A stretch of DNA of 64,000 bases from Melioribacter roseus P3M-2 (GTDB taxonomy: Bacteria > Bacteroidota > Ignavibacteria > Ignavibacteriales > Melioribacteraceae). Of the stretch, positions 1-64,000 are shown in pieces; position 1 is the stretch's first letter, and each line of letters opens with the position of its first letter. The position numbers and the translations under genes were made by a program. Location of the stretch: positions 1,612,001-1,676,000 of the forward strand of contig NC_018178.1 of assembly GCF_000279145.1 (NCBI RefSeq). The letters are read 5' to 3'. The notes below the pieces were generated by a model. That model was not told the DNA's origin. It did no database searches and worked only from the letters and a program-made list of their open reading frames with translations.

Positions 1-56
1 ACGACAAAAATAATACAATTAACGGAAAGAAATTAATACTAAAGAGGGTAAAAGCA

Positions 57-2498
57 TTATTTTTTTAGCTTTTTCCTGCTTTCCTGTTTCGACTTTTTCA
101 GCATCGATTCGAGTTCTTTTTCAACTTTGTTGAAAAGCGTATTAATTTCGTGTTTTCCCGTTTTAAGCAAATTGCCGGCTTTTACTCCCGTCAAAATTTC
201 GACCGCTTCTTCGACGGTTTTAACCGGATAGATGTGAAACCGTTTTGCGCTTACGGCATTTACTACTTCGTCTTTTAGCATCAAATCTTTTACGTTTTGA
301 TGTGGAATTACGACGCCTTGGGAGCCGTTAAGTCCGCGTTTTTTGCAGACGTCGAAAAAACCTTCGATTTTTTCGTTGACGCCGCCGATCGGCTGAACTT
401 CGCCTTTTTGATTGACCGATCCGGTAATCGCAGTCGATTGCTTGACGGGAACGCCGGAAATAGCCGAAAGCAGAGCGCAGATTTCGGCTATCGACGCGCT
501 GTCGCCGTCGATCATACTGTAGCCCTGTTCAAATACAAGACTTGCGCTGAAGGAAAGGTTCATGTTTCGTCCGAACTTTTCCCTGAAATAACCGGAAATA
601 ATCAGTACTGCTTTGTTGTGGGTTTTGCCGCTCAATCCCGCTTCTCTTTCCACATTAATTATGCTGCCGTTGCCCAGAGATACCGAAGCGGTTATTCTTG
701 TGGGCTTGCCGAATGAATAAGCTCCGACGTCGTAGACTGCGAGTCCGTTTACCGTTCCGACGCGCGACCCTTCGGTGTCGATTAAGATTGCGCCTTCTTC
801 AATATACTCGGAAATTTTCGATTCGTACAATCCGTGGCGCTCTCTGTAAGAATTATAAGCCTGGTCGACGTGATAAGCGTTTACTATTTTGCTGCCGTTG
901 TCTTTTGCCCAGAAGTCGGCTTCGCGTACGAGGTCGGCGATGTATGCAAATCGGGTCGTCAGTTTGTTCTTCTCGCCGGCGTAACGCGCGCCGTATTCGA
1001 TAAGCCGCGCAATCGCTGTTTTATCGAATTCATAAAGCTTTTCGGTTTCGATTAATTTTTTAATCAGTCTGGCGTATTCGTTCAACGCGTTTTCGGAACG
1101 CTTCATTACGTTGTCGAATTCGGCTTTTATCTTGAAAATTTTATTGAAGTCGTCTTCGTAATACGATAGAGACGAGTAGACGTAATTATTTCCGATAAGA
1201 ATTATTTTGGTGTCGATTTCGATGGGTTCGGGTTTCAGAATGGACGGGGAAAATTGATAAACGTTTGCAAAATCCTGAATTTCCAGTTTGCCGTAGAGCA
1301 AAGAGCGTTTGAGCGCTTTCCAAACGCCCGGCTCGCCAAGAGCGTCGAGCGCGTTTATAACGAGGAATCCGCCGTTGGCTCTTAATATCGATCCGGCTTT
1401 GATGCGCGTAAAATCGGCGTACCATCCGCCCCGTCCGTCGCTTACTTTTTCGATTGTGCCGAACAAATTTGTATACGTGGGAGTAGTCTCGATTATCACT
1501 GGAGTGGCTTTTGTAGTCGAATTATCGAGAATTATGTTGACTTCGTATTCTTTGAGGTAATCGATAACGACGCCGTCTTCCGATTCTTCCCGGACCGGTT
1601 TTTGTCCTTTGAAAATTTCGATATTCAAAAGTATGTTTTCCGTCACCTGTTCGAGATAATGTTTAATCTTGCGGTCTCTGTATTTTTTCTTCAAATCATC
1701 TATTGTAACTTTTACTATTGACGAGACCGATTCGGTTTCGAGCTGATTTATCTTCTCCTGATACGATTGCGTAAGTTTAAGGCTTTCTACGAATACCTGC
1801 TGAAGTTCTTCCTGATAAGAGGAATATTTGCTGATAATTTCATTGGCGTTTTCGGAAGAGATTTTGCCTTCGCGTACGAATTCCTGAATCTGCTGTACAA
1901 ATACCGGTTTGTCGTCAATCAATGCGAGTATTTCGGGTCGAACCATTTCGCCCGATTTAACTTCGCCCAGAGTAAAATTATCTTTCCTTAGTTTTTCTTC
2001 GAAGCTTGTCATTAGAGAGCGCTGCTTTTTGCCGTATTCGGAAAGAAGTTGTTTCTTGCGGCTGACAAAGGGTTCGGAATTTAATACTTGAGGAATTCGT
2101 TCCTGAAGGAATCGAATCGAGCTTTTCAAATCTTTTCTGAATTTTTTAGCCTGGCCAGCCTTAAATCTCAGCAATACAGGTCTGTCGATATCTTTGAAAT
2201 TATTTACGTAAGCGTAATCGTATAGTTTCCCGTTGTCCGTAGGCGCAATCGATTCTAACATCTTTTTGATTGTCGTCAATTTCCCGGTGCCGGAAAGTCC
2301 GGCAACGAATACATTGTATCCGGGGCTGCGGAGTTCAACTCCTATTTTCAGGGCTTTCAAAGCACGTTCCTGTCCGACAATTCCTTCGATCGGTTTCAGG
2401 CTTTTCGTATTTTCGAATTCGAAAACGGAAGTGTCGCAAGTCCATTTTAATTCCGAAGGGGAAAGTTCTTTGTGACGAGGGGCTTTTTTAAGAGGCAT
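57..2498 (-). CDS. Lon-like ATP-dependent protease (LonB/AAA_32 family)
   Basis: An AAA+ ATPase fused to an S16 peptidase domain, expected to unfold and degrade proteins in the cytoplasm. The Walker A motif GLSGTGK is at residues 67-73. A coiled helical insert follows, then a Walker B-like stretch GGFLVINALD. The C-terminal protease domain carries the Lon dyad: Ser667 in GDSAS and Lys710 in NEKIEG, 43 residues apart, the same spacing as in E. coli Lon. The N-terminal substrate-binding domain of classical LonA is absent, which places it with the 800-residue LonB-like soluble proteins. The C-terminus is a basic Lys-rich tail. It stands alone and is divergent from lgt. The start at 2498 has a weak AGGA upstream. 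Family assignment is firm; substrates are unknown. Confidence 0.9.
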   Translation of the reverse strand: MPLKKAPRHKELSPSELKWTCDTSVFEFENTKSLKPIEGIVGQERALKALKIGVELRSPGYNVFVAGLSGTGKLTTIKKMLESIAPTDNGKLYDYAYVNNFKDIDRPVLLRFKAGQAKKFRKDLKSSIRFLQERIPQVLNSEPFVSRKKQLLSEYGKKQRSLMTSFEEKLRKDNFTLGEVKSGEMVRPEILALIDDKPVFVQQIQEFVREGKISSENANEIISKYSSYQEELQQVFVESLKLTQSYQEKINQLETESVSSIVKVTIDDLKKKYRDRKIKHYLEQVTENILLNIEIFKGQKPVREESEDGVVIDYLKEYEVNIILDNSTTKATPVIIETTPTYTNLFGTIEKVSDGRGGWYADFTRIKAGSILRANGGFLVINALDALGEPGVWKALKRSLLYGKLEIQDFANVYQFSPSILKPEPIEIDTKIILIGNNYVYSSLSYYEDDFNKIFKIKAEFDNVMKRSENALNEYARLIKKLIETEKLYEFDKTAIARLIEYGARYAGEKNKLTTRFAYIADLVREADFWAKDNGSKIVNAYHVDQAYNSYRERHGLYESKISEYIEEGAILIDTEGSRVGTVNGLAVYDVGAYSFGKPTRITASVSLGNGSIINVEREAGLSGKTHNKAVLIISGYFREKFGRNMNLSFSASLVFEQGYSMIDGDSASIAEICALLSAISGVPVKQSTAITGSVNQKGEVQPIGGVNEKIEGFFDVCKKRGLNGSQGVVIPHQNVKDLMLKDEVVNAVSAKRFHIYPVKTVEEAVEILTGVKAGNLLKTGKHEINTLFNKVEKELESMLKKSKQESRKKLKK

Positions 2499-2587
2499 AA
2501 TAAATCCTGTACGAATTTAACGGTTGCTTTAAAATAAACAAAAAAGATTTAAGTTAGGCTTCTAATCTTAATTTTATTAAATTTTAG

Positions 2588-3406
2588 GTGAACAATTTGA
2601 GGCAATGGTTGATTTACTGGGACGTCAATCCTGAAATATTTAAGCTCGGACCCTTCTCGATAAGATGGTACGGTCTGTTGTTTGCGCTCGGATTCATTAT
2701 CGGATTTCAGATAATGTCGTACATCTTCCGGAAGGAAAAGAGAAACGAAGACGATCTTAACGATTTACTCTGGTATATGATTTTAGGAACCGTCATCGGC
2801 GCGCGTTTAGGTCATTGCCTTTTCTATAATCCTTCTTACTATCTTTCCAATCCGCTCGAAATTTTGCAGGTCTGGAAAGGAGGACTTGCCAGCCACGGCG
2901 CCGCAATCGGTATTCTTACGGCTATATATTTGTTTACGAAAAAATATAAAGAGTACTCATTCTTCTGGCTGATGGATAGATTGGTAATAACCGTTGCGCT
3001 CGGCGGCTCGTTCATCAGGCTGGGCAATCTTTTCAATTCCGAAATTATCGGAGTGCCGACTGGAAGCGACTGGGGATTTGTTTTTACGCACGTCGATAGT
3101 CTGCCGAGACATCCCGCTCAATTGTACGAATCGATCGCTTATCTTATCGTGTTTATATTCCTTTTTTCCTATTACAAAAAGAAAGAAGGAAGTTTCAAAG
3201 AAGGTCTTCTCTTCGGGTATTTTCTGATACTTGTTTTCACGTTCCGCTTCTTCGTCGAATTCGTTAAAGAAAATCAAACTTATTTCGAAGAAGGGATGAT
3301 ACTTAATATGGGGCAAATTTTGAGCGTCCCGTTAATTATTGCGGGAATTTATTTGCTTACAAGAAAGAACTCCAAATCCATCAAAATTAACCGACGCAAT
3401 TCCTGA
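2588..3406 (+). CDS. lgt: Prolipoprotein diacylglyceryl transferase
   Basis: Transfers a diacylglyceryl group from phosphatidylglycerol to the lipobox cysteine of prelipoproteins in the inner membrane. The 272-residue protein has about seven hydrophobic segments. It shows the family signatures: the SHGAAIG region with the essential His, the GNLFNSEIIG variant of the Lgt signature near residue 150, and RHPAQLYES near residue 178. The start is a GTG at 2588; no ATG lies nearby in frame. It is the first gene of an operon with three followers, the next starting 10 bases after its stop. It fits the presence of lipobox proteins elsewhere in the window, such as HmuY and the protein at 32321. Confidence 0.95.
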   Translation: MNNLRQWLIYWDVNPEIFKLGPFSIRWYGLLFALGFIIGFQIMSYIFRKEKRNEDDLNDLLWYMILGTVIGARLGHCLFYNPSYYLSNPLEILQVWKGGLASHGAAIGILTAIYLFTKKYKEYSFFWLMDRLVITVALGGSFIRLGNLFNSEIIGVPTGSDWGFVFTHVDSLPRHPAQLYESIAYLIVFIFLFSYYKKKEGSFKEGLLFGYFLILVFTFRFFVEFVKENQTYFEEGMILNMGQILSVPLIIAGIYLLTRKNSKSIKINRRNS

Positions 3407-3416
3407 AAGGGCTAAA

Positions 3417-4544
3417 ATGAAAAGAGCATTGGTTTTAATAAATCTGTTGTTTATATCTTCGTTGATTACGGCTCAGGAGTATAACCCGGACGCCGACACG
3501 CTCCGTTTCGAAGGAGAACATCATCTCAGAAATATCCGCCAGCTGACATTCGGCGGCAACAACGCCGAAGCTTATTGGAGTTTCGACAACAAAGAACTGA
3601 TTTTTCAAAGCGACTGGGAAAAGATCAATCCGCAGGGCTGCGACCAGATTTTCAAAATGAAAGCCGACGTTAGCGATTATGAGGACGGTATAAAATATAA
3701 ATTGATTTCTACGGGAAAGGGAAGAACGACCTGCGGCTATTTTCTTAAAGACGGCAGAATAATATATGCGTCAACTCACGAAGCCGACTCGCTTTGTCCG
3801 GAATCCAAAATGTTTGCCGCCGGCAGATACGTCTGGCCAATTTACGATTCGTATGATATTTACGTAGCTGATTCCGACGGCAGCGACACGAAATTATTAA
3901 TCGGAGGGAAAGGCTACGACGCAGAAGCGACAGTTTCCCCCGACGGGAAATATATTGTCTTCACTTCCACCCGTTCGGGCGACCTGGAATTGTGGCGTTA
4001 TGAAATCGGAACGGGCGAATTGGTTCAACTTACAGACCAGCTCGGTTACGACGGAGGCGCATTCTTTTCGCCGGATTCCAGATCGATCGTCTGGCGCGCC
4101 AGCCGGCCAACGGGCGAGGAAGCCGAAGTTTACAAACAACTTTTGAAAGAAGGTTACGTTGAACCGAAAGCTCTCAATATCTACGTATCTGATATCGACG
4201 GTAAAAACGTACGGCAGGTGACCGACCTCCCGGGCGCAAATTGGGCGCCGTTTTTTCATCCCGACGGAAAAAAGATTTTATTTTCTTCGAATCATCATTC
4301 GATCGACAAAGGCGGCAGACTGTTCGATATCTTTATGATCAACATCGACGGCACGGGACTTGAAAAAATTACAAATTCCGGTACGTTCGACGCTTTCCCG
4401 ATGTTTTCTTTCGACGGAAAGAAATTTGTCTTTTGTTCCAACAGAAACGCCGAAAGAAAACCCTCGAGAGACACAAATGTTTTTGTAGCAGACTGGGTCG
4501 AAAATCCGGATGAACGGGACACAGGTTTCAAAGCGGTAAAATAG
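3417..4544 (+). CDS. Exported TolB-like beta-propeller (PD40 repeat) protein
   Basis: A 375-residue protein with an N-terminal signal peptide (hydrophobic run then AQ near residue 20), so it is probably periplasmic or surface-associated. The body is made of PD40/WD40-like blades with recurring motifs such as SPDGKYIVFTS, SPDSRSIVWRA, HPDGKKILFSS and SFDGKKFVFCS. Such propellers bind proteins or peptides; some belong to TolB or to peptidase-associated domains, but no peptidase domain is fused here. I chose the ATG at 3417 because translation from there gives a clean signal peptide; a longer frame running back into lgt has no signal sequence. It is the second gene of the lgt operon and is followed after 2 bases by the next gene. 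The exact role is unknown. Confidence 0.8.
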   Translation: MKRALVLINLLFISSLITAQEYNPDADTLRFEGEHHLRNIRQLTFGGNNAEAYWSFDNKELIFQSDWEKINPQGCDQIFKMKADVSDYEDGIKYKLISTGKGRTTCGYFLKDGRIIYASTHEADSLCPESKMFAAGRYVWPIYDSYDIYVADSDGSDTKLLIGGKGYDAEATVSPDGKYIVFTSTRSGDLELWRYEIGTGELVQLTDQLGYDGGAFFSPDSRSIVWRASRPTGEEAEVYKQLLKEGYVEPKALNIYVSDIDGKNVRQVTDLPGANWAPFFHPDGKKILFSSNHHSIDKGGRLFDIFMINIDGTGLEKITNSGTFDAFPMFSFDGKKFVFCSNRNAERKPSRDTNVFVADWVENPDERDTGFKAVK

Positions 4545-4546
4545 AT

Positions 4547-4972
4547 ATGAACGAAAAAGAATTTATTGTCGGGCGCATCGAACGGTTGAAACAATCGATG
4601 CGGTTTTTCCCGATCGATTTTATTACGGAAGCCGATACTGAATTGCTTAAAATGCCTCAATGCAATTTATTGTTGGCTCCGCCCCTTTTCGATACTTTCG
4701 AGCTAGTCGACGAAAAGGGAAACGTTCATTTTCATACGGATAACGTCTACAAGGCTAAATATATAATCTACGCAAATTCCAAAAAACCGAATACTATTGT
4801 AATTCCGAAAAATCCCGAAGAAATAGAGAGCGCAGTCAAAAAGTACGAAACCTATCTCGATAGTCTGCTCAGAGAAATCGAACGGGACTACAAAAAAGAA
4901 TTTCCGGAATCCAAGAACTACGCCGCCGCTACAAACAAAATATTCAACTCTCTCAATTTAATCAGGCTTTGA
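4547..4972 (+). CDS. Conserved small protein of unknown function
   Basis: A 141-residue soluble protein that I do not recognise. It has no signal peptide, membrane segment or clear catalytic motif. The middle is mixed beta/alpha and the C-terminal 50 residues are highly charged and likely helical. It sits 2 bases after the beta-propeller gene and overlaps the following methyltransferase gene by 4 bases, so it is translationally coupled on both sides and is a real operon member. Context with an RNA methyltransferase suggests, but does not prove, an RNA-related or housekeeping role. Confidence 0.65.
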   Translation: MNEKEFIVGRIERLKQSMRFFPIDFITEADTELLKMPQCNLLLAPPLFDTFELVDEKGNVHFHTDNVYKAKYIIYANSKKPNTIVIPKNPEEIESAVKKYETYLDSLLREIERDYKKEFPESKNYAAATNKIFNSLNLIRL

Positions 4973-6405
4973 TTTTGATAGAAATAGGAAAGAACATAAC
5001 CGAATATCTGCGTGAGAATTTCGGCGACGAATATATGAGTCGTTTTGTCGAATTCTATGATTCCGAGCCGAAGACGCACATTCGCATTTCGCCTCGAAGC
5101 GATAAGCAAAAATTATTCGAAGCATTGACGCATTACGGAATCGAGCTCAAAGGCGTGCAAGGAATTCCGAACGCTTATGAAGTTACTCGCGGCGTCGATA
5201 TGGTCGGCAAAACAATCGACTACATCCTCGGCGCTTATTATATCCAAAGTCTTTCGTCAATGTTGCCGGCGCTCGTTCTTAATCCGTCCCCTAAGGATAA
5301 AACGCTCGATTTGTGCGCCGCGCCCGGTTCCAAAACAACTCAACTTTCGGAATTGATGAGCAACAGAGGCACTCTGGTTTCGAACGACATTTCGATCGAC
5401 CGTCTGCGCGTATTGATGTATAATATCGATAAAATGAACGTAGTCAACGCCGGAGTATTAAATAAAAAAGGAGAATTGCTGTGCGGCTTTTTCGACGAGT
5501 ATTTCGACAGAATCCTTGTCGACGCGCCGTGCAGCGCTCTCGGCATAATTCAGAAAAAAGGCGAGGTAAGCAACTGGTGGAACAGGAACAAAGTTTCCGG
5601 CATTGCCGAAATTCAATATAAATTGCTCGTAAGCGGAATCCGTATGCTAAAAGTCGGGGGAGAACTTGTGTATTCGACCTGTACGCTTACGCTCGAAGAA
5701 AACGAACTCGTCTTGAATAAAATTCTTGAAAAATATCCGGTTGAATTGGTCGATGTGGAATTGCCCGTCGAATCCAGAGAAGCATTTACAGATATCCGAG
5801 GAGTAAAGTTGAATCCCGGAATATCGAAAGCCAAAAGGATTGTTCCGTGGGAGGCCGGTTCGGAAGGTTTTTTTGTGGCGAAGTTAGTTAAGTCTGATAA
5901 AACCGATAAAAGAAACGCCGACAAGTCGCGGTTCAAAAACGATATTAAATTGTTGAACGCGAATTCGCGCGATATTAAAAATTATTTGTCGGAAATATCG
6001 GATTATTACGGAATCGAAAAATCGGTATTCGACGACTACCGTTTTATTCAAAGGAGCAAAGATATCTATTTCGTCGACGGCAGATGGGACTCGATTCATA
6101 CGGGGTTGTTCAATCGCATCGGTTCGAAATTCGGCGCCGTCGATAAAAAAAACAGGGTGCAGCTTCACATGCTTGCCGCTCAAATTTTGGGTAAATACGT
6201 TGCGAAAAACAGAGCGGAACTCAAGAATAAATCCGAACTGGAAATCTATTTCAGAGGCGGCGTCATCAGGCGGCCTTTCGATTCCAAAGGGCAAAAAATT
6301 GTTTTCTATGATGATAAAATTCTCGGTACTGCGGTTGCGTCGGACGAAGGTTTGAAAAGTCAGTTCCCGCGGGCGTTCAGAACCCAGGAAATTGTAATAC
6401 CTTGA
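4969..6405 (+). CDS. RsmF/RsmB-type RNA (cytosine-C5) methyltransferase
   Basis: An SAM-dependent methyltransferase of the NOL1/NOP2/Sun family that makes 5-methylcytosine in rRNA or tRNA. The SAM loop is LDLCAAPGSKTTQL near residue 105. The two family cysteines are present in DAPCSALG (near 183) and STCTLTLEENE (near 228). After the Rossmann core there is a C-terminal extension of about 150 residues with RsmF-like (YebU) domains, which favours RsmF-type over RsmB-type. The start is a TTG overlapping the previous stop in TTGA, with a second possible TTG two codons later. It ends 4 bases before the end of the convergent oxyR gene, leaving no room for a separate terminator. Confidence 0.87.
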   Translation: MILIEIGKNITEYLRENFGDEYMSRFVEFYDSEPKTHIRISPRSDKQKLFEALTHYGIELKGVQGIPNAYEVTRGVDMVGKTIDYILGAYYIQSLSSMLPALVLNPSPKDKTLDLCAAPGSKTTQLSELMSNRGTLVSNDISIDRLRVLMYNIDKMNVVNAGVLNKKGELLCGFFDEYFDRILVDAPCSALGIIQKKGEVSNWWNRNKVSGIAEIQYKLLVSGIRMLKVGGELVYSTCTLTLEENELVLNKILEKYPVELVDVELPVESREAFTDIRGVKLNPGISKAKRIVPWEAGSEGFFVAKLVKSDKTDKRNADKSRFKNDIKLLNANSRDIKNYLSEISDYYGIEKSVFDDYRFIQRSKDIYFVDGRWDSIHTGLFNRIGSKFGAVDKKNRVQLHMLAAQILGKYVAKNRAELKNKSELEIYFRGGVIRRPFDSKGQKIVFYDDKILGTAVASDEGLKSQFPRAFRTQEIVIP

Positions 6406-6409
6406 ATAT

Positions 6410-7351
6410 TCATCTGATTATTAGCCCGTCTTTATTCGCTTTCAATTCTTCGGGAATGACATTGAGTATTTCTTCTTTGAGAGCGTCGAGCAAATGTTTT
6501 TTTATAAAAGTATTTGAATATACGAATCCGATTTCTCTTTTGGGTACGGGCTTTACGAACTCTTTTATCTGCTTTAATTTTTTCCTGTCTTTGATATACT
6601 GAAGCGAAAGATAGGGCAGTAAAGTCATTCCGAAGTTCTGTTCCACCAATTTAATCAACGTGTCGAGATTTCCGCTTTCGAAGACGACTTTAGAGCCTTT
6701 CGAAACCCAGTCGCTGTTGTCCGTTTTGCATACCGAAAGCGTTTGTTCCCTCAGGCAATGTCCTTCTTTTAATAGGAGAAAATCGCTTACGTTCAAGTCG
6801 TTTTGATTAAGTTTGCTTTTCCTTATCAATTTATGGTCGGGGGGCAAAAACGCAACGAACGGCTCGTAGTAAAGCGTCTCGGTAATTAGATTCCCGTTTG
6901 AAGACCGGAGCGCAATAATGCCGATGTCGAAATATCCTTTATGAAGTCCGCCGATAATTTCATCCGTAGTAACTTCGTCAATTATCAATTCAACATCCGG
7001 ATAGTTTTTGATGAAATTACTCAGAAACATCGGCAAAAGATAAGACGAAACCGTGGGAATAACGGCTACTCTCAAGGCGCCGGTAAATTCGCCTTTTTCA
7101 ATTTGCAAGAGTATATTAATTTTTTCTTTCTCTTTCAGAATTTGTTTTGCCTGGGCGATTATTTTTTCGCCGATTTTGGTAGGAGTTATAGGGTGTTTAT
7201 CGCGCCTGTAAATTATTATGCCGAGCTCCTCTTCGAGCTTTTGAATTTGCATACTGAGGGTCGGCTGCGTAACGTAACAATTTTGGGCTGCTTCCGAAAA
7301 ACTGCCGTATTTTTCTACCGCAATCAAATATTCGAGTTGTACCAGCGTCAT
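6410..7351 (-). CDS. oxyR: Peroxide-sensing LysR-type regulator OxyR
   Basis: A LysR-family regulator with an N-terminal winged helix (residues 1-60, with the motif SFSEAAQNCYVTQPTLS) and a C-terminal LysR substrate domain. The two redox cysteines of OxyR are exactly conserved: Cys199 in EGHCLREQ and Cys208, the same numbering as E. coli OxyR, where they form a disulfide on contact with hydrogen peroxide. The gene is divergent from katG with 206 bases between starts, the classical arrangement of regulator and target. A good OxyR-box sits 10 bases upstream of its own start, which suggests autoregulation together with control of katG. The assignment is strong. Confidence 0.95.
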   Translation of the reverse strand: MTLVQLEYLIAVEKYGSFSEAAQNCYVTQPTLSMQIQKLEEELGIIIYRRDKHPITPTKIGEKIIAQAKQILKEKEKINILLQIEKGEFTGALRVAVIPTVSSYLLPMFLSNFIKNYPDVELIIDEVTTDEIIGGLHKGYFDIGIIALRSSNGNLITETLYYEPFVAFLPPDHKLIRKSKLNQNDLNVSDFLLLKEGHCLREQTLSVCKTDNSDWVSKGSKVVFESGNLDTLIKLVEQNFGMTLLPYLSLQYIKDRKKLKQIKEFVKPVPKREIGFVYSNTFIKKHLLDALKEEILNVIPEELKANKDGLIIR

Positions 7352-7360
7352 ATTTTATAT

Positions 7361-7397
7361 ATAGAATAAATCTATGCAAATATAAGAATTATTGATT
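7361..7397. promoter_or_regulatory. OxyR operator candidate
   Basis: The sequence follows the OxyR tetramer pattern of four 4-base elements spaced by 7 bases: ATAG (7361-7364), CTAT (7372-7375), TAAG (7383-7386) and GATT (7394-7397). The known E. coli consensus is ATAG-N7-CTAT-N7-ATAG-N7-CTAT. The first half is a perfect match and the second half is degenerate. It lies between the divergent oxyR and katG genes. Confidence 0.7.
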
Positions 7398-7506
7398 TGA
7401 TTTATAAGCTTAATTATGCGATTTTACACTTGTAATTATTTGAAATAAAATTTACTATATTTATAAACGGGCCAAAAATAACACCCCGCTTAATAACACA
7501 GTGTAG

Positions 7507-9750
<2,244 letters not shown>

Positions 9751-9781
9751 ATAAGCGACGCTTTGAAGTCTTCTTTTACAA

Positions 9782-9812
9782 AAAGCCGCGGCAAATTGCT
9801 GCGGCTTTGTTT
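9782..9812 (+). terminator. Intrinsic terminator of katG
   Basis: An 8-base-pair stem, AAAGCCGC with GCGGCTTT (9782-9789 and 9801-9808), is followed by GTTTTAAT. It begins 31 bases after the katG stop. Confidence 0.8.
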
Positions 9813-9874
9813 TAATAAAAAATTTGAAAGTGTGGCATTCATTGATAAATAGCTCGCCGTTCGATCATACCCGT

Positions 9875-9953
9875 AAATAGTTTAATTCTGCAGGACAAGA
9901 AATTTCGAGATTGCCGTATATGAAGAACAGCGGCAATATCAGTTAAACTATTT
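9875..9953 (+). other. Structured intergenic element, possible small RNA
   Basis: The outer arms are an 11-base perfect inverted repeat, AAATAGTTTAA (9875-9885) and TTAAACTATTT (9943-9953), extended inward by CTG/CAG after a 2-base bulge. An inner hairpin TTGCCG/CGGCAA (9911-9916 and 9931-9936) and a self-complementary GAAATTTC lie within it. The outer right arm runs into a T-tract. Together this suggests a folded RNA of about 79 bases rather than a simple terminator. The gap 9751-10094 otherwise holds only the katG terminator and AT-rich sequence. I do not recognise a known family. Confidence 0.4.
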
Positions 9954-10094
9954 TTCATGTAAAAGTTATTTAAAGTCCGTAATGAATTTTATTTAGCCAT
10001 TATATGTTGAAATGATAATTCCCTTTATTTACGATGAAGAAAATTTACCGAATGCGGAATAATTTTATATATATCCAAAAAAACGAAAGTGAAT

Positions 10095-11000
10095 ATGAAA
10101 ATACATTTTTTAATCGCGTCACTTTTTTTATTTGTTTCAACCTATTCGTACGGACAGGGTTGCAGCGACGCGGGCGTCTGTACGATAAACGGTTTAAAAC
10201 CTCATGGTCAGGAAAGCGCTAATTCTATAAACAATCAATTTAAAATAGGCGGATTCTTCGGAGTTGCCGACAATTCCGTAAACGTCTATGGTAATTACCT
10301 GGAGTATAACGGAAGAGTAACAGGTAAATACGGAGTGGATATAAAAATTACCTCGATAGCCCAAAGCGGCAACGATATATCGAAGCGGGGACTTTCGGAT
10401 GTTTTTCTCAATCTGAATTATTTTGCGGCAGATAGGTTCGTGATTACCGCAGGCGCTAAAATTCCTTTGTCCGACGCCAATAGAAAATTAGACGGGCTTT
10501 CGTTACCGATGGATTATCAACCGACTTTAGGAACTCTCGATTTAATAATGGGAGCGGCATATGCAATTAATAACTTTCAGATAGTAGCTGCGATACAGCA
10601 GCCTTTAAGTCAAAACGGGAATGAATTTATTTCAGGGGATTATCCTGCAAATTCGCCATTGCGAAATTTCCAAACGACGAATAAATTCAAACGGAGCGGA
10701 GATGTACTGCTTAGAGTTTCCTATCCGATAAGGTTATACCGGGATCTTACGATAACTCCGAGTATATTGCCTATCTATCATCTTGCGAACGATAAATATA
10801 CCGACGAATATGAAATTGAAAATGAAATTATCGGTTCTCGCGGTTTGACGCTCAACGGCAATATTTATCTGGATTATAAATTGAATGAGGAAAACAGTGT
10901 TCAATTAAACGTAGGAGCTCCGTTTATAGTTAGAGATTCCCGTCCGGATGGTTTAACGAGGAGTTTTATTGCAACATTGGAATACAAAATTACTTTTTGA
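10095..11000 (+). CDS. Outer-membrane beta-barrel protein, unknown role
   Basis: A 301-residue exported protein. The first 20 residues form a signal peptide ending near YSYGQG. A short N-terminal segment has two cysteines (GCSDAGVC), and the rest alternates polar and hydrophobic residues in strand-sized pieces and ends with an aromatic C-terminal strand (LEYKITF), as in outer-membrane barrels. I prefer the ATG at 10095 over a GTG two codons earlier because it starts directly at the signal peptide. It stands alone after the katG terminator. The function is not recognisable; a transport or channel role is possible. The barrel topology is inferred from composition only. Confidence 0.65.
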   Translation: MKIHFLIASLFLFVSTYSYGQGCSDAGVCTINGLKPHGQESANSINNQFKIGGFFGVADNSVNVYGNYLEYNGRVTGKYGVDIKITSIAQSGNDISKRGLSDVFLNLNYFAADRFVITAGAKIPLSDANRKLDGLSLPMDYQPTLGTLDLIMGAAYAINNFQIVAAIQQPLSQNGNEFISGDYPANSPLRNFQTTNKFKRSGDVLLRVSYPIRLYRDLTITPSILPIYHLANDKYTDEYEIENEIIGSRGLTLNGNIYLDYKLNEENSVQLNVGAPFIVRDSRPDGLTRSFIATLEYKITF

Positions 11001-11117
11001 CATTTAATCTATATAATATATAAATCGGTTTTAAGAATGCGTTAAGCGCATAGCTATTGTATAAAAGCAGAGTACGGTATTAATTTGAAAAAAGAACTGA
11101 AGAAAAAAACGACTGCT

Positions 11118-11867
11118 ATGATTAATTTTTTCAAGAAAGTAAGACTAAAACTTTTATTCGACGGAAAATTGCAAAATTATCTTAAATACGCGACAGGGGA
11201 AATAATACTTGTGGTTATCGGCATCTTGATAGCTCTTCAGATAAACGACTGGAACGAAAACCGGAAATTGAATGGTATTAGAAATATTTACTACCGACAG
11301 ATTCTAATCGATTTGGACCGCGAAATTAAGAATGTTAATTCTCGAATTGACAGTCTGGAAAAGAGCGTTAATTCATATAATGCATATAAAGAATATGTTT
11401 CTTCGGAAAATCCGACGTTAGAGCAAACATCAATGGCTTTGAGCGGGGTTGATGAGACGTTTAATTACATGTCGTTTAATTCGAGCACAATCGAATCGCT
11501 CGAACTAACCGGAGATATTAAATTGATACCCAGGAATTTAAGAACGGAGTTAATAAACTTAAGACGAGCTCAGAAAATTATGACCACCGTGGCTACCGAT
11601 AATGACAATGTTTATTTGTTTAATCTTCAGAAGGCGGGCAATCTGGGTTTTTATCAAATATTGAATGGCCGCGCTGTAAACGGACCAATTAAAAATAACG
11701 ACATCGCAGATAAAATAAAGCGGAATTACGCCGATATCATTTTAATTGCCGATGCGGCTTATGCGCTGAAGAATTTTACCGAAAAACAAAAAATCTATGT
11801 ATTCAAAACAATGTTAAAACGGATCGATACAATAAGAAAAATGATTCAACGGGAGCTGGACAAATAA
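11118..11867 (+). CDS. DUF6090 family membrane protein (copy 1)
   Basis: A 249-residue protein matching the Bacteroidota DUF6090 pattern: a basic N-terminus (INFFKKVRLKLLFDGKLQNY), then a single membrane helix (EIILVVIGILIALQINDW), then a mostly helical charged domain of about 180 residues predicted outside the membrane. I chose the ATG at 11118, since the family begins with the MINFF-type sequence; a TTG 11 codons upstream is also possible. A second member follows at 12035, so this is a tandem paralogue pair. The upstream region holds a small ATGCG/CGCAT inverted repeat. The function of the family is unknown to me. Confidence 0.75.
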   Translation: MINFFKKVRLKLLFDGKLQNYLKYATGEIILVVIGILIALQINDWNENRKLNGIRNIYYRQILIDLDREIKNVNSRIDSLEKSVNSYNAYKEYVSSENPTLEQTSMALSGVDETFNYMSFNSSTIESLELTGDIKLIPRNLRTELINLRRAQKIMTTVATDNDNVYLFNLQKAGNLGFYQILNGRAVNGPIKNNDIADKIKRNYADIILIADAAYALKNFTEKQKIYVFKTMLKRIDTIRKMIQRELDK

Positions 11868-12034
11868 TTCCTCCGCAATAAAAGCGCAAGAATATTTATA
11901 TAAATAGCGTAATACATCATTGTTGTTTTATTATTATTCGATTGATAGTTGATTGCGTATATCTCCGGTTCATTTAACGTCAAAGAATCAGTGAAAAAGT
12001 TTAGAAAATATCATTACAAAAAAGTAGCCGCTTT

Positions 12035-12787
12035 ATGATAAAATTGTTTAGAAATATACGGCAAAAGCTTCTGTCGGAAGGGAAATTGCAGAAGTACCTT
12101 AAATACGCCGCGGGAGAAATTATACTCGTGGTTGTCGGAATTCTGGTTGCGCTTCAAATAAATAACTGGAGCGAATCGATTAAAAACCGGGAGCTGGAAT
12201 CGGTTTACTTGAGGGAGATGCTGGAAGATTTCAAAAGCAATCTGCAAAAATCGGAAGACACAATCGAATGGATTAATGAAGTGATACCGGAGATGATTAC
12301 GCTGCTCGAACAATCGTCGCTCGATAAACCCGATATCCCGGTCGATTCGCTCAACTACAATTTTTCGTCTCTCCTTACAATGCCCACATACAACAGCACC
12401 GACAGGGTCTACCAGAATTTAGTCGGGTCGGGCGATTTTAAAATTATTACTTCGCGGGATTTGAAAAACGATATTGCAAACTATTACAAAGCCGTCGATT
12501 TAATAGAACTCGTACAAAGAACTCACGAAATGGAGCTCGTAAATTCGATCCAGCCTTACATAATCGACAATATGGATTTTCAATCCGTCGGCGTTTATTT
12601 GCTGGACGACTGGGACATGCCGCCGGCGGACGATTATGAACGGATTCTAAAAGTTATGAAAAGCAGAGAGTTCAGAAATATTATCATGCTAAAGTTGTCT
12701 ATACTGTCCGACCTGTTGGAGCAAAACGAGAACATTAAAGAAATCAACAAAAAGCTTGTGGCGTCAGTGGAAAAACATTTCGAGTAA
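12035..12787 (+). CDS. DUF6090 family membrane protein (copy 2)
   Basis: A 250-residue paralogue of the preceding gene. The N-terminal 50 residues are nearly the same: the basic IRQKLLSEGKLQKYLKY segment and the membrane helix EIILVVVGILVALQINNW. The extracytoplasmic part is much more diverged and ends with a Lys-rich helix. A 167-base AT-rich gap separates the two, so they may be transcribed separately or be an old duplication. No catalytic motif is visible. The start at 12035 matches the family start (MIKLF). Confidence 0.78.
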   Translation: MIKLFRNIRQKLLSEGKLQKYLKYAAGEIILVVVGILVALQINNWSESIKNRELESVYLREMLEDFKSNLQKSEDTIEWINEVIPEMITLLEQSSLDKPDIPVDSLNYNFSSLLTMPTYNSTDRVYQNLVGSGDFKIITSRDLKNDIANYYKAVDLIELVQRTHEMELVNSIQPYIIDNMDFQSVGVYLLDDWDMPPADDYERILKVMKSREFRNIIMLKLSILSDLLEQNENIKEINKKLVASVEKHFE

Positions 12788-12850
12788 ATCCGGTTGACTA
12801 ATAGCGGTCTTCGCTTTAATTTGAAGCGCCGATAAAAAAGGAGATTGCGC

Positions 12851-13201
12851 ATGAAAAACACCAGGATATTCAAAATGCCCTTTGCAAGCGTTTATCCGCA
12901 CTACGTTAGCAAGGCTGAAAAAAAAGGACGCACCAAAGACGAGGTGGATACTGTAATTTGCTGGCTTACGGGGTACGACAGGAAAGGTCTTCAAAAACAG
13001 ATAGACAAAAAAGTCGATTTCGAAACTTTTTTTGCCGAAGCGCCGGCAATCAATCCGAACGTCTCAAAAATTACCGGAGTTATTTGCGGATACAGAGTTG
13101 AAGAGATAGAAGACCCGCTGATGAGAAAAATCCGTTACATGGACAAACTCGTCGACGAACTTGCGAAAGGGAAATCTATGGAAAAGATTTTGAGGGAGTG
13201 A
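12851..13201 (+). CDS. DUF2200 family protein
   Basis: A 116-residue small cytoplasmic protein that matches the DUF2200 pattern, with [19 protein letters not shown] at the start and conserved [17 protein letters not shown] and FEEAPxxNPN-like segments. The ATG at 12851 has AAGGAGA upstream (12838-12844) at good spacing, so I prefer it to a TTG two codons earlier. Proteins of this family are sporadically distributed and uncharacterised. It stands 63 bases after the DUF6090 gene and could share its transcript. Confidence 0.82.
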
Positions 13202-13306
13202 GTTTTATGACCCGGCGCTTGCTCCCTTGTCTGCGATTTACAAACCTACCCATGTAACTTGTAGAAAGATATTCCAGTCTTAAGATGTAAGAAAAATAGG
13301 ATTAAT

Positions 13307-14797
13307 ATGAAGCGCTTAATCGGACTTCTTTATTTATGTTTATTGTGGTTTCCCTTTGTTTCCTATCCTTTACCGGGAGATTGTGACGGCGGAAAGGATT
13401 GCGAGAAAAAACATGACTTCTTTTATAAAATTGAAAACAAAATAAAAACTGTGTTTAATGATTACGGATTTAGAGGCGATTTTCTGATAGCTGTAGTTGA
13501 TGAATGCGGCGTGAATGGCTATGCCGTTATTAATCGTAATATTATTGAAGGCAGATACACGGATCTTAACATCGATTCTCCATTTTATATAGCGTCGCAT
13601 ACGAAGGCATTTACCGGCGCTTTAATGTGTATGCTCGATGAAGAAGGTACGCTGGACTTGAATAAATTTATTGCAGACTATTTACTCGAATTGAATTTTG
13701 GAGGCGGAATAAATACGGCTGACATTACGTTGAAAAGCCTTTTGAATCATACGCACGGCATATTCAGCGTCAGGCTAACATGGAAAACGGCTTTCCTGGG
13801 TTACAGCGGTTTAAACTCGGAAATTCTGGAAGACATTAATAATGATTTTATATATGATCCGTCGCATAAATTCCGATATTCGAATGTCGGCACGATTGTG
13901 GCGGCTATAATCGCAGAAAAAGTTACGGGAAAAAATTGGAAAGAATTAATGCGGGAAAAAATATTTGTGCCGTTGAAAATGGAACATACAAGTTGTAACG
14001 TTTCCGATTACAACGCCGATTTAATCCGACCTTCGGTTATCGTATCTCGGAATAATGAAATCATTTCCTCCGGCTTTTATAAAAAAGATATAACCATGCA
14101 CGCTTCCGGCGGTATTATTTCAACGACAAAAGATTTATCGCTTTGGCTGGCGGCTAACATTAGACAGGATGAAATTTTAATGAATAAGAAAAGTTGGATT
14201 CTTTTGCACTCGCCGTCTGCGTTACAAAACAGAAAATATTTTACATACGATCGCTTTGGATACGGTTTGGGCTGGGATATTGCCGAATATAATGGAGATA
14301 CAATATTAACCAGGTTCGGCGGCTATGCCGGCATCAGCTGCCATATATCTTTCATTCCGAAGAAAAAAATTGGCATAATTGCTTTCTCTACGGATAACCG
14401 AGCCTTTCTATTGCCGCATCTTATGGCGAATTATGTTTATAATTTGATGTCTGAACGGGATGCAGAAAGCATTATTGAAAATGAGCTTGCGTTTTTTAGG
14501 GAAGCATTTCTTAAACAAAATAATTTATCTTATCCGTCCGATTCTCTTTTGTTGCAAGCAAACAACAGAAACGATGCAATCACCGGAATATATCAAACCG
14601 ATTCTTGGCCTTCGATTGAGATAAAAAAATCGGGGAACTATTATAACTTTATATGGGGAGTTCTAAAAGGCAAGATTTATTTGAAAGACGACTCGTCGTT
14701 TACGACTAATACCGGCGTAATTATCAGAGATTTCAAAATAAAAAACGATACTCTGTTTACAGGATCGTTAATCTTTATTAAAAATATGAAAAAATAG
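13307..14797 (+). CDS. Exported serine hydrolase of the beta-lactamase class C/esterase family
   Basis: A 496-residue protein with an N-terminal signal peptide and a serine beta-lactamase-like domain. The active-site SxxK motif is SHTK at residues 97-100 and the second motif is YSN at 191-193. The third element is present as the HASGG segment near residue 264. This fold includes AmpC, D-Ala-D-Ala carboxypeptidases, EstB esterases and D-amino-acid peptidases. The roughly 90-residue C-terminal beta extension is typical of the peptidase/esterase-like relatives rather than of true beta-lactamases. The gene is AT-rich relative to its neighbours and stands alone. The substrate cannot be named from sequence. 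Confidence 0.8.
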   Translation: MKRLIGLLYLCLLWFPFVSYPLPGDCDGGKDCEKKHDFFYKIENKIKTVFNDYGFRGDFLIAVVDECGVNGYAVINRNIIEGRYTDLNIDSPFYIASHTKAFTGALMCMLDEEGTLDLNKFIADYLLELNFGGGINTADITLKSLLNHTHGIFSVRLTWKTAFLGYSGLNSEILEDINNDFIYDPSHKFRYSNVGTIVAAIIAEKVTGKNWKELMREKIFVPLKMEHTSCNVSDYNADLIRPSVIVSRNNEIISSGFYKKDITMHASGGIISTTKDLSLWLAANIRQDEILMNKKSWILLHSPSALQNRKYFTYDRFGYGLGWDIAEYNGDTILTRFGGYAGISCHISFIPKKKIGIIAFSTDNRAFLLPHLMANYVYNLMSERDAESIIENELAFFREAFLKQNNLSYPSDSLLLQANNRNDAITGIYQTDSWPSIEIKKSGNYYNFIWGVLKGKIYLKDDSSFTTNTGVIIRDFKIKNDTLFTGSLIFIKNMKK

Positions 14798-14875
14798 AAA
14801 ATATTTTTTGCCTTAATTATTATATAAAGTTCGCTATATTTATTTGCTCCAAAACATAGAGTTAAACTAAAAGAA

Positions 14876-15940
14876 ATGAATCTTGCGGATATCGGTTATA
14901 CCGTATTTCTAGAAAAAAGCGAATTTCAGTCGCTCCCGGAGGGCTTACAAACAGGAAGAGTTGCCGCGGAACATAAAGAAAGGTACATTGTTCTTACTTC
15001 CGAAGGCGAATACGAAGCGGAAATTACAGGCAATATGCGTTTTTCAGCCGAGTCGAGAATGGACTTTCCTGCCGTAGGCGACTGGGTTCTGTTAACTGCT
15101 TATGCAAACGACTTCGCGGTAATCCATAAAATATTGCCGCGCTATTCGATTCTGGAAAGAAAAGCTGCGGGTAATTCGAGTGAAGCCCAAATAATTGCAA
15201 CAAATGTCGACTATGCGTTTTTAATTCAATCCGTCGACAGGGACTTTAACGTCAACCGTATCGAACGTTATCTGACGCTTTGTTATTCTTCCGGCATTAG
15301 TCCCGTCGTCGTTCTGACGAAAATCGATCTGATTGACGCTGCGACGCTCGCTTCGATTAAATGTAGCGTGGAAAAAAGGATCATAAATGTTCCCGTTGTA
15401 ACCGTAAGCAACATTACAAAAGAGGGCTTGAACGATCTGGAAAAGCTAATTGAGAAAGGAAAAACCTGCTGCTTGCTCGGTTCCTCCGGCGCCGGAAAAT
15501 CGACTCTTATTAACAACCTAGCAGGTAAAGATATAATGCGAACGGACGTCGTCAGCGAAAGCACAAACAAAGGCAGGCATGTAACGACCCACAGGGAATT
15601 AATCGTTCTCGATAAAGGCGGAGTGTTGATCGATAATCCCGGCATGAGGGAAGTGGGAATTACCGATATGTCGACCGGACTGGAAAAGACTTTCGAGCTT
15701 ATTTACGAACTTTCTACAGACTGCAAATTTAAAGACTGCACGCACACTAATGAACCGGGCTGCGCCGTATTGAAAGCAGTCGGCTCGGGTCAAATCGACA
15801 AGGCTTTGTACAAAAATTTTTTGAAACTCGAAAAAGAGAAAAATTACTATGAAATGTCAGCTCTGGAAAAACGGCAAAAAGACAAGAACTTCGGCAAGAT
15901 GATAAAGAATTTTAAAAAAGAGATTAAGAAGAAGAAATAG
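14876..15940 (+). CDS. rsgA: Ribosome small subunit biogenesis GTPase RsgA
   Basis: A circularly permuted GTPase that acts in late 30S maturation. Domains in order are an N-terminal OB fold (about 1-85), the permuted GTPase domain with G4 LTKID, G1 GSSGAGKST and G3 DNPG (residues about 90-265), and a C-terminal zinc-binding segment with CKFKDCTHTNEPGC, which supplies the Cys/His ligands. The length of 354 is slightly longer than usual because of a Lys-rich tail. It is monocistronic by position, upstream of the carotenoid operon with a 188-base gap. Confidence 0.95.
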   Translation: MNLADIGYTVFLEKSEFQSLPEGLQTGRVAAEHKERYIVLTSEGEYEAEITGNMRFSAESRMDFPAVGDWVLLTAYANDFAVIHKILPRYSILERKAAGNSSEAQIIATNVDYAFLIQSVDRDFNVNRIERYLTLCYSSGISPVVVLTKIDLIDAATLASIKCSVEKRIINVPVVTVSNITKEGLNDLEKLIEKGKTCCLLGSSGAGKSTLINNLAGKDIMRTDVVSESTNKGRHVTTHRELIVLDKGGVLIDNPGMREVGITDMSTGLEKTFELIYELSTDCKFKDCTHTNEPGCAVLKAVGSGQIDKALYKNFLKLEKEKNYYEMSALEKRQKDKNFGKMIKNFKKEIKKKK

Positions 15941-16128
15941 AAAACATAATCAAGAAGCCTAGCTATTAGACCGCAGCAGTAAACAGCCCTGCCATTTTTA
16001 AATTGGATATAAATATCCCCTGAGTTATATTCACAATACAAATCATTAGTAAGTTATTTATTCCGACATGGAACTAATTCTTTTTTTTATATCGTTTAGA
16101 GCATAAATGCAATATTAATAAAGGGAAT

Positions 16129-16971
16129 ATGAGTTTTAAAATATATTTAGAGACTTCTTTTAAGACTTCGGAATTAATTACCAAACAATACAGCACATCA
16201 TTTTCGTGGGCGACTTTCTTTCTCGAAAAGGATAAACGAAAAGCGATTTATGCCATTTACGGCTTTGTTCGTTTAGCAGACGAAATTGTGGATACTTTTC
16301 ACGAGTACGATAAGTTATTCTTGCTAAATGAACTACGACAAGATCTTTATTATGCCCTCAATAATAAGATATCTATCAACCCGGTGTTAATGTCTTTCGC
16401 GGATACTGCTATTAAGTACGACATTAAAAAAGAACAAATAGAATCTTTTTTGAAAAGTATGGAAAGCGATTTGACAAAGAGCAATTATTATTATCAGGAA
16501 GAATTAAACGAATACGTTTACGGCTCTGCAGACGTTGTCGGTTTGATGTGCCTCAAAGTATTTTGTAATGGCAATACCGGTTTGTATAAAGAATTGGAAT
16601 TGCCTGCCCGCAAATTGGGGTCTGCCTTTCAAAAAGTTAACTTCCTGCGAGATTTAAAAAACGACATAAATGAGTTGAATAGAAATTATTTTCCTGAAAT
16701 TATTAATGGAGTATTTGATGTTGTTACGAAAGAAAAAATCGAAGCGGTTATAGACTCGGAATTCCGTGAAGCATATGAAGGACTGAAACGGCTGCCGGGC
16801 AAGTCTAAATTGGCTGTCGCTTTAGCTTATTTTTACTATATGGCATTGTTTAAGAAAATTAAAAAAGCAACGCCCGAAATGGTTCTTTCAAAAAGATTCA
16901 GAATCTCCAATTTCAGGAAATCGCTTATTATGTTCAAAGTGTTTCTTATGTATAAACTGAAAATCATATAA
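16129..16971 (+). CDS. crtB: Phytoene synthase
   Basis: Condenses two geranylgeranyl diphosphates to phytoene (or farnesyl diphosphates to a C30 analogue). The 280-residue protein has both Asp-rich motifs of the squalene/phytoene synthase fold: DEIVD near residue 48 and RDLKND near residue 180. It opens a six-gene operon; cruF follows 9 bases after its stop. With CruF downstream, the C40 route is more likely than the C30 one. No GGPP synthase gene is in the window, so the substrate must come from elsewhere. The whole operon is AT-richer than the flanking rsgA and glnA genes. Confidence 0.92.
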   Translation: MSFKIYLETSFKTSELITKQYSTSFSWATFFLEKDKRKAIYAIYGFVRLADEIVDTFHEYDKLFLLNELRQDLYYALNNKISINPVLMSFADTAIKYDIKKEQIESFLKSMESDLTKSNYYYQEELNEYVYGSADVVGLMCLKVFCNGNTGLYKELELPARKLGSAFQKVNFLRDLKNDINELNRNYFPEIINGVFDVVTKEKIEAVIDSEFREAYEGLKRLPGKSKLAVALAYFYYMALFKKIKKATPEMVLSKRFRISNFRKSLIMFKVFLMYKLKII

Positions 16972-16980
16972 ATAATAGTT

Positions 16981-17628
16981 ATGAATTATTTTCCTAAGAA
17001 TAAAACTAACGAATCTGAAATCAGAAGATTTGTTGTAATCTATTATATAGTAGGAGTAGTGGGCTTTATTCTACCATTCACTCGGGGATTATTTACCGCA
17101 CTGATACCGATATCTCTTCTTATAAGCGTTTACTTAGTAATTTTGTATAATAATAATTATAATTTCTTTTCTGTAGCTGGCATGATATCTGTTTTTTTTC
17201 TTGGATATATTATCGAAGTGATAGGCGTTCAAACCGGGCAGATATTCGGGCGCTACATATACGGAAATGCTCTCGGCCCAAAGTTATTCGGAGTTCCTTT
17301 GATAATTGGGATTAATTGGCTTATCTTGTCCTATGCCTCAGTTTCTTTGTTAAACCAATTTAAGATACGAAAACCTTTAGCCTTATTCCTGGCGCCTTTG
17401 TTAATGGTTTTTTATGATTTCTTTCTTGAGCAGGTAGCAGGCAAACTGGATATGTGGTATTGGGAAAATTTAGATGCTCCTGTTAATAATTATATTGCAT
17501 GGTATATTGCCGGTTTTGTCATGGTTCTAATTCTTTTAGTAGCCAGAGTTAATTTTAAAAATTCCGTGGCTCCTGTAATATTTAGTAGCCAGTTTGCTTT
17601 CTTTTTTTTATTGTCGTATTTAATTTGA
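16981..17628 (+). CDS. cruF: CruF-type carotenoid biosynthesis membrane protein (1',2'-hydratase)
   Basis: A 215-residue integral membrane protein with about seven hydrophobic segments. It carries the conserved CruF/DUF422 block EVIGVQTGQIFGRYIYG, followed by LGPKLFGVPLIIGINW, and the later FYDFFLEQVAGKLDMW segment with acidic residues. CruF adds water to the psi end of monocyclic or acyclic carotenoids, giving a tertiary hydroxyl that is then glycosylated or desaturated. Its position between phytoene synthase and an acyltransferase/glycosyltransferase pair fits that role. Reaction specificity is inferred from the family. Confidence 0.82.
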   Translation: MNYFPKNKTNESEIRRFVVIYYIVGVVGFILPFTRGLFTALIPISLLISVYLVILYNNNYNFFSVAGMISVFFLGYIIEVIGVQTGQIFGRYIYGNALGPKLFGVPLIIGINWLILSYASVSLLNQFKIRKPLALFLAPLLMVFYDFFLEQVAGKLDMWYWENLDAPVNNYIAWYIAGFVMVLILLVARVNFKNSVAPVIFSSQFAFFFLLSYLI

Positions 17629-17634
17629 TTCGCC

Positions 17635-18252
17635 ATGCTAAAAGCCAAACATCACTTTTTTATTTATCCTATGTTCAAATGTCTTACTAAAATACTTTTA
17701 AAAAGAAATTTTAATAAATGTTTAATAAATGGCGAATTTGAAGATAATGGGAAATCTGTTCTTGTCATTTCAAACCATGTAAGCTGGTGGGACGGTTTTT
17801 GGATAATGCATCTGAATCTGAAGTTATTAAAACGCCGTTTTCATTTTATGATGCTTGAAGAACAACTGAATAAACATTGGTATTTTCAATACAGCGGCGG
17901 ATTCTCCGTAAAGAAAAAATCTCGTTCCATTTTGGAAACAATAGACTATACTGCAGAACTGTTATCGTCTAATGAAAATATGGTTCTTTTATTCCCGCAG
18001 GGTGAAATTAAATCGGTATATGACAGGAATATTAAGTTCGAAAAGGGGGTGGAACGCATTTTAATGAAATCTCCGTCAGAAACTCAAATTTTATTTGTTG
18101 TTAACCTTATTGATTATTTTTCACAAAAGAAGCCTACTTTGTATATGTATATTAATACCCTGCATAAAACAATTAGAAGCGTTGATTTTCTAGAAAAAGA
18201 GTATATAAAATTCTATTCTGAGGCAATAAACAAACATCTCGCCAACGTATGA
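17635..18252 (+). CDS. PlsC-like acyltransferase of the carotenoid operon
   Basis: A 205-residue lysophospholipid-acyltransferase-fold protein. The catalytic HX4D box is present as NHVSWWD near residue 47, and a substrate-binding block appears as LLFPQGE near residue 118, where typical PlsC has FPEGT. The gene starts 6 bases after cruF and overlaps the glycosyltransferase by 4 bases (ATGA). In related clusters such enzymes put a fatty acid on the sugar of a carotenoid glycoside (CruD, CrtO). I infer the same here. A role in phospholipid synthesis is less likely given the tight operon. Confidence 0.75.
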   Translation: MLKAKHHFFIYPMFKCLTKILLKRNFNKCLINGEFEDNGKSVLVISNHVSWWDGFWIMHLNLKLLKRRFHFMMLEEQLNKHWYFQYSGGFSVKKKSRSILETIDYTAELLSSNENMVLLFPQGEIKSVYDRNIKFEKGVERILMKSPSETQILFVVNLIDYFSQKKPTLYMYINTLHKTIRSVDFLEKEYIKFYSEAINKHLANV

Positions 18253-19334
18253 AATATATCGCCTATATAACGTTCGTTTTTATAACAATACAATTGTTAA
18301 ACTTAATTATAAATTTTCTTTTCCGTCAAAAATTAAAGTCGACTTATAAAACTAAGCAAGAAAAGATTTCCATTTTAATTCCGGCGCGCAACGAAGAGAA
18401 AAACATTGCCGGGCTTTTGAATAATTTAACAAAGATTAAAAATGACAATCTCGAAATAATAGTATATAACGACGGCTCGAATGACAATACAGCAAAGATT
18501 GTCGAAGATTTTGTTGAGTCGGACGGTAGAATAAAATTGATAACCGGGGAGGCATTGCCGGATGGATGGCGAGGTAAAAATTTTGCATGCCACCAAATGT
18601 CGAAAATTGCTATGGGTGATTATTTCCTTTTTATCGACGCCGACGTACGGATAGAAGGTGATATTATCACTGATGCCGTTGCATATGTAAAAAAATATGG
18701 ACTGGGGTTGTTGTCTCTATTCCCAAAGCAAATAATGGTTACATTCGGCGAAAAAATATCTGTGCCTGTCATGAATTATATATTGCTGACTTTACTCCCT
18801 CTGGTGCTTGTGCGGTTATCGCCTTTCAAATCTCACTCCGCGGCGAACGGTCAGTTTATGTTTTTTGATGCAAAGACGTATAAACGGTTTATGCCGCATA
18901 AAATGTTCAGGAATTCTTTGGTAGAAGATATAGAGATCGCAAGATTCTTGAAATCAGAAAAGACGAAAATTGCTTGTGTCACCGGAGACGAAAGAGTCGT
19001 TTGCCGGATGTACGGTTCTTATGCAGAAGCGCTGAATGGATTTTCTAAAAACATATTGATGTTTTTCGGAAACAGTTTGACTGCAGCTTTGATATTCTGG
19101 ACCTTTTCGGCATTGGGTTTTGTGCCCGTCCTTTTAAGTATGAGCGAATATTTTCATGTTTATTTAATAATATTCTTGTCGATACAGTTTTTGTATTCAA
19201 GTACAAGCAAAGAGAATATGGCGGAAAATTTGTTCCTTTTTCCTTTGCAGATGTTATTCATGCTTCATGTAATTTTAAATGCTGTGCTAATCAGAACAGG
19301 GAAGCCATATATATGGAAAGGAAGATATATATAA
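18249..19334 (+). CDS. Family 2 glycosyltransferase of the carotenoid operon
   Basis: A 361-residue membrane-anchored GT2 enzyme. It has an N-terminal membrane helix, then the GT-A fold with ISILIPARNEEKNI, the nucleotide-binding VYNDGSNDNT and the metal-binding DAD in FIDADVR. Three to four hydrophobic segments make up the C-terminal third. The layout resembles CruC/CrtQ-type carotenoid glycosyltransferases, which glycosylate a hydroxylated carotenoid end. The start overlaps the acyltransferase stop (ATGA) and the end overlaps the next gene by 22 bases, so it is clearly part of the operon. Sugar and acceptor are inferred from context. Confidence 0.8.
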   Translation: MKYIAYITFVFITIQLLNLIINFLFRQKLKSTYKTKQEKISILIPARNEEKNIAGLLNNLTKIKNDNLEIIVYNDGSNDNTAKIVEDFVESDGRIKLITGEALPDGWRGKNFACHQMSKIAMGDYFLFIDADVRIEGDIITDAVAYVKKYGLGLLSLFPKQIMVTFGEKISVPVMNYILLTLLPLVLVRLSPFKSHSAANGQFMFFDAKTYKRFMPHKMFRNSLVEDIEIARFLKSEKTKIACVTGDERVVCRMYGSYAEALNGFSKNILMFFGNSLTAALIFWTFSALGFVPVLLSMSEYFHVYLIIFLSIQFLYSSTSKENMAENLFLFPLQMLFMLHVILNAVLIRTGKPYIWKGRYI

Positions 19335-20041
19335 TATTTCTTTTGCTAATTATTACGATCGGAAATTTATACTCCCAGAATAACAAATCGATTTATAAAG
19401 CTTATGTCAGTAATCAAATGGATTTGTGGAAAACAGCCATGGATTCAATTGAATCGGGCGGCGAGCTTACGGATGCTCGCTATCTTGAGCTGCTAAATTA
19501 TTATTACGGATATACTGCATGGTGTATCGATCAAAAAAATTATAAAGATGCGGAAAAATATATAGAAAAGTCGGAAGATATTATTGAGAAACTGGAAAAG
19601 AGAAATTACGAAATGTCGTCTCTCTATTCATATAAATCGGCTCTTATTGGTTATGAGATAGCTCTTTCTCAGTATAAAGCTCCGTTTATAGGAAAGAAAA
19701 GTATCAGATATGCAAATGAATCAGTAAAAACAGATTCCTCAAACCCGATGGGATATATTCAATTGGGTAATATAGAGTATTATACTCCGGGTTTATTCGG
19801 AGGCTCCAAAGAGGAAGCGTTGGCTTATTATATGCGTGCACTTGATTTAATGGAAAAAGACACTATCTGGTTGAGGAATAACTGGAATTATCTCAATCTG
19901 CTGGTAAACATTATAAATACCTATACGGAACTTGAAGAATATGACAAAGCGAAAGAATATTGTATCAAGGCGCTGCAAATAGAACCCGAATTCGATTGGG
20001 TCAAAAATAACCTATATCCAAATTTACACGGGAAGAGATAA
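19313..20041 (+). CDS. Exported TPR-like protein in the carotenoid operon
   Basis: A 242-residue protein with a signal peptide (IIFLLLIITIGNLYSQ) and an all-helical body. Two helix pairs look like tetratricopeptide repeats: YIQLGNIEYYTPGLFGG onward (about 140-180) and EEYDKAKEYCIKALQIEPEF near the C-terminus. It begins 22 bases before the glycosyltransferase stop and ends 1 base before crtI, so translation is coupled on both sides. TPR proteins scaffold others; a periplasmic TPR protein between pigment enzymes could help move or place the pigment, but that is speculation. It is not a known carotenoid enzyme. Confidence 0.7.
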   Translation: MERKIYIIFLLLIITIGNLYSQNNKSIYKAYVSNQMDLWKTAMDSIESGGELTDARYLELLNYYYGYTAWCIDQKNYKDAEKYIEKSEDIIEKLEKRNYEMSSLYSYKSALIGYEIALSQYKAPFIGKKSIRYANESVKTDSSNPMGYIQLGNIEYYTPGLFGGSKEEALAYYMRALDLMEKDTIWLRNNWNYLNLLVNIINTYTELEEYDKAKEYCIKALQIEPEFDWVKNNLYPNLHGKR

Positions 20042-20042
20042 T

Positions 20043-21521
20043 ATGAATAAAAAAGTATTAATAGTCGGAACCGGCATGGGCGGGCTGGCTACAGGAATGC
20101 GATTAACCGCTAAAGGTTATAAGGTGGTATTTGTCGAGAAAAATAACAAACCGGGCGGCAGACTTAATCAAATAAAAGAGGAAGGCTTTACTTTTGATAC
20201 AGGTCCTAGTTTTTTCAGTATGCCTTACGAATTTGAAGAACTGATGGCCGACTGCGGAATTGAAATCCCGTTTGAATTTATCGAGCTTGATCCGCTCTAT
20301 ACTGTTCATTTTAAAAACAAAAATAAGCCGTTTTACCTGTTCAAAGACATTAAAAAATTGAGTGAACAATTCGAGAAATATGAGCCGGGATTCGAAAAAA
20401 AATTCGAGGCGTATTTGAAAAAGTGCGAACAATTGTATAAAGATACGGTGGATATTGTGATTAAACAAAATTTTGATTCGATATTTGAATTTATACTGGC
20501 GTTGATGAAGGTCAATCCTGTACATCTGCCTGTTCTCATTAAATCATTTTGGGAGCAAACCAATTTCTTTTTCGACTCAAAAGAAGTACGTCAGATAGTT
20601 TCTTTGATCGCATTCTTTTTGGGGCGTACGCCGTTCGATACAAATGCGGTATATACATTATTGTCCTATATAGAATTTAAACATACCGGGTATTACAACG
20701 TTAAAGGGGGAATGTATACGATTGTAAAAAGTCTGATAAAACACCTTGAAAAGATGGGCGTAGAATTTTATTACGAAACTGAAATTGTAGATTATCGGGA
20801 AAAAAGTAATATGTTATCGTCTCTTATTGACAGTACTGGGAAAGAATGGAAGGCTGATATATTTGTAATAAATTCCGATGCGGCTTTTTTTAGGGGGGCT
20901 GTATTCAAACGAAAAAAATTTACCGAAAAGAAACTTAACAAAATGAACTGGACTATGGGTTATCTGACAGCCTATATTGGAGTCAATTGCAAACTGCCGC
21001 AAGTAGAACACCATAATTATTTCCTGGGCGATAATTACGAGGAATATTCCCGTGATGTTATGCGCAACCCCGGAGTTTTGGAAAAACCGTATTATTATGT
21101 GAATCTACTTTCAAAATATAATAATGAATGCGCCCCTGAAGGGTGCGAAGCGCTTTTCTTCGTCTGCCCGGTTCCAAATCTGATTTATAAAAAAGACTGG
21201 TCAGACAAGGAGGCTATTACAGACAGTATTATATATGATTTCTCCGAAAGAATTGGACATGACATATCCAAAAATATAATATACAGGAAAGTCTTTACTC
21301 CGGAAGATTGGCAGGAAAAGTTTAATTTATATAAAGGTTCCGGTTTGGGTTTGGCTCATGATATAGGACAAGTCGGGGCTTTCCGACCAAAAAATTATGA
21401 CGAGAAATTCAAAAATACTTTTTACGTAGGCGCATCGACAGTGCCGGGAGCTGGCCTGCCAATGGCTGTAATAAGTTCTCGTTTGACGGTAGAACGTATT
21501 TTAAGACTAGAATCAGTTTAA
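20043..21521 (+). CDS. crtI: CrtI-type carotenoid desaturase
   Basis: A 492-residue FAD-dependent phytoene desaturase/carotenoid oxidoreductase. The N-terminal dinucleotide fold has GTGMGGLATG (residues 9-18), followed by the family block KPGGRLNQI and FDTGPSFFSMP. The C-terminus has the conserved YVGASTVPGAGLPMAV signature. It is the only desaturase in the operon. It may carry out full phytoene desaturation to lycopene, or be a CrtD-like 3,4-desaturase acting after CruF; sequence reading alone cannot separate these. It ends the operon, and the next gene is convergent glnA. Confidence 0.87.
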   Translation: MNKKVLIVGTGMGGLATGMRLTAKGYKVVFVEKNNKPGGRLNQIKEEGFTFDTGPSFFSMPYEFEELMADCGIEIPFEFIELDPLYTVHFKNKNKPFYLFKDIKKLSEQFEKYEPGFEKKFEAYLKKCEQLYKDTVDIVIKQNFDSIFEFILALMKVNPVHLPVLIKSFWEQTNFFFDSKEVRQIVSLIAFFLGRTPFDTNAVYTLLSYIEFKHTGYYNVKGGMYTIVKSLIKHLEKMGVEFYYETEIVDYREKSNMLSSLIDSTGKEWKADIFVINSDAAFFRGAVFKRKKFTEKKLNKMNWTMGYLTAYIGVNCKLPQVEHHNYFLGDNYEEYSRDVMRNPGVLEKPYYYVNLLSKYNNECAPEGCEALFFVCPVPNLIYKKDWSDKEAITDSIIYDFSERIGHDISKNIIYRKVFTPEDWQEKFNLYKGSGLGLAHDIGQVGAFRPKNYDEKFKNTFYVGASTVPGAGLPMAVISSRLTVERILRLESV

Positions 21522-21529
21522 CAAAAAAA

Positions 21530-21561
21530 TCCCGGCTATGCATTCAAGCATAAACCGGGAT
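21530..21561 (-). terminator. Intrinsic terminator of glnA
   Basis: On the minus strand, a TCCCGG/CCGGGA stem extended inward by TATGC/GCATA is followed by seven T residues. It lies between the convergent crtI and glnA genes; the plus strand lacks a T-run, so it mainly serves glnA. Confidence 0.8.
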
Positions 21562-21586
21562 AAAATAGATGAGGGAGGAAGTTCGT

Positions 21587-23017
21587 TTATACGTCGAAAT
21601 ATTGCTCGAATTCGAACGGATGAGGACGCAAAGCCAGCGGTTTGACTTCTCTGTCCATCTTGTAATTTATCCATGCGTTGATAACGTCTTCCGTAAATAC
21701 GTTGCCTTTCAGTAAGTATTCGTGGTCGTCGGCCAAGGCTTTCAAAGCGGCGCCGAGCGATTCGGGAGTCGAAGGCACGTCTTTTAATTCTTCGGGCGAC
21801 ATATCGTAAATGTCTTTGTCGAGCGGATCGCCCGGATCGATGCGGTTCATTACGCCGTCCAATCCCGCCATCAATATTGCCGAGAATGCCAGATACGGGT
21901 TGCTCGACGGGTCGGGGCAGCGGAATTCGACTCTTTTAGCCTTCGGCGAATTAGAGTACATCGGTATGCGAATCGACGCGCTTCTGTTGCGCTGCGAATA
22001 AGCCAGATTGACCGGCGCTTCGAATCCGGGAACGAGTCGTTTGTACGAATTTGTAGTCGGATTTGTAAATGCCAACAACGAAGGAGCGTGTTTCAAAATA
22101 CCGCCGATGAAATAGAGCGCCGTTTCGCTCAGTCCGGCATAACCGCCGCCTGCAAAGAGCGGTTTGTTTTTGAGCCATAAACTTACGTGAACGTGCATAC
22201 CGCTGCCGTTATCGCCGAAAATCGGTTTCGGCATGTAAGTAACGGTTTTGCCGTGCTTTCTTGCAGTGTTTTTTATAATATATTTGAACATTAAAAGCTG
22301 GTCTGCCGATTTTAACAACGGCTGGAATTTCATGTCGATTTCGCACTGACCGCCGCTTGCCACTTCGTGGTGCTGAGCTTCGACGTCGATACCGACTTTT
22401 ATTAAATTCTGTACCATTTCATTTCTCAAATCCATCAGTTGGTCTGTCGGCGGAACCGGGAAATAACCTTCTTTGTAACGCGGCTTATATCCGAGATTCG
22501 GATTCTCTTCGCGTCCGGAATTCCATCTTCCTTCGATCGAGTCGACCTGGTAGAATGAAAAGTTGGGACCGGAATCGAAACGGACGTCGTCGAATACGAA
22601 GAATTCGGCTTCGGGACCGAAATACGAGGTGTCGGCAAGTCCTGTCGACTTCAGATACGCTTCGGCTTTTTGAGCGATGTTACGAGGGCAGCGGTCGTAT
22701 TTTTCTTTGGTCGCCGGTTCGTAAACGTCGCAAATTAAAGAAATTGTCGGCGCATCGATAAACGGATCGACAAACATTGTGTTCGGATCCGGAATTATCA
22801 GCATGTCGCTTTCGTTGATTCTTTTCCAGCCTCTCATCGAGGAACCGTCGAAGCCAAATCCGTCTTCGAAAGATGATTCGTCGAATACGCTTACCGGAAC
22901 CGTGAAATGCTGCCATTGCCCCGGAAAGTCCATGAATTTCATATCGACGAATTCGATATTGTTTTTCTTTATGAAGGAAAGAACTTTTTCGGCTGCTGAT
23001 TCTTTTTCTTTGCCCAT
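21587..23017 (-). CDS. glnA: Glutamine synthetase type I
   Basis: Makes glutamine from glutamate, ammonia and ATP; the dodecameric central enzyme of nitrogen assimilation. The 476-residue length and sequence are GSI-type. Motifs include FDGSSMRGW, the metal/ATP site GSGMHVHVS and the flexible-loop and arginine region [10 protein letters not shown] tyrosine (Tyr404, in DIYDMSPEE) occupies the place of the adenylylated tyrosine of GSI-beta enzymes, so covalent control by a GlnE is possible, though no glnE is in the window. A GGAGT ribosome site precedes the start. It follows an Lrp-type gene by 9 bases and is probably co-transcribed with it. Confidence 0.95.
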
Positions 23018-23026
23018 TTGTTACTC

Positions 23027-23473
23027 CTATAAATTGATACTTGTCGTTTCTTTGATTGTTGATAAAATAAAATTAGTCACCGTGCGAGTGACTCCGGGCC
23101 ACGATTGAATCTTATTGAGCAGCTGTTCGAGGGATTTGGTGTCTTTTACTATTGCTTTCAGAATGTGCGAACCTTCGCCCAGAACAGCGTAGCATTCGAG
23201 AATCTCCGGAGTCTTTTTAACATGTTCGGCAAGTTTTTCGTAGTTCTTCGAGGAATCCATCATTACGATAATGAACGCCATAATATCGTAGCCGAACACA
23301 TGACGATTTAGTTTGGCGTAATAGCCTTCGATTATTCCGTGTTCTTCCAGCTTTTTGAGCCGTTCGCTGAGCGAAGGAAGGGATAAGCCGATCAATTCGG
23401 CAAGTTCGCTCCTTTTAGTTCTGCCGTTTTCCTGAAGTTTTTTCAGGATGGCAATATCTAAGTCGTCTAACAT
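23027..23473 (-). CDS. Lrp/AsnC family transcriptional regulator
   Basis: A 148-residue regulator with an N-terminal winged helix (LDDLDIAILKKLQENGRTKR onward, including LSLPSLSERLKKLEEHGII) and a C-terminal RAM/ligand domain. The family responds to amino acids as effectors. It lies directly upstream of glnA with only 9 bases between stop and start, so it likely controls its own operon and links glutamine synthetase to an amino-acid signal. The effector is unknown. Confidence 0.9.
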   Translation of the reverse strand: MLDDLDIAILKKLQENGRTKRSELAELIGLSLPSLSERLKKLEEHGIIEGYYAKLNRHVFGYDIMAFIIVMMDSSKNYEKLAEHVKKTPEILECYAVLGEGSHILKAIVKDTKSLEQLLNKIQSWPGVTRTVTNFILSTIKETTSINL

Positions 23474-23664
23474 AACACTCTCTTATTTATTTAGGTAAAT
23501 ATAAAATTATGGCTTAAAATATAAGGGATGCCGAAATTAGATGCAAACCTTTTTTTAATAATAGGAAATTTTTTACGATTATTAAACAGCGTCTATTTTT
23601 TTTATCAACAATAAAAGGGTTTTGTTATTTTAAATCAGCCGATTTAATAATACACAGGCAATTT

Positions 23665-24189
23665 ATGTTCTGGCTTAAAATTATAAAAGATCTTATTAAA
23701 ATTTTCCGGGAAGGGCAAACTCCCGCGCAAATTGCGGGCGGCTTTGCGCTTGGTATGGTTATCGGACTGTCGCCTTCTTTTAATCTGCAGGGTTTGATTA
23801 TGTGGATATTGTTGTTGTCGCTCAACGTAAATCTGGCTGCGGCGCTCCTTGCAATAACTTTCTGTAACCTGCTGGCATATCTTTTCGATCCTTTTTTTCA
23901 CTGGCTCGGGTATCAAATTCTTACGCAAGTCGATTTTCTTAAAGGATTGTGGACGTATCTTTATAACGCTCCTCTGGCGCCTCTGACAAATTTCAACAAC
24001 ACGGTTGTGATGGGAAGTTTTATTACGGCTCTGATTTTGTTCCTGCCGGTTTATATCGGCATGAAAAAGCTGACCGTTCTCTATAGAAAAAAACTCTATT
24101 CGAAAATACAGAAACTTAAAATTTACGAGGCGCTCCGGAATAACGATATTATCAAGTGGTATATGAAAATCAGGGACATGCAGATATGA
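23665..24189 (+). CDS. TIGR03546 family membrane protein
   Basis: A 174-residue inner-membrane protein with DUF2062-like features: FREGQTPAQIAGGFALGMVIGLSP at the start region, then three to four hydrophobic helices and a basic C-terminal tail. I recognise it as the TIGR03546 type, which is typically found next to TIGR03545. Here too the partner gene follows with a 4-base overlap. Function unknown; the pairing suggests a complex spanning the inner membrane and periplasm. Confidence 0.8.
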   Translation: MFWLKIIKDLIKIFREGQTPAQIAGGFALGMVIGLSPSFNLQGLIMWILLLSLNVNLAAALLAITFCNLLAYLFDPFFHWLGYQILTQVDFLKGLWTYLYNAPLAPLTNFNNTVVMGSFITALILFLPVYIGMKKLTVLYRKKLYSKIQKLKIYEALRNNDIIKWYMKIRDMQI

Positions 24190-26033
24190 GAAAGGGATTT
24201 GTCTTTTTCCTGTTGTTTTTCATCCTCGCCGTAAGCGCGGTTGTCTATTTCTTTGCCGACAGATGGATCGAAAGCGCAATCGAATCTTCGATTGAATCGG
24301 TAACGGGAGCTAAGGCGGAAATCGACGATTTGCGCCTCAAATTTATACCGATCGAAATAACCTGGAAACGTCTTCAAATTGCAAATCCGTACAATACGTG
24401 GACAAACGCTCTGGAAACGGGCGATGTTGAATTTGAAGTGGACTTTAATCAACTTCTCAGAAAAAAGATTATTATAGAACGGATTGACGTAGACGGTATA
24501 CAGATACTTAGCAAAAGAGCAACCGACGGCGCATTGCCTGAGGAAGAGAGAAAGAAATCGACGTTTTACAGAGCGGAAAAATCGTTTACTCAGTCGTACC
24601 GAAAAGCTTTCGACGAGTTGATGGAAAACGTCCCGCGTTTCGATCTGAACGACATTAAAAGAAATTTCAACCCGGACAGTCTAATTAAACTGCTCGATCT
24701 TCAAACTTATTATTATGCGGATTCGCTCGGCAAAAAGGTCGCCGAAACCGCCGGACAATGGAATGACATCGTAAATCAATACGAAAGAAACAAAAATAAA
24801 TTGATCGAACAGCTCGAAGAAATTAAGAAAATCGACCCGAAGAGTTTGAATAACGCTCAGAATATATTGGCGGCAATCGAAAAAGCAGACAAAGGATATA
24901 GGACATTAATGCAAATAAAAGCCGAGTATGAAGAACGATTCGATAAAATTAAACGAGAAGCGGAATACTACAAAAACGCGTTCGATACGCTTCGTAAAAT
25001 TTCTTCGGAGGATTTTGAAAAGCTGAAACGGATGGCGAGGCTACCCGACATAAAATCGCCCAAACTGGCGCCAGTAATTATCGGAAACGAAATTCAGGAA
25101 CGCGCAATGAATTACATTGCATATGCCGAATTGATTAACGCAAGCGTTCAAAAATACAAACCCGAGCCCGACTACGAAAAACCTCCGCGCTTCGAAGGAC
25201 AGAATATCGAATTCCCCGCCGAAGGCAGATACCCCGATTTCTGGATAAAGAAAATCAAAGTAAACGGCGGGAATCCCGGCGGCGGAATTTTTGTGGGCGA
25301 AGGTATAATTGAAAACGTATCCGACAATCAAAACTTGACCGGCGAGCCTATCACATTCAAACTCGAAGGCGAGTTGAGCAACAGCCGACGAGTATTAATT
25401 TCCGGAACTATCGAAAGAAGAAATTTCCGTAAAACAGATAAGTATACCGTAGAATTGCGGGGTGTGCCCGTAGGAAAAATAAAACTCGGCGCCAAGAAAT
25501 TTCTGCCCGCCGAAATTAACAGCGCTTTATTATCTACAAAAGCTGATATCTTTATCAATGAAAATAATCTTAATGTTATACTCGACAATACTTTTTCCAA
25601 TATGATTCTCTTTTTCGAAAAACAACCCGAATCGATAGTGGAAAGAATCGTCTATAATGCATTGAACAATATTAACAATTTAAGTGCGACGCTCCGATTC
25701 TGGATTAACGGGGGAAAATACGATATATCGCTCGGCACAAATTTGGACGAAGAAATTGCCGCAGGAGTAAGAAAATCGATAGGACAGGAAGTGGAAAGGT
25801 TGAAGAGCACGCTGAAAGAACGATTCGACAAAATCGTGGCTGCCAAACGAGCCGAACTCGAACAAATTTACAGGGAAAAAGTCGTCCCGGTTGAAGAACA
25901 AATCGATAAGTATAAAGATTTATTGGAAAATTACGATAAATTGATTGAAGAAAAGAAAAAGGAATTGAACCGAAGACTTGAAGAAGAGAAAAAAGGATTC
26001 CTGGAAAAACAACTCAATAAATTCATTAAATAA
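24186..26033 (+). CDS. TIGR03545 family protein (large periplasmic, membrane-anchored)
   Basis: A 615-residue protein with one N-terminal membrane helix (FVFFLLFFILAVSAVVYFF) and a large extracytoplasmic part. An N-terminal segment resembles AsmA-like beta structure (IDDLRLKFIPIEITWKRLQI). A long charged coiled coil follows (about 150-300), then another beta-rich section, and a second coiled coil at the C-terminus. I chose the ATG at 24186, which overlaps the previous stop as ATGA and begins just before the membrane helix. An AsmA-like module suggests lipid or envelope handling, but no function is established that I know of. Confidence 0.78.
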   Translation: MRKGFVFFLLFFILAVSAVVYFFADRWIESAIESSIESVTGAKAEIDDLRLKFIPIEITWKRLQIANPYNTWTNALETGDVEFEVDFNQLLRKKIIIERIDVDGIQILSKRATDGALPEEERKKSTFYRAEKSFTQSYRKAFDELMENVPRFDLNDIKRNFNPDSLIKLLDLQTYYYADSLGKKVAETAGQWNDIVNQYERNKNKLIEQLEEIKKIDPKSLNNAQNILAAIEKADKGYRTLMQIKAEYEERFDKIKREAEYYKNAFDTLRKISSEDFEKLKRMARLPDIKSPKLAPVIIGNEIQERAMNYIAYAELINASVQKYKPEPDYEKPPRFEGQNIEFPAEGRYPDFWIKKIKVNGGNPGGGIFVGEGIIENVSDNQNLTGEPITFKLEGELSNSRRVLISGTIERRNFRKTDKYTVELRGVPVGKIKLGAKKFLPAEINSALLSTKADIFINENNLNVILDNTFSNMILFFEKQPESIVERIVYNALNNINNLSATLRFWINGGKYDISLGTNLDEEIAAGVRKSIGQEVERLKSTLKERFDKIVAAKRAELEQIYREKVVPVEEQIDKYKDLLENYDKLIEEKKKELNRRLEEEKKGFLEKQLNKFIK

Positions 26034-26038
26034 GAGCT

Positions 26039-26773
26039 ATGAAAAAAATAGTAGTGGTTGAAGACGATAAAGTTTTATGCGAAAATATAAAATCCGCCCT
26101 GAGTCTGAGCGACTTTGAAGTGTTTATATCGCACGACGGACTCGAAGGTTTGAATCTAATAAAAGAAGTCAAACCCGACGTTATACTCTGCGATATAATG
26201 ATGCCTGAATACGACGGCTACTGGGTGCTCGAAAACGTCCGCAGAATCGATGAATTGAAAAATACTCCCTTTATTTTTATAACGGCTAAATCGGAACGGG
26301 AAAATTTCCGGAGAGGGATGGAAATGGGCGCCGACGACTATCTTACCAAACCGTTCAAAATCTCGGAATTGACCAAAGCAGTAGAGGTGCAGCTTCAGAA
26401 GAAAGCAAATTTCGAGTCCGCCGCCGGAAATAAATTAAATGCCGAGGATTTTCTGCTGGTCGATACGGGAAATAAAATCATTAAGGTCCCTGTTAAATCG
26501 ATAGTAATTATAGAAGCGGATAATGTTTATTCGGTGATTTCCACGCGCGAAGGCAAAACATACGAAATAAGAAAATCCGTTTCGAATTGGGAGGGAATTT
26601 TGCCGGAAAATTTCGTACGCGTTCACAGAAGCGCAATTATAAATCTCGATTATGTTAAACAAATCGAAAAATTTTCAAATCAAACGATGCTGCTCCACCT
26701 CGACGGATACGACCGCCCCGTACGAATGGGAAAAAGTTATTGGGCTGCCTTGAAAGACAAGGTTATAAAGTGA
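26039..26773 (+). CDS. LytTR-type response regulator
   Basis: A 244-residue two-component regulator. The receiver domain (1-120) has acidic residues Glu8/Asp9/Asp10, the phospho-acceptor Asp52 in LCDIMMPE, and Lys in the TKPF motif. The C-terminal LytTR DNA-binding domain (about 145-240) contains the conserved NFVRVHRSAIINLDYV block. It starts 5 bases after TIGR03545 and so belongs to that transcript. A LytS-like 5TM sensor kinase follows at 27231, and the two are plausible partners, since LytS-type kinases usually pair with LytTR regulators. The targets are unknown. Confidence 0.9.
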   Translation: MKKIVVVEDDKVLCENIKSALSLSDFEVFISHDGLEGLNLIKEVKPDVILCDIMMPEYDGYWVLENVRRIDELKNTPFIFITAKSERENFRRGMEMGADDYLTKPFKISELTKAVEVQLQKKANFESAAGNKLNAEDFLLVDTGNKIIKVPVKSIVIIEADNVYSVISTREGKTYEIRKSVSNWEGILPENFVRVHRSAIINLDYVKQIEKFSNQTMLLHLDGYDRPVRMGKSYWAALKDKVIK

Positions 26774-26841
26774 TAATATTAGATGAGTAAGTACCCCTGC
26801 ATCGTAGATATATGAGATTAATTTTTTCAAACATTTTCGAG

Positions 26842-26969
26842 CAGCTTATTATTGGAGAAAGTAATGCTGAGAGGAGCGTTTCCGCTCGTCAATATAAATA
26901 CATAAGCAACCGATAAATTGACGGACGATTGATAAACGCCGTTCCCAAAGTTGGGGGGCGGCTTTTTTT
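26842..26969 (+). ncRNA. Candidate structured RNA with intrinsic terminator
   Basis: Four adjacent stems can be drawn: CAGC..ATTA with TAAT..GCTG (26842-26869), GAGCG with CGCTC around TTTC (26874-26887), GTCAAT with ATTGAC (26888-26893 and 26917-26922), and a GC-rich hairpin GCCG..CCC with GGG..CGGC (26938-26962) followed by seven T residues. No reading frame covers it. It could be an independent small RNA or the 3' untranslated region of the response-regulator transcript ending in its terminator. I recognise no known RNA family. The rest of the gap (26970-27230) is AT-rich with no clear feature. Confidence 0.4.
26938..26969 (+). terminator. Intrinsic terminator after the response-regulator operon
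   Basis: The GCCG..CCC stem pairs with GGG..CGGC and is followed by TTTTTTT (26963-26969). It is the strongest termination signal between 26773 and the kinase gene. Confidence 0.75.
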
Positions 26970-27230
26970 ATATCTTTAAAAATATTGCGAGCCGTTAAAT
27001 GTTATTCACGTTATTTCGATAATAATATTATTATGATGTATTAATAAATAATATATATTGAATATCATTATATTTAACGATGACTATTTTTAATCTCATT
27101 TTGGGATTGTAAACAAAGGTCAGATACAATCATAATCCTGTATCGAGTCTCCGGTAAATAGAAGTAATAATTTAGAAAGTTGCCGTTAGAATATCTCTGA
27201 ATTTATTAACCGTACAAGAGAACAAAATAA

Positions 27231-29432
27231 ATGTTAAAGTCGCTTTTATTAAACGCTTCGCTTCTGATAGCAATCGGGACGTTGTTTAACCTGCTCTATA
27301 ATTTACGAAGGAAAAGCAAGCTTTTATTTGGCGTCCTTGTAGGGATATTATTTGGCTTATCGGCTATAGCGGGAATGAATTTGCCGTATCAATACGCGCC
27401 TGGCATCTTTTACGACGGACGCTCGATAATTTTAACTGTTGCCGGATTATTCGGAGGACCGGTCAGCGCCGCTATAGCGGTAGTCGTTGCTTCGATCTAC
27501 AGAATTACGCTCGGCGGTCCCGGCGTTATAGCGGGCGTAGCTTCGATTATTGGTCCCGCTTTAACGGGCTTGTTGATACGCCGGTACTACAATAACAATC
27601 CGTTAAATTACTCAGTTGGCGTATTGTTCGTTGCCGGATTTCTTGGAAGCATTGTTATGTTGGCTTCCCAAACGCTGATAATACCGATACCGAGCGGATG
27701 GAATATTGTAAAACAAATATGGCTGCCGGTAATGATCGTTTTCCCTGTCGCCACGGTTTTGCTCGGATTAATTTTGTCAAATGAAGAAAAAAGGATTCAT
27801 TCCGAACAATTATTGTCGCGCGAACGGGAAAAATTAAAACTGATTACCGATAACGTGACGGATGTGGTATGGCTTACCGATTTGAATTTTAGACCTACTT
27901 TTATAAGTCCTTCCGTGTCAAATCTTCTGGGATATTCCGTTGAAGAGTATTTGAAATTGAAAGTGGAAGATTTATATCCTCCCGAAATATTAATGCGTAT
28001 AAATAAATGGTTGAACGAGGAGCTTGCCGAGGATAAAAGGGCGGATGCCGATAAAAACAGAAACAGGATTTATGAAATTCAACAGTACAGAAAAGACGGA
28101 AGCCTGGTAGAACTGAGCGTCAACGTGAGATTTTTAAGGAACGAATACGGAGAACCGGTAGGATTAATCGGCGTTTCGAGAGACGTTACCGAGAAAAAGA
28201 AAAACGAAAAAGTTAAAGAAATACTCTACGACGTTTCCAGAATTTCCGCCGCCGAAATCGGTCTGGTTGAATTTGCGTCGCATATTCACAAGCAAATTAA
28301 AAGTATATTAAGAGCTGAGAATTTTTATATCGCCCTCTACGATAAAGAGACCGATCTTTACAAGTTTATCTATCACACAGATAAATATGACGAGTATGTT
28401 GTTAACGAGCCGGTCAGCTTGAAAGACGGACTTACCGATTATGTAAGGAAAAATGCAAAGGCTAGTTTGATTTCCCGTTCCGAAGACGAAAAACTGAGAG
28501 AAAAAGGCGTAATTAATCTTGTAGGTCGCGAAGCCGTTATCTGGATGGGCGCTCCCATAATAAACTCTTCCCGCGGTGAAGTTATAGGAGTAATTGCGCT
28601 GCAGGATTATGAATCCGAAAATGCATACACGGAAGACGATTTACGCACTCTCGAAATTATTGCCTCTCAACTCGGTTTGTTTATCGACCGCGTTAAAATT
28701 CTGGAAGAACTGAAAATTGCCAAAGAAAAAGCAGAGCTTTCCGACAGACTCAAAACCGAATTTATGGCGCAGATGTCGCACGAAATCAGAACTCCCATCA
28801 ATATCATTACAGGGAGCATGCAATTGATAATGGATGAACTTCCCGATAAAAAAAATCCGGAAATCGAAGAGCTTTTCGACAGTATTAATATCGCCGCTGC
28901 GCGCATAATCAGAACCATCGATATGATACTCAATTATTCCGAACTTCAAACCGATTCGTACGAAACAAACATTAAGATTCTCGATCTGGAAGAAATTCTG
29001 AAGAAAAAATTAGTCGGGGAATTTAAAATTTCGGCGCAAAGCAAAGGCATAAATCTTAAATACGAGTGCAATGCAAAGAATACGAGAATCAGAGGAGACG
29101 AATACAGCGTGCATCAGATATTTGCCAATCTGATTGACAATGCCCTCAAATATACTCACGAAGGGGAAGTAAAAATCACCGTGACGGAAACCGGGAATAA
29201 AGTAAAAGTGGAAATTTCGGATACGGGCATCGGCATGAGCGAAGATTTTTTGAAAAAAATATTTACGCCTTTTACACAGGAAGAAAGCGGTTATACCAGA
29301 TTGTACGACGGCAATGGACTGGGATTGGCATTGGTAAAAAAATATTGTCAATTGAACAAAGCTGTAATCGACGTAAAGAGTAGAAAAGGCGAAGGTTCGG
29401 TTTTCTCAGTTCTGTTCGATAAAATAGGGTAG
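27231..29432 (+). CDS. Sensor histidine kinase with 5TM-LYT, PAS and GAF domains
   Basis: A 733-residue membrane sensor. Residues 1-190 form the LytS-type 5TMR_LYT membrane domain with FGGPVSAAIAVVVASIYR. A PAS domain (about 205-325, with LGYSVEEY) and a GAF domain (about 335-485) follow. The kinase core has the phospho-acceptor His517 in MSHEIRTPIN, then N, G1 and G2 boxes (NLIDNALKYT, DTGIGMS, GNGLGLALV). It has no C-terminal receiver. The preceding LytTR regulator at 26039 is a likely partner although a terminator separates them. A related kinase with the same N-terminal domain is at 33681. Confidence 0.9.
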   Translation: MLKSLLLNASLLIAIGTLFNLLYNLRRKSKLLFGVLVGILFGLSAIAGMNLPYQYAPGIFYDGRSIILTVAGLFGGPVSAAIAVVVASIYRITLGGPGVIAGVASIIGPALTGLLIRRYYNNNPLNYSVGVLFVAGFLGSIVMLASQTLIIPIPSGWNIVKQIWLPVMIVFPVATVLLGLILSNEEKRIHSEQLLSREREKLKLITDNVTDVVWLTDLNFRPTFISPSVSNLLGYSVEEYLKLKVEDLYPPEILMRINKWLNEELAEDKRADADKNRNRIYEIQQYRKDGSLVELSVNVRFLRNEYGEPVGLIGVSRDVTEKKKNEKVKEILYDVSRISAAEIGLVEFASHIHKQIKSILRAENFYIALYDKETDLYKFIYHTDKYDEYVVNEPVSLKDGLTDYVRKNAKASLISRSEDEKLREKGVINLVGREAVIWMGAPIINSSRGEVIGVIALQDYESENAYTEDDLRTLEIIASQLGLFIDRVKILEELKIAKEKAELSDRLKTEFMAQMSHEIRTPINIITGSMQLIMDELPDKKNPEIEELFDSINIAAARIIRTIDMILNYSELQTDSYETNIKILDLEEILKKKLVGEFKISAQSKGINLKYECNAKNTRIRGDEYSVHQIFANLIDNALKYTHEGEVKITVTETGNKVKVEISDTGIGMSEDFLKKIFTPFTQEESGYTRLYDGNGLGLALVKKYCQLNKAVIDVKSRKGEGSVFSVLFDKIG

Positions 29433-29542
29433 TTTGCTTTCTGACTACTCTGTACTTTTATTAAAAAGTATTGCCGGAAAATATAAACAACGTTTAAGTT
29501 TACTATTCTGAGTTGCTCAATACTTTTCGATAAAATTATATA

Positions 29543-29567
29543 AAAGCCCGGACATTCCGGGCGCTTA
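29543..29567. terminator. Weak hairpin after the sensor kinase
   Basis: A GCCCGG/CCGGGC stem (29546-29562) with a 5-base loop lies in the convergent gap between the kinase and icd. The T-run is poor, so termination on the plus strand is only likely, not certain. Confidence 0.4.
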
Positions 29568-29622
29568 TAATTTGAAGGTTCCGTTTCGGTAATCGATGGC
29601 TTCTGCAGCGTTGATTCAAAAA

Positions 29623-29654
29623 AAACGGACAAGGATAAATTTCCCTGTCCGTTT
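29623..29654 (-). terminator. Intrinsic terminator of icd
   Basis: On the minus strand the stem AAACGGACA/TGTCCGTTT, extended by further pairs, is followed by a run of eight T residues. It begins 21 bases after the icd stop. Confidence 0.85.
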
Positions 29655-29674
29655 AATTAAATTTAGAGAATGTT

Positions 29675-31897
29675 CTACAGCTCGTCTATAATCTTATTCA
29701 ATACGGCGCATGGTCTCATCACAGCCGAGGCTTTGATATCGTCGGGCAGGTAATACCCTCCGATGTCGACCGGTTTGCCCTGAATCGATATCAAGTCGTT
29801 CATTATTTTATCTTCGTTCGAAGAGAGTTCTTTGAATATTTTTTCGAATCTCTTTTTCAATTCGGCGTCTGCATCTTGATTTGCAAGTTCTTCCGCCCAA
29901 TAGAGAGCCAGATAGAACGAACTGCCGCGGTTGTCGATTTCGCCGGCTTTGCGCGACGGCAACTTTCCGTTTTCCAAATATTTACCGATTGCTTTGTCCA
30001 GAGTTTCAGCCAAGACTTTCGCCTTGCTATTTTTGGTCTTTTCGTAAACCATTTCGAATGACGGAACCAAAGCGCAATACTCGCCGAGCGAATCCCAGCG
30101 TAAGTGGTTTTCTTTAAGGAGCTGTTCTACGTGTTTGGGAGCCGAGCCGCCTGCGCCTGTTTCGAACAGTCCGCCGCCTTTCAATAACGGCACAATCGAA
30201 AGCATTCTGGCGCTCGTGCCCAGTTCGAGTATCGGGAATAAATCCGTCAAATAATCCCTCAGTACGTTTCCCGTGACCGAAATTGTGTCCAATCCTTTAC
30301 GCGTACGTTCGCATGTATACTTCATCGCTTCGGTCGGCTTCATTATTTTAATTTCGAGCCCCGAGGTGTCGTGTTCCTGCAAATATTTATTTACCTTCGC
30401 AATAATTTCTCTGTCGTGAGCTCTGTTTTCGTCCAGCCAGAAGACGGCGGGAGTTGAAGAAGCCCTGGCTCTGTTTACGGCAAGTTTAACCCAGTCTTTA
30501 ACGGCTTCGTCTTTGGTCTGGCACATTCTGAATATATCGCCGGCTTCGACTTTTTGCTCGAGCAAAATAGCGCCTTCGTTATCGACCACTCTTACGATTC
30601 CATCCGACTTCAATTCGAAAGTCTTGTCGTGCGATCCGTATTCTTCGGCTTTCTTAGCCATCAATCCCACATTCGAAACCGCGCCCATTGAAGCCGGGTC
30701 GAACTGTCCGTTTGCTTTAACGTCGTCGATCATCGCCTGGTACATTGTAGAGTAACTGCGGTCGGGTATCATTGCAATAGTATCCTGGAGTTCGTCGTTT
30801 TTGTTCCACATTTTTCCGCCGTCGCGGATTACAACTGGCATCGAAGCGTCGATTATCACGTCGTTAGGAACGTGCAAATTTGTTTTACCGATGCGCGAGT
30901 CGACCATCGCCAGATCGGGTCTGGTTTCGTAAACTTTGTTGATGTCATTCTCGATTTCAATTCGTTTTTCGTCGGGGAGTTTTTTCAATTTTTCGAGAAC
31001 GTCCAACAGACCGTTATTTACGTTTGCTCCGATTTCTTTCAAAGTGTCGGCGTGTTTTTCGAGAGCGTCTTTGAAATAGACAGAAACGGCGTGTCCGAAC
31101 ATAATCGGGTCGGACACTTTCATCATCGTGGCTTTAAGATGGAGCGATAAAAGAACTCCGTCTTTCTTAGCTGCTTCAATCTGTTCTTCATAAAATTTTC
31201 TCAATTCCCTCACGCTCATAACGGCGGTGTCGATTATCTCTCCTTCCAATAATTCCAGCTTTTCTTTTAATGTTGTTGTATTGCCGTTTTTATCTACGAA
31301 CTCAATTTTTACGACGTCGTTCTTGTCGAGAGTAAGAGATTTTTCCGAGCCGTAAAAATCTTTTTGATTCATGTGAGCCACCCGGGTTTTGGAATCTTTA
31401 GACCACGGCTTCATCATTTTGTGGGGATGTTTTTGAGCGAACTTTTTGACCGATGCGGCTGCCCTGCGGTCGGAATTGCCTTCTCTCAAAACGGGATTAA
31501 CCGCGGAACCCAAAATTTTGGAGTACCTCTCGCGGATTTTTTTATCTTCATCCGAGCCGGGTTCATCCGGAAAGTCGGGCACTGAGTAACCTTTTTCCTG
31601 AAGTTCTTTAATTGCGGCTTTCAATTGCGGTATTGTTGCGCTGATATTCGGCAGTTTGATGATGTTTGCGTTCGGATCCTGAGTCAGTTTGCCGAGTTCG
31701 GCAAGATGGTCGTCGATTCTTTGTGCCTCGCTCAAATACTCGGGAAAAGCAGCCAATATCCTGCCGGCAAGCGAAATATCTTTTACTTCGAATTCGATTC
31801 CGGTTCCTTTTGTATACGACTGTAAGATCGGCAGCAGCGAATAACTTGCCAGCGCCGGCGCCTCGTCGGTTTTTGTCCACATTATTTTAAAACTCAT
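29675..31897 (-). CDS. icd: Monomeric NADP-dependent isocitrate dehydrogenase
   Basis: Oxidatively decarboxylates isocitrate to 2-oxoglutarate in the citric acid cycle, making NADPH. The 740-residue length and sequence are those of the monomeric (IDH-II) type, unrelated in size to the 400-residue dimeric form. Family blocks include [20 protein letters not shown] at the N-terminus, [20 protein letters not shown] and [19 protein letters not shown]. It is cytoplasmic and monocistronic, with a strong terminator downstream. Product 2-oxoglutarate feeds glutamate and glutamine synthesis (glnA at 21.6 kb). Confidence 0.96.
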
Positions 31898-32320
31898 AGT
31901 TTTTATTCCTCTTATGTTTCCGATTAGATTGATTATTTATCGCTTTAAAATACAGATTTAAGCGTAATTAATGAATAAAATTGAATACCGGGGCGCGGAA
32001 TATTTTTTTGGTGGGGAAATTGTAATTGTGATTCATGCTGTTAATATGTATACGAAGATTTAATTAGTATATAAATTAGAAAAATATTTCTCAATTCCGG
32101 GGATTGAATTAAAGTCTCAGGCGAGTTTTTTAAAAGTTGTACTTAACTTGTCTGAGATCATTATGAAACGTAATAAATTTTGTTGATAATATATCGATAT
32201 TTAATTAGCTTAATATTTGGTTACAGAATCTCGAGGGTTTTTTATGCGATTAGTGGCAATATTTATTTAATTTCCAATGCAGAAATATTTTTCCCAAAAG
32301 GTCTTATGGAGTTATAATTA
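31898..32320. other. Gene-free 423-base region with a strong hairpin
   Basis: The AT-rich divergent gap between icd and the lipoprotein gene. Its one clear feature is a hairpin at 32115-32157: arms TCTCAGGCGAGTT and AACTTGTCTGAGA pair over 13 positions (two G-T pairs) around a 17-base loop. No T-run follows, so it is not a standard terminator. It could lie in the 5' leader of the gene at 32321. No RNA family or other repeats were recognised here. Confidence 0.5.
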
Positions 32321-33448
32321 ATGAGGAATATGTTCAAATATCTAATGGGGTTGTTTATTATCATAGCTCTTACTGCTTGCGAAAGGAAAATAATTAATGA
32401 GCCGCCGGTAGTTGAAGTAGTGGATTTGCTGCCGCTTGAGGAGGGTCAGTTTACAATTAATCATTTTAGAGTAGGTCTTACTAATACCGGTCTACTGTCT
32501 ATTTCTGGTCTTACTTACGAAGCAGGATTGTGGATCGGAATGGAGAAAAACGGCGAGATAAGAGGAAATCTGGTACATACGCAACCGCCGTATTCAAATT
32601 ATATTGCGGAACAGGCGGGCAGGAAAATCGGAGTATACGCGCTCGAAGCGGGAACTCTTTACAATGCGGACGGTTGGCCTAGTGATCTGGAAGCTCCGAG
32701 GGATAGAATCGGACCGAAAATTTACGGAGATAAAATGTTGTGGACGGCTCTTCTGTCGGACACTACAATATCGGAACCGCTTGTTTACGCATATCCGATA
32801 AAAGATTTGCTCGTTACAGCCGCTGTCTATGCTTTTAATTCCGAAGATTTGAAAGATGTTTTTTTTATAAAATACTGCATCAAAAACTTAAGCTATGAAA
32901 CATGGGAAAATCTGCGAGCCGGCTTTTTTACCGATACAGACATTGGATTTTCGTTAAACAACAAAACGGCGTATGACTCGATCAGACAAATTTCCTATAC
33001 TTACGATACCCTAGACTTTAATGTGGCGGGTTATAAATTTTTGGAAACTCCAAAAAATAGCGGCGTCTACAGTCATAGGATAATGAGGAAGAACAATTAT
33101 ATCAATCCCGAGTTTGGCGAGTACAGCTTCAAAAGACCCGAACAAATAATGTATGTATTAAAAGGGCTCTCGAACGACGGTCAGCCGATGATAAATCCTG
33201 TTACGAATAAAGAAACGCTCTTTGCATTTACTGGCGATCCGATTACGCGCACAGGCTGGCTCGATTCGCCAGTAGACGTACGCAGCTTTTTATCGACCGG
33301 CGAATTTACTTTGAAACCCCGGGAGAAAGCCTGGATGACCGTAGTGTTTGTCTATCACAAAGGCAATAACCTTATGAACTCGATTAAAGAAATGAAACTG
33401 AAAATAGAAAGAATTAAAGCAAATAAAAGTCTCTGGGATTTTAAATAA
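32321..33448 (+). CDS. Lipoprotein of unknown function
   Basis: A 375-residue protein with a lipoprotein signal peptide: a hydrophobic core and a lipobox LTAC, with the modified Cys near residue 20. The mature part is beta-rich with many aromatic residues and no catalytic motif that I recognise. GGAG lies upstream of the ATG at 32321 at suitable spacing. It stands alone between long AT-rich gaps. It may be an extracellular or outer-membrane surface protein. Function not recognised. Confidence 0.7.
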   Translation: MRNMFKYLMGLFIIIALTACERKIINEPPVVEVVDLLPLEEGQFTINHFRVGLTNTGLLSISGLTYEAGLWIGMEKNGEIRGNLVHTQPPYSNYIAEQAGRKIGVYALEAGTLYNADGWPSDLEAPRDRIGPKIYGDKMLWTALLSDTTISEPLVYAYPIKDLLVTAAVYAFNSEDLKDVFFIKYCIKNLSYETWENLRAGFFTDTDIGFSLNNKTAYDSIRQISYTYDTLDFNVAGYKFLETPKNSGVYSHRIMRKNNYINPEFGEYSFKRPEQIMYVLKGLSNDGQPMINPVTNKETLFAFTGDPITRTGWLDSPVDVRSFLSTGEFTLKPREKAWMTVVFVYHKGNNLMNSIKEMKLKIERIKANKSLWDFK

Positions 33449-33680
33449 ACAAATATATTCTGACAGTTAAGTTTATCTGGTTTAGGTTAGGATTAAGATA
33501 CGTAATTGTATATAAAATATTCTTCATAGGGTGTTAAGTTTTTAATTTTATTATCAAAGTTTAAATATCTTGATATATGCTAAAAATATTTGGCACAGAT
33601 ATATTAAAAGACGAATAGTTGACACAATAAGCGTTGTAACATATATTTACATTATTTCTCTAAACTTCGATGTATGAATC

Positions 33681-36128
33681 ATGCCGTTTCAACTGGCAGA
33701 AAATATTGTACTGTTATTAGCGCTCTCAACTCTCTATAATTTTTTTTATAACATTCATACCAAAGATGATAGACTCTTCAAAGTAATTTTAGGAATAGCC
33801 AGTGGCTTAATGACTATTATAAGCATGTATTTTACAGATAATTATACAAATACAATGCTGCTTGACTCAAGTCCTGTAATAATATCGATGGCAAGTTTAT
33901 TCGGAGGCAGTTTTAGCGCTTCTATTTCTGTGTTAACAGCTTGTGTATATAAAATATATTTTAGTAACGAGAGTGTCATTGCTGGTGTTATTACAATTAT
34001 TGGTGCAGCGGCTGTGGGATTGGCATTTCGAGTTAAATTTCGCAACAAACCTGAAGATATTACAACATTATCTCTATACCTTCTTGGATTTACTGTTCAA
34101 ATTATATCATTGTCCTCTTACCTGTTTTTTCTGTCTTTAACTAAAGGAATGCATTTATTTTCGGTTGTATGGTTGACGGCAATCTTAATTTATCCGTTCG
34201 TATCCATACTCGTTGGACTGCAACTTCGAAGCGTAGGGAGGCTGCACCGTATTAAAATTGAGCTAAAGGAAAAAGAAGAAGATTTAAGAATCACGTTTAA
34301 TTCTATTGGAGATGCAGTAATAGTTACAGACACAAATGGCAACGTTGTGCGCTTAAATCCAGTTGCAGAACAACTGACAGGTTACAGCGTCGAAGAAGCC
34401 GTTAATAAACATATCGAAGAGATCTTCAAAATTTACAATTCATCGACTAATGAAAAAGCGGATAACCCCGTAGAAAAGGTTATTTCTACGGGCAAAGTTG
34501 TGGGGCTTGCAAATAGCGCCAAGCTTATTTCCAAGACAGGCCAAGAATATCAAATTACGGACTCCGTGGCTCCCATATTTGACGAAACCGGAAAATTCAA
34601 AGGGGTAGTATTAGTGATCAGAGACGTTACTGATGAATACAGTATGAAAGAAGCTCTGATTAAAAGCGAGGAAAAATTCAGAAGAGTTTTTGAAAACAGT
34701 ATTGTTCCGGTAGTTGTTAGTCGACTAAAGGATGGTAAATATGTAGCTGTTAATAGAGCCTTCCTCAGAATGATGAATTTTACAGAAGAAGAGGTTATCG
34801 GAAAAACATCGCTCGAATTAAATACATGGGCGAATCTTGATGACAGAAAAACATTTGTAGATAGCCTTATAGAAAAAGAGAGTGTTGAAAATTTTAAAGC
34901 CAAGTTTAGAACAAAAAACGGGGATTTCAAAATTGTTTTGATATCTGCTAATACATTCTTGTTTAATGGGGAGCCCCATATAATTAGTGTTATGAATGAC
35001 ATTACGGATCTTAAAGAATCAGAGAGGCAGCTTGAAATTTATCGCAAAATTTTAGAGAAGTCATTAAACGAAGTATATATTATTGACGCCGGCGCATTAA
35101 ATTTTATACATGCTAATGATTCAGCTCTAAGAAACTTAGGATACAGCCTGGAAGAACTTAGGGAAATGACGCCTATTGACATAAAACCAGAATTCACAAA
35201 AGAATCATTTGAAAAATTAATTACACCACTAAGAAAAGGCGATAAAAATGAAATAAAATTTGAAACTGTCCATAAACGGAAGGATGGAAGTATTTACAAT
35301 GTTGAAGTTCATCTGCAGCTTATAAGTGTCGAGGAAACGTCTTATTTCACTGCAATAATTCTTGACATAACTGATAAAAAAAAGTATGAAGAAGATTTAG
35401 TCAAAGCCAAAGAAAAAGCTGAGGAAATAAATAGGTTAAAATCTATATTCTTTGCTAATATGAGTCATGAATTGAGAACTCCGTTCGTTGGTATTATTGG
35501 TTACTCAGAACTTCTGTTGGATATTATAACTGATCCTGATGCACGGCAAATGGTTGAAGGTATACTGGAGTCTTCCAAAAGAATGAAAGATACTTTAACA
35601 AAAATTTTACAATTAACACAGATGGAATTTGAAGGTTATAGTATAAAAATCAGACCATTTGATATTAGGTCTATGATAAACGAAATAATAGCGAATTATA
35701 GAAGGGAAGCGCAGAAGAAAAATATTGTTATTTCTAGTAATATTAGTGTAAAAAATAATTTGATAATGTCCGACGAGCATTTACTCTATGAAATAATTTC
35801 AAATATACTTGATAACGCCATCAAGTATACCAATGAAGGAAGTGTCGATATTATTATAAATGATTTTAATAGAGATAATAAAGTGTATTTAAAAATCCTT
35901 ATAAAAGATTCAGGAATAGGGATCGCTAAGGAAAAAATAGATGTGATTTGGGATGAGTTCCGGCAGTTGAGCGAAGGATACGGAAGAGAATATGAAGGAG
36001 TCGGATTAGGACTGTCTATAGTAAAAAAATATGTAAAATTACTTAACGGTGAAATATTCGTTGAAAGCCGTTTAGGAGAAGGGAGTGTGTTTAGCGTAGA
36101 GGTGCCAATTGAATATGATAAAGGGTAA
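33681..36128 (+). CDS. Sensor histidine kinase with 5TM-LYT and three PAS domains
   Basis: An 815-residue sensor. Residues 1-190 are a 5TMR_LYT membrane domain resembling that of the kinase at 27231 (FGGSFSASISVLTACVYK). Three PAS domains follow at about 205-325, 330-450 and 460-575. The HisKA domain has His596 in MSHELRTPFVG, and the ATPase domain has NILDNAIKYT, DSGIGIA and GVGLGLSIV. The gene is visibly AT-richer than most of the window, which may mean later arrival. It is followed after 27 bases by a receiver-only gene that is frameshifted, so its cognate output may be lost. Confidence 0.9.
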   Translation: MPFQLAENIVLLLALSTLYNFFYNIHTKDDRLFKVILGIASGLMTIISMYFTDNYTNTMLLDSSPVIISMASLFGGSFSASISVLTACVYKIYFSNESVIAGVITIIGAAAVGLAFRVKFRNKPEDITTLSLYLLGFTVQIISLSSYLFFLSLTKGMHLFSVVWLTAILIYPFVSILVGLQLRSVGRLHRIKIELKEKEEDLRITFNSIGDAVIVTDTNGNVVRLNPVAEQLTGYSVEEAVNKHIEEIFKIYNSSTNEKADNPVEKVISTGKVVGLANSAKLISKTGQEYQITDSVAPIFDETGKFKGVVLVIRDVTDEYSMKEALIKSEEKFRRVFENSIVPVVVSRLKDGKYVAVNRAFLRMMNFTEEEVIGKTSLELNTWANLDDRKTFVDSLIEKESVENFKAKFRTKNGDFKIVLISANTFLFNGEPHIISVMNDITDLKESERQLEIYRKILEKSLNEVYIIDAGALNFIHANDSALRNLGYSLEELREMTPIDIKPEFTKESFEKLITPLRKGDKNEIKFETVHKRKDGSIYNVEVHLQLISVEETSYFTAIILDITDKKKYEEDLVKAKEKAEEINRLKSIFFANMSHELRTPFVGIIGYSELLLDIITDPDARQMVEGILESSKRMKDTLTKILQLTQMEFEGYSIKIRPFDIRSMINEIIANYRREAQKKNIVISSNISVKNNLIMSDEHLLYEIISNILDNAIKYTNEGSVDIIINDFNRDNKVYLKILIKDSGIGIAKEKIDVIWDEFRQLSEGYGREYEGVGLGLSIVKKYVKLLNGEIFVESRLGEGSVFSVEVPIEYDKG

Positions 36129-36155
36129 TTAGGTTAAATAGATTTAGGAGAATGG

Positions 36156-36550
36156 ATGAAAATACTGCATGTAGAAGACAATAGGCAAACACTGGATATC
36201 GTTAAAAGAATATTATCGAGATTTTATACAGTTGATAATGCTGAAAATGCTGAAACTGCAATATCAAAGGTGAATGAAACTGAATACGATCTGTTAATCG
36301 TTGACATTCATTTAGGCAAGGGAATGAATGGTATAGAGTTAATACAAGAAATTAAAAATTAAAAGGTTATGAACATGTGCCTTGTTTAGCTTTAACTGCT
36401 TATGCTTCAGAACGGGATCGGGAATACTTACTAAGTGAAGGATTTACGTATTTTCTGGCAAAACCATTTTCGATGAATGAGCTTGTCGATAAAATAAAAG
36501 AGATCGAAAAATGCAGTAAAAATGTTATAGAAAATAATAGACAGTATTAA
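36156..36550 (+). pseudogene. Single-domain response regulator broken by a -1 frameshift
   Basis: The first 68 codons encode the start of a receiver domain (MKILHVEDN, acceptor Asp50 in LLIVDIHL) and stop at 36360-36362. Reading continues in the -1 frame from 36359 for 63 more codons with the rest of the same domain: CLALTAYASERDREYLLSEG, then the invariant Lys in FLAKPFSMNE, stopping at 36548-36550. Together they make a normal single receiver of about 130 residues. The break is at AAAAA (36354-36358), so loss of one A would explain it. It lies 27 bases after the kinase at 33681 and would be its partner. A sequencing error in the A-run is the main alternative. Confidence 0.85.
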
Positions 36551-36600
36551 AATTATATGGTTTATACTTTCTCTATGGAAAGAATAGTTGCTTGTATTTT

Positions 36601-36780
36601 ATGAAAAGAGTACATCGGTAAATATGCCATGGTAATTTAAATCAATTTAAACAAAAAAATAATGATATTAGAGGGTTTTCGGATTTGGTCCCGCCTATGG
36701 CGGGATAAACTCCGGGACTTATGAAGAGTATTAATCGGTAAGCATATACTGATAAATTAGTCGATTTAAAATAAAAAACC
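36601..36780 (+). repeat. Imperfect 60-base direct repeat flanking a palindrome
   Basis: The 60 bases at 36601-36660 resemble those at 36721-36780, starting ATGAA and sharing GTA, ATCGGTAA and a TTTAAA-rich end; the offset is exactly 120. Between them lies the perfect palindrome TCCCGCC-TAT-GGCGGGA (36689-36705), a form common in intergenic mobile repeats. No reading frame is supported in this stretch. Confidence 0.4.
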
Positions 36781-36797
36781 CGGTAATTAAACCGGGC
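36773..36797 (-). terminator. Intrinsic terminator of tRNA-Thr
   Basis: On the minus strand the stem CCCGGT/ACCGGG (36779-36784 and 36791-36796) is followed by TTTTTTATTTT, directly after the tRNA 3' end. Confidence 0.8.
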
Positions 36798-36803
36798 TAC
36801 CAG

Positions 36804-36876
36804 AGCTGGCGAAGGGACTTGAACCCCCGACCTGCTGATTACAAGTCAGCTGCTCTACCAACTGAGCTACGCCAGC
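36804..36876 (-). tRNA. tRNA-Thr (anticodon TGT)
   Basis: Reads threonine ACA-type codons. On the minus strand the 73 bases fold as a full cloverleaf: acceptor GCTGGCG/CGCCAGC, D arm with GTAGCTCAGTTGGTAGAGC, anticodon loop CTTGTAA with anticodon TGT, and T arm GGGTTCAAGTC. Discriminator base is T and CCA is not encoded. Degenerate 5' half copies lie immediately upstream of it (36877-36995). Confidence 0.95.
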
Positions 36877-36894
36877 ATTAAACAAAAAACCTAA

Positions 36895-36995
36895 AGTCAG
36901 CAGCTCTACCTCCGTCGGCTGACGGATGAGCTACGCCAGCATTAAACAAAAAACCTAAAGTCAGCAGCTCTACCTCCGTCGGTTGACGGAGGAGC
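36895..36995 (-). repeat. Two degenerate 5' half-tRNA-Thr copies
   Basis: Copy 1 (36895-36958, 64 bases) and copy 2 (36959-36995, cut short) match the intact gene's 5' half plus its upstream spacer (36844-36894). In copy 1 the acceptor 5' strand and D stem are intact. In both copies the D-loop GTT is replaced by a 16-base hairpin, TCCGTC-AGCC-GACGGA (with AACC in copy 2). Identity to the tRNA ends after anticodon base 34 (CTT), followed by TAGGTTTTTTGTTTAA, the spacer that also precedes the true tRNA. No 3' half exists, so they cannot make tRNA. Confidence 0.85.
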
Positions 36996-37105
36996 ATTCA
37001 ACTTTTTAAAATTGACGTCTGCAAATCTACTAAATTATCCTATTTGAGTGCAATATCGAACGGAATTTTTTTTTATCTTTGCCGACAAGTATAAATCTTA
37101 CAACT

Positions 37106-37864
37106 ATGACCAAAAACGAACTGAAATATTATTCATCGCTACAAAAAAAGAAATACCGAAAAGCGGAGAAAAAATTTCTTGTAGAAGGGGCTAAATTAAT
37201 CCGTGAAGCTATTGATTCGGAATTTCGATGCGAAATTGTATTCTATACTAATCAGTTTGAAGAAAAATTCGGTGAGTTCCAGGAGTATCTCAAAAGCAAA
37301 GGATGTAAGTCGGAATTAATATCCCAAAAGGAATTGGAAAAACTGAGCGACACGGAATCGCCGCAAGGGATAATCGGAATCTTCAATGAAAAAACCGACT
37401 TCTTATCGCACTCAAACCCTAAATTCCTGCTGGCGCTCGAAGATATCTCCGATCCGGGAAATATGGGCGCCATTATCAGAAATGCCGATTGGTTCGGACT
37501 GAAAAAAATTATTGCAAGCAAAGACTGCGCGGAAATTTATAATCCGAAAGTAATAAGAGCCTCGGCGGGGTCGGTTTTTCATTTGGAGATTTTATACTCT
37601 GATGATTTTTATGAATTTCTTTTGAGACTCAAACAAGAAGGGCATAGTATTCTTACGGCGGATTTGAATGGCGAAAGCGTTTATGAATTTACGCCCGGAG
37701 ACAAAATTATATTGACTCTTTCTAACGAAGCCAAAGGACCGTCCGATAAATTGAAATCGATTACGGACAATTCAATTACAATTCCGGGACGCGGTAAAGC
37801 GGAATCGTTGAATGTAGCTGCGGCGTCGGCTATCCTGATTTCGGAATTGGCTCGTAAAATTTAA
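37106..37864 (+). CDS. TrmH/SpoU family RNA 2'-O-methyltransferase
   Basis: A SPOUT-fold enzyme that methylates ribose 2'-OH in rRNA or tRNA. The 252-residue protein has an N-terminal substrate-binding domain (VEGAKLIREA) and the catalytic motifs DPGNMGAIIRNADWFG, LSNEAKGPS and LNVAAASAIL. The ATG at 37106 begins at the usual family start; a TTG nine codons upstream is not needed. Its end overlaps the convergent receptor gene by 4 bases. The exact target nucleotide cannot be told from sequence. Confidence 0.9.
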   Translation: MTKNELKYYSSLQKKKYRKAEKKFLVEGAKLIREAIDSEFRCEIVFYTNQFEEKFGEFQEYLKSKGCKSELISQKELEKLSDTESPQGIIGIFNEKTDFLSHSNPKFLLALEDISDPGNMGAIIRNADWFGLKKIIASKDCAEIYNPKVIRASAGSVFHLEILYSDDFYEFLLRLKQEGHSILTADLNGESVYEFTPGDKIILTLSNEAKGPSDKLKSITDNSITIPGRGKAESLNVAAASAILISELARKI

Positions 37865-39744
37865 TCGAAAAATTCCCACGCAACACCGAATCTTACCGAG
37901 CGCTCCTGCTTGGGATAATAGGGAACTATGAAGTATTTGGAGTTTAGCAAATTCTCGAAAACAAAATAGAGAATGGCGCGCTCCTGCAATTGACCCGCCA
38001 GGAAAAAGTCGATTTGATTCGAGGACTTGAATAAATAATCGTCGTCTTTGTAAATCGGCCAGGAAGCCGAAATCATTTTTTCTAAATCATAATAAATGCC
38101 CGGTCTTCTTCCGTAGATGTAAAAATTAAATCCGGTTTTTAAATTAAGATTATTATTGAAGAGGGTGTCGACGTAATAGATTCCTCCCGTCGATATGATT
38201 TCCGGAAGACCGAGCGAATTTCTTCCTTCCCGGTTGAAATAATAACTTGAATTGGTTTCGAACAGAAATTTCCAGAGCTTTAATGAGGCGCGTAAATTCG
38301 CGCCGTCTATTAAAATATTCTTGGAAATGAAACCGGATTCTGTCATGATTAATCTATTCTTGATATCCTTTCTAAAGTATGAAGCTTCGGCGTTCATCAG
38401 AGGAGAATAATAAGATAATTTGATTTCGACATTATGATAGATTTGTTTGTCGGATTCGCCGAATAAACTTTTCTCGTACGGATTATACGGTTTGCTGAAA
38501 TTCGAATAGCCTGCGTAGAATATAAATCCTGACAAAATTCTCAGACTGAAATCCGCTCCGTATCCCAAATGGGAATCGCCGTTGTAATTCAGGTATTTTC
38601 CGAAGAACGAAAGTTTGAGTTTTCCTCTCATTATTTCCGTTGCGCCGATTAAAGAGGAAGCGAGAACCGTTAGTTTATCCTCGTCGATAAGCGGCGACGA
38701 AAAAGAAGTATATTCAAACTGATTAATCGAAAAGAGTTTGAAGGCGCCAAAGTTTAGCGACTGGTTGTAATTCAAACCGGCGCTCATCGAACCGTTGTCG
38801 CGAATTATTGTGTCTATGCCTGATTGCGTTATAAAATATGTCGTATCGTTTTGTCTGTATTCGTTCAGATGCGAGCGCAGAAAGAACGAAATTTTATACG
38901 GCGCATTCGAACCCAGGTAGGATTTTATTCCCGCGTCGAAGTATCGAAGCGTCGACTTTTGATACCTATAATAGAAATTAACCGGCGCGAGTATCGGATT
39001 ATAAATTACGGGATTTTCATAGTCGAAAGGCGATGAAACGGCGGAATCGATATTTACTCCGCCGTTTAACTGCGTAATTGTTTTGGAATATTTATACGAT
39101 AAAAATGTAAACGAGGAATCGTTTAATTTGTAACGGGCTCTCAGCGCAAATGACCAAAGCCCGTAATCGCTGTTTGGATAGCGGGGGCTTGTGCTTTGAT
39201 TTGTAAGTTCAAACGATATATTTAATTTTTCCGCAAAGTTAGAACTGAAGTATCCGTCGATAAAACCTTCGTCGTATGGCGCCTGATAATAACGCAATCG
39301 CGTATACGGTCTTTCATGCAAATATTTTCTTGATACGAAATTTATTGCTGTGGAATTATTATTCGCGCCGTATAAAAAACCTCTCGCCAGAGGAATTAAT
39401 TCGATTTTCTCGAGGCTTTCGGATTGGAATAAATTTAAGTCGAAGGCGTTAAAGATTCGGTCGTTAAGAAAAACTCCGTCGTTTAAAACTGAAATATTAT
39501 TAAAGCCTTCTCCATATAAAATATATTCGCTCGGCTGTCCCACCGTACCCAGATCTCTCAAAAATCCGAAAGGCATTAATTTGAAAAAATCGCCGGGGTA
39601 CCTGTAGTCGGAAAAATTGATATATTTTTTTGAAATCGAATTGTCGTTTATGTCGATTAAATCGTCCGTCTTGTGAAGAGTGGAGTCCGTTTGTCCTTTG
39701 ATAATCACAAAAGAGATTATAACCAGAGCTAAAATTCTTCTCAT
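37861..39744 (-). CDS. TonB-dependent receptor-like outer-membrane protein
   Basis: A 627-residue protein with a short signal peptide (ILALVIISFVIIKGQ), a plug-like N-terminal domain (about 45-135, with ILYGEGFNNISVLNDGVFLN and IELIPLARGFLYG) and a long beta-barrel with alternating aromatic residues. It resembles BtuB-type receptors but is shorter, lacks the carboxypeptidase-like N-terminal domain seen in the two receptors at 47.7 and 51.3 kb, and the plug motifs are loose. It stands alone. The substrate is unknown; it may be a diverged receptor or a porin-like relative. Confidence 0.7.
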   Translation of the reverse strand: MRRILALVIISFVIIKGQTDSTLHKTDDLIDINDNSISKKYINFSDYRYPGDFFKLMPFGFLRDLGTVGQPSEYILYGEGFNNISVLNDGVFLNDRIFNAFDLNLFQSESLEKIELIPLARGFLYGANNNSTAINFVSRKYLHERPYTRLRYYQAPYDEGFIDGYFSSNFAEKLNISFELTNQSTSPRYPNSDYGLWSFALRARYKLNDSSFTFLSYKYSKTITQLNGGVNIDSAVSSPFDYENPVIYNPILAPVNFYYRYQKSTLRYFDAGIKSYLGSNAPYKISFFLRSHLNEYRQNDTTYFITQSGIDTIIRDNGSMSAGLNYNQSLNFGAFKLFSINQFEYTSFSSPLIDEDKLTVLASSLIGATEIMRGKLKLSFFGKYLNYNGDSHLGYGADFSLRILSGFIFYAGYSNFSKPYNPYEKSLFGESDKQIYHNVEIKLSYYSPLMNAEASYFRKDIKNRLIMTESGFISKNILIDGANLRASLKLWKFLFETNSSYYFNREGRNSLGLPEIISTGGIYYVDTLFNNNLNLKTGFNFYIYGRRPGIYYDLEKMISASWPIYKDDDYLFKSSNQIDFFLAGQLQERAILYFVFENLLNSKYFIVPYYPKQERSVRFGVAWEFFD

Positions 39745-39953
39745 CGTTCTTATTATTTTCTTAGTGCAAAGATAGTTTTAATTATTTAATCAAAAAAGCG
39801 TGAAATCTATTGATTAATTATTAGCCTTTGACATAAATCAAAATGTTGATAAAAAAGACAAAAAATGTTTGTTTTAAGTTGAAAAATTGTTAAATTTTGT
39901 ACGTCTGCGAAAAGCAGGAATGTAAAACATTCAATAATAAAAGGAGTAATCCT

Positions 39954-40235
39954 ATGCCAATGACAAAGAGTCAAATTGTAGACCACATGGCAAAGAAGAC
40001 CGGGCTTACAAAAAAACAAACAGCTCAGTTCTTGGAAGAGTTTATAGCTCTGGCTTACAAAGAAGCTAAAAAAGAGTTTCTTATTCCCGGTCTGGGTAAA
40101 GTAGTTCTTGTTAAAAGAAAAGCTCGCAAAGGAAGAAATCCCCAAACAGGCGAAACAATTAAAATTCCTGCAAAGAAAGTTCTCAAATTCAGATTCGTTA
40201 AAGCAGCTAAAGACGCTATCCTGGGAACAAAATAA
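39954..40235 (+). CDS. HU/IHF family DNA-binding protein
   Basis: A 93-residue nucleoid-associated protein of the HU fold, with KSQIVDHMAKKTGLTKKQT at the N-terminus and the DNA-binding arm RKGRNPQTGETIKIPAKKV. It is a strongly basic homodimer expected to bend DNA. AAGGAG precedes the ATG at 39954, which decides the start against a longer frame. A terminator follows. The upstream TTTG and TAAATTTTG about 19 bases apart resemble a Bacteroidota promoter but I give this little weight. Confidence 0.95.
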   Translation: MPMTKSQIVDHMAKKTGLTKKQTAQFLEEFIALAYKEAKKEFLIPGLGKVVLVKRKARKGRNPQTGETIKIPAKKVLKFRFVKAAKDAILGTK

Positions 40236-40267
40236 TAAGCTATCTTCGCTTTTACTATATCTTTGTT

Positions 40268-40296
40268 AAAAGAGGCTGATTTTCAGCCTCTTTTTA
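40268..40296 (+). terminator. Intrinsic terminator of the HU gene
   Basis: The perfect stem AGAGGCTGA/TCAGCCTCT (40271-40279 and 40283-40291) is followed by TTTTT. It also overlaps the end of the convergent gene at 40283. Confidence 0.85.
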
Positions 40297-40783
40297 TTTT
40301 CCCTCTATCGGTTTTAATTTTGTTTAACAGCTCGTTGTAAAGTTTTTCAGGGATGTTGCGGAGAATTTTAGTCGATAGTTTTTGGAAATCGCCGACGTGC
40401 GAATAAAAACCGACCGTAACATTCTGCGATTTATCATGAAGATAAATAGGACGTGTGGGAAAACCGCTGAAAATCCCCCCTTTCAATTCGTCGATATTTT
40501 TGTAATGAATGATTACCTTCTTTTTGCTCATAAAAAAGTCGCTGCACACCATCTTTTCGTTGTCCGCTTCGATTACAAACGGAAAAAGACGGTAGGTCTT
40601 TATGAAATATCTGTTGATGATGTAGATTATCAATCCGTTTATTGCGGCGGGAAAGACGAAATACCATTTCTCGGTTATGAAATAAACCGAAGAGATAAAA
40701 TGAATCGAAAGAAAGAATGTAGCTATTATATTTCCGTATCGATAAATTATGCGAGCAAAAAAAGAATAACTGAATTTTTCCAT
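40283..40783 (-). CDS. PH-like domain membrane protein, unknown function
   Basis: A 166-residue protein with two hydrophobic helices (residues about 15-60, ATFFLSIHFISS and FVFPAAINGLIIYI) and a C-terminal domain of about 90 residues that is beta-rich, like bacterial PH domains. The start at 40783 was chosen because the longer frame would run into the divergent ypdA start region and adds an unlikely hydrophobic extension. Function unknown. Confidence 0.6.
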   Translation of the reverse strand: MEKFSYSFFARIIYRYGNIIATFFLSIHFISSVYFITEKWYFVFPAAINGLIIYIINRYFIKTYRLFPFVIEADNEKMVCSDFFMSKKKVIIHYKNIDELKGGIFSGFPTRPIYLHDKSQNVTVGFYSHVGDFQKLSTKILRNIPEKLYNELLNKIKTDRGKIKRG

Positions 40784-40839
40784 TTCGTTTTTTGTTAATG
40801 TTTCGAATAACCAATTGTTAATATAGAAAAAAATATTGT

Positions 40840-41826
40840 ATGAATAAGACGACTTACGACGTAATAATAGTGGGAGCCGGTCCGATCGGAATGGCATGCG
40901 GCATCGAAGCTTCCAAAAGAAAATTAAAATATCTGATACTCGAAAAAGGATGCCTGGTAAATTCAATTTATAATTTCCCCGTCAATATGACGTTCTTTTC
41001 GACGTCCGAAAGGCTGGAAATTGGAGGCGTGCCCTTTGTGTCCCACGGCACGAAACCGACTCGGAGGGAAGCCCTCGAATATTACAGACGCGTAAAATCC
41101 GCCTGGAATCTTAAAGTGAATTATTTCGAAAAAGTTGAAGAAGTCTTGCGCGGCAAAAATCTATTCGAAGTTATTTCGGATAAAGGAAAATATCGCTGCA
41201 GGTATCTGGTGTTGGCTACGGGATATTACGACCACCCCAATCTTATGAACATTCCGGGCGAGAATCTTCCTAAAGTATTTCATTACTATAAAGAGCCGCA
41301 TCCGTTCAACGACCAGAAAGTGGCAATAGTAGGAGGAGGAAATTCCGCAGTCGACGTAGCTTTGGAGACATTCAGACACGGCGCCGAAGTAACTATGATC
41401 GTCAAAAGAAACTCGCTCGATAAAAATGTAAAATATTGGGTAAGACCCGATATCGAAAATCGAATTAAAGAAGGAAGCGTCAAAGCCTTCTTCAACGCAA
41501 AACTTACCGAGATAAAAGAAAAAGAAATTGTAATCGAACAAAACGGAAAAAGAATTACTCTGGAAAACGATTTTGTTTTTGCGATGACCGGCTATCATCC
41601 CGATTTCAAGTTCCTTGAAAAAACCGGCGTTGAATTCGAAGGAAGAAAATTGAAAATTCCATCAGTAAATTCTGAAACGCAGGAGACAAACATCCCTGAC
41701 CTTTTCCTGGCTGGAGTCGTATGCGGAGGCATGGATACGGGAAAATGGTTTATCGAGAATTCGATTGAACACGCAACCAGAATATTCGACGCGATAGAAA
41801 AAAGAATACGCGGGAGAAGAAAATAA
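40840..41826 (+). CDS. ypdA: YpdA family flavin oxidoreductase (bacillithiol disulfide reductase)
   Basis: A 328-residue FAD/NADPH-dependent oxidoreductase of the YpdA type, which reduces bacillithiol disulfide. The FAD fold has VGAGPIGMACG near residue 11, the NADPH fold has VGGGNSAVDVALE near residue 166, and the C-terminal LAGVVCGGMDTGKWFIEN is the YpdA-type signature with a Cys. The family is a marker for bacillithiol use in Gram-positive and Bacteroidota-related bacteria. It is followed by serA with a 76-base gap. Confidence 0.88.
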   Translation: MNKTTYDVIIVGAGPIGMACGIEASKRKLKYLILEKGCLVNSIYNFPVNMTFFSTSERLEIGGVPFVSHGTKPTRREALEYYRRVKSAWNLKVNYFEKVEEVLRGKNLFEVISDKGKYRCRYLVLATGYYDHPNLMNIPGENLPKVFHYYKEPHPFNDQKVAIVGGGNSAVDVALETFRHGAEVTMIVKRNSLDKNVKYWVRPDIENRIKEGSVKAFFNAKLTEIKEKEIVIEQNGKRITLENDFVFAMTGYHPDFKFLEKTGVEFEGRKLKIPSVNSETQETNIPDLFLAGVVCGGMDTGKWFIENSIEHATRIFDAIEKRIRGRRK

Positions 41827-41902
41827 TAGAAAGACTTTTCTATTGTCTTTTATCCGGCATATATTTGTAGAATAATTTTCAATTTAATTGCCGGTTAAAA
41901 CG

Positions 41903-43138
41903 ATGGGGAAGACCTACTCGCTTCCGAAAGAAAAAATCAAGATTTTGCTGCTCGAGGGCGTGCATCCCAACGCCGTCGAATATTTCAGAAACAACGAATT
42001 CAGCAATATCGAGTATCTCAAAACGTCTCTTGAAGGAGACGAATTAATCGAAAAAATCCGGGACGCCCACATTATCGGCATTCGTTCGCGCACGCACCTG
42101 ACCGAAGACGTATTAAAATATGCAAAAAAATTGTTTGCCATCGGATGTTACAGCATTGGCACGAATCAGGTTGATCTCGATGCCGCGCGTATGAGAGGTA
42201 TTCCTGTGTTCAATGCCCCTTTTTCGAATACGCGTTCAGTGGCGGAACTTGTAGTAGCGGAAATAATTTTTTTGATGAGAGGCATAGCCGAAAAGAATAT
42301 TCTGGCGCACCAAGGCTTATGGCTTAAAGAAGCAAAAAATTCGTACGAAGTGCGCGGTAAAACTCTCGGAATTGTAGGCTACGGGCATATCGGTTCGCAG
42401 GTATCGATTCTCGCCGAAAGCCTCGGCATGAATGTCTACTATTACGACATAGTAAAAAAATTGAGTCTCGGAAATTCCAAACCGTGCGACAGTCTTGACG
42501 AACTTCTGAAAATATCGGACGTGGTTACTCTCCACGTGCCTGAAACGGAACTGACGAAAAATATGATCGCTCAGGAACAACTTAGTCTTATGAAAAAAGG
42601 CTCTTATTTGATAAACAGTTCGCGGGGAACGGTAGTCAATTTGAACGACCTGGCAGAATTTATTGAGTCGGGTCATATTGCCGGCGCCGCCATCGATGTT
42701 TTCCCCGAAGAACCCGTTTCCAACGAGGAAAAATTCGTTTCGATTTTACAGAAATTCAATAATGTGATATTGACTCCCCACATCGGAGGCAGCACGTGCG
42801 AAGCGCAGGCTAATATCGGATTGGAAGTTTCGGAAAAGCTGGTTCAATACTGCGACGTCGGCTCGACGATAGGAGCGACTAATTTTGTGCAAATATCATT
42901 GGCGCCCAATATAAATCGTCAGCGGTATCTCCATATCCATCACAATAAACCCGGCGTAATGAACAAGATATCAAAAGTTTTCACCTCGCGTAAATTGAAT
43001 ATTGCGGCTCAGTACCTTCAAACCGATCCTTACATAGGATACGTAATCATCGATATCGACAGCAGAGAGATGAGCGGAGAAATTATGAAAGAATTAAAGG
43101 CAATTCCTGAAACTATTAAAACAAGGATGTTGTTGTAA
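41903..43138 (+). CDS. serA: D-3-phosphoglycerate dehydrogenase
   Basis: First step of serine biosynthesis: oxidises 3-phosphoglycerate to 3-phosphohydroxypyruvate with NAD. The 411-residue protein has the catalytic NAD domain with GYGHIGSQV, the active-site residues in SSRGTVVN and the TPHIGGST motif, and a C-terminal ACT domain (about 340-411, HHNKPGVMNKISKVF), which binds serine for feedback inhibition in the E. coli-like type. I prefer the ATG at 41903 over an upstream TTG. Confidence 0.93.
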   Translation: MGKTYSLPKEKIKILLLEGVHPNAVEYFRNNEFSNIEYLKTSLEGDELIEKIRDAHIIGIRSRTHLTEDVLKYAKKLFAIGCYSIGTNQVDLDAARMRGIPVFNAPFSNTRSVAELVVAEIIFLMRGIAEKNILAHQGLWLKEAKNSYEVRGKTLGIVGYGHIGSQVSILAESLGMNVYYYDIVKKLSLGNSKPCDSLDELLKISDVVTLHVPETELTKNMIAQEQLSLMKKGSYLINSSRGTVVNLNDLAEFIESGHIAGAAIDVFPEEPVSNEEKFVSILQKFNNVILTPHIGGSTCEAQANIGLEVSEKLVQYCDVGSTIGATNFVQISLAPNINRQRYLHIHHNKPGVMNKISKVFTSRKLNIAAQYLQTDPYIGYVIIDIDSREMSGEIMKELKAIPETIKTRMLL

Positions 43139-43218
43139 TGATATCTCGGCGTTATAATTTGACATCGAGTATTTTAAAGAATATCTTACGCAACCACATC
43201 ACAACAAGAGAGGTAAAG

Positions 43219-43785
43219 ATGAAAAGCGCATATAAATCATTTGTATTGCTTGTAATGTTTTTCTCGGCTGTAATTACTACTTCCGGTCAAAAAGCGGAAA
43301 ATTTCAAATTGAAGGACTACAACGGTAAAGAATACCGGCTGAGCGATTTCAAAGACTCAAAAGCAATAGTAATTATGTTCATTGCCACGCAATGCCCCGT
43401 TTCGAACGCATACAATTCCAGAATGATAGAACTCTACAAGGACTACAAAGATAAAGGCGTTAGTTTCGTCGGCATCAATTCAAACAAACAGGAAAGCGTG
43501 GAAGAAATTAAAGAACACGCAAAAGAAAACGGGTTCGAATTCGTAATCCTCAAAGACGAAAAAAATGTGATCGCAGATAAATTCGGAGCTTCAGTAACCC
43601 CCGAAATCTACGTTCTGAACGGCGACTTCGAAATTTTGTACCACGGAAGAATAGACGACTCGCGAAAAGAAGACGAAGTTAAAACTCACGATTTGAGAGT
43701 AGCTCTCGACGAAATTTTAGCCGGCAAAAAAGTTTCAAATCCCAAAACAAAAGCGTTCGGATGTACAATAAAAAGAGTAAACTAA
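43219..43785 (+). CDS. Periplasmic thioredoxin-fold redoxin (CPVS type)
   Basis: A 188-residue exported protein with a signal peptide (SFVLLVMFFSAVITTSG) and an AhpC/TSA thioredoxin-like fold. The active-site region reads ATQCPVSNAYNSRM with one Cys, the pattern of the CPVSN redoxin family, and the C-terminal GCTIKR supplies a second Cys. AGAGAGG is upstream of the ATG at 43219, which supports this start over a longer frame at 43138. It is followed after 1 base by tlpA. Its partner and target are unknown. Confidence 0.8.
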   Translation: MKSAYKSFVLLVMFFSAVITTSGQKAENFKLKDYNGKEYRLSDFKDSKAIVIMFIATQCPVSNAYNSRMIELYKDYKDKGVSFVGINSNKQESVEEIKEHAKENGFEFVILKDEKNVIADKFGASVTPEIYVLNGDFEILYHGRIDDSRKEDEVKTHDLRVALDEILAGKKVSNPKTKAFGCTIKRVN

Positions 43786-43786
43786 C

Positions 43787-44299
43787 ATGCGCAAATTAAT
43801 CCTGGTTGTTTTACTGACATTAATACCAGCGACCTTCTTTGCCGAAAGCAAACAAAAAGATACGGCAAAAGAGGTCAAAATTGTTGCTATTAATAAAGAC
43901 GGATTAAACAAGGTTATTAAAAACAGGAAAGGGAAGGTTCTCTTTCTGAATTTATGGGCTACTTGGTGCATACCGTGCCGCGAGGAAATACCCGACATCG
44001 TGAAATTAGCGGGGGAATACGAAGACGTTGAATTTATCGGATTGAGCGTCGATTTTCCGGAAGACGTCGACTCCAAGGTTATTCCCTTTCTGAAATTTAA
44101 TAACGTGCTATATACGAATTACATTAACGGTTTCGAAAACGACGAGGAGTTGATAAATTTTCTCGACGAAAATTGGAACGGCGCATTGCCCGCTACGTTG
44201 ATTTACGACTCCAAAGGAAAAAAGACTTCATTTCTAGAAGGCAAAAAAACTTATAAAGAATTCAAGGAAGAAATCGAAAGAGCAAGGAAAAGAAAATAA
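43787..44299 (+). CDS. TlpA-like periplasmic thioredoxin
   Basis: A 170-residue exported thioredoxin-like protein. A signal peptide (LVVLLTLIPATFFAES) is followed by a thioredoxin fold with the classical active site WATWCIPCREE near residue 62. Such proteins reduce or shuffle disulfides in the periplasm, often for cytochrome c or copper centre assembly. It forms a two-gene operon with the redoxin before it (1 base gap). No cytochrome genes are nearby, so the client is not shown. Confidence 0.87.
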   Translation: MRKLILVVLLTLIPATFFAESKQKDTAKEVKIVAINKDGLNKVIKNRKGKVLFLNLWATWCIPCREEIPDIVKLAGEYEDVEFIGLSVDFPEDVDSKVIPFLKFNNVLYTNYINGFENDEELINFLDENWNGALPATLIYDSKGKKTSFLEGKKTYKEFKEEIERARKRK

Positions 44300-44311
44300 T
44301 CCTTGCTCTTT
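44277..44311. terminator. Bidirectional hairpin at the tlpA/phosphatase junction
   Basis: A perfect 12-base-pair stem, AAAGAGCAAGGA with TCCTTGCTCTTT (44277-44288 and 44300-44311), spans the tlpA stop and lies between convergent genes. T-runs are weak, but the stem is long. Confidence 0.6.
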
Positions 44312-44321
44312 CCCTAATAAA

Positions 44322-45521
44322 TTATTTCTTCAGTTCGAAATGGTCGTAAAGCTCGCCCGTAACCGTATAGGAATTATAAATCAATCTGTCGCCTTGTATG
44401 TCGATTACCTGAAAAAGTTGCGTGAAAGTTCCGAGTTTGGCGATTAAATCTTTGTACATCGGATTTGCAGGATACTGTTTTGGGCCTGATACGGACGTTA
44501 CATATACGGTTCCTTTCGATTCGTCGTCCGAAATTTTGCCGTTATATATTTTATATGTCCTGGCATAAGTATGATCGTGACCCTGCAAAACGAGATCCAC
44601 ATTAAACTTGTCGAAAATCGGCATGAATGTTTCCCTTATATCCTTATTGTCTCTTCCTTCGCCCGTTGAATAGACTGGGTGATGATACGTTACGACTGTC
44701 CATTTGTTAGGATTGTCGGATAATATATTTTCAAGCCATTCGGCCTGATCTTTCAGGCGGTAATTTGTGTTGAGCACAATAAACCTTACGCCCTGGTAAT
44801 CTACATAATAAACCGATTCTTCCAATCCTTCGGGACCGTTTTCGGGCAACGTAAAAAGACTTTGCCAGAGCGGATATTTGTCGGTTTTTTTCTTTTTACC
44901 GTCTGCCATTTCAAAATAGAGGTCGTGATTTCCGATGGCCATAATCGATGGTACAATCCGGTGAATGAATCCCGTGGCGTCGAACCATTCTTTCCACATC
45001 GACTCGTCTGGCAGGTCTGTTAGATCGCCCGCAAAAAGCCAGAAAGAAGCTTCGGGCGCGGTCATTAAAGCTTTTCTGAATACTCTTGCCAAATCTTCGC
45101 GGATTCCGTTTTGAGGGTCGCCGAAATAAACGAATCGGAAAGGTTGATCGGTATCGGATGCGGTTCTGAATTGATTCCATTCGCTCGTTACGGAGTCGTA
45201 GCCCACCCTGTAAACATAAAGCGTATTCGGTTTCAAATCGTTCAGTACCGCCGAATACGTATATGACAAATTGCCTTTGTAATTCAGTTCGTTCATTTGC
45301 GCCGGAGTTTTAATAGCGCTGTCTTTGAATTCGATCCACTTTGTCGCCTCTGCCAATTCTACAAAACTATTGTCATGGCTTTCGTTTGTATGCCAGGTTA
45401 CGGCGATACTCGACGAGGGTTGTTCGGTCAGATTAAGAATAATTCTGTCCGGGGCGTCAATGTGCTGCGCTTTCAGAAAAGCGACGAAAAGCAGGAAATA
45501 GATTAATGTTATTTTTTTCAT
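44322..45521 (-). CDS. Exported purple-acid-phosphatase-like metallophosphoesterase
   Basis: A 399-residue protein with a signal peptide (ITLIYFLLFVAFLKAQ), an N-terminal fibronectin-III-like domain (about 22-120) and a dinuclear metallophosphoesterase domain. Metal ligands appear in the standard order: YFGDPQ, FAGDLTD, GNHD, VTYHHPVYS and GHDHTYAR. This arrangement is that of purple acid phosphatases, which hydrolyse phosphate monoesters outside the cytoplasm. AAAGG precedes the start. Substrate unknown. Confidence 0.9.
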   Translation of the reverse strand: MKKITLIYFLLFVAFLKAQHIDAPDRIILNLTEQPSSSIAVTWHTNESHDNSFVELAEATKWIEFKDSAIKTPAQMNELNYKGNLSYTYSAVLNDLKPNTLYVYRVGYDSVTSEWNQFRTASDTDQPFRFVYFGDPQNGIREDLARVFRKALMTAPEASFWLFAGDLTDLPDESMWKEWFDATGFIHRIVPSIMAIGNHDLYFEMADGKKKKTDKYPLWQSLFTLPENGPEGLEESVYYVDYQGVRFIVLNTNYRLKDQAEWLENILSDNPNKWTVVTYHHPVYSTGEGRDNKDIRETFMPIFDKFNVDLVLQGHDHTYARTYKIYNGKISDDESKGTVYVTSVSGPKQYPANPMYKDLIAKLGTFTQLFQVIDIQGDRLIYNSYTVTGELYDHFELKK

Positions 45522-45535
45522 TACGAACCTTTCTA

Positions 45536-46873
45536 TTATTTGAAAACGTTGATTGTGTATTTACTAACGTCAAATTTTCTTTTGCAGCCCGCATAATTCA
45601 TATACCTAATTTTCCCGAAAACGGGTCGCTCGCTCCAGGCGCGGTCGTGAACGCCCCCGATAGACCATGCAATGCCTGTATATCCGTTAGGGTCGCGTCC
45701 GTCGAGTTCGTGCTTGTCGTTTAGATAGATTGCATATTTAAGCGCTTCTTCGGGCGAGTTTGTCCATTCCAAAATTTTCTTAGCCCAATACATTCTGAGA
45801 TAACCGTGCATTTTCCCTTTTGTCTTCATTTCAAACTGGGCGGCGTTCCACAGCGAGTCGTGAGTTTTTCCTTCTTCGAGTTCTTCGAGCGAATAGACGT
45901 ATTCTCGTTTGTCGCGGCGGTGTTCGTTAAGCGTCTTTTGAGCCCATTCGGGAAAACCTTCGAATGAATCGTATTTCTTGTTATAGTAACAAAAATTGTC
46001 CGACAATTCTTTGCGCACTATCAATTCTTCGAGAAAGCTTTCTCTCGATTTAGAATGCTCCGTTCTTCTGAGTATTTCGAGCGCAATACGCTGAGCCGAT
46101 ATGTGTCCGAAATGGAGATGAATCGATAAATTCGAAAGTGCATTTTCGTTCGGATCGTTCTTTTTGTCCGAATAAAATTCCAGTTTGCTTTCGATGAAGC
46201 TATCGAGAATTTCAAAAGCCGCCTCTTCGCCGGGCAAAATCCAGTCGATTTCTTGCACGCTCGCATCGGTTTTAATTTTTAAGTTTTCCCAGTCGTTTTT
46301 AATGTTTGTAAATTCATTGACGGGCATTTTTTTCAACGGCGGAAAATCGTCCATAAACTCGGGGAGAAGTTTCTGAATTTTGGGTCTGAATGTATATGCG
46401 GCAAATTCCTGCTTCCCTGAAGCCAGAAAACAAGGAACGATATTATGCGCGTCGACGTCGTAAAACGGAATTTTGATTTTTGAATGAACTTCCTTTTTCC
46501 ACTTCCTGGTAATTCTAAGAGGATTGAAATCCGTGATTAATTCCGAACAGCCCGATTCCTTTACAAACGCCGGAATTGTAACTGCGGGATTGCCTGAAAG
46601 AAGTTTGAAACCGATATTCAATTTCGACAATTTTTTTTCGACCTGTTTCAATCCGTTTATCATGAAAGAATATTGACGCAGCGAGGCGCCCAAGAATTCC
46701 GGAACGAGATTGAAAATTACAATCAGGGGCAATTGTCTCTCCTTTGCTCTGTGATAAGCAAACAGGAGCGCCCAGTTGTCGTATACTCGCTGGTCTCTTT
46801 GCATCCAGTAGATGACAGCGCCGTTTTTGAGCTCGGCGTCTTTCAGTTTCCGCACTCTTTTGGGAAGAACCAT
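45536..46873 (-). CDS. phr: Class II deoxyribodipyrimidine photolyase
   Basis: Light-driven, FAD-dependent repair of cyclobutane pyrimidine dimers. The 445-residue protein has class II features: an N-terminal alpha/beta domain (VIYWMQRDQRVYDNWAL), the C-terminal FAD domain with MHGYLRMYWAKKILEWT and the class II segment DGRDPNGYTGIAWSIGG with WSERPVFG. I chose the ATG at 46873; a longer frame adds an unlikely 20-residue hydrophobic start. Its presence suggests life with at least occasional light exposure, which fits the carotenoid operon. Confidence 0.93.
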   Translation of the reverse strand: MVLPKRVRKLKDAELKNGAVIYWMQRDQRVYDNWALLFAYHRAKERQLPLIVIFNLVPEFLGASLRQYSFMINGLKQVEKKLSKLNIGFKLLSGNPAVTIPAFVKESGCSELITDFNPLRITRKWKKEVHSKIKIPFYDVDAHNIVPCFLASGKQEFAAYTFRPKIQKLLPEFMDDFPPLKKMPVNEFTNIKNDWENLKIKTDASVQEIDWILPGEEAAFEILDSFIESKLEFYSDKKNDPNENALSNLSIHLHFGHISAQRIALEILRRTEHSKSRESFLEELIVRKELSDNFCYYNKKYDSFEGFPEWAQKTLNEHRRDKREYVYSLEELEEGKTHDSLWNAAQFEMKTKGKMHGYLRMYWAKKILEWTNSPEEALKYAIYLNDKHELDGRDPNGYTGIAWSIGGVHDRAWSERPVFGKIRYMNYAGCKRKFDVSKYTINVFK

Positions 46874-46974
46874 ATCCGTCCGTATCAGATTAGATATCAA
46901 AAATAAAAAAGAATTTAAGATACAGAAAATCATACCTGCTTGTATAATTTAAGGAAATTTATTAATTTATACTC

Positions 46975-46985
46975 AGTCTAAATAA
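46975..46985 (+). promoter_or_regulatory. Repeated upstream motif AGTCTAAATAA (copy 1)
   Basis: The 11-base sequence lies exactly 9 bases before the ATG at 46995; the same 11 bases lie exactly 9 bases before the ATG at 47731 (47711-47721). Shared sequence and spacing suggest a common regulator or translational element. No known box is matched. Confidence 0.35.
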
Positions 46986-46994
46986 ATATTATAT

Positions 46995-47629
46995 ATGAAA
47001 CCGATTCTGATATTAATTGCAAACAAATTTTTTCTGACAAATTACGCTATAAGCTGTATTCTGCAGGATTTGGAAGGCATGAAAGTGACGGGAGCGCAGG
47101 AAGAAAAATTAAAGGACGAAATACGTTCCCAAAAGCCCGATATGATTATTGTGGAAACGGATATGTTAAAACAGGACAGCGTGCGGTTGATGAAAGAGAT
47201 CAAGGAGGAATTTCCGCGTCTGAAAATCATGGCGTTAGTCGACTCGGAAGACCTGTTCAATCTGAAGCGTCTGCTCGACCTTGGGCTGACGGCTATCTGT
47301 CCAAGTCCGTCACTAAAGAAGAATTGCAAAGAGCGGCATTAAAAGTATACAACGACCAAAAGTACTACAGCCAGGATATTAGCCGAAAAATATTTGATCC
47401 CGAATTTAATAGGACGCTTTCGGAAAAGCTGAGTGAACGCGAGTACGAAATATTGCGCCACATAGCGGAAGGATTAAATAATAAAGAAATAGGAAGACTG
47501 CTTTTTATCAGCGAGTTTACCGTTCTTACTCATCGCAGGAATATTATGCGCAAGCTTAATGTAAAAAACACGCCGCAACTTATTGTCGAAAGCATCAAGA
47601 GGGGATTAATCAGCATAGGAGATAATTAA
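46995..47629 (+). pseudogene. LuxR/NarL-type response regulator split by a -1 frameshift, atypical receiver
   Basis: The receiver-like domain reads in one frame to GLLDLG and then shifts to -1 at GGG (47283-47285); an extra G would restore LDLGADGYLSKSVTKEELQ and a normal 211-residue regulator. Without it, the first frame stops at 47342 and the rest is open to 47629 with a LuxR helix-turn-helix (LSEREYEILRHIAEGLNNKEI). The receiver is unusual: the acceptor position is Glu54 (in IIVETDM) and the first acidic pair is Asn-Lys, so phosphorylation is unlikely. It lies directly upstream of the heme-uptake operon and could control it if intact. A sequencing error in the G-run cannot be ruled out. 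Confidence 0.8.
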
Positions 47630-47646
47630 TACTAAGTTTTTAGTAT
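47629..47646. promoter_or_regulatory. Inverted repeat ATACTAA-N4-TTAGTAT, operator candidate
   Basis: A perfect 7-base inverted repeat at the end of the regulator gene. A direct repeat TACTAAG recurs 22 bases on (47630-47636 and 47652-47658), two helical turns apart. It lies upstream of the receptor promoter, so a regulator binding site is plausible. Confidence 0.35.
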
Positions 47647-47667
47647 CATTTTACTAAGAATGATGTA

Positions 47668-47698
47668 TTGACGGAGGCGAAGAGTTCTATTAGTTTTG
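47668..47698 (+). promoter_or_regulatory. Bacteroidota-type promoter candidate for the heme operon
   Basis: TTG at 47668-47670 and TAGTTTTG at 47691-47698 match the known -33 TTG and -7 TAnnTTTG elements with a 20-base spacer. The expected start site is about 47705, leaving a short leader before the ATG at 47731. Confidence 0.5.
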
Positions 47699-47710
47699 TA
47701 GTAAAGATTT

Positions 47711-47721
47711 AGTCTAAATAA
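47711..47721 (+). promoter_or_regulatory. Repeated upstream motif AGTCTAAATAA (copy 2)
   Basis: Identical to 46975-46985 and at the same 9-base distance from the following ATG. Here it overlaps the start of the AAGGA ribosome site. Confidence 0.35.
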
Positions 47722-47730
47722 GGACAAGAA

Positions 47731-50013
47731 ATGAAAAAATTAATTATATCAATATTTATTTCGCTTACGGGGATTATAGCTCAAACTCGTTTTCAAGGAA
47801 GGGTGGTTGACGCCGCCGGTAATCCGATACCGGATGTAAATGTATTGGTTGCCGGTACGAGTTACGGAACTTCTTCCGATAAAAATGGGATATTTAAGCT
47901 TGATTATCCCTTGAAGTCCGGCGATGAGATCTCTTTTTCGTGCATCGGATTTGAGGCTAAAACAGTTAAATATAATCCGTCAATTAATTTTTTGACTGTC
48001 CGTTTGCAACCAAAGGAGTATTCTTCCGAAGCAGTTGTGGTGACAGGAACGCGTAATCTCAAAAAACTGAAAGATACTCCGGTCAGAACGGAATTGATTT
48101 CCGAAAAGGAAATTAAAAAATGCGGTTATGTCAGTCTGAAAGAAGTATTGATGGAACAGACGGGGCTTGCCGTAATCAACAACCACGGAAGCGGCATCCA
48201 GATTCAAGGACTCGATCCCGATTATACGCTTATTCTTATCGACGGCGAACCGGCAATCGGAAGAACGGCGGGCACGATTGAACTGTCACGCTTCGACGTG
48301 GCAAATTTAAAACAAATCGAGATTGTCAAAGGCCCTTCTTCTTCTCTTTACGGCAGCGAAGCGCTTGCCGGCGTCGTTAATCTCATTACCTCTTTCCCCG
48401 AAGTCCCGGAAAAAATCGCCCTTTACGCTCAAACCGGAACTCACAATTCGTATCAATTGAATGGAGACCTCTACAAATCTTTCGGTAAATTCAAAGGTTC
48501 GCTTTTTCTGAATACAAGGGGAACCGAAGGATTCGATCTTACACCCGGGTCGATTTCGAAAACCGCGCCGGAATATGACAATATACTGATTAATCCTAAA
48601 CTCGAATATAGTTTCGACGAGTCAAACTCACTCAAAATAAACGTCAGATATTTTAATGAAAATCAAAATAACCTTGCAGAGATTACGGAAAACGATCGAA
48701 CGGTAATTCTTAAAGACGAAGACAGACTGCGCGATGTTAATATTTCTTTGAACTATTCGGGTAAGTTAAGTAATTCGTATAGTCATCAGTCCAGATTATA
48801 CGCAAGTAATTATTTTACCGAAAGCAAACTGAATTATCAAATTGGAGGCGAACAATACGAATATAGCAGGTTCGATCAATATTACTATAAAGCGGAATAC
48901 TCGGGCAATCTGCTAATCGATCAAACTAACCTGACTACGTTCGGAACCGGATACGTGAAAGAAAGCATCAATGCAGACAGAATCGACAAGGAAGCAGACG
49001 ACATAAATTCGCATTTCGTTTTTTTGCAGCACGAATGGATTCCGTCCCGGTTTGTCGATATTGTCGGAGGTCTCAGGTACGACTATCACAGCAAATATTC
49101 GTCGCGCATAAGTCCCAAAATATCAGCCGCAATAAAACCGTATGATTTTTTGAAATTTAACGTGTCGGTCGGCAGCGGATTTAAGGCTCCTACGCTTCAA
49201 CAGCTTTATCTCAATTTTACAAATCCGCAGGTCGGATATTCGGTTTACGGAGCAACGAATTTTTTGTATTACTTCAATAAACTTCTGGAAGAAGGACAAA
49301 TCGACAGGATTCTCATTAATCCCGAAAACATAAATAAACTCAACGCCGAGAATTCCTGGTCGTTAAATTTTGCTGTGGAGTACGAACATTCCGAAAATTT
49401 CTGGGCGTCTTTGAATTTATTCAGGAACAACGTAAGAGATTTAATTGACGCAACGCCAATCGCGATCAAGAAAAACGGACAGGGTCTATACACCTATTTT
49501 AATCTGAATAAAATTTATACGCAGGGCATTGAATCCGAGATTAGAATAACTCTGTACGATTATATCAAAATGAGCGCCGGGTATCAATATCTCGATGCTG
49601 TAGACGAGGAAGTTCTCGAAAAAGTCAAAGCCGGCGAATATTTCAGACTAACCGAGTCTGGTCGATTGAAAAAAATAACCGAATCCGACTACGGAGGATT
49701 GTTCAATCGCTCTAAACATTCGGGAAATATCCGACTCGCCTACGATAACGAAACATACGGAGTCTTTGCGGCGCTTACCGGAATTCTCAAAGGGAAATAC
49801 GGATATTACGACAGAAACGGAAATGGCATTCTCGACGACAAAAGCGAATATGCGGCGGGATACGCCGTCTGGAATTTTGCCCTCAACAAATCGATAAACG
49901 ACCACTTGGCTCTGCAGCTAAGAATTGAAAATTTGTTGGATAGAAAATTGAGCGGACAAAATATGAATTTGTCCGGTAGAATAATTTACGCCGGAATTTC
50001 AATTAATTATTAA
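47731..50013 (+). CDS. TonB-dependent receptor, heme-type operon (first)
   Basis: A 760-residue outer-membrane receptor. A signal peptide is followed by a carboxypeptidase-regulatory-like domain (about 20-105, RFQGRVVDAAGNPIPDVNV), the plug (about 110-225, with VVVTGTRNLKKLKDTPV and IEIVKGPSSSLYGSEALAGV), and a 22-strand-type barrel with TonB-receptor C-terminal features (ending in a strand INY). It is co-directional with hmuY (14 bases to its start) and so probably binds heme or another tetrapyrrole. The ligand is inferred from hmuY. Confidence 0.88.
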   Translation: MKKLIISIFISLTGIIAQTRFQGRVVDAAGNPIPDVNVLVAGTSYGTSSDKNGIFKLDYPLKSGDEISFSCIGFEAKTVKYNPSINFLTVRLQPKEYSSEAVVVTGTRNLKKLKDTPVRTELISEKEIKKCGYVSLKEVLMEQTGLAVINNHGSGIQIQGLDPDYTLILIDGEPAIGRTAGTIELSRFDVANLKQIEIVKGPSSSLYGSEALAGVVNLITSFPEVPEKIALYAQTGTHNSYQLNGDLYKSFGKFKGSLFLNTRGTEGFDLTPGSISKTAPEYDNILINPKLEYSFDESNSLKINVRYFNENQNNLAEITENDRTVILKDEDRLRDVNISLNYSGKLSNSYSHQSRLYASNYFTESKLNYQIGGEQYEYSRFDQYYYKAEYSGNLLIDQTNLTTFGTGYVKESINADRIDKEADDINSHFVFLQHEWIPSRFVDIVGGLRYDYHSKYSSRISPKISAAIKPYDFLKFNVSVGSGFKAPTLQQLYLNFTNPQVGYSVYGATNFLYYFNKLLEEGQIDRILINPENINKLNAENSWSLNFAVEYEHSENFWASLNLFRNNVRDLIDATPIAIKKNGQGLYTYFNLNKIYTQGIESEIRITLYDYIKMSAGYQYLDAVDEEVLEKVKAGEYFRLTESGRLKKITESDYGGLFNRSKHSGNIRLAYDNETYGVFAALTGILKGKYGYYDRNGNGILDDKSEYAAGYAVWNFALNKSINDHLALQLRIENLLDRKLSGQNMNLSGRIIYAGISINY

Positions 50014-50027
50014 AAAAGGGAGAATAG

Positions 50028-50618
50028 ATGAAAAAGCTATATTTACTCGCGTTACTGTTTACTTTATTATTTGTCGGTTGCGACGACTCGAGCAGCACCG
50101 AACCGGTTGACGATACGCCGGATGTTAAAGTTGTCGAAGTTAAGGACGTTCCCGCATTGGGTCCGGGTTTAACGTACTTTCGTTTTTCCGACAGCACAAT
50201 TGTAACCGGAGCCGATACTTTATCCGATAAATGGGATATTGCTTTCAGAAGAACCGCAATTTACACAAACGGCGGCGTTAGCGGTCCCGGCAAGGGCGGA
50301 GCGATCGTACTGAAAAACACCGACTTTTATGATTTAAAGGAAGCTCCGTCTGAAGGATATCAGGTCGACGCAGAAAACGCACCCGCCATCCCAACCGGGT
50401 CGGGTAACGGCTGGTACAATTATAATCCCGAAACTCATATCATTTCTCCGATTCCCGGGGTTGTGCTTGTTATTAAATCGGGCGACGGCAAATATGCAAA
50501 AGTTCAGATTATAAGTTATTACAAAGGAGCTCCCGAAGCTCCGACGTCTTCGGACGAATCGAAATACTATACTTTCAGATATGTTTATCAGCCGGACGGC
50601 TCAACTAAATTTGAATAA
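50028..50618 (+). CDS. hmuY: HmuY family heme-binding lipoprotein
   Basis: A 196-residue lipoprotein with lipobox LFVGC (Cys18) and a mature domain of the HmuY type: LSDKWDIAFRRTAIYTNGG and a YYTFRYVYQPDG C-terminus. HmuY in Porphyromonas is a surface heme scavenger that hands heme to its TonB receptor HmuR. The gene is 14 bases after the receptor and 18 bases before the chelatase-like gene. Which residues bind heme here is not clear; the two His ligands of P. gingivalis HmuY were not identified. Confidence 0.85.
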   Translation: MKKLYLLALLFTLLFVGCDDSSSTEPVDDTPDVKVVEVKDVPALGPGLTYFRFSDSTIVTGADTLSDKWDIAFRRTAIYTNGGVSGPGKGGAIVLKNTDFYDLKEAPSEGYQVDAENAPAIPTGSGNGWYNYNPETHIISPIPGVVLVIKSGDGKYAKVQIISYYKGAPEAPTSSDESKYYTFRYVYQPDGSTKFE

Positions 50619-50636
50619 TAAAGGAGAGATATAAAA

Positions 50637-51203
50637 ATGAAATCATATAAAACATTACTTTACTTCTTAATTACAGGCTTATTTCTTTACTCGAATCTCC
50701 TGGGTATGGCAGGAGACGGCAAAAAAGTGTCCGTTATAATAGTCGGACACGGAGCTCCTGCCAAAGATTTTCCGAAACTCAAAGAATATTTCAAATTGCA
50801 CGACAGCCACACTCCGGAAGCCGAAGAAATCGAAAACGAGCTGCGAAACTGGCCACGCAACGAGGAAAACGATCCTTATTGGGCGGGCTTTATGAAAATA
50901 GTCGAAATATTTAAAAGTAAGTTTCAGAATTTTCATTCGGTCCATTATGCTTTTAATGAAATGTGCGCTCCTACTGTAGGCGAAGCGCTCAAGAAAGCAT
51001 CCGAAGACAAACCGGATTTAATCCTTGTAACGAGCATAATGTTCACTCCTGGCGGCGGGCACTCCGAAAAGGATATTCCCGCCGCAATTGAAATGTTTCA
51101 GGAAGAACACCCTGAAATTAAGATTGAATACGCCTGGCCTTACAGCCAGGAATCATTGGCGAATTTCATCAATTCACACCTGTTGCGCTTTATTGATAAA
51201 TAA
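50637..51203 (+). CDS. Exported CbiX/sirohydrochlorin-chelatase-like protein
   Basis: A 188-residue protein with a signal peptide (LLYFLITGLFLYSNLLGMAG) and a CbiX-type chelatase fold. The two family metal-ligand His are present: GHGAP near residue 40 and GGGHSEKDIP near residue 142. Chelatases of this fold insert cobalt, iron or nickel into tetrapyrroles in the cytoplasm. Export together with hmuY and two receptors suggests that this one acts on imported tetrapyrrole in the periplasm, for example removing iron from heme. In Bacteroidota hmu operons the equivalent place is taken by the CobN-like HmuS. This role is inference. Confidence 0.8.
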   Translation: MKSYKTLLYFLITGLFLYSNLLGMAGDGKKVSVIIVGHGAPAKDFPKLKEYFKLHDSHTPEAEEIENELRNWPRNEENDPYWAGFMKIVEIFKSKFQNFHSVHYAFNEMCAPTVGEALKKASEDKPDLILVTSIMFTPGGGHSEKDIPAAIEMFQEEHPEIKIEYAWPYSQESLANFINSHLLRFIDK

Positions 51204-51209
51204 CCGTAC

Positions 51210-51231
51210 GGAGCCGGCGCCGTCCGGCTCC
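51210..51231 (+). other. Strong intercistronic hairpin
   Basis: A perfect GC-rich stem GGAGCCGG/CCGGCTCC with a 6-base loop lies between the chelatase-like gene and the second receptor. No T-run follows, so it is more likely an mRNA-stability or attenuation element than a full terminator. Confidence 0.5.
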
Positions 51232-51261
51232 ATTATATTAAAATAACCGGGAGATTTGGAA

Positions 51262-53553
51262 ATGAAACGAATTATCATGACGATAATTTTTTTTGTATCA
51301 TTAAATCAGGCATTGATGTCTTATTCCGGAGACGGAATAAATATTTCCGGGAGAGTCCTGGATGCATCGACAAAAGAGCCTCTTATCGGCGCAAACATCA
51401 TTATAAAAATGACCAATCTGGGTACAGCCACCGATATTAACGGATATTTTGAAATAAAAAGAATACACGTGGAAAATCCCGAATTGATTATATCAATGGT
51501 CGGTTACCAGTCGATTGTATTTCGTCTGAACGATAAAAATTCGGAAAATCTAACATTCGAATTAAAACCAGCTCTAATTGAAATGGGCTCGATTGTGGTG
51601 ACCGGCACAAATACGCTTCATCTTTACGAGAATACGTCGGTAAAAACCGAAATTGTGCCGAAAAAATTGATACAGCAGCAGAGTGCATGTAATTTGGCTC
51701 AGGCTCTTGGACTTCAAACCGGCGTTATGGTAGAAAACGACTGTAATAATTGTAATTTTACGCAGGTGCGTATTCTCGGTTTCGACGGGAAATATTCGCA
51801 AATACTGATAGACGGCGACCCCGTCGTCAGCTCGCTGGGCGGAGTTTACGGACTGGAGCATTATCCTCAGGAAATGATTGAACAGATCGAAATAGTTAAA
51901 GGCGGAGGCTCGTCGCTCTACGGCGGAGGAGCAGTTGCCGGAACGATCAATATGATGACTCGTCGTCCCGCATTTAACGGCATAAAAATTTATTATTCCG
52001 GAAATTCGATCGACGGAACTCCCGATCATCAAATAGGCGCCATTGCCGAAATTGTAAGCGACGACAATAAATCGGGATTTTATGTGTTCGGCTCTACGAG
52101 AGACAGAGGAAGCTACGATCGCAACGGCGACGGTTATTCCGAATTGGGGAAACTCAAAAACGAAACGGTCGGTTTCAACGGATATATCAGACCACTCGAA
52201 AATTCGGAATTACAACTCTCCTTTCATCGTATAGTTGAAGATAGGAGAGGCGGCGGAGACTTCGACAAACCCGTCCATGAAGCGTCGATTGCCGAATGGA
52301 CGAATCACGAAAAGTGGGGCGGCAAGCTGAGATGGAATCAAAAAGTCAACGCGTCGTTTGAATATAAAATAAATTATGCGTTTAGCATACTCGACCGCGA
52401 CTCGTATTATGGCGGTTTGCCGGACGATACTCCCGAGGCAAAACTCCAGGCTCTTAAATATTACGGACACTCGGACAACCCGCTTCATACGGCCGGTATT
52501 CAGGCAAACTATTATTTAAGCGGTCATATTATAACGGCTGGCGTTCAATACGATTACGACAAACTTATAGATAAAAGCGTTTCGAGCGAGGCTTATTATG
52601 TCGACGAAATATTCAGAAATATCGGAGTCTATTTACAGGACGAAATATCGTTCGACAGCGAAGAGCATCTGCAGTTAGTAGGAGGAGTGCGTTTCGATAA
52701 ACATTCGGCTCTGTCTGATTGGATTGTTAGCCCTCGGATCAACGCTAAAGTTAAATTGTGGGACGCGCTGAATTTGAGAGCCGGATTTACGACGGGCTTC
52801 AAAGCGCCTCAAATTTTCGACGAGGATTTGCATATCTGCGGACTCGAAGGAACTCAGCGCGTTATCCGTAATTCGGCTGGACTAAAAGAAGAAAAAAGCT
52901 ACTCTTATACATTCGGCGCTGAATTCCAGGATTTTGTCGGCGATATTCCTCTGCTGGCGGGCGTAACCCTGTTTTATACGCGTCTTTCCGGAGCCTACGG
53001 CGAAAAGTTTATTTCTTCGGACGGCGTTATTGAATATTGGGAAAGAATTAACAGCAGCGGCGCCAGAGTAAAAGGAATCGAATTTGATTTCGGCGTTAAA
53101 CCCCTAAATAAACTGGAAATTCGTTCCGGCTTTACTTTTAAGAATAATCAGTACGACGATATTCTGGAAGACTATAATACAAAAGAATTTCTCAGAACGC
53201 CCGATATTTTCGGCTATGTGAGAATTGCCTATGACTATTCGAATAAATTCAGCCTTTTTACAGCCGTTAAATATACCGGCAGTATGTACGTGCCTCACGA
53301 AATTGCCGTCGATTATCAGGATAATCCCATTATCGAAGTTAACAAGAGTAAAGAATTTTTTGAAATAGATTTTGCCCTCAACTATAAATTGAATTTGATT
53401 GAAAATCTCGCTACGGAAATATCGCTCGGAATAAAGAATATTACAGATCAATATCAGGAAGACCTTGACTTTGGAGTCGACAGAGATCCGGGCTATGTAT
53501 ACGGTCCGTCGTCACCTCGTACGGTATATCTTAATCTGGGATTCAAATTGTAA
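51262..53553 (+). CDS. TonB-dependent receptor, heme-type operon (second)
   Basis: A 763-residue outer-membrane receptor with the same plan as the one at 47731: signal peptide, carboxypeptidase-like domain (ISGRVLDASTKEPLIGANI), plug (VVTGTNTLHLYENTSVKTE and IEIVKGGGSSLYGGGAVAGT) and a long barrel. A short Cys-rich loop in the plug (NDCNNCNF) is unlike the first receptor. GGGAG precedes the ATG at 51262. It may bind a different tetrapyrrole or be the HmuR partner of HmuY; the order of genes does not decide. A long hairpin follows the stop. Confidence 0.87.
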   Translation: MKRIIMTIIFFVSLNQALMSYSGDGINISGRVLDASTKEPLIGANIIIKMTNLGTATDINGYFEIKRIHVENPELIISMVGYQSIVFRLNDKNSENLTFELKPALIEMGSIVVTGTNTLHLYENTSVKTEIVPKKLIQQQSACNLAQALGLQTGVMVENDCNNCNFTQVRILGFDGKYSQILIDGDPVVSSLGGVYGLEHYPQEMIEQIEIVKGGGSSLYGGGAVAGTINMMTRRPAFNGIKIYYSGNSIDGTPDHQIGAIAEIVSDDNKSGFYVFGSTRDRGSYDRNGDGYSELGKLKNETVGFNGYIRPLENSELQLSFHRIVEDRRGGGDFDKPVHEASIAEWTNHEKWGGKLRWNQKVNASFEYKINYAFSILDRDSYYGGLPDDTPEAKLQALKYYGHSDNPLHTAGIQANYYLSGHIITAGVQYDYDKLIDKSVSSEAYYVDEIFRNIGVYLQDEISFDSEEHLQLVGGVRFDKHSALSDWIVSPRINAKVKLWDALNLRAGFTTGFKAPQIFDEDLHICGLEGTQRVIRNSAGLKEEKSYSYTFGAEFQDFVGDIPLLAGVTLFYTRLSGAYGEKFISSDGVIEYWERINSSGARVKGIEFDFGVKPLNKLEIRSGFTFKNNQYDDILEDYNTKEFLRTPDIFGYVRIAYDYSNKFSLFTAVKYTGSMYVPHEIAVDYQDNPIIEVNKSKEFFEIDFALNYKLNLIENLATEISLGIKNITDQYQEDLDFGVDRDPGYVYGPSSPRTVYLNLGFKL

Positions 53554-53569
53554 TTGCAAGAGGCGGTTT

Positions 53570-53624
53570 GAGGGAATCCGTCCAGCTCATAAGCTCGCAC
53601 ATTTTATGAGTTGATGGATTCCTC
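53570..53624 (+). terminator. Terminator hairpin of the heme operon
   Basis: An imperfect stem of about 20 pairs: GAGG..AATCC..CTCATAA pairs with TTATGAG..GGATT..CCTC around GCTCGCACATT. A TTATTT tract follows. It is also the gap before the convergent EVE gene. Confidence 0.6.
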
Positions 53625-53653
53625 CTTATTTAAAATAAATTTTTGTTCTGGAT

Positions 53654-54115
53654 TTAACTTCCCATCCTGACAATCTCGTCGTATTCTTCTTTTGTAACGG
53701 GCATTACCGATAGTCGATTTCCTCTTTGAACCAACTTCATGTTTTTAAGTTTGGGATTTTGTTTAATTTCGTCGAGCGTTACGGCTTTGGGGAATTTTTT
53801 TATCAATTTAATGTCGACCATATACCAGGCGGGATTCTCTTTTTTGCTTTTGGGGTCGTAGTGTTTGTCGTCCGGATCGAAAGCCGTAAAATCCGGATAT
53901 CCTTCTTTGACAATTTCGCAAATACCGACAGCGGCAGGCGGTTTTGTGTTGCTGTGATAGAAAATCACCTTGTCGCCTTTTTTCATTTCGTCGCGCATAT
54001 AATTGCGCGCCTGATAATTTCTAACTCCGTCCCAATACGTCGTCTGATTTTTACTTTTTGCAAGGTCGTCTATCGAAAAAACATCCGGTTCGGATTTTAC
54101 CAACCAGTATTTCAT
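53654..54115 (-). CDS. EVE domain protein
   Basis: A 153-residue protein matching the EVE (PUA-like) fold: MKYWLVKSEPDVFSIDDL, then YWDGVRNYQARNYMRDEMKKGD and VIFYHSNTKPPAAVGICEI. EVE domains bind modified bases or RNA. It starts 12 bases downstream of uvrA with a clear AGGAGG site, so it is co-transcribed with the repair gene. This suggests a DNA or RNA modified-base link, not proven. Confidence 0.9.
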   Translation of the reverse strand: MKYWLVKSEPDVFSIDDLAKSKNQTTYWDGVRNYQARNYMRDEMKKGDKVIFYHSNTKPPAAVGICEIVKEGYPDFTAFDPDDKHYDPKSKKENPAWYMVDIKLIKKFPKAVTLDEIKQNPKLKNMKLVQRGNRLSVMPVTKEEYDEIVRMGS

Positions 54116-54127
54116 TGTTCCCTCCTT

Positions 54128-56905
54128 TTAATGATTTTCGAGATAAGCTTTCAAAAATTTCCCGGTATACGAACTGTCGCAATTCATAATTTCTTCCGGC
54201 GTTCCCATTGCAACAATTTCTCCTCCGCGGTCCCCGGCTTCGGGTCCGAGGTCGATAATGTAATCGGCGCATTTTATTACGTCGAGATTATGCTCGATGA
54301 TGACAACCGAATTTCTATTGTCGATGAGCATCTGAAAACTTTTCAAAAGCTTATTAATGTCGTCGAAATGCAAACCGGTTGTGGGCTCGTCGAAAATAAA
54401 GAGGGTATGCTGACTTTTTCTACGTTGTGCAAGATGAGATGCAAGTTTAACTCTTTGAGCTTCGCCTCCGGAGAGAGTCGTAGACGGCTGTCCTAACTTA
54501 ATATATCCCAAACCAACGTCCGACAATGTTTGCAGTATATCTTTTAACTTGTCGTGATTGGCAAAAAATTCAAGCGCTTCGTCGACGGTCATATTTAATA
54601 CATCGACAATGTTTTTGCCTTTGTAAGTAATTTCCCGAACTTCCTTTTTAAAGCGCGTTCCTTTGCAATCGTCGCATTCGAGATACAGATCAGCCAGGAA
54701 TTGCATTTCGATTTTTACGAATCCGTCGCCCTCGCATGTGTCGCATCTGCCGCCGGGAACATTAAAGGAAAAATAGCCCGGTTTATAGCCGCGCGCTCTT
54801 GCCTGCGGCGTGGAGGCGAATATTTCCCTTATCAATTCATACCCTTTTACATAACTGATGGGATTAGATCTCGGCGATTTACCGATGGGCGATTGATCTA
54901 CGATTTCAATATTATCGATATAACGCGCTCCTTCGATAGTATCGAATTTGCCTACTTTGGGCGGATTTCCTCCGCTCATCTTTACAAGTCCGCCGTATAA
55001 GATATCGTGCACCAGAGTGCTTTTTCCCGAGCCGCTGACTCCGGTAACGACAACAAACTTTCTCAGCGGGAATTCGACGGTAATATTTTTAAGGTTGTTT
55101 TCTCTTGCTCCGGTAATTTTTATTATTTCTGTTTTTGAAGTGTTTCTCTTTTCCGGAACGGGAATTTTTAGCTTGCCCGATAAATATTTACCCGTTAGCG
55201 AATCGGGATTTTTTATTATTTCGTCGTATGTTCCGTGCGCAACGAGTTGACCGCCGTTTATACCCGCCTTCGGTCCCATGTCGTATATCAAATCGGCTTC
55301 TTTCATCATTTCGGGGTCGTGTTCAACAACCAGTACTGTATTTCCGATATCCCGAAGGGATTTAAGAATCTTTATCAAACGGGCGTTATCCCTCGGATGA
55401 AGCCCTATCGAAGGTTCGTCGAGTACGTATAACGTGCCCATTAATGCCGAACCCAAAGAAGTGGCAAGATTAATTCTTTGCGTTTCGCCGCCCGATAGCG
55501 TGCTGCTCAATCTGTCCAATGTAAGATAACCCAATCCCACGTCGTTTAAGAACGTAAGCCGTTTTAGAATTTCGTCGTAAATTCGCTGAGCTATGGTTTT
55601 TTCGTAGTCGCTTAAACGAAGGTTTAGAAAGAATTCGCGCGCTTTTTCAATCGACATTTGTACGATATCGAAAATCGAAAGTCCGCCTACCTTCACCTGG
55701 AGAGCTTCTCTTCTTAATCTTGAACCTTTACATGCATGACATACCGTATAACCTCTGTATTTGCTCAACAGGATACGGATATGCATTTTATACGTATGAT
55801 TTTCGAGCTCTTTGAAAAATCCGTTAATACCTTCAAAGCCGTCATAACCTTTTTTAAGAATTTCAATCTGCTTGTCGGTCAAATCTTTGAACGGTTTATC
55901 GAGAGGAATTTTGTATTTGTTGTTTCGTATTAATTGTCTGAGATATTTGCTGAATTTCGGAGTGCGCCACGGAGCTATTGCTCCTTCGCTAATGCTCAAA
56001 TTCGGGTCGGGAACGATTAGATTCATGTCGTAATCCATCGTCTTACCGAATCCCTGACAGACGGGGCATGCGCCGTACGGATTGTTGAAAGAGAAAAATC
56101 GAGGTTCAGGCTCTTCGTATTTTATTCCGCAACATTCGTAAAATCGGTTGAAATTTTTCCTTTCGAAATTGTCGGCATTGATTACGAGCAATCTTCCTTC
56201 GCCTTCTTTGAATGCAATTTCAATCGATTCGGCCAATAACTCTCGTATTTTCCTTTTTATTTTGAATCTGTCGAGCACTACAATAATGTCTTCTTTTTCA
56301 ACTTCGGCAAAATCCCGGAAATTATCGAGTTCGCTTAAATCGACGAATTCGTTTTTAACGATTATCCTGAAGAAGCCTTTCTTTTTCAAAAGTTCTATTT
56401 CTTCTATTACTGAGCGCTTTTCGTGAGGGTGTATCGGAAATCCGAGGTAAAATTTCCCGTTTTCTTCCCGGGTTTCGAGCCACTCGCATACGGAAGCGAC
56501 TGTGTCTTTTTTTACTTCGTTTCCGCAATCGAAACAGATAGTCTTCCCGATTCTCGCAAACAGCAAACGCAGGTAGTCGTAAATTTCGGTGGAAGTGCCG
56601 ACGGTAGAACGGGGATTGCGCGCTGTGGTTTTCTGTTCAATAGCTACCGCAGGCGAAATTCCCTGAATGATGTCGACGTCGGGTTTGTTCATTCTTTCGA
56701 GAAACTGACGCGCATAGGACGAAAGGCTTTCTACGTATCGGCGTTGTCCTTCCGCATAGATTGTGTCGAATACAAGCGAGGATTTGCCGCTGCCGCTGAC
56801 GCCGGTGAAAACAACCAGCTTGTGTTTCGGAATTTCGAGGTAAATATTCTTAAGATTATGCTGACGCGCCCCTTTAATTGTTATTTTCTTATTGTCGAAT
56901 GTCAT
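54128..56905 (-). CDS. uvrA: UvrA, nucleotide excision repair damage sensor
   Basis: An ABC-type dimeric ATPase that finds helix-distorting DNA damage with UvrB. The 925-residue protein has two ABC units: Walker A GVSGSGKSS and signature LSGGETQR in the first, GVSGSGKST and LSGGEAQR in the second. The second zinc module has CDTCEG and CDDCKG. The first zinc module is incomplete: an adjacent CysCys (YECCGIKYEEP) stands where a CxxC pair is expected, before ACPVCQG. I believe reduced first zinc sites occur in Bacteroidota-type UvrA. The EVE gene follows. Confidence 0.96.
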   Translation of the reverse strand: MTFDNKKITIKGARQHNLKNIYLEIPKHKLVVFTGVSGSGKSSLVFDTIYAEGQRRYVESLSSYARQFLERMNKPDVDIIQGISPAVAIEQKTTARNPRSTVGTSTEIYDYLRLLFARIGKTICFDCGNEVKKDTVASVCEWLETREENGKFYLGFPIHPHEKRSVIEEIELLKKKGFFRIIVKNEFVDLSELDNFRDFAEVEKEDIIVVLDRFKIKRKIRELLAESIEIAFKEGEGRLLVINADNFERKNFNRFYECCGIKYEEPEPRFFSFNNPYGACPVCQGFGKTMDYDMNLIVPDPNLSISEGAIAPWRTPKFSKYLRQLIRNNKYKIPLDKPFKDLTDKQIEILKKGYDGFEGINGFFKELENHTYKMHIRILLSKYRGYTVCHACKGSRLRREALQVKVGGLSIFDIVQMSIEKAREFFLNLRLSDYEKTIAQRIYDEILKRLTFLNDVGLGYLTLDRLSSTLSGGETQRINLATSLGSALMGTLYVLDEPSIGLHPRDNARLIKILKSLRDIGNTVLVVEHDPEMMKEADLIYDMGPKAGINGGQLVAHGTYDEIIKNPDSLTGKYLSGKLKIPVPEKRNTSKTEIIKITGARENNLKNITVEFPLRKFVVVTGVSGSGKSTLVHDILYGGLVKMSGGNPPKVGKFDTIEGARYIDNIEIVDQSPIGKSPRSNPISYVKGYELIREIFASTPQARARGYKPGYFSFNVPGGRCDTCEGDGFVKIEMQFLADLYLECDDCKGTRFKKEVREITYKGKNIVDVLNMTVDEALEFFANHDKLKDILQTLSDVGLGYIKLGQPSTTLSGGEAQRVKLASHLAQRRKSQHTLFIFDEPTTGLHFDDINKLLKSFQMLIDNRNSVVIIEHNLDVIKCADYIIDLGPEAGDRGGEIVAMGTPEEIMNCDSSYTGKFLKAYLENH

Positions 56906-56915
56906 ATGCCATTTT

Positions 56916-56942
56916 AAAAAAATCGTAACCGGAAAGTTACGA
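56916..56942 (-). terminator. Intrinsic terminator of the small exported protein gene
   Basis: On the minus strand TCGTAAC-TTTCCG-GTTACGA (56923-56942) is followed by seven T residues, just upstream of the uvrA start. Confidence 0.8.
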
Positions 56943-56994
56943 ATAAGTTAGAAGATTTTCTTGAAAGGGAATGGTGAAAGATTTGTTTGAAGAG

Positions 56995-57441
56995 CTACTT
57001 TTCTTCTTCCCAATCGATCAGTTTGCCGTCCCTGAAGAAGAATGTAATTTTCCCGTAATACCATTGAGTAAAAACGCCCCATTTTTCTACATTCTTATCG
57101 ATTTTGTCGGGCTTACCCCATCCGGCTCTTAGCATCTCTTCGGTCATGCCTTTCCAGATTTGCTTGCGGTAGACGCGGGGTCCGTATTTTTTGCCAAACT
57201 TTTTAACGTAGAGCATTTCGATTTCATGCTCGGCTTGCGCAATCAATTCGTCTAAGTTCTCTTTTTCGATTTTAAGGGAATCAAGTTGAGCCTTCAGTTC
57301 GATTAATTCTTTCTTGAGGAGTTTCTTTTTATTGATAAGCGAATTAAGCGAAGAATTGTATTCCGATTTACTTAGCGCGGTCTGACCGGTCAATAAAGAA
57401 GAAGAAAAAAATAACAAAAGAAGAATAATTCTGTTCATCAT
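56995..57441 (-). CDS. Exported coiled-coil protein with BamE/SmpA-like tail
   Basis: A 148-residue protein with a signal peptide (IILLLLFFSSSLLTGQ), a coiled coil (residues about 35-75, with Leu/Lys heptads) and a C-terminal domain of about 55 residues with the pattern GMTEEMLRAGWGKPDKIDK, then WYYGKITFFFRDGKLIDWEE. This is like the SmpA/BamE-type two-helix three-strand fold that senses or stabilises outer-membrane assembly. A start three bases later (57438) is equally possible. The role is unproven. Confidence 0.65.
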   Translation of the reverse strand: MMNRIILLLLFFSSSLLTGQTALSKSEYNSSLNSLINKKKLLKKELIELKAQLDSLKIEKENLDELIAQAEHEIEMLYVKKFGKKYGPRVYRKQIWKGMTEEMLRAGWGKPDKIDKNVEKWGVFTQWYYGKITFFFRDGKLIDWEEEK

Positions 57442-57459
57442 ATACCATTATGAATTTTG

Positions 57460-57490
57460 ATAAAAACAAATCCCGCATAAAGCGGGATTG
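57460..57490 (-). terminator. Intrinsic terminator of pfkA
   Basis: On the minus strand AATCCCGC-TTTAT-GCGGGATT (57468-57488) is followed by TGTTTTT. It sits 70 bases after the pfkA stop. Confidence 0.75.
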
Positions 57491-57558
57491 CAAGTAGTGA
57501 GATATTTTTTTATATAATTGTTTATTGATGTCACAATGATAATAAAAATAATAAAAAA

Positions 57559-58662
57559 TTACAAGTCTTTGGTGCCAAAACAAACGCCTACCGCCTTAGC
57601 GGCAAGTACGCCCTGGTCGGTTTTCTTTACGAGCTTTTGTTTGGCAATAGCGTCTACAATTCTTACGCTTTTAATTTCATTCCCTTTCAGAGCGACCATT
57701 TTGCCGAATTGTCCTTTAATAGCGAGCTGAATCGCCTGAGTTCCGAATTTTGTAGAGAGAATGCGATCGAAAGGAGTAGGGCTTCCGCCGCGCTGAAGAT
57801 GCCCGAGTACCGTATAACGGGTTTCGAGACCTGTATTCTCGCTTATTTTCTTTGCCACATATTCGCCGATTCCGCCTAATTGAATCGGGTCGGTTCTTTT
57901 AATATCTTTACCTTTCATAATCATAGTGCCGTCTTTGGATTTGGCGCCTTCTGCAACGCATACAATACTGAAACGTTTGCCCATCATATTGCGCATGAGA
58001 ACCTTGTCGTAGATCGCTTCCCAGTCGAACGGAATTTCGGGTATCAGAATTACGTCGGCGCCTCCGGCAAGTCCTCCGTTTAAAGCTATCCACCCGGCAT
58101 ATCTGCCCATCACTTCGATAACCATTACGCGGTGATGAGAGGATGCAGTTGTGTGGAGCCGGTCGAGCGCTTCGGCAACAACATAAACTGCGGAGTCGTG
58201 ACCGAATGTCAGGTCGGTTGCATCCAGGTCGTTGTCGATTGTTTTGGGAACTCCCACCACGTTCATACCCATTTGACTGAGTTGATGAGAAATATGCATC
58301 GTGCCGTCGCCGCCGATTGCAATAATGGCGTCCAAATTCCAGGCGTCGTAATTTCGCATTGCCTCTTTCGAACGGTTAATAATTTTGATTTTTCCGTCGA
58401 CTTCCTCAGGCCAATGGAACGGGTCGCCTTTATTCGAAGAGCCTAAAATCGTACCGCCGGTGGCAAGAATTCCAGAAACGTCTTTGTTGTATAACTCCAT
58501 TGCTTTGCCTTCAACCAATCCCTCGAAGCCGTCTAGAATGCCGAGAACCGTCAAGCCGTTGTCCAGCGCGGGTTTTGTTACGCCTCTGATTACTGCGTTG
58601 AGTCCCGGGCAGTCGCCGCCGCCTGTTAGTATTCCTACTCTTTTAATTTTTTTTGATGGCAT
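57559..58662 (-). CDS. pfkA: 6-phosphofructokinase (group III type)
   Basis: Phosphorylates fructose 6-phosphate in glycolysis. The 367-residue protein has TGGGDCPGLNAVIRG, the phosphate-donor loop GGDGT (a Gly where PPi enzymes have Asp) and PKTIDND (a Lys where classical ATP enzymes have Gly). That Gly-plus-Lys combination is the group III pattern, mostly ATP-dependent and not allosteric like PfkA of E. coli. Catalytic Asp is in TIDND, and MGRYAGW is conserved. The enzyme is cytoplasmic. Donor preference needs assay. Confidence 0.92.
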   Translation of the reverse strand: MPSKKIKRVGILTGGGDCPGLNAVIRGVTKPALDNGLTVLGILDGFEGLVEGKAMELYNKDVSGILATGGTILGSSNKGDPFHWPEEVDGKIKIINRSKEAMRNYDAWNLDAIIAIGGDGTMHISHQLSQMGMNVVGVPKTIDNDLDATDLTFGHDSAVYVVAEALDRLHTTASSHHRVMVIEVMGRYAGWIALNGGLAGGADVILIPEIPFDWEAIYDKVLMRNMMGKRFSIVCVAEGAKSKDGTMIMKGKDIKRTDPIQLGGIGEYVAKKISENTGLETRYTVLGHLQRGGSPTPFDRILSTKFGTQAIQLAIKGQFGKMVALKGNEIKSVRIVDAIAKQKLVKKTDQGVLAAKAVGVCFGTKDL

Positions 58663-58690
58663 AATACACCTTATTTTTTAGTCAATTCTA

Positions 58691-59587
58691 TTATCGTAAT
58701 TTTAGAGTGACTTTAAAATGTAATTTAGCAAATTTTTGCAATTTATCTTTCCCGATATTTTTCGCCGCTTGCAGGACTGCATCCGAGGCTCCTTTGGGCA
58801 AGTCTAATCCTTGCTCTTTTAGTTTTAGGAACCATTCGTTGAATTTATTTCTTGCCAGAATCGAAGCGGCGGCAACTCCCGTATATTTTTCCGCTCCTGT
58901 TTCCATTATGAACTTGATATCTTTCGTATCAATCGACGGATGGATTTCCAGATTCCTGTTGCTGAATTTATCCGTTATTACAAGATTACATTGAACTCGC
59001 TTTAGAAGTTTGCCCGTAACCAAAGAATGACAATGAACGAGCAGTTTGTTCAGATTCCGGTATTGATCGTACAATCGGTTGTAATCTTCCGGCTCAAGAG
59101 AACAGATTTCAAAGTCATTTCCGATAATTTGTTTAATAGATTCGGCAAGCAAATCGATTTGAGTATCGCTTAAATCCTTGCTGTCGCGCACTCCTATCCG
59201 TTTTAATTTTGAGGCGGTTTCCTTATTCACATAAACTGCCGCAACTACCAGCGGACCGAAATAATCGCCTTTGCCGCATTCGTCCGAACCGATATATTCT
59301 TCGTATTCGATGTCGTCATTTCCAATCTCAGGAGAATTTTCGTCGAAGACAGCGCTTTTGATTTTGTTATATTCGAACGAATCCGGGTCGCCCTGAATTA
59401 CAATCTTATTTCCTTTCTTACCGAAATAAACCTGTACTTTTACTTTCTTTTTATTGTAATTAACCGTGAATTCGTAGTTGTAATTTTTTTCTTCGATATC
59501 CGAAGGATTAAAATCCATTGTTGAAATTTTATTTCGAATAGATTTGATAATATCGAAAGCCGATTTTTTAAAGCCGGTATTTGTCAT
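58691..59587 (-). CDS. rnhC: Ribonuclease HIII
   Basis: Cuts RNA in RNA/DNA hybrids. The 298-residue protein has an N-terminal TBP-like substrate-binding domain (about 1-85) and an RNase H fold with the HIII motif GSDECGKGDYFGP, in which Asp-Glu are catalytic, plus later acidic residues (DSKDLSD, ITDKF). It differs from HII by the Asp-Glu start of the motif and the N-terminal domain. I chose the ATG at 59587; a TTG four codons upstream is also possible. It is likely transcribed with pfkA (28 bases downstream). Confidence 0.9.
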   Translation of the reverse strand: MTNTGFKKSAFDIIKSIRNKISTMDFNPSDIEEKNYNYEFTVNYNKKKVKVQVYFGKKGNKIVIQGDPDSFEYNKIKSAVFDENSPEIGNDDIEYEEYIGSDECGKGDYFGPLVVAAVYVNKETASKLKRIGVRDSKDLSDTQIDLLAESIKQIIGNDFEICSLEPEDYNRLYDQYRNLNKLLVHCHSLVTGKLLKRVQCNLVITDKFSNRNLEIHPSIDTKDIKFIMETGAEKYTGVAAASILARNKFNEWFLKLKEQGLDLPKGASDAVLQAAKNIGKDKLQKFAKLHFKVTLKLR

Positions 59588-59730
59588 AAGTATAAACAAA
59601 ATTAATTGGAATCGTAACTTATGAATTTTAGACGAGAAAATTGCTTACCCGGCGTGAATTACCTTTTTCAATGGAGAAATTCGATAAAATTTTGTAATCT
59701 TGTGACCGTCTTTTTAAGTAATTATGGTCA

Positions 59731-60006
59731 GGAGAGGTGGCAGAGCGGTTGCCTGTCCGACACAGACGGAAATGCGGCGGTCTTAGAAGGCTTATTGAGA
59801 ATAAAGTTCTTTCATTGACAACGGAGAGGTGGCAGAGCGGTTGCCTGTCCGACACAGACGGAAATGCGGCGGACTTAGAAAACTTATTGAGAATAAAGTT
59901 CTTTCGGTTATTACGGAGAGGTGGCAGAGCGGTTGCCTGTCCGACACAGACGGAAATGCGGCGGTCTTAGAAAACTTATTGAGAATAAAGTTCTTTCATT
60001 GACAAC
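59731..60006 (+). repeat. Three tandem 92-base units of truncated tRNA-Ser
   Basis: Units start at 59731, 59823 and 59915 with an exact period of 92. Each has the tRNA-Ser 5' half (acceptor GGAGAGG, then GTGGCAGAGCGGTTG), a 19-base D-loop insertion CCTGTCCGACACAGACGGA, the D-stem/anticodon-stem part AATGCGGCGG, and then leaves the tRNA sequence after anticodon base 34 (CTT). An imperfect hairpin AACTTATT/AATAAAGTT and a short spacer close each unit. The three differ by a few bases. No 3' half is present, so none can be a tRNA. The fourth position of the series is the intact tRNA-Ser. Confidence 0.9.
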
Positions 60007-60093
60007 GGAGAGGTGGCAGAGCGGTTGAATGCGGCGGTCTTGAAAACCGTTTGGCGCTTGCGCGCCACGGGGGTTCGAATCCCTCCCTCTCCG
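60007..60093 (+). tRNA. tRNA-Ser (anticodon TGA)
   Basis: Reads serine TCA-type codons. The 87 bases form a class II tRNA with acceptor GGAGAGG/CCTCTCC, a long variable arm (TTGGCGCTTGCGCGCCA region), anticodon loop CTTGAAA with anticodon TGA, T arm GGGTTCGAATCCC and discriminator G. CCA is not encoded. It has no D-loop insertion, unlike the three units before it. Confidence 0.95.
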
Positions 60094-60520
60094 CAAGAAA
60101 ATTATACAAAAAACTCAATTGATTTCAATCTATTCCTTTTTGCTTCGTGAATTATAATTCTGTCTTTATTTTAATATGAATAGCTCTTGTGGAAGGAGAG
60201 TGCATTTTTTGAATTGTGATTGTATTAGTAATCTATTTTTTTAAATACTGCCTCACAATTGTCTTGCATTCATTCTTTAGGAAATCCTTGTTCCTCTAAT
60301 TTATCTTAACATTACATAAAATGTAACCCCTAAAATTTTTATAATATTGCAATCCTTTTTTAAAGCATCGACCCCAAATGTAAAACTTTTGTAAAACCTG
60401 CAAATGAAGCTCTGAGAAAGAGTGTATTCTATTTTATTTTGATTATGTTAGCTGATGTGTATAACGTAAAAAAATTACACATCAGAACAATAAGTAAAAA
60501 GTAAACATCGGAACAAATCA
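60094..60520 (+). other. Gene-free 427-base AT-rich leader region
   Basis: No supported gene. It holds a palindrome TTACAT-AAA-ATGTAA (60312-60326) and, near the next start, a 10-base inverted repeat (separate entry). A weak direct repeat of ACATC-GAACAA also appears near 60480 and 60505. These suggest control of the gene at 60521. Confidence 0.5.
60452..60485 (+). promoter_or_regulatory. Perfect inverted repeat upstream of the 612-residue protein
   Basis: CTGATGTGTA (60452-60461) and TACACATCAG (60476-60485) are perfect complements around a 14-base AT-rich spacer, ending 35 bases before the ATG. It can act as an operator in DNA or a hairpin in the leader RNA. Confidence 0.5.
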
Positions 60521-62359
60521 ATGAACGGAAACAACATACATAAATTTCATATACCCGTACTGGGCGTCGGCTATTCGATAGACACGCCGTTAAAAGTAGC
60601 AAAATACGGTATCTCGTCGGTAATGTCGCTTGTAGACGACACTTTAATGGAAAAATTAAGAAAACACTATCTAGAAAAAAGAAACAAAACTTATGTCCCG
60701 ATAGAAAGCGACCAATACGATTCGCGGGCTAAGAGGACTACCGCATATTTAAATATGATCGGTGAATTTGTAGAGGAAGATTTTGCAAAGCTGAAATCGA
60801 CGCCTTTCGAAGAGGGCAGCGAAATAAATAAATATTTTGAAATGCTGCGGGACGATTCCGATTTGAAACGGCTCTACAACAGAATGCTGAAGTCGAACGA
60901 TCCTTACCGAAAAAAGCTTATGGAAGAGCGGCTCAGGAACGGTATGAAACCCGGTTCCATAGACGTTAATATTATGACGAAAGTTGATAAAAGTAATTAC
61001 GACAAAGACGGAACGTTGCTGCCTTCGGAATTCAACGATGCGCATGCCGCATTGCGCGGGTTCGCGCAAAGTAATTTGAAGAGTAAAATTATTTTTTCCG
61101 CAGGAATGAATCCGAGGCTTTACGGATATATCGCCGCTTTTGACGATTTCTATCCCGACTATGAAGGCAATTTTAAAAAGAAAATCGTGATAAAAGTGAG
61201 CGACTTTCGCTCGGCGCTTATACAGGGTAAATTTCTTGCAAAAAAAGGTTTGTGGGTCTCCGAATTCAGAATAGAATCGGGACTTAATTGCGGAGGACAT
61301 GCTTTTGCTACCGACGGTTTGCTGCTGGGTCCTATTCTCGAAGAATTCAAAAACAGAAAAGACGAATTGATAAATTCGCTAAAGGAAATTTATCTTCCTT
61401 CCATAAACAAAAAGGGAATCGACCCGGACGAATCGAAGCTCGGTTACGAACTTACGGTCCAGGGCGGCGTAGGGAAATCGAGCGAGCAGGAATTTCTTAT
61501 TCGTTATTACGGGGTAAGTTCGGTCGGATGGGGTTCTCTATTTCTGATGGTGCCCGAAGCTACAAACGTGGACGATTATACTCTCGAAAAATTATGCGAA
61601 GCGCGCGAAGAAGATTTGTACCTGAGCGAAATATCTCCGCTGGGTGTTCCGTTTAACAACCTGAGAGACAACAGCAAAGATATTGAAAAATTCGGACGCG
61701 CCGAAGCCGGCAAACCAGGCAGTCCCTGTCCGAAAAAATATCTGGTTTCCAACAAGGAATTTACCGATAAGCCGATATGCACCGCTTCGATTACTTATAT
61801 CAAAAAGAAAATTGCGCAATTGAAGAATACCGCTGTCGATCCGGCTGAATATGAAGAAGCTTATGGCAAGACAATTGATAAAGCCTGCCTTTGCGAAGGA
61901 CTTACGGTTACGCCGTTAATTCTTAACGACATTCCGACTCCAAAACAAAGCAGAGCCGTGTCCGTATGTCCGGGACCGAATATTGCATATTATTCCCAAA
62001 AAGTATCGCTAAAAGAGATGGTAGATCATATCTACGGAAGGATCGATTTGGTTACGGATAAATTACGACCGAATATGTTTGTAAAAGAATTGACGCTCTA
62101 TACAAAATATTATGAAAAACTAAGGCTGAAAAGCAAAACGGCGGAGAATTCTTTTGAAGAATTGGCCAAGAAAACGGAAATCCGATTGAAACAATTTCAC
62201 GAGAATCTACTCGAAGGAATTAAATATTACCAAAAGATTATTCCGGAAATAATGGAAGAAAGTTACGATAAGAAACAGGAAATCCTGGCTTCGTTATATC
62301 GACTCGAACAGAAATTAATCTCTTTTATTTACAGCGAAAGCCAACCCGTACTTAGCTGA
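60521..62359 (+). CDS. Large uncharacterised protein with FMN TIM-barrel (nitronate-monooxygenase-like) features
   Basis: A 612-residue cytoplasmic protein I do not recognise by name. The start (HIPVLGVGYSIDTPLKVAKYG, residues 10-30), SGLNCGGHAF (253-262) and VQGGVGKSSEQEFLIRYYG (313-331) followed by WGSLFLMVPE look like the N-terminal barrel strand, the GGH motif and the GGIG-type FMN phosphate loop of nitronate monooxygenase/FabK-like enzymes. After the barrel comes a Cys-bearing part: Cys403, Cys420, Cys456, Cys458 and Cys483 (CPGPN), which could hold an iron-sulfur cluster. The C-terminal 110 residues are helical and charged. It is preceded by a structured leader and followed by a strong terminator, so it is monocistronic. 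Family and reaction are uncertain. Confidence 0.6.
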   Translation: MNGNNIHKFHIPVLGVGYSIDTPLKVAKYGISSVMSLVDDTLMEKLRKHYLEKRNKTYVPIESDQYDSRAKRTTAYLNMIGEFVEEDFAKLKSTPFEEGSEINKYFEMLRDDSDLKRLYNRMLKSNDPYRKKLMEERLRNGMKPGSIDVNIMTKVDKSNYDKDGTLLPSEFNDAHAALRGFAQSNLKSKIIFSAGMNPRLYGYIAAFDDFYPDYEGNFKKKIVIKVSDFRSALIQGKFLAKKGLWVSEFRIESGLNCGGHAFATDGLLLGPILEEFKNRKDELINSLKEIYLPSINKKGIDPDESKLGYELTVQGGVGKSSEQEFLIRYYGVSSVGWGSLFLMVPEATNVDDYTLEKLCEAREEDLYLSEISPLGVPFNNLRDNSKDIEKFGRAEAGKPGSPCPKKYLVSNKEFTDKPICTASITYIKKKIAQLKNTAVDPAEYEEAYGKTIDKACLCEGLTVTPLILNDIPTPKQSRAVSVCPGPNIAYYSQKVSLKEMVDHIYGRIDLVTDKLRPNMFVKELTLYTKYYEKLRLKSKTAENSFEELAKKTEIRLKQFHENLLEGIKYYQKIIPEIMEESYDKKQEILASLYRLEQKLISFIYSESQPVLS

Positions 62360-62392
62360 TAAGATAAGAATTTTCTCTATACCGATGGATTT

Positions 62393-62423
62393 AATGCGAC
62401 TTTAAAGGGGTCGCATTTTTTTT
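62393..62423 (+). terminator. Strong intrinsic terminator
   Basis: AATGCGAC-TTTAAAGGG-GTCGCATT (62393-62417) is followed by T residues to 62423. It closes the 612-residue protein gene. Confidence 0.9.
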
Positions 62424-62525
62424 AGATTGAAAGAGTATAATAACCGTTTTTTATTCCTAATATGCTTTATTAGTCATATTCGTCAAAATTCCTTATTTTT
62501 GCACAAAAATTTTTCGGAGGTGTTG

Positions 62526-63872
62526 ATGGAAAGAATCCCTGGGTTCAAAGCGTATGATATTCGTGGGAAAGTCCCTTCTGAACTGAATGGCGATCTGGCT
62601 TATAAAGTAGGCCGAGCCGTCGCAAAATATCTCGACGCCAAATTAATCGTAATCGGTCACGATGTTCGCCCTTCTTCTCCCGAATTATCGGAAGCTTTGG
62701 CAAAAGGGCTTACGGATGCAGGATGCGACGTTATCGATATCGGATTGTGCGGCACGGAAATGATCTACTTTGCCACTCCTCATTTTAACGCCGACGGCGG
62801 AGTGATGATTACAGCAAGCCATAATCCGCCCGAATATAACGGACTTAAATTTGTCAGAGAAGGCTCCAAACCTCTCGGTTACGATTCAGGACTGAACGAA
62901 GTCGAAAAAATGATACTCAACGACGATTTGGGCGAAATTGCGGAAGTTAAAGGCGCGGTGCAAAAGAAAGACGTAATGGACGAGTTTATCCGCCATATAA
63001 ATAAATTCTACAATCCGGATAAAATTGCTCCTTTCAAAGTGGTTGTAAATGCCGGGAACGGCTGCGTAGGACCGGCGCTCGACAGGCTCGAAAAACTTCT
63101 TCCTATTAAAATGGTCAAAGTGTTTCACGAGCCCGACTCGCGATTCCCGAACGGAGTTCCGAATCCTCTTCTGCCGGAGAACAGACAACCGACCATCGAT
63201 GCCATCAAAGAAAGCGGAGCCGATCTAGGAGTAGCGTGGGACGGCGACTACGACCGCTGCTTTTTCTTCGACGAAAACGGCAATTTTATCGAAGGCTATT
63301 ATATTGTCGCTTTGCTGGCAAAATCGATTTTACGAAATCATCCCGGCGAAAAAATCGTTTACGATCCGCGTTTAACATGGAACACAGTTGACGTAGTTAC
63401 CAAAGCCGGAGGAGTGCCGGTTATTTCCAAGAGCGGACATGCGTTCATTAAACAAAAGATGAGGGAAGTAAACGCAATCTACGGCGGTGAAATGTCGGCT
63501 CATCATTACTTCAGGGAAAATTCTTACTCCGACAGCGGTTTGATTCCGTTCTTGCTGATTCTCCAGCTGCTTTCGGAAGAGAATGCCAAATTATCCGAGC
63601 TCGTAGGCGAAATGATTAAAGCTTATCCGTGCTCGGGAGAAATTAATTCAAAAATTCCCGACCCGGCTGGCAAACTGGCTGCCATTAAAGAAAAATACAG
63701 CGACGGAAAGATTGACGAACTCGACGGCGTTAGCGTGGAATATCCGGATTGGCGGTTTAATGTGAGAATGAGCAATACTGAACCTCTGTTGAGGCTCAAT
63801 GTGGAAGCCAGAGGCGACATCGAATTAATGCGTAAAAAAACAGAGGAATTGCTTAATTTTATCAGAAGTTAA
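62526..63872 (+). CDS. Phosphomannomutase/phosphoglucomutase
   Basis: An alpha-D-phosphohexomutase that interconverts the 1- and 6-phosphates of mannose or glucose, feeding nucleotide-sugar synthesis. The 448-residue protein has the phosphoserine loop TASHNPPEYNG, the metal loop DGDYDRC, the sugar loop GGEMSAHHYF and the phosphate-binding SNTEPLLRLN. GGAGG lies 5 bases before the ATG at 62526, which decides the start against a longer frame. It resembles ManB/CpsG and AlgC-type enzymes; the sugar preference is not clear from sequence. Confidence 0.92.
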   Translation: MERIPGFKAYDIRGKVPSELNGDLAYKVGRAVAKYLDAKLIVIGHDVRPSSPELSEALAKGLTDAGCDVIDIGLCGTEMIYFATPHFNADGGVMITASHNPPEYNGLKFVREGSKPLGYDSGLNEVEKMILNDDLGEIAEVKGAVQKKDVMDEFIRHINKFYNPDKIAPFKVVVNAGNGCVGPALDRLEKLLPIKMVKVFHEPDSRFPNGVPNPLLPENRQPTIDAIKESGADLGVAWDGDYDRCFFFDENGNFIEGYYIVALLAKSILRNHPGEKIVYDPRLTWNTVDVVTKAGGVPVISKSGHAFIKQKMREVNAIYGGEMSAHHYFRENSYSDSGLIPFLLILQLLSEENAKLSELVGEMIKAYPCSGEINSKIPDPAGKLAAIKEKYSDGKIDELDGVSVEYPDWRFNVRMSNTEPLLRLNVEARGDIELMRKKTEELLNFIRS

Positions 63873-63926
63873 AACATTTTATTTAATTCGCCGTCTAAAA
63901 TGCACAATAAATAAGGGAGACTTATC

Positions 63927-64000
63927 ATGGGCGAGCAGGAAAAACCGATTGATGTGGATAAATTGCTGCAAAACAAACTTAAAGGCGTAAGCGTTAACAC
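63927..64000 (+). CDS. Start of an unidentified gene, cut by the window end
   Basis: AAGGGAG precedes an ATG at 63927 and the frame is open to the end of the window (24 codons, starting MGEQEKPIDVDKLLQNKL). Too short to name. It is 54 bases after the phosphohexomutase and may be in its operon. Confidence 0.6.
   Translation, partial: MGEQEKPIDVDKLLQNKLKGVSVN

Follow-up and report, generated by a model that had tools for sequence, protein, structure and literature searches.

Group I introns with GIY-YIG homing endonucleases are found in tRNA genes, where they combine a homing nuclease with a tRNA target and the function of the gene is kept. In the REP/RAYT systems, short palindromes are associated with a small mobility protein, and the mitochondrial double-hairpin and GC-cluster elements are likewise short mobile palindromes. 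SegB of the T-even phages is a free-standing GIY-YIG homing endonuclease that cuts inside tRNA genes, and the tandem amplification of a tRNA segment in phage T6 needs this enzyme (PMC13096335). SegB of phage T6 is the closest precedent for the locus analysed here. This locus is a tandem array of partial tRNA-Ser copies within a 64,000-nt stretch (the window) of the genome of Melioribacter roseus, a single contig of 3,300,414 bases. Our search of the literature, which was incomplete and had most subscription papers and bioRxiv outside its range, found no publication that describes split tRNA copies together with GIY-YIG genes on bacterial chromosomes. We conclude that the array probably belongs to a GIY-YIG homing element directed at tRNA genes, in a form without an ORF.

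Arrays of split tRNA copies in the M. roseus genome

Three units of exactly 92 bases stand in phase with the intact tRNA-Ser(TGA) (Table 1). A preliminary description of this DNA had claimed as much, and both the coordinates and TRF (period 92, 3.2 copies, 93% match, 0% indels) agree with it. Each unit consists of tRNA bases 1-21, the 19-nt insert CCTGTCCGACACAGACGGA, tRNA bases 22-35 and a 38-nt spacer. Bases 1-21 are identical to the tRNA gene in all three units (21/21) and bases 22-35 in two of them (14/14), unit 2 having one difference, and the pairwise identities among the units are 84/92, 86/92 and 90/92. No 15-mer of unit 3 was found elsewhere within the window, and across the whole genome a match over most of the unit was found at this locus only. 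The array has no nuclease ORF, and a promoter scan of positions 59550-60250 gave no plus-strand prediction.

According to the preliminary description, each unit keeps the acceptor 5' strand and the 5' anticodon stem of the tRNA and nothing after base 34; the insert that splits each copy was absent from it. The partial 5' copy is indeed there, but its ending is not clean, since TCTT or ACTT is followed by a single additional A, which two of the three units continue with GAAAAC, the sequence found in the tRNA. The same-genus relative has TCTTGAAAAC at the corresponding place, without the extra A. The anticodon-loop site TCTTGAAAA is also broken in the window units, by one inserted A that is absent from this relative. 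The hairpin AACTTATT/AATAAAGTT, in which the retained part was said to end, did not hold up: it is imperfect, altered in unit 1 and missing from the predicted minimum-energy folds. The 19-nt insert itself is a poor palindrome with a TCCG/CGGA stem and a 7-nt loop. The two further genome sites that match part of it both lie in dispersed repeats of one 10.6-kb stretch, which also harbours a free-standing GIY-YIG gene.

A second array of the same kind accompanies tRNA-Thr(TGT) in the window, and in its unit nearer the gene TCCGTCAGCCGACGGA replaces D-loop bases 15-17. Two more palindromes lie in the window outside the arrays, TCCCGCCTATGGCGGGA at 36689-36705, downstream of the tRNA-Thr, and TCCCGCATAAAGCGGGA at 57471-57487.

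Table 1. Features of the two window arrays, by position in the window, and split tRNA copies across the M. roseus genome, by side of the tRNA gene.
Feature	Position or side	Strand	Description
tRNA-Ser(TGA) unit 1	59731..59822	+	92 nt; split 5' tRNA-Ser copy and 38-nt spacer
Insert of unit 1	59752..59770	+	19 nt, CCTGTCCGACACAGACGGA; imperfect palindrome that separates tRNA bases 21 and 22 in the D-loop
tRNA-Ser(TGA) unit 2	59823..59914	+	92 nt
Insert of unit 2	59844..59862	+	identical 19 nt
tRNA-Ser(TGA) unit 3	59915..60006	+	92 nt, abutting the intact gene
Insert of unit 3	59936..59954	+	identical 19 nt; 16-nt part at two other genome sites
Intact tRNA-Ser(TGA)	60007..60094	+	presumed target; D-loop site GGTTG^AATG between 60027 and 60028
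Intact tRNA-Thr(TGT)	36803..36876	-	with second array of the same kind
tRNA-Thr(TGT) unit	36877..36940	-	64 nt; palindrome TCCGTCAGCCGACGGA flanked by tRNA-Thr bases 1-14 and 18-34 (the latter with one difference), then spacer
Further tRNA-Thr(TGT) unit	36941..37004	-	64 nt; 5' part degraded, palindrome TCCGTCAACCGACGGA
Val(GAC)	upstream		five units of 136 nt
Gly(CCC)	upstream		about three units of 76 nt
Arg(ACG)	upstream		four to five units of about 100 nt
Ser(GCT)	upstream		two units of 357 nt
Thr(TGT)	upstream		two units of 64 nt
Ser(TGA)	upstream		three units of 92 nt
Cys(GCA)	upstream; downstream		one; one
Asp(GTC)	upstream; downstream		one; one
Two Met(CAT) genes	downstream		five units of about 110 nt; two of 98 nt
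Pro(CGG)	downstream		two units of 311 nt
Asn(GTT)	downstream		one copy
Ser(CGA)	downstream		one copy, decayed, without palindrome

The survey of the genome covered 43 tRNA genes, the two in the window and, in stretches around them, the other 41. Split partial copies adjoin 13 of the 43, upstream or downstream. The copies are interrupted at the D-, anticodon- or T-loop, and the units stack in phase, measure 64-357 nt and contain at most one ORF each, for a GIY-YIG protein of about 80 aa. An automatic test for split copies was positive for 12 of 42 entries (two identical Glu genes were merged, and the Cys copies, beyond the gap limit, were added by eye), whereas the controls with reversed flanks and with the flanks of another tRNA both gave 0/42. 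Assembly at repeated elements was verified by PCR and sequencing, according to the M. roseus genome paper (PMC3534657); the words GIY-YIG, tandem, mobile and transpos are absent from its main text.

The linked nucleases and their relatives

Nucleases of 79-87 residues are encoded in the 311- and 357-nt units and in those at Asn, Cys and Asp. Five tRNA-linked proteins of this genome, of 79-87 aa, exceed the PF01541 cut-off, and the GIY-YIG domain fills most of each. At this length they correspond approximately to the catalytic domain alone, and a separate DNA-recognition domain was not found in them. Residues Y5, Y16, R26, H30 and E62 are invariant among seven aligned nuclease sequences. Sequence relatives among solved structures are UPF0213 (1zg2, E 2.5e-13), SLX1 (7cq2, 6.1e-5) and I-TevI (1mk0, 0.008), the last two being larger and having additional domains.

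The whole genome contains 20 GIY-YIG matches, 18 of them above the Pfam cut-off. Twelve of the 18 domains lie less than 700 nt from a tRNA, at seven tRNA genes, and all 12 are on the tRNA strand; the number expected in this tRNA-proximal part, 1.45% of the genome, is 0.26. Three of the 12 have in-frame stops. The remaining six domains are 6 to 219 kb from the nearest tRNA.

A shortened GIY-YIG ORF lies directly downstream of Leu(CAA) (L026, genome positions 2778327-2778412) without a partial tRNA copy, and it is perhaps a decaying element. Free-standing GIY-YIG genes in L063 (G000:C1:3123400-3134000) are surrounded by the dispersed repeats TGTCATTCTGA[..]GAAGAATCT and TGTCATACTGA[..]AAGTATCT, and such genes in L046 by GTCATTACGA[..]GAAGTAATCT. 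The outer halves of these repeats match and the inner palindromes vary; two share the palindrome core of the window insert.

The linkage of nuclease and tRNA extends to other genomes. Three M. roseus nucleases were used as queries against bacterial and archaeal genomes, and the best 80 of 190 relatives were kept. A tRNA lies less than 400 nt away in 42 of these 80 loci, on the opposite strand in none of the 42, and less than 700 nt away in 47, of which 23 have a split copy according to the automatic search. About 15 of the 33 other loci retain palindromes in tRNA-like sequence when read by eye. Judged from record titles and tree labels, the hosts of tRNA-linked nucleases belong to Bacteroidota, Ignavibacteriota, Chlorobiota, Cloacimonadota, Kryptoniota, Balneolota and Levybacteria. 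When the nuclease of Ser(GCT) served as query, 39 of 116 genomes of the order matched (E <= 1e-18, own genome included); all 30 loci fetched, the own one among them, have a same-strand tRNA within less than 700 nt, and 18 of the 30 have a split copy by the automatic search. The Met-type nuclease matched 37 of 395 genomes of the phylum (E <= 1e-15, own genome included), and 26 of the 30 loci fetched, again with the own one, have such a tRNA; the other four are long rows of nuclease genes or contig ends, with flanks only partly visible. Some loci in these sets overlap (L137/L139, L107/L224, L188/L217, L195/L227 and L189/L216). The nuclease gene thus stands at or beside its presumed target in the M. 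roseus genome and in both of these searches. The automatic search found no split copy at part of the nuclease-tRNA loci (24 of 47 and 12 of 30 Ser-type loci), which we count against the homing reading. Also against it, no tRNA link was seen for 13 related nucleases of a mostly Bacillota clade, nor a tRNA less than 700 nt away at any of 39 viral loci.

Nuclease-bearing units with the layout of the window array are present at tRNA-Ser(TGA) of other genomes. In L211, an order-level relative, three 316-nt units precede this tRNA, each of which combines the 5' portion of the tRNA with palindromes, the tRNA sequence as far as the anticodon loop and a nuclease ORF, and L219 has three nuclease-bearing units of 323 nt. 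The insert in L105, L212 and L214 is at 21|22, the same position as in the window. One decayed unit was found at tRNA-Ser(TGA) of the same-genus genome (L185). Among 19 relative Ser loci (for L187, one of its two Ser genes), alignment shows units at six, one has a relic recognized by eye, two have a nuclease ORF directly upstream and ten showed none. Related sites therefore vary between presence (9/19) and absence (10/19), and the site is filled, multiplied or empty depending on the lineage. The recent amplification proposed in the preliminary description is supported by this variation in copy number, together with the identity of 84-90/92 among the window units.

It is unlikely that the array arose simply by tandem duplication, through slippage or unequal crossing-over beside the tRNA, with the GIY-YIG neighbours being incidental. 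The units are short, tandem and alike, the window array is without a nuclease gene, and tRNA loci readily recombine, all of which would fit such an origin. However, the split design is repeated at 13 tRNA genes, mostly with a palindrome at a loop position and with empty automatic controls, and other genomes have the same layout at tRNA-Ser(TGA) with the nuclease included.

Longer rows of nuclease genes were also seen. The longest, of eight genes at a spacing of about 365 nt, one of them with a stop, is at G164 contig 34:6988-9763 (part in L252), and a tandem row of five at the same approximate spacing is at G269 contig 1:135233-136921 (L234). L128 and L145 are titled Bifidobacterium breve and Streptomyces griseus, yet their nucleases group with rows of Bacteroidota and Chlorobiota; these metagenome bins may be mislabelled.

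The palindromic inserts and their positions

We collected 52 distinct inserts from the M. roseus genome and the first 80 loci, some places being counted with two overlapping pairings. A TCC...GGA palindrome with a stem of at least 5 is present in 37 of the 52, compared with 56 of 10400 random windows, and is missing from the other 15. A hairpin with a stem of at least 5 in any form is present in 44, compared with 543 of 10400 control windows. For the 43 distinct inserts that are 14-20 nt long, the three inner stem pairs make up 129 cells, of which 104 are complementary, whereas 1000 partner shuffles averaged 54 and reached at most 72. The sequence therefore varies while the pairing persists, that is, the stems covary. 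Some palindromes are not confined to tRNA copies: TCCGTCNNNNGACGGA occupies 11 places in the genome, five in tRNA arrays and six outside, and CCCGCCNNNGGCGGG occupies 37, three in tRNA copies and the rest outside. In the Ser type, several inserts are double hairpins whose first stem, CC-A-stem-GG, contains an unpaired A and is followed by TCCC..GGGA. Copies of the Ser type in L217/L188, L226, L229, L218 and L212 have two inserts each, at two of the D-, anticodon- and T-loops.

The Ser-family inserts occupy the positions TTG^AA in the D-loop, CTTG^AAAA in the anticodon loop and GTTC^GAA in the T-loop. Over the Ser-type copies, 48 of the TTG^AA and TTC^GAA sites are interrupted and 6 are contiguous, a count that is descriptive since the sites were picked after inserts were seen there. 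Without the re-fetched loci L217, L224 and L227 the numbers are 38 and 6, and four of the six contiguous sites are in L222, which was scored against its two tRNA-Ser genes.

Both the position of the insert and the type of tRNA follow the nuclease. On a tree of 85 nuclease sequences (79 columns; good support for 26 of 81 inner branches), there are 6 changes of insert site over 39 labelled rows, 12 with hand-set labels, as against at least 15 in 300 shuffles. The tRNA type changes 18 times over 66 labelled rows, 14 with hand-set labels, as against at least 34 times in shuffles. In L122, where a nuclease of the Val clade is found at a Met-tRNA, the insert is at 27|47, near the Val position; the Met clade has it at 37|48 or 38|49. 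Judged from these sequence comparisons, the site seems to be chosen by the nuclease or by something inherited with it. Since both the site and the tRNA type go with the clade of the nuclease, freely programmable targeting was not adopted as the main explanation.

A guided form of targeting is nevertheless conceivable, if improbable. An arm-hairpin-arm RNA or single-stranded DNA would pair with the tRNA gene while its hairpin holds the nuclease, and the element's own hairpin-bearing copy would be spared. In its favour, the nuclease amounts to a bare catalytic domain, the ends of most hairpins are constant (TCC/GGA) while their stems covary, and both arms match the local tRNA. On the other hand, the agreement of site and tRNA type with the nuclease clade fits a choice made by the protein, although co-inherited guides would give the same pattern. 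If true, this reading would describe a nucleic-acid-guided, tRNA-restoring mobile element based on an 80-residue nuclease. The homing model, for its part, leaves the hairpin unexplained since an immunity insert need not be palindromic, and a GIY-YIG nuclease that has no recognition domain makes an unusual homing enzyme.

A candidate mechanism and comparison with known systems

In the homing model, which we consider the most probable of these readings, the complete element is a unit some 300-400 nt long beside one end of a tRNA gene, comprising a partial copy split by a mostly palindromic insert and a gene for a GIY-YIG nuclease of ~80 aa, together with the intact tRNA. The nuclease would make its cut at a set place in a loop of the intact tRNA gene; in the Ser family these places would be TTG^AA (D-loop, anticodon loop) and TTC^GAA (T-loop). 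Repair from element-bearing DNA would then copy the unit in and restore the tRNA, so that the host survives. The insert would abolish the cut site in the partial copy, and the units would thereby escape re-cutting. The restored tRNA should remain cuttable, and repeated cutting followed by repair from neighbouring units could build up the in-phase tandem arrays. Loss of the nuclease gene would finally leave short units such as those of 92 and 64 nt, still open to nucleases acting in trans; for the Ser(TGA) array this would most likely be the tRNA-Ser(GCT) nuclease at genome positions 2581921-2582160. The spacers of seven short units have no 8-mer common to three or more of them, and a nuclease-gene origin of the short units is thus unsupported by spacer comparison; derivation of the short spacers from nuclease genes was rejected on this ground. 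The Ser and Asp spacers have AATAAAGTTCTTT in common, which is suggestive only.

The preliminary description proposed instead that RNase P and other nucleases would release short structured RNAs from the array if it is transcribed with the tRNA. On this reading the array would be a functional non-coding RNA or a reservoir of tRNA fragments. The array does share strand and phase with the tRNA. However, the predicted folding of the unit RNAs does not surpass that of dinucleotide shuffles (z -0.32, -0.55 and -0.07), the downstream copies at Asn and Met sit after a terminator-like hairpin (read by eye), and no copy was seen at ten of the 19 relative Ser loci. We regard such a function as very unlikely, and a selfish DNA element is favoured by the comparisons over an array of functional RNA. 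Islands with tyrosine integrases often use tRNA genes as attachment sites and leave partial copies, yet scars of such islands are hardly a credible explanation for units of 64-357 nt that have at most one GIY-YIG ORF of about 80 aa and no integrase gene in the element, lie on either side of the tRNA, are interrupted at the D-, anticodon- or T-loop and stack in phase.

A viral or plasmid origin was rejected as well, being at variance with the viral loci that encode related nucleases, none of which (0/39) has a tRNA within less than 700 nt. Phage records gave two weak protein matches (37.5% identity) and plasmids no protein match; a DNA search of plasmids gave 41 records, and the ten matches listed cover 18-21% of the query, at its tRNA end. 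The interrupting catalytic RNA of a group I intron is not seen here: the Rfam scan of the window at gathering thresholds found two tRNAs only, and the intact tRNA is uninterrupted.

If the homing model is right, partial tRNA arrays in bacterial chromosomes, easily taken for junk or assembly noise, are traces left by a selfish element that is widespread and very small. It would attack presumably essential tRNA genes and yet rebuild them, shield its own copies by the insert and expand in an accordion-like manner. It would also be a chromosomal counterpart of the amplification by phage SegB, with a compact nuclease open to direct tests of how it picks its target. The many natural pairs of nuclease and target would make the choice of a loop by a bare GIY-YIG module approachable.

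Known systems resemble this element in part. UPF0213, SLX1 and the catalytic domain of I-TevI are sequence relatives of the tRNA-linked nuclease. Unlike in the group I introns, the tRNA gene here is uninterrupted, with no intron detected in the window by Rfam. In contrast to REP/RAYT, the inserts lie in partial tRNA copies, mostly have TCC/GGA ends and are paired with GIY-YIG proteins. The double hairpins among the Ser-type inserts recall the mitochondrial double-hairpin elements, but the present inserts are bacterial and lie inside partial copies of the nuclease's presumed target. The element differs from free-standing homing endonucleases in that its nuclease is without a recognition domain and is accompanied by an insert-marked copy of the target.

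The likeness to SegB consists of a GIY-YIG nuclease adjoining tRNA genes, tandem amplification and cutting within the tRNA, the last of which is presumed for M. roseus. The SegB cleavage motif is RAWTSGAAC (PMC13096335), and in a comparison made here its reverse complement, GTTCSAWTY, appears to fit the tRNA T-loop. Unlike SegB, the M. roseus element is chromosomal and its nuclease is barely more than a catalytic module. SegB amplifies a segment with a full-length tRNA gene, whereas the M. roseus units carry a split partial tRNA copy and, in their short form without the nuclease, still form arrays.
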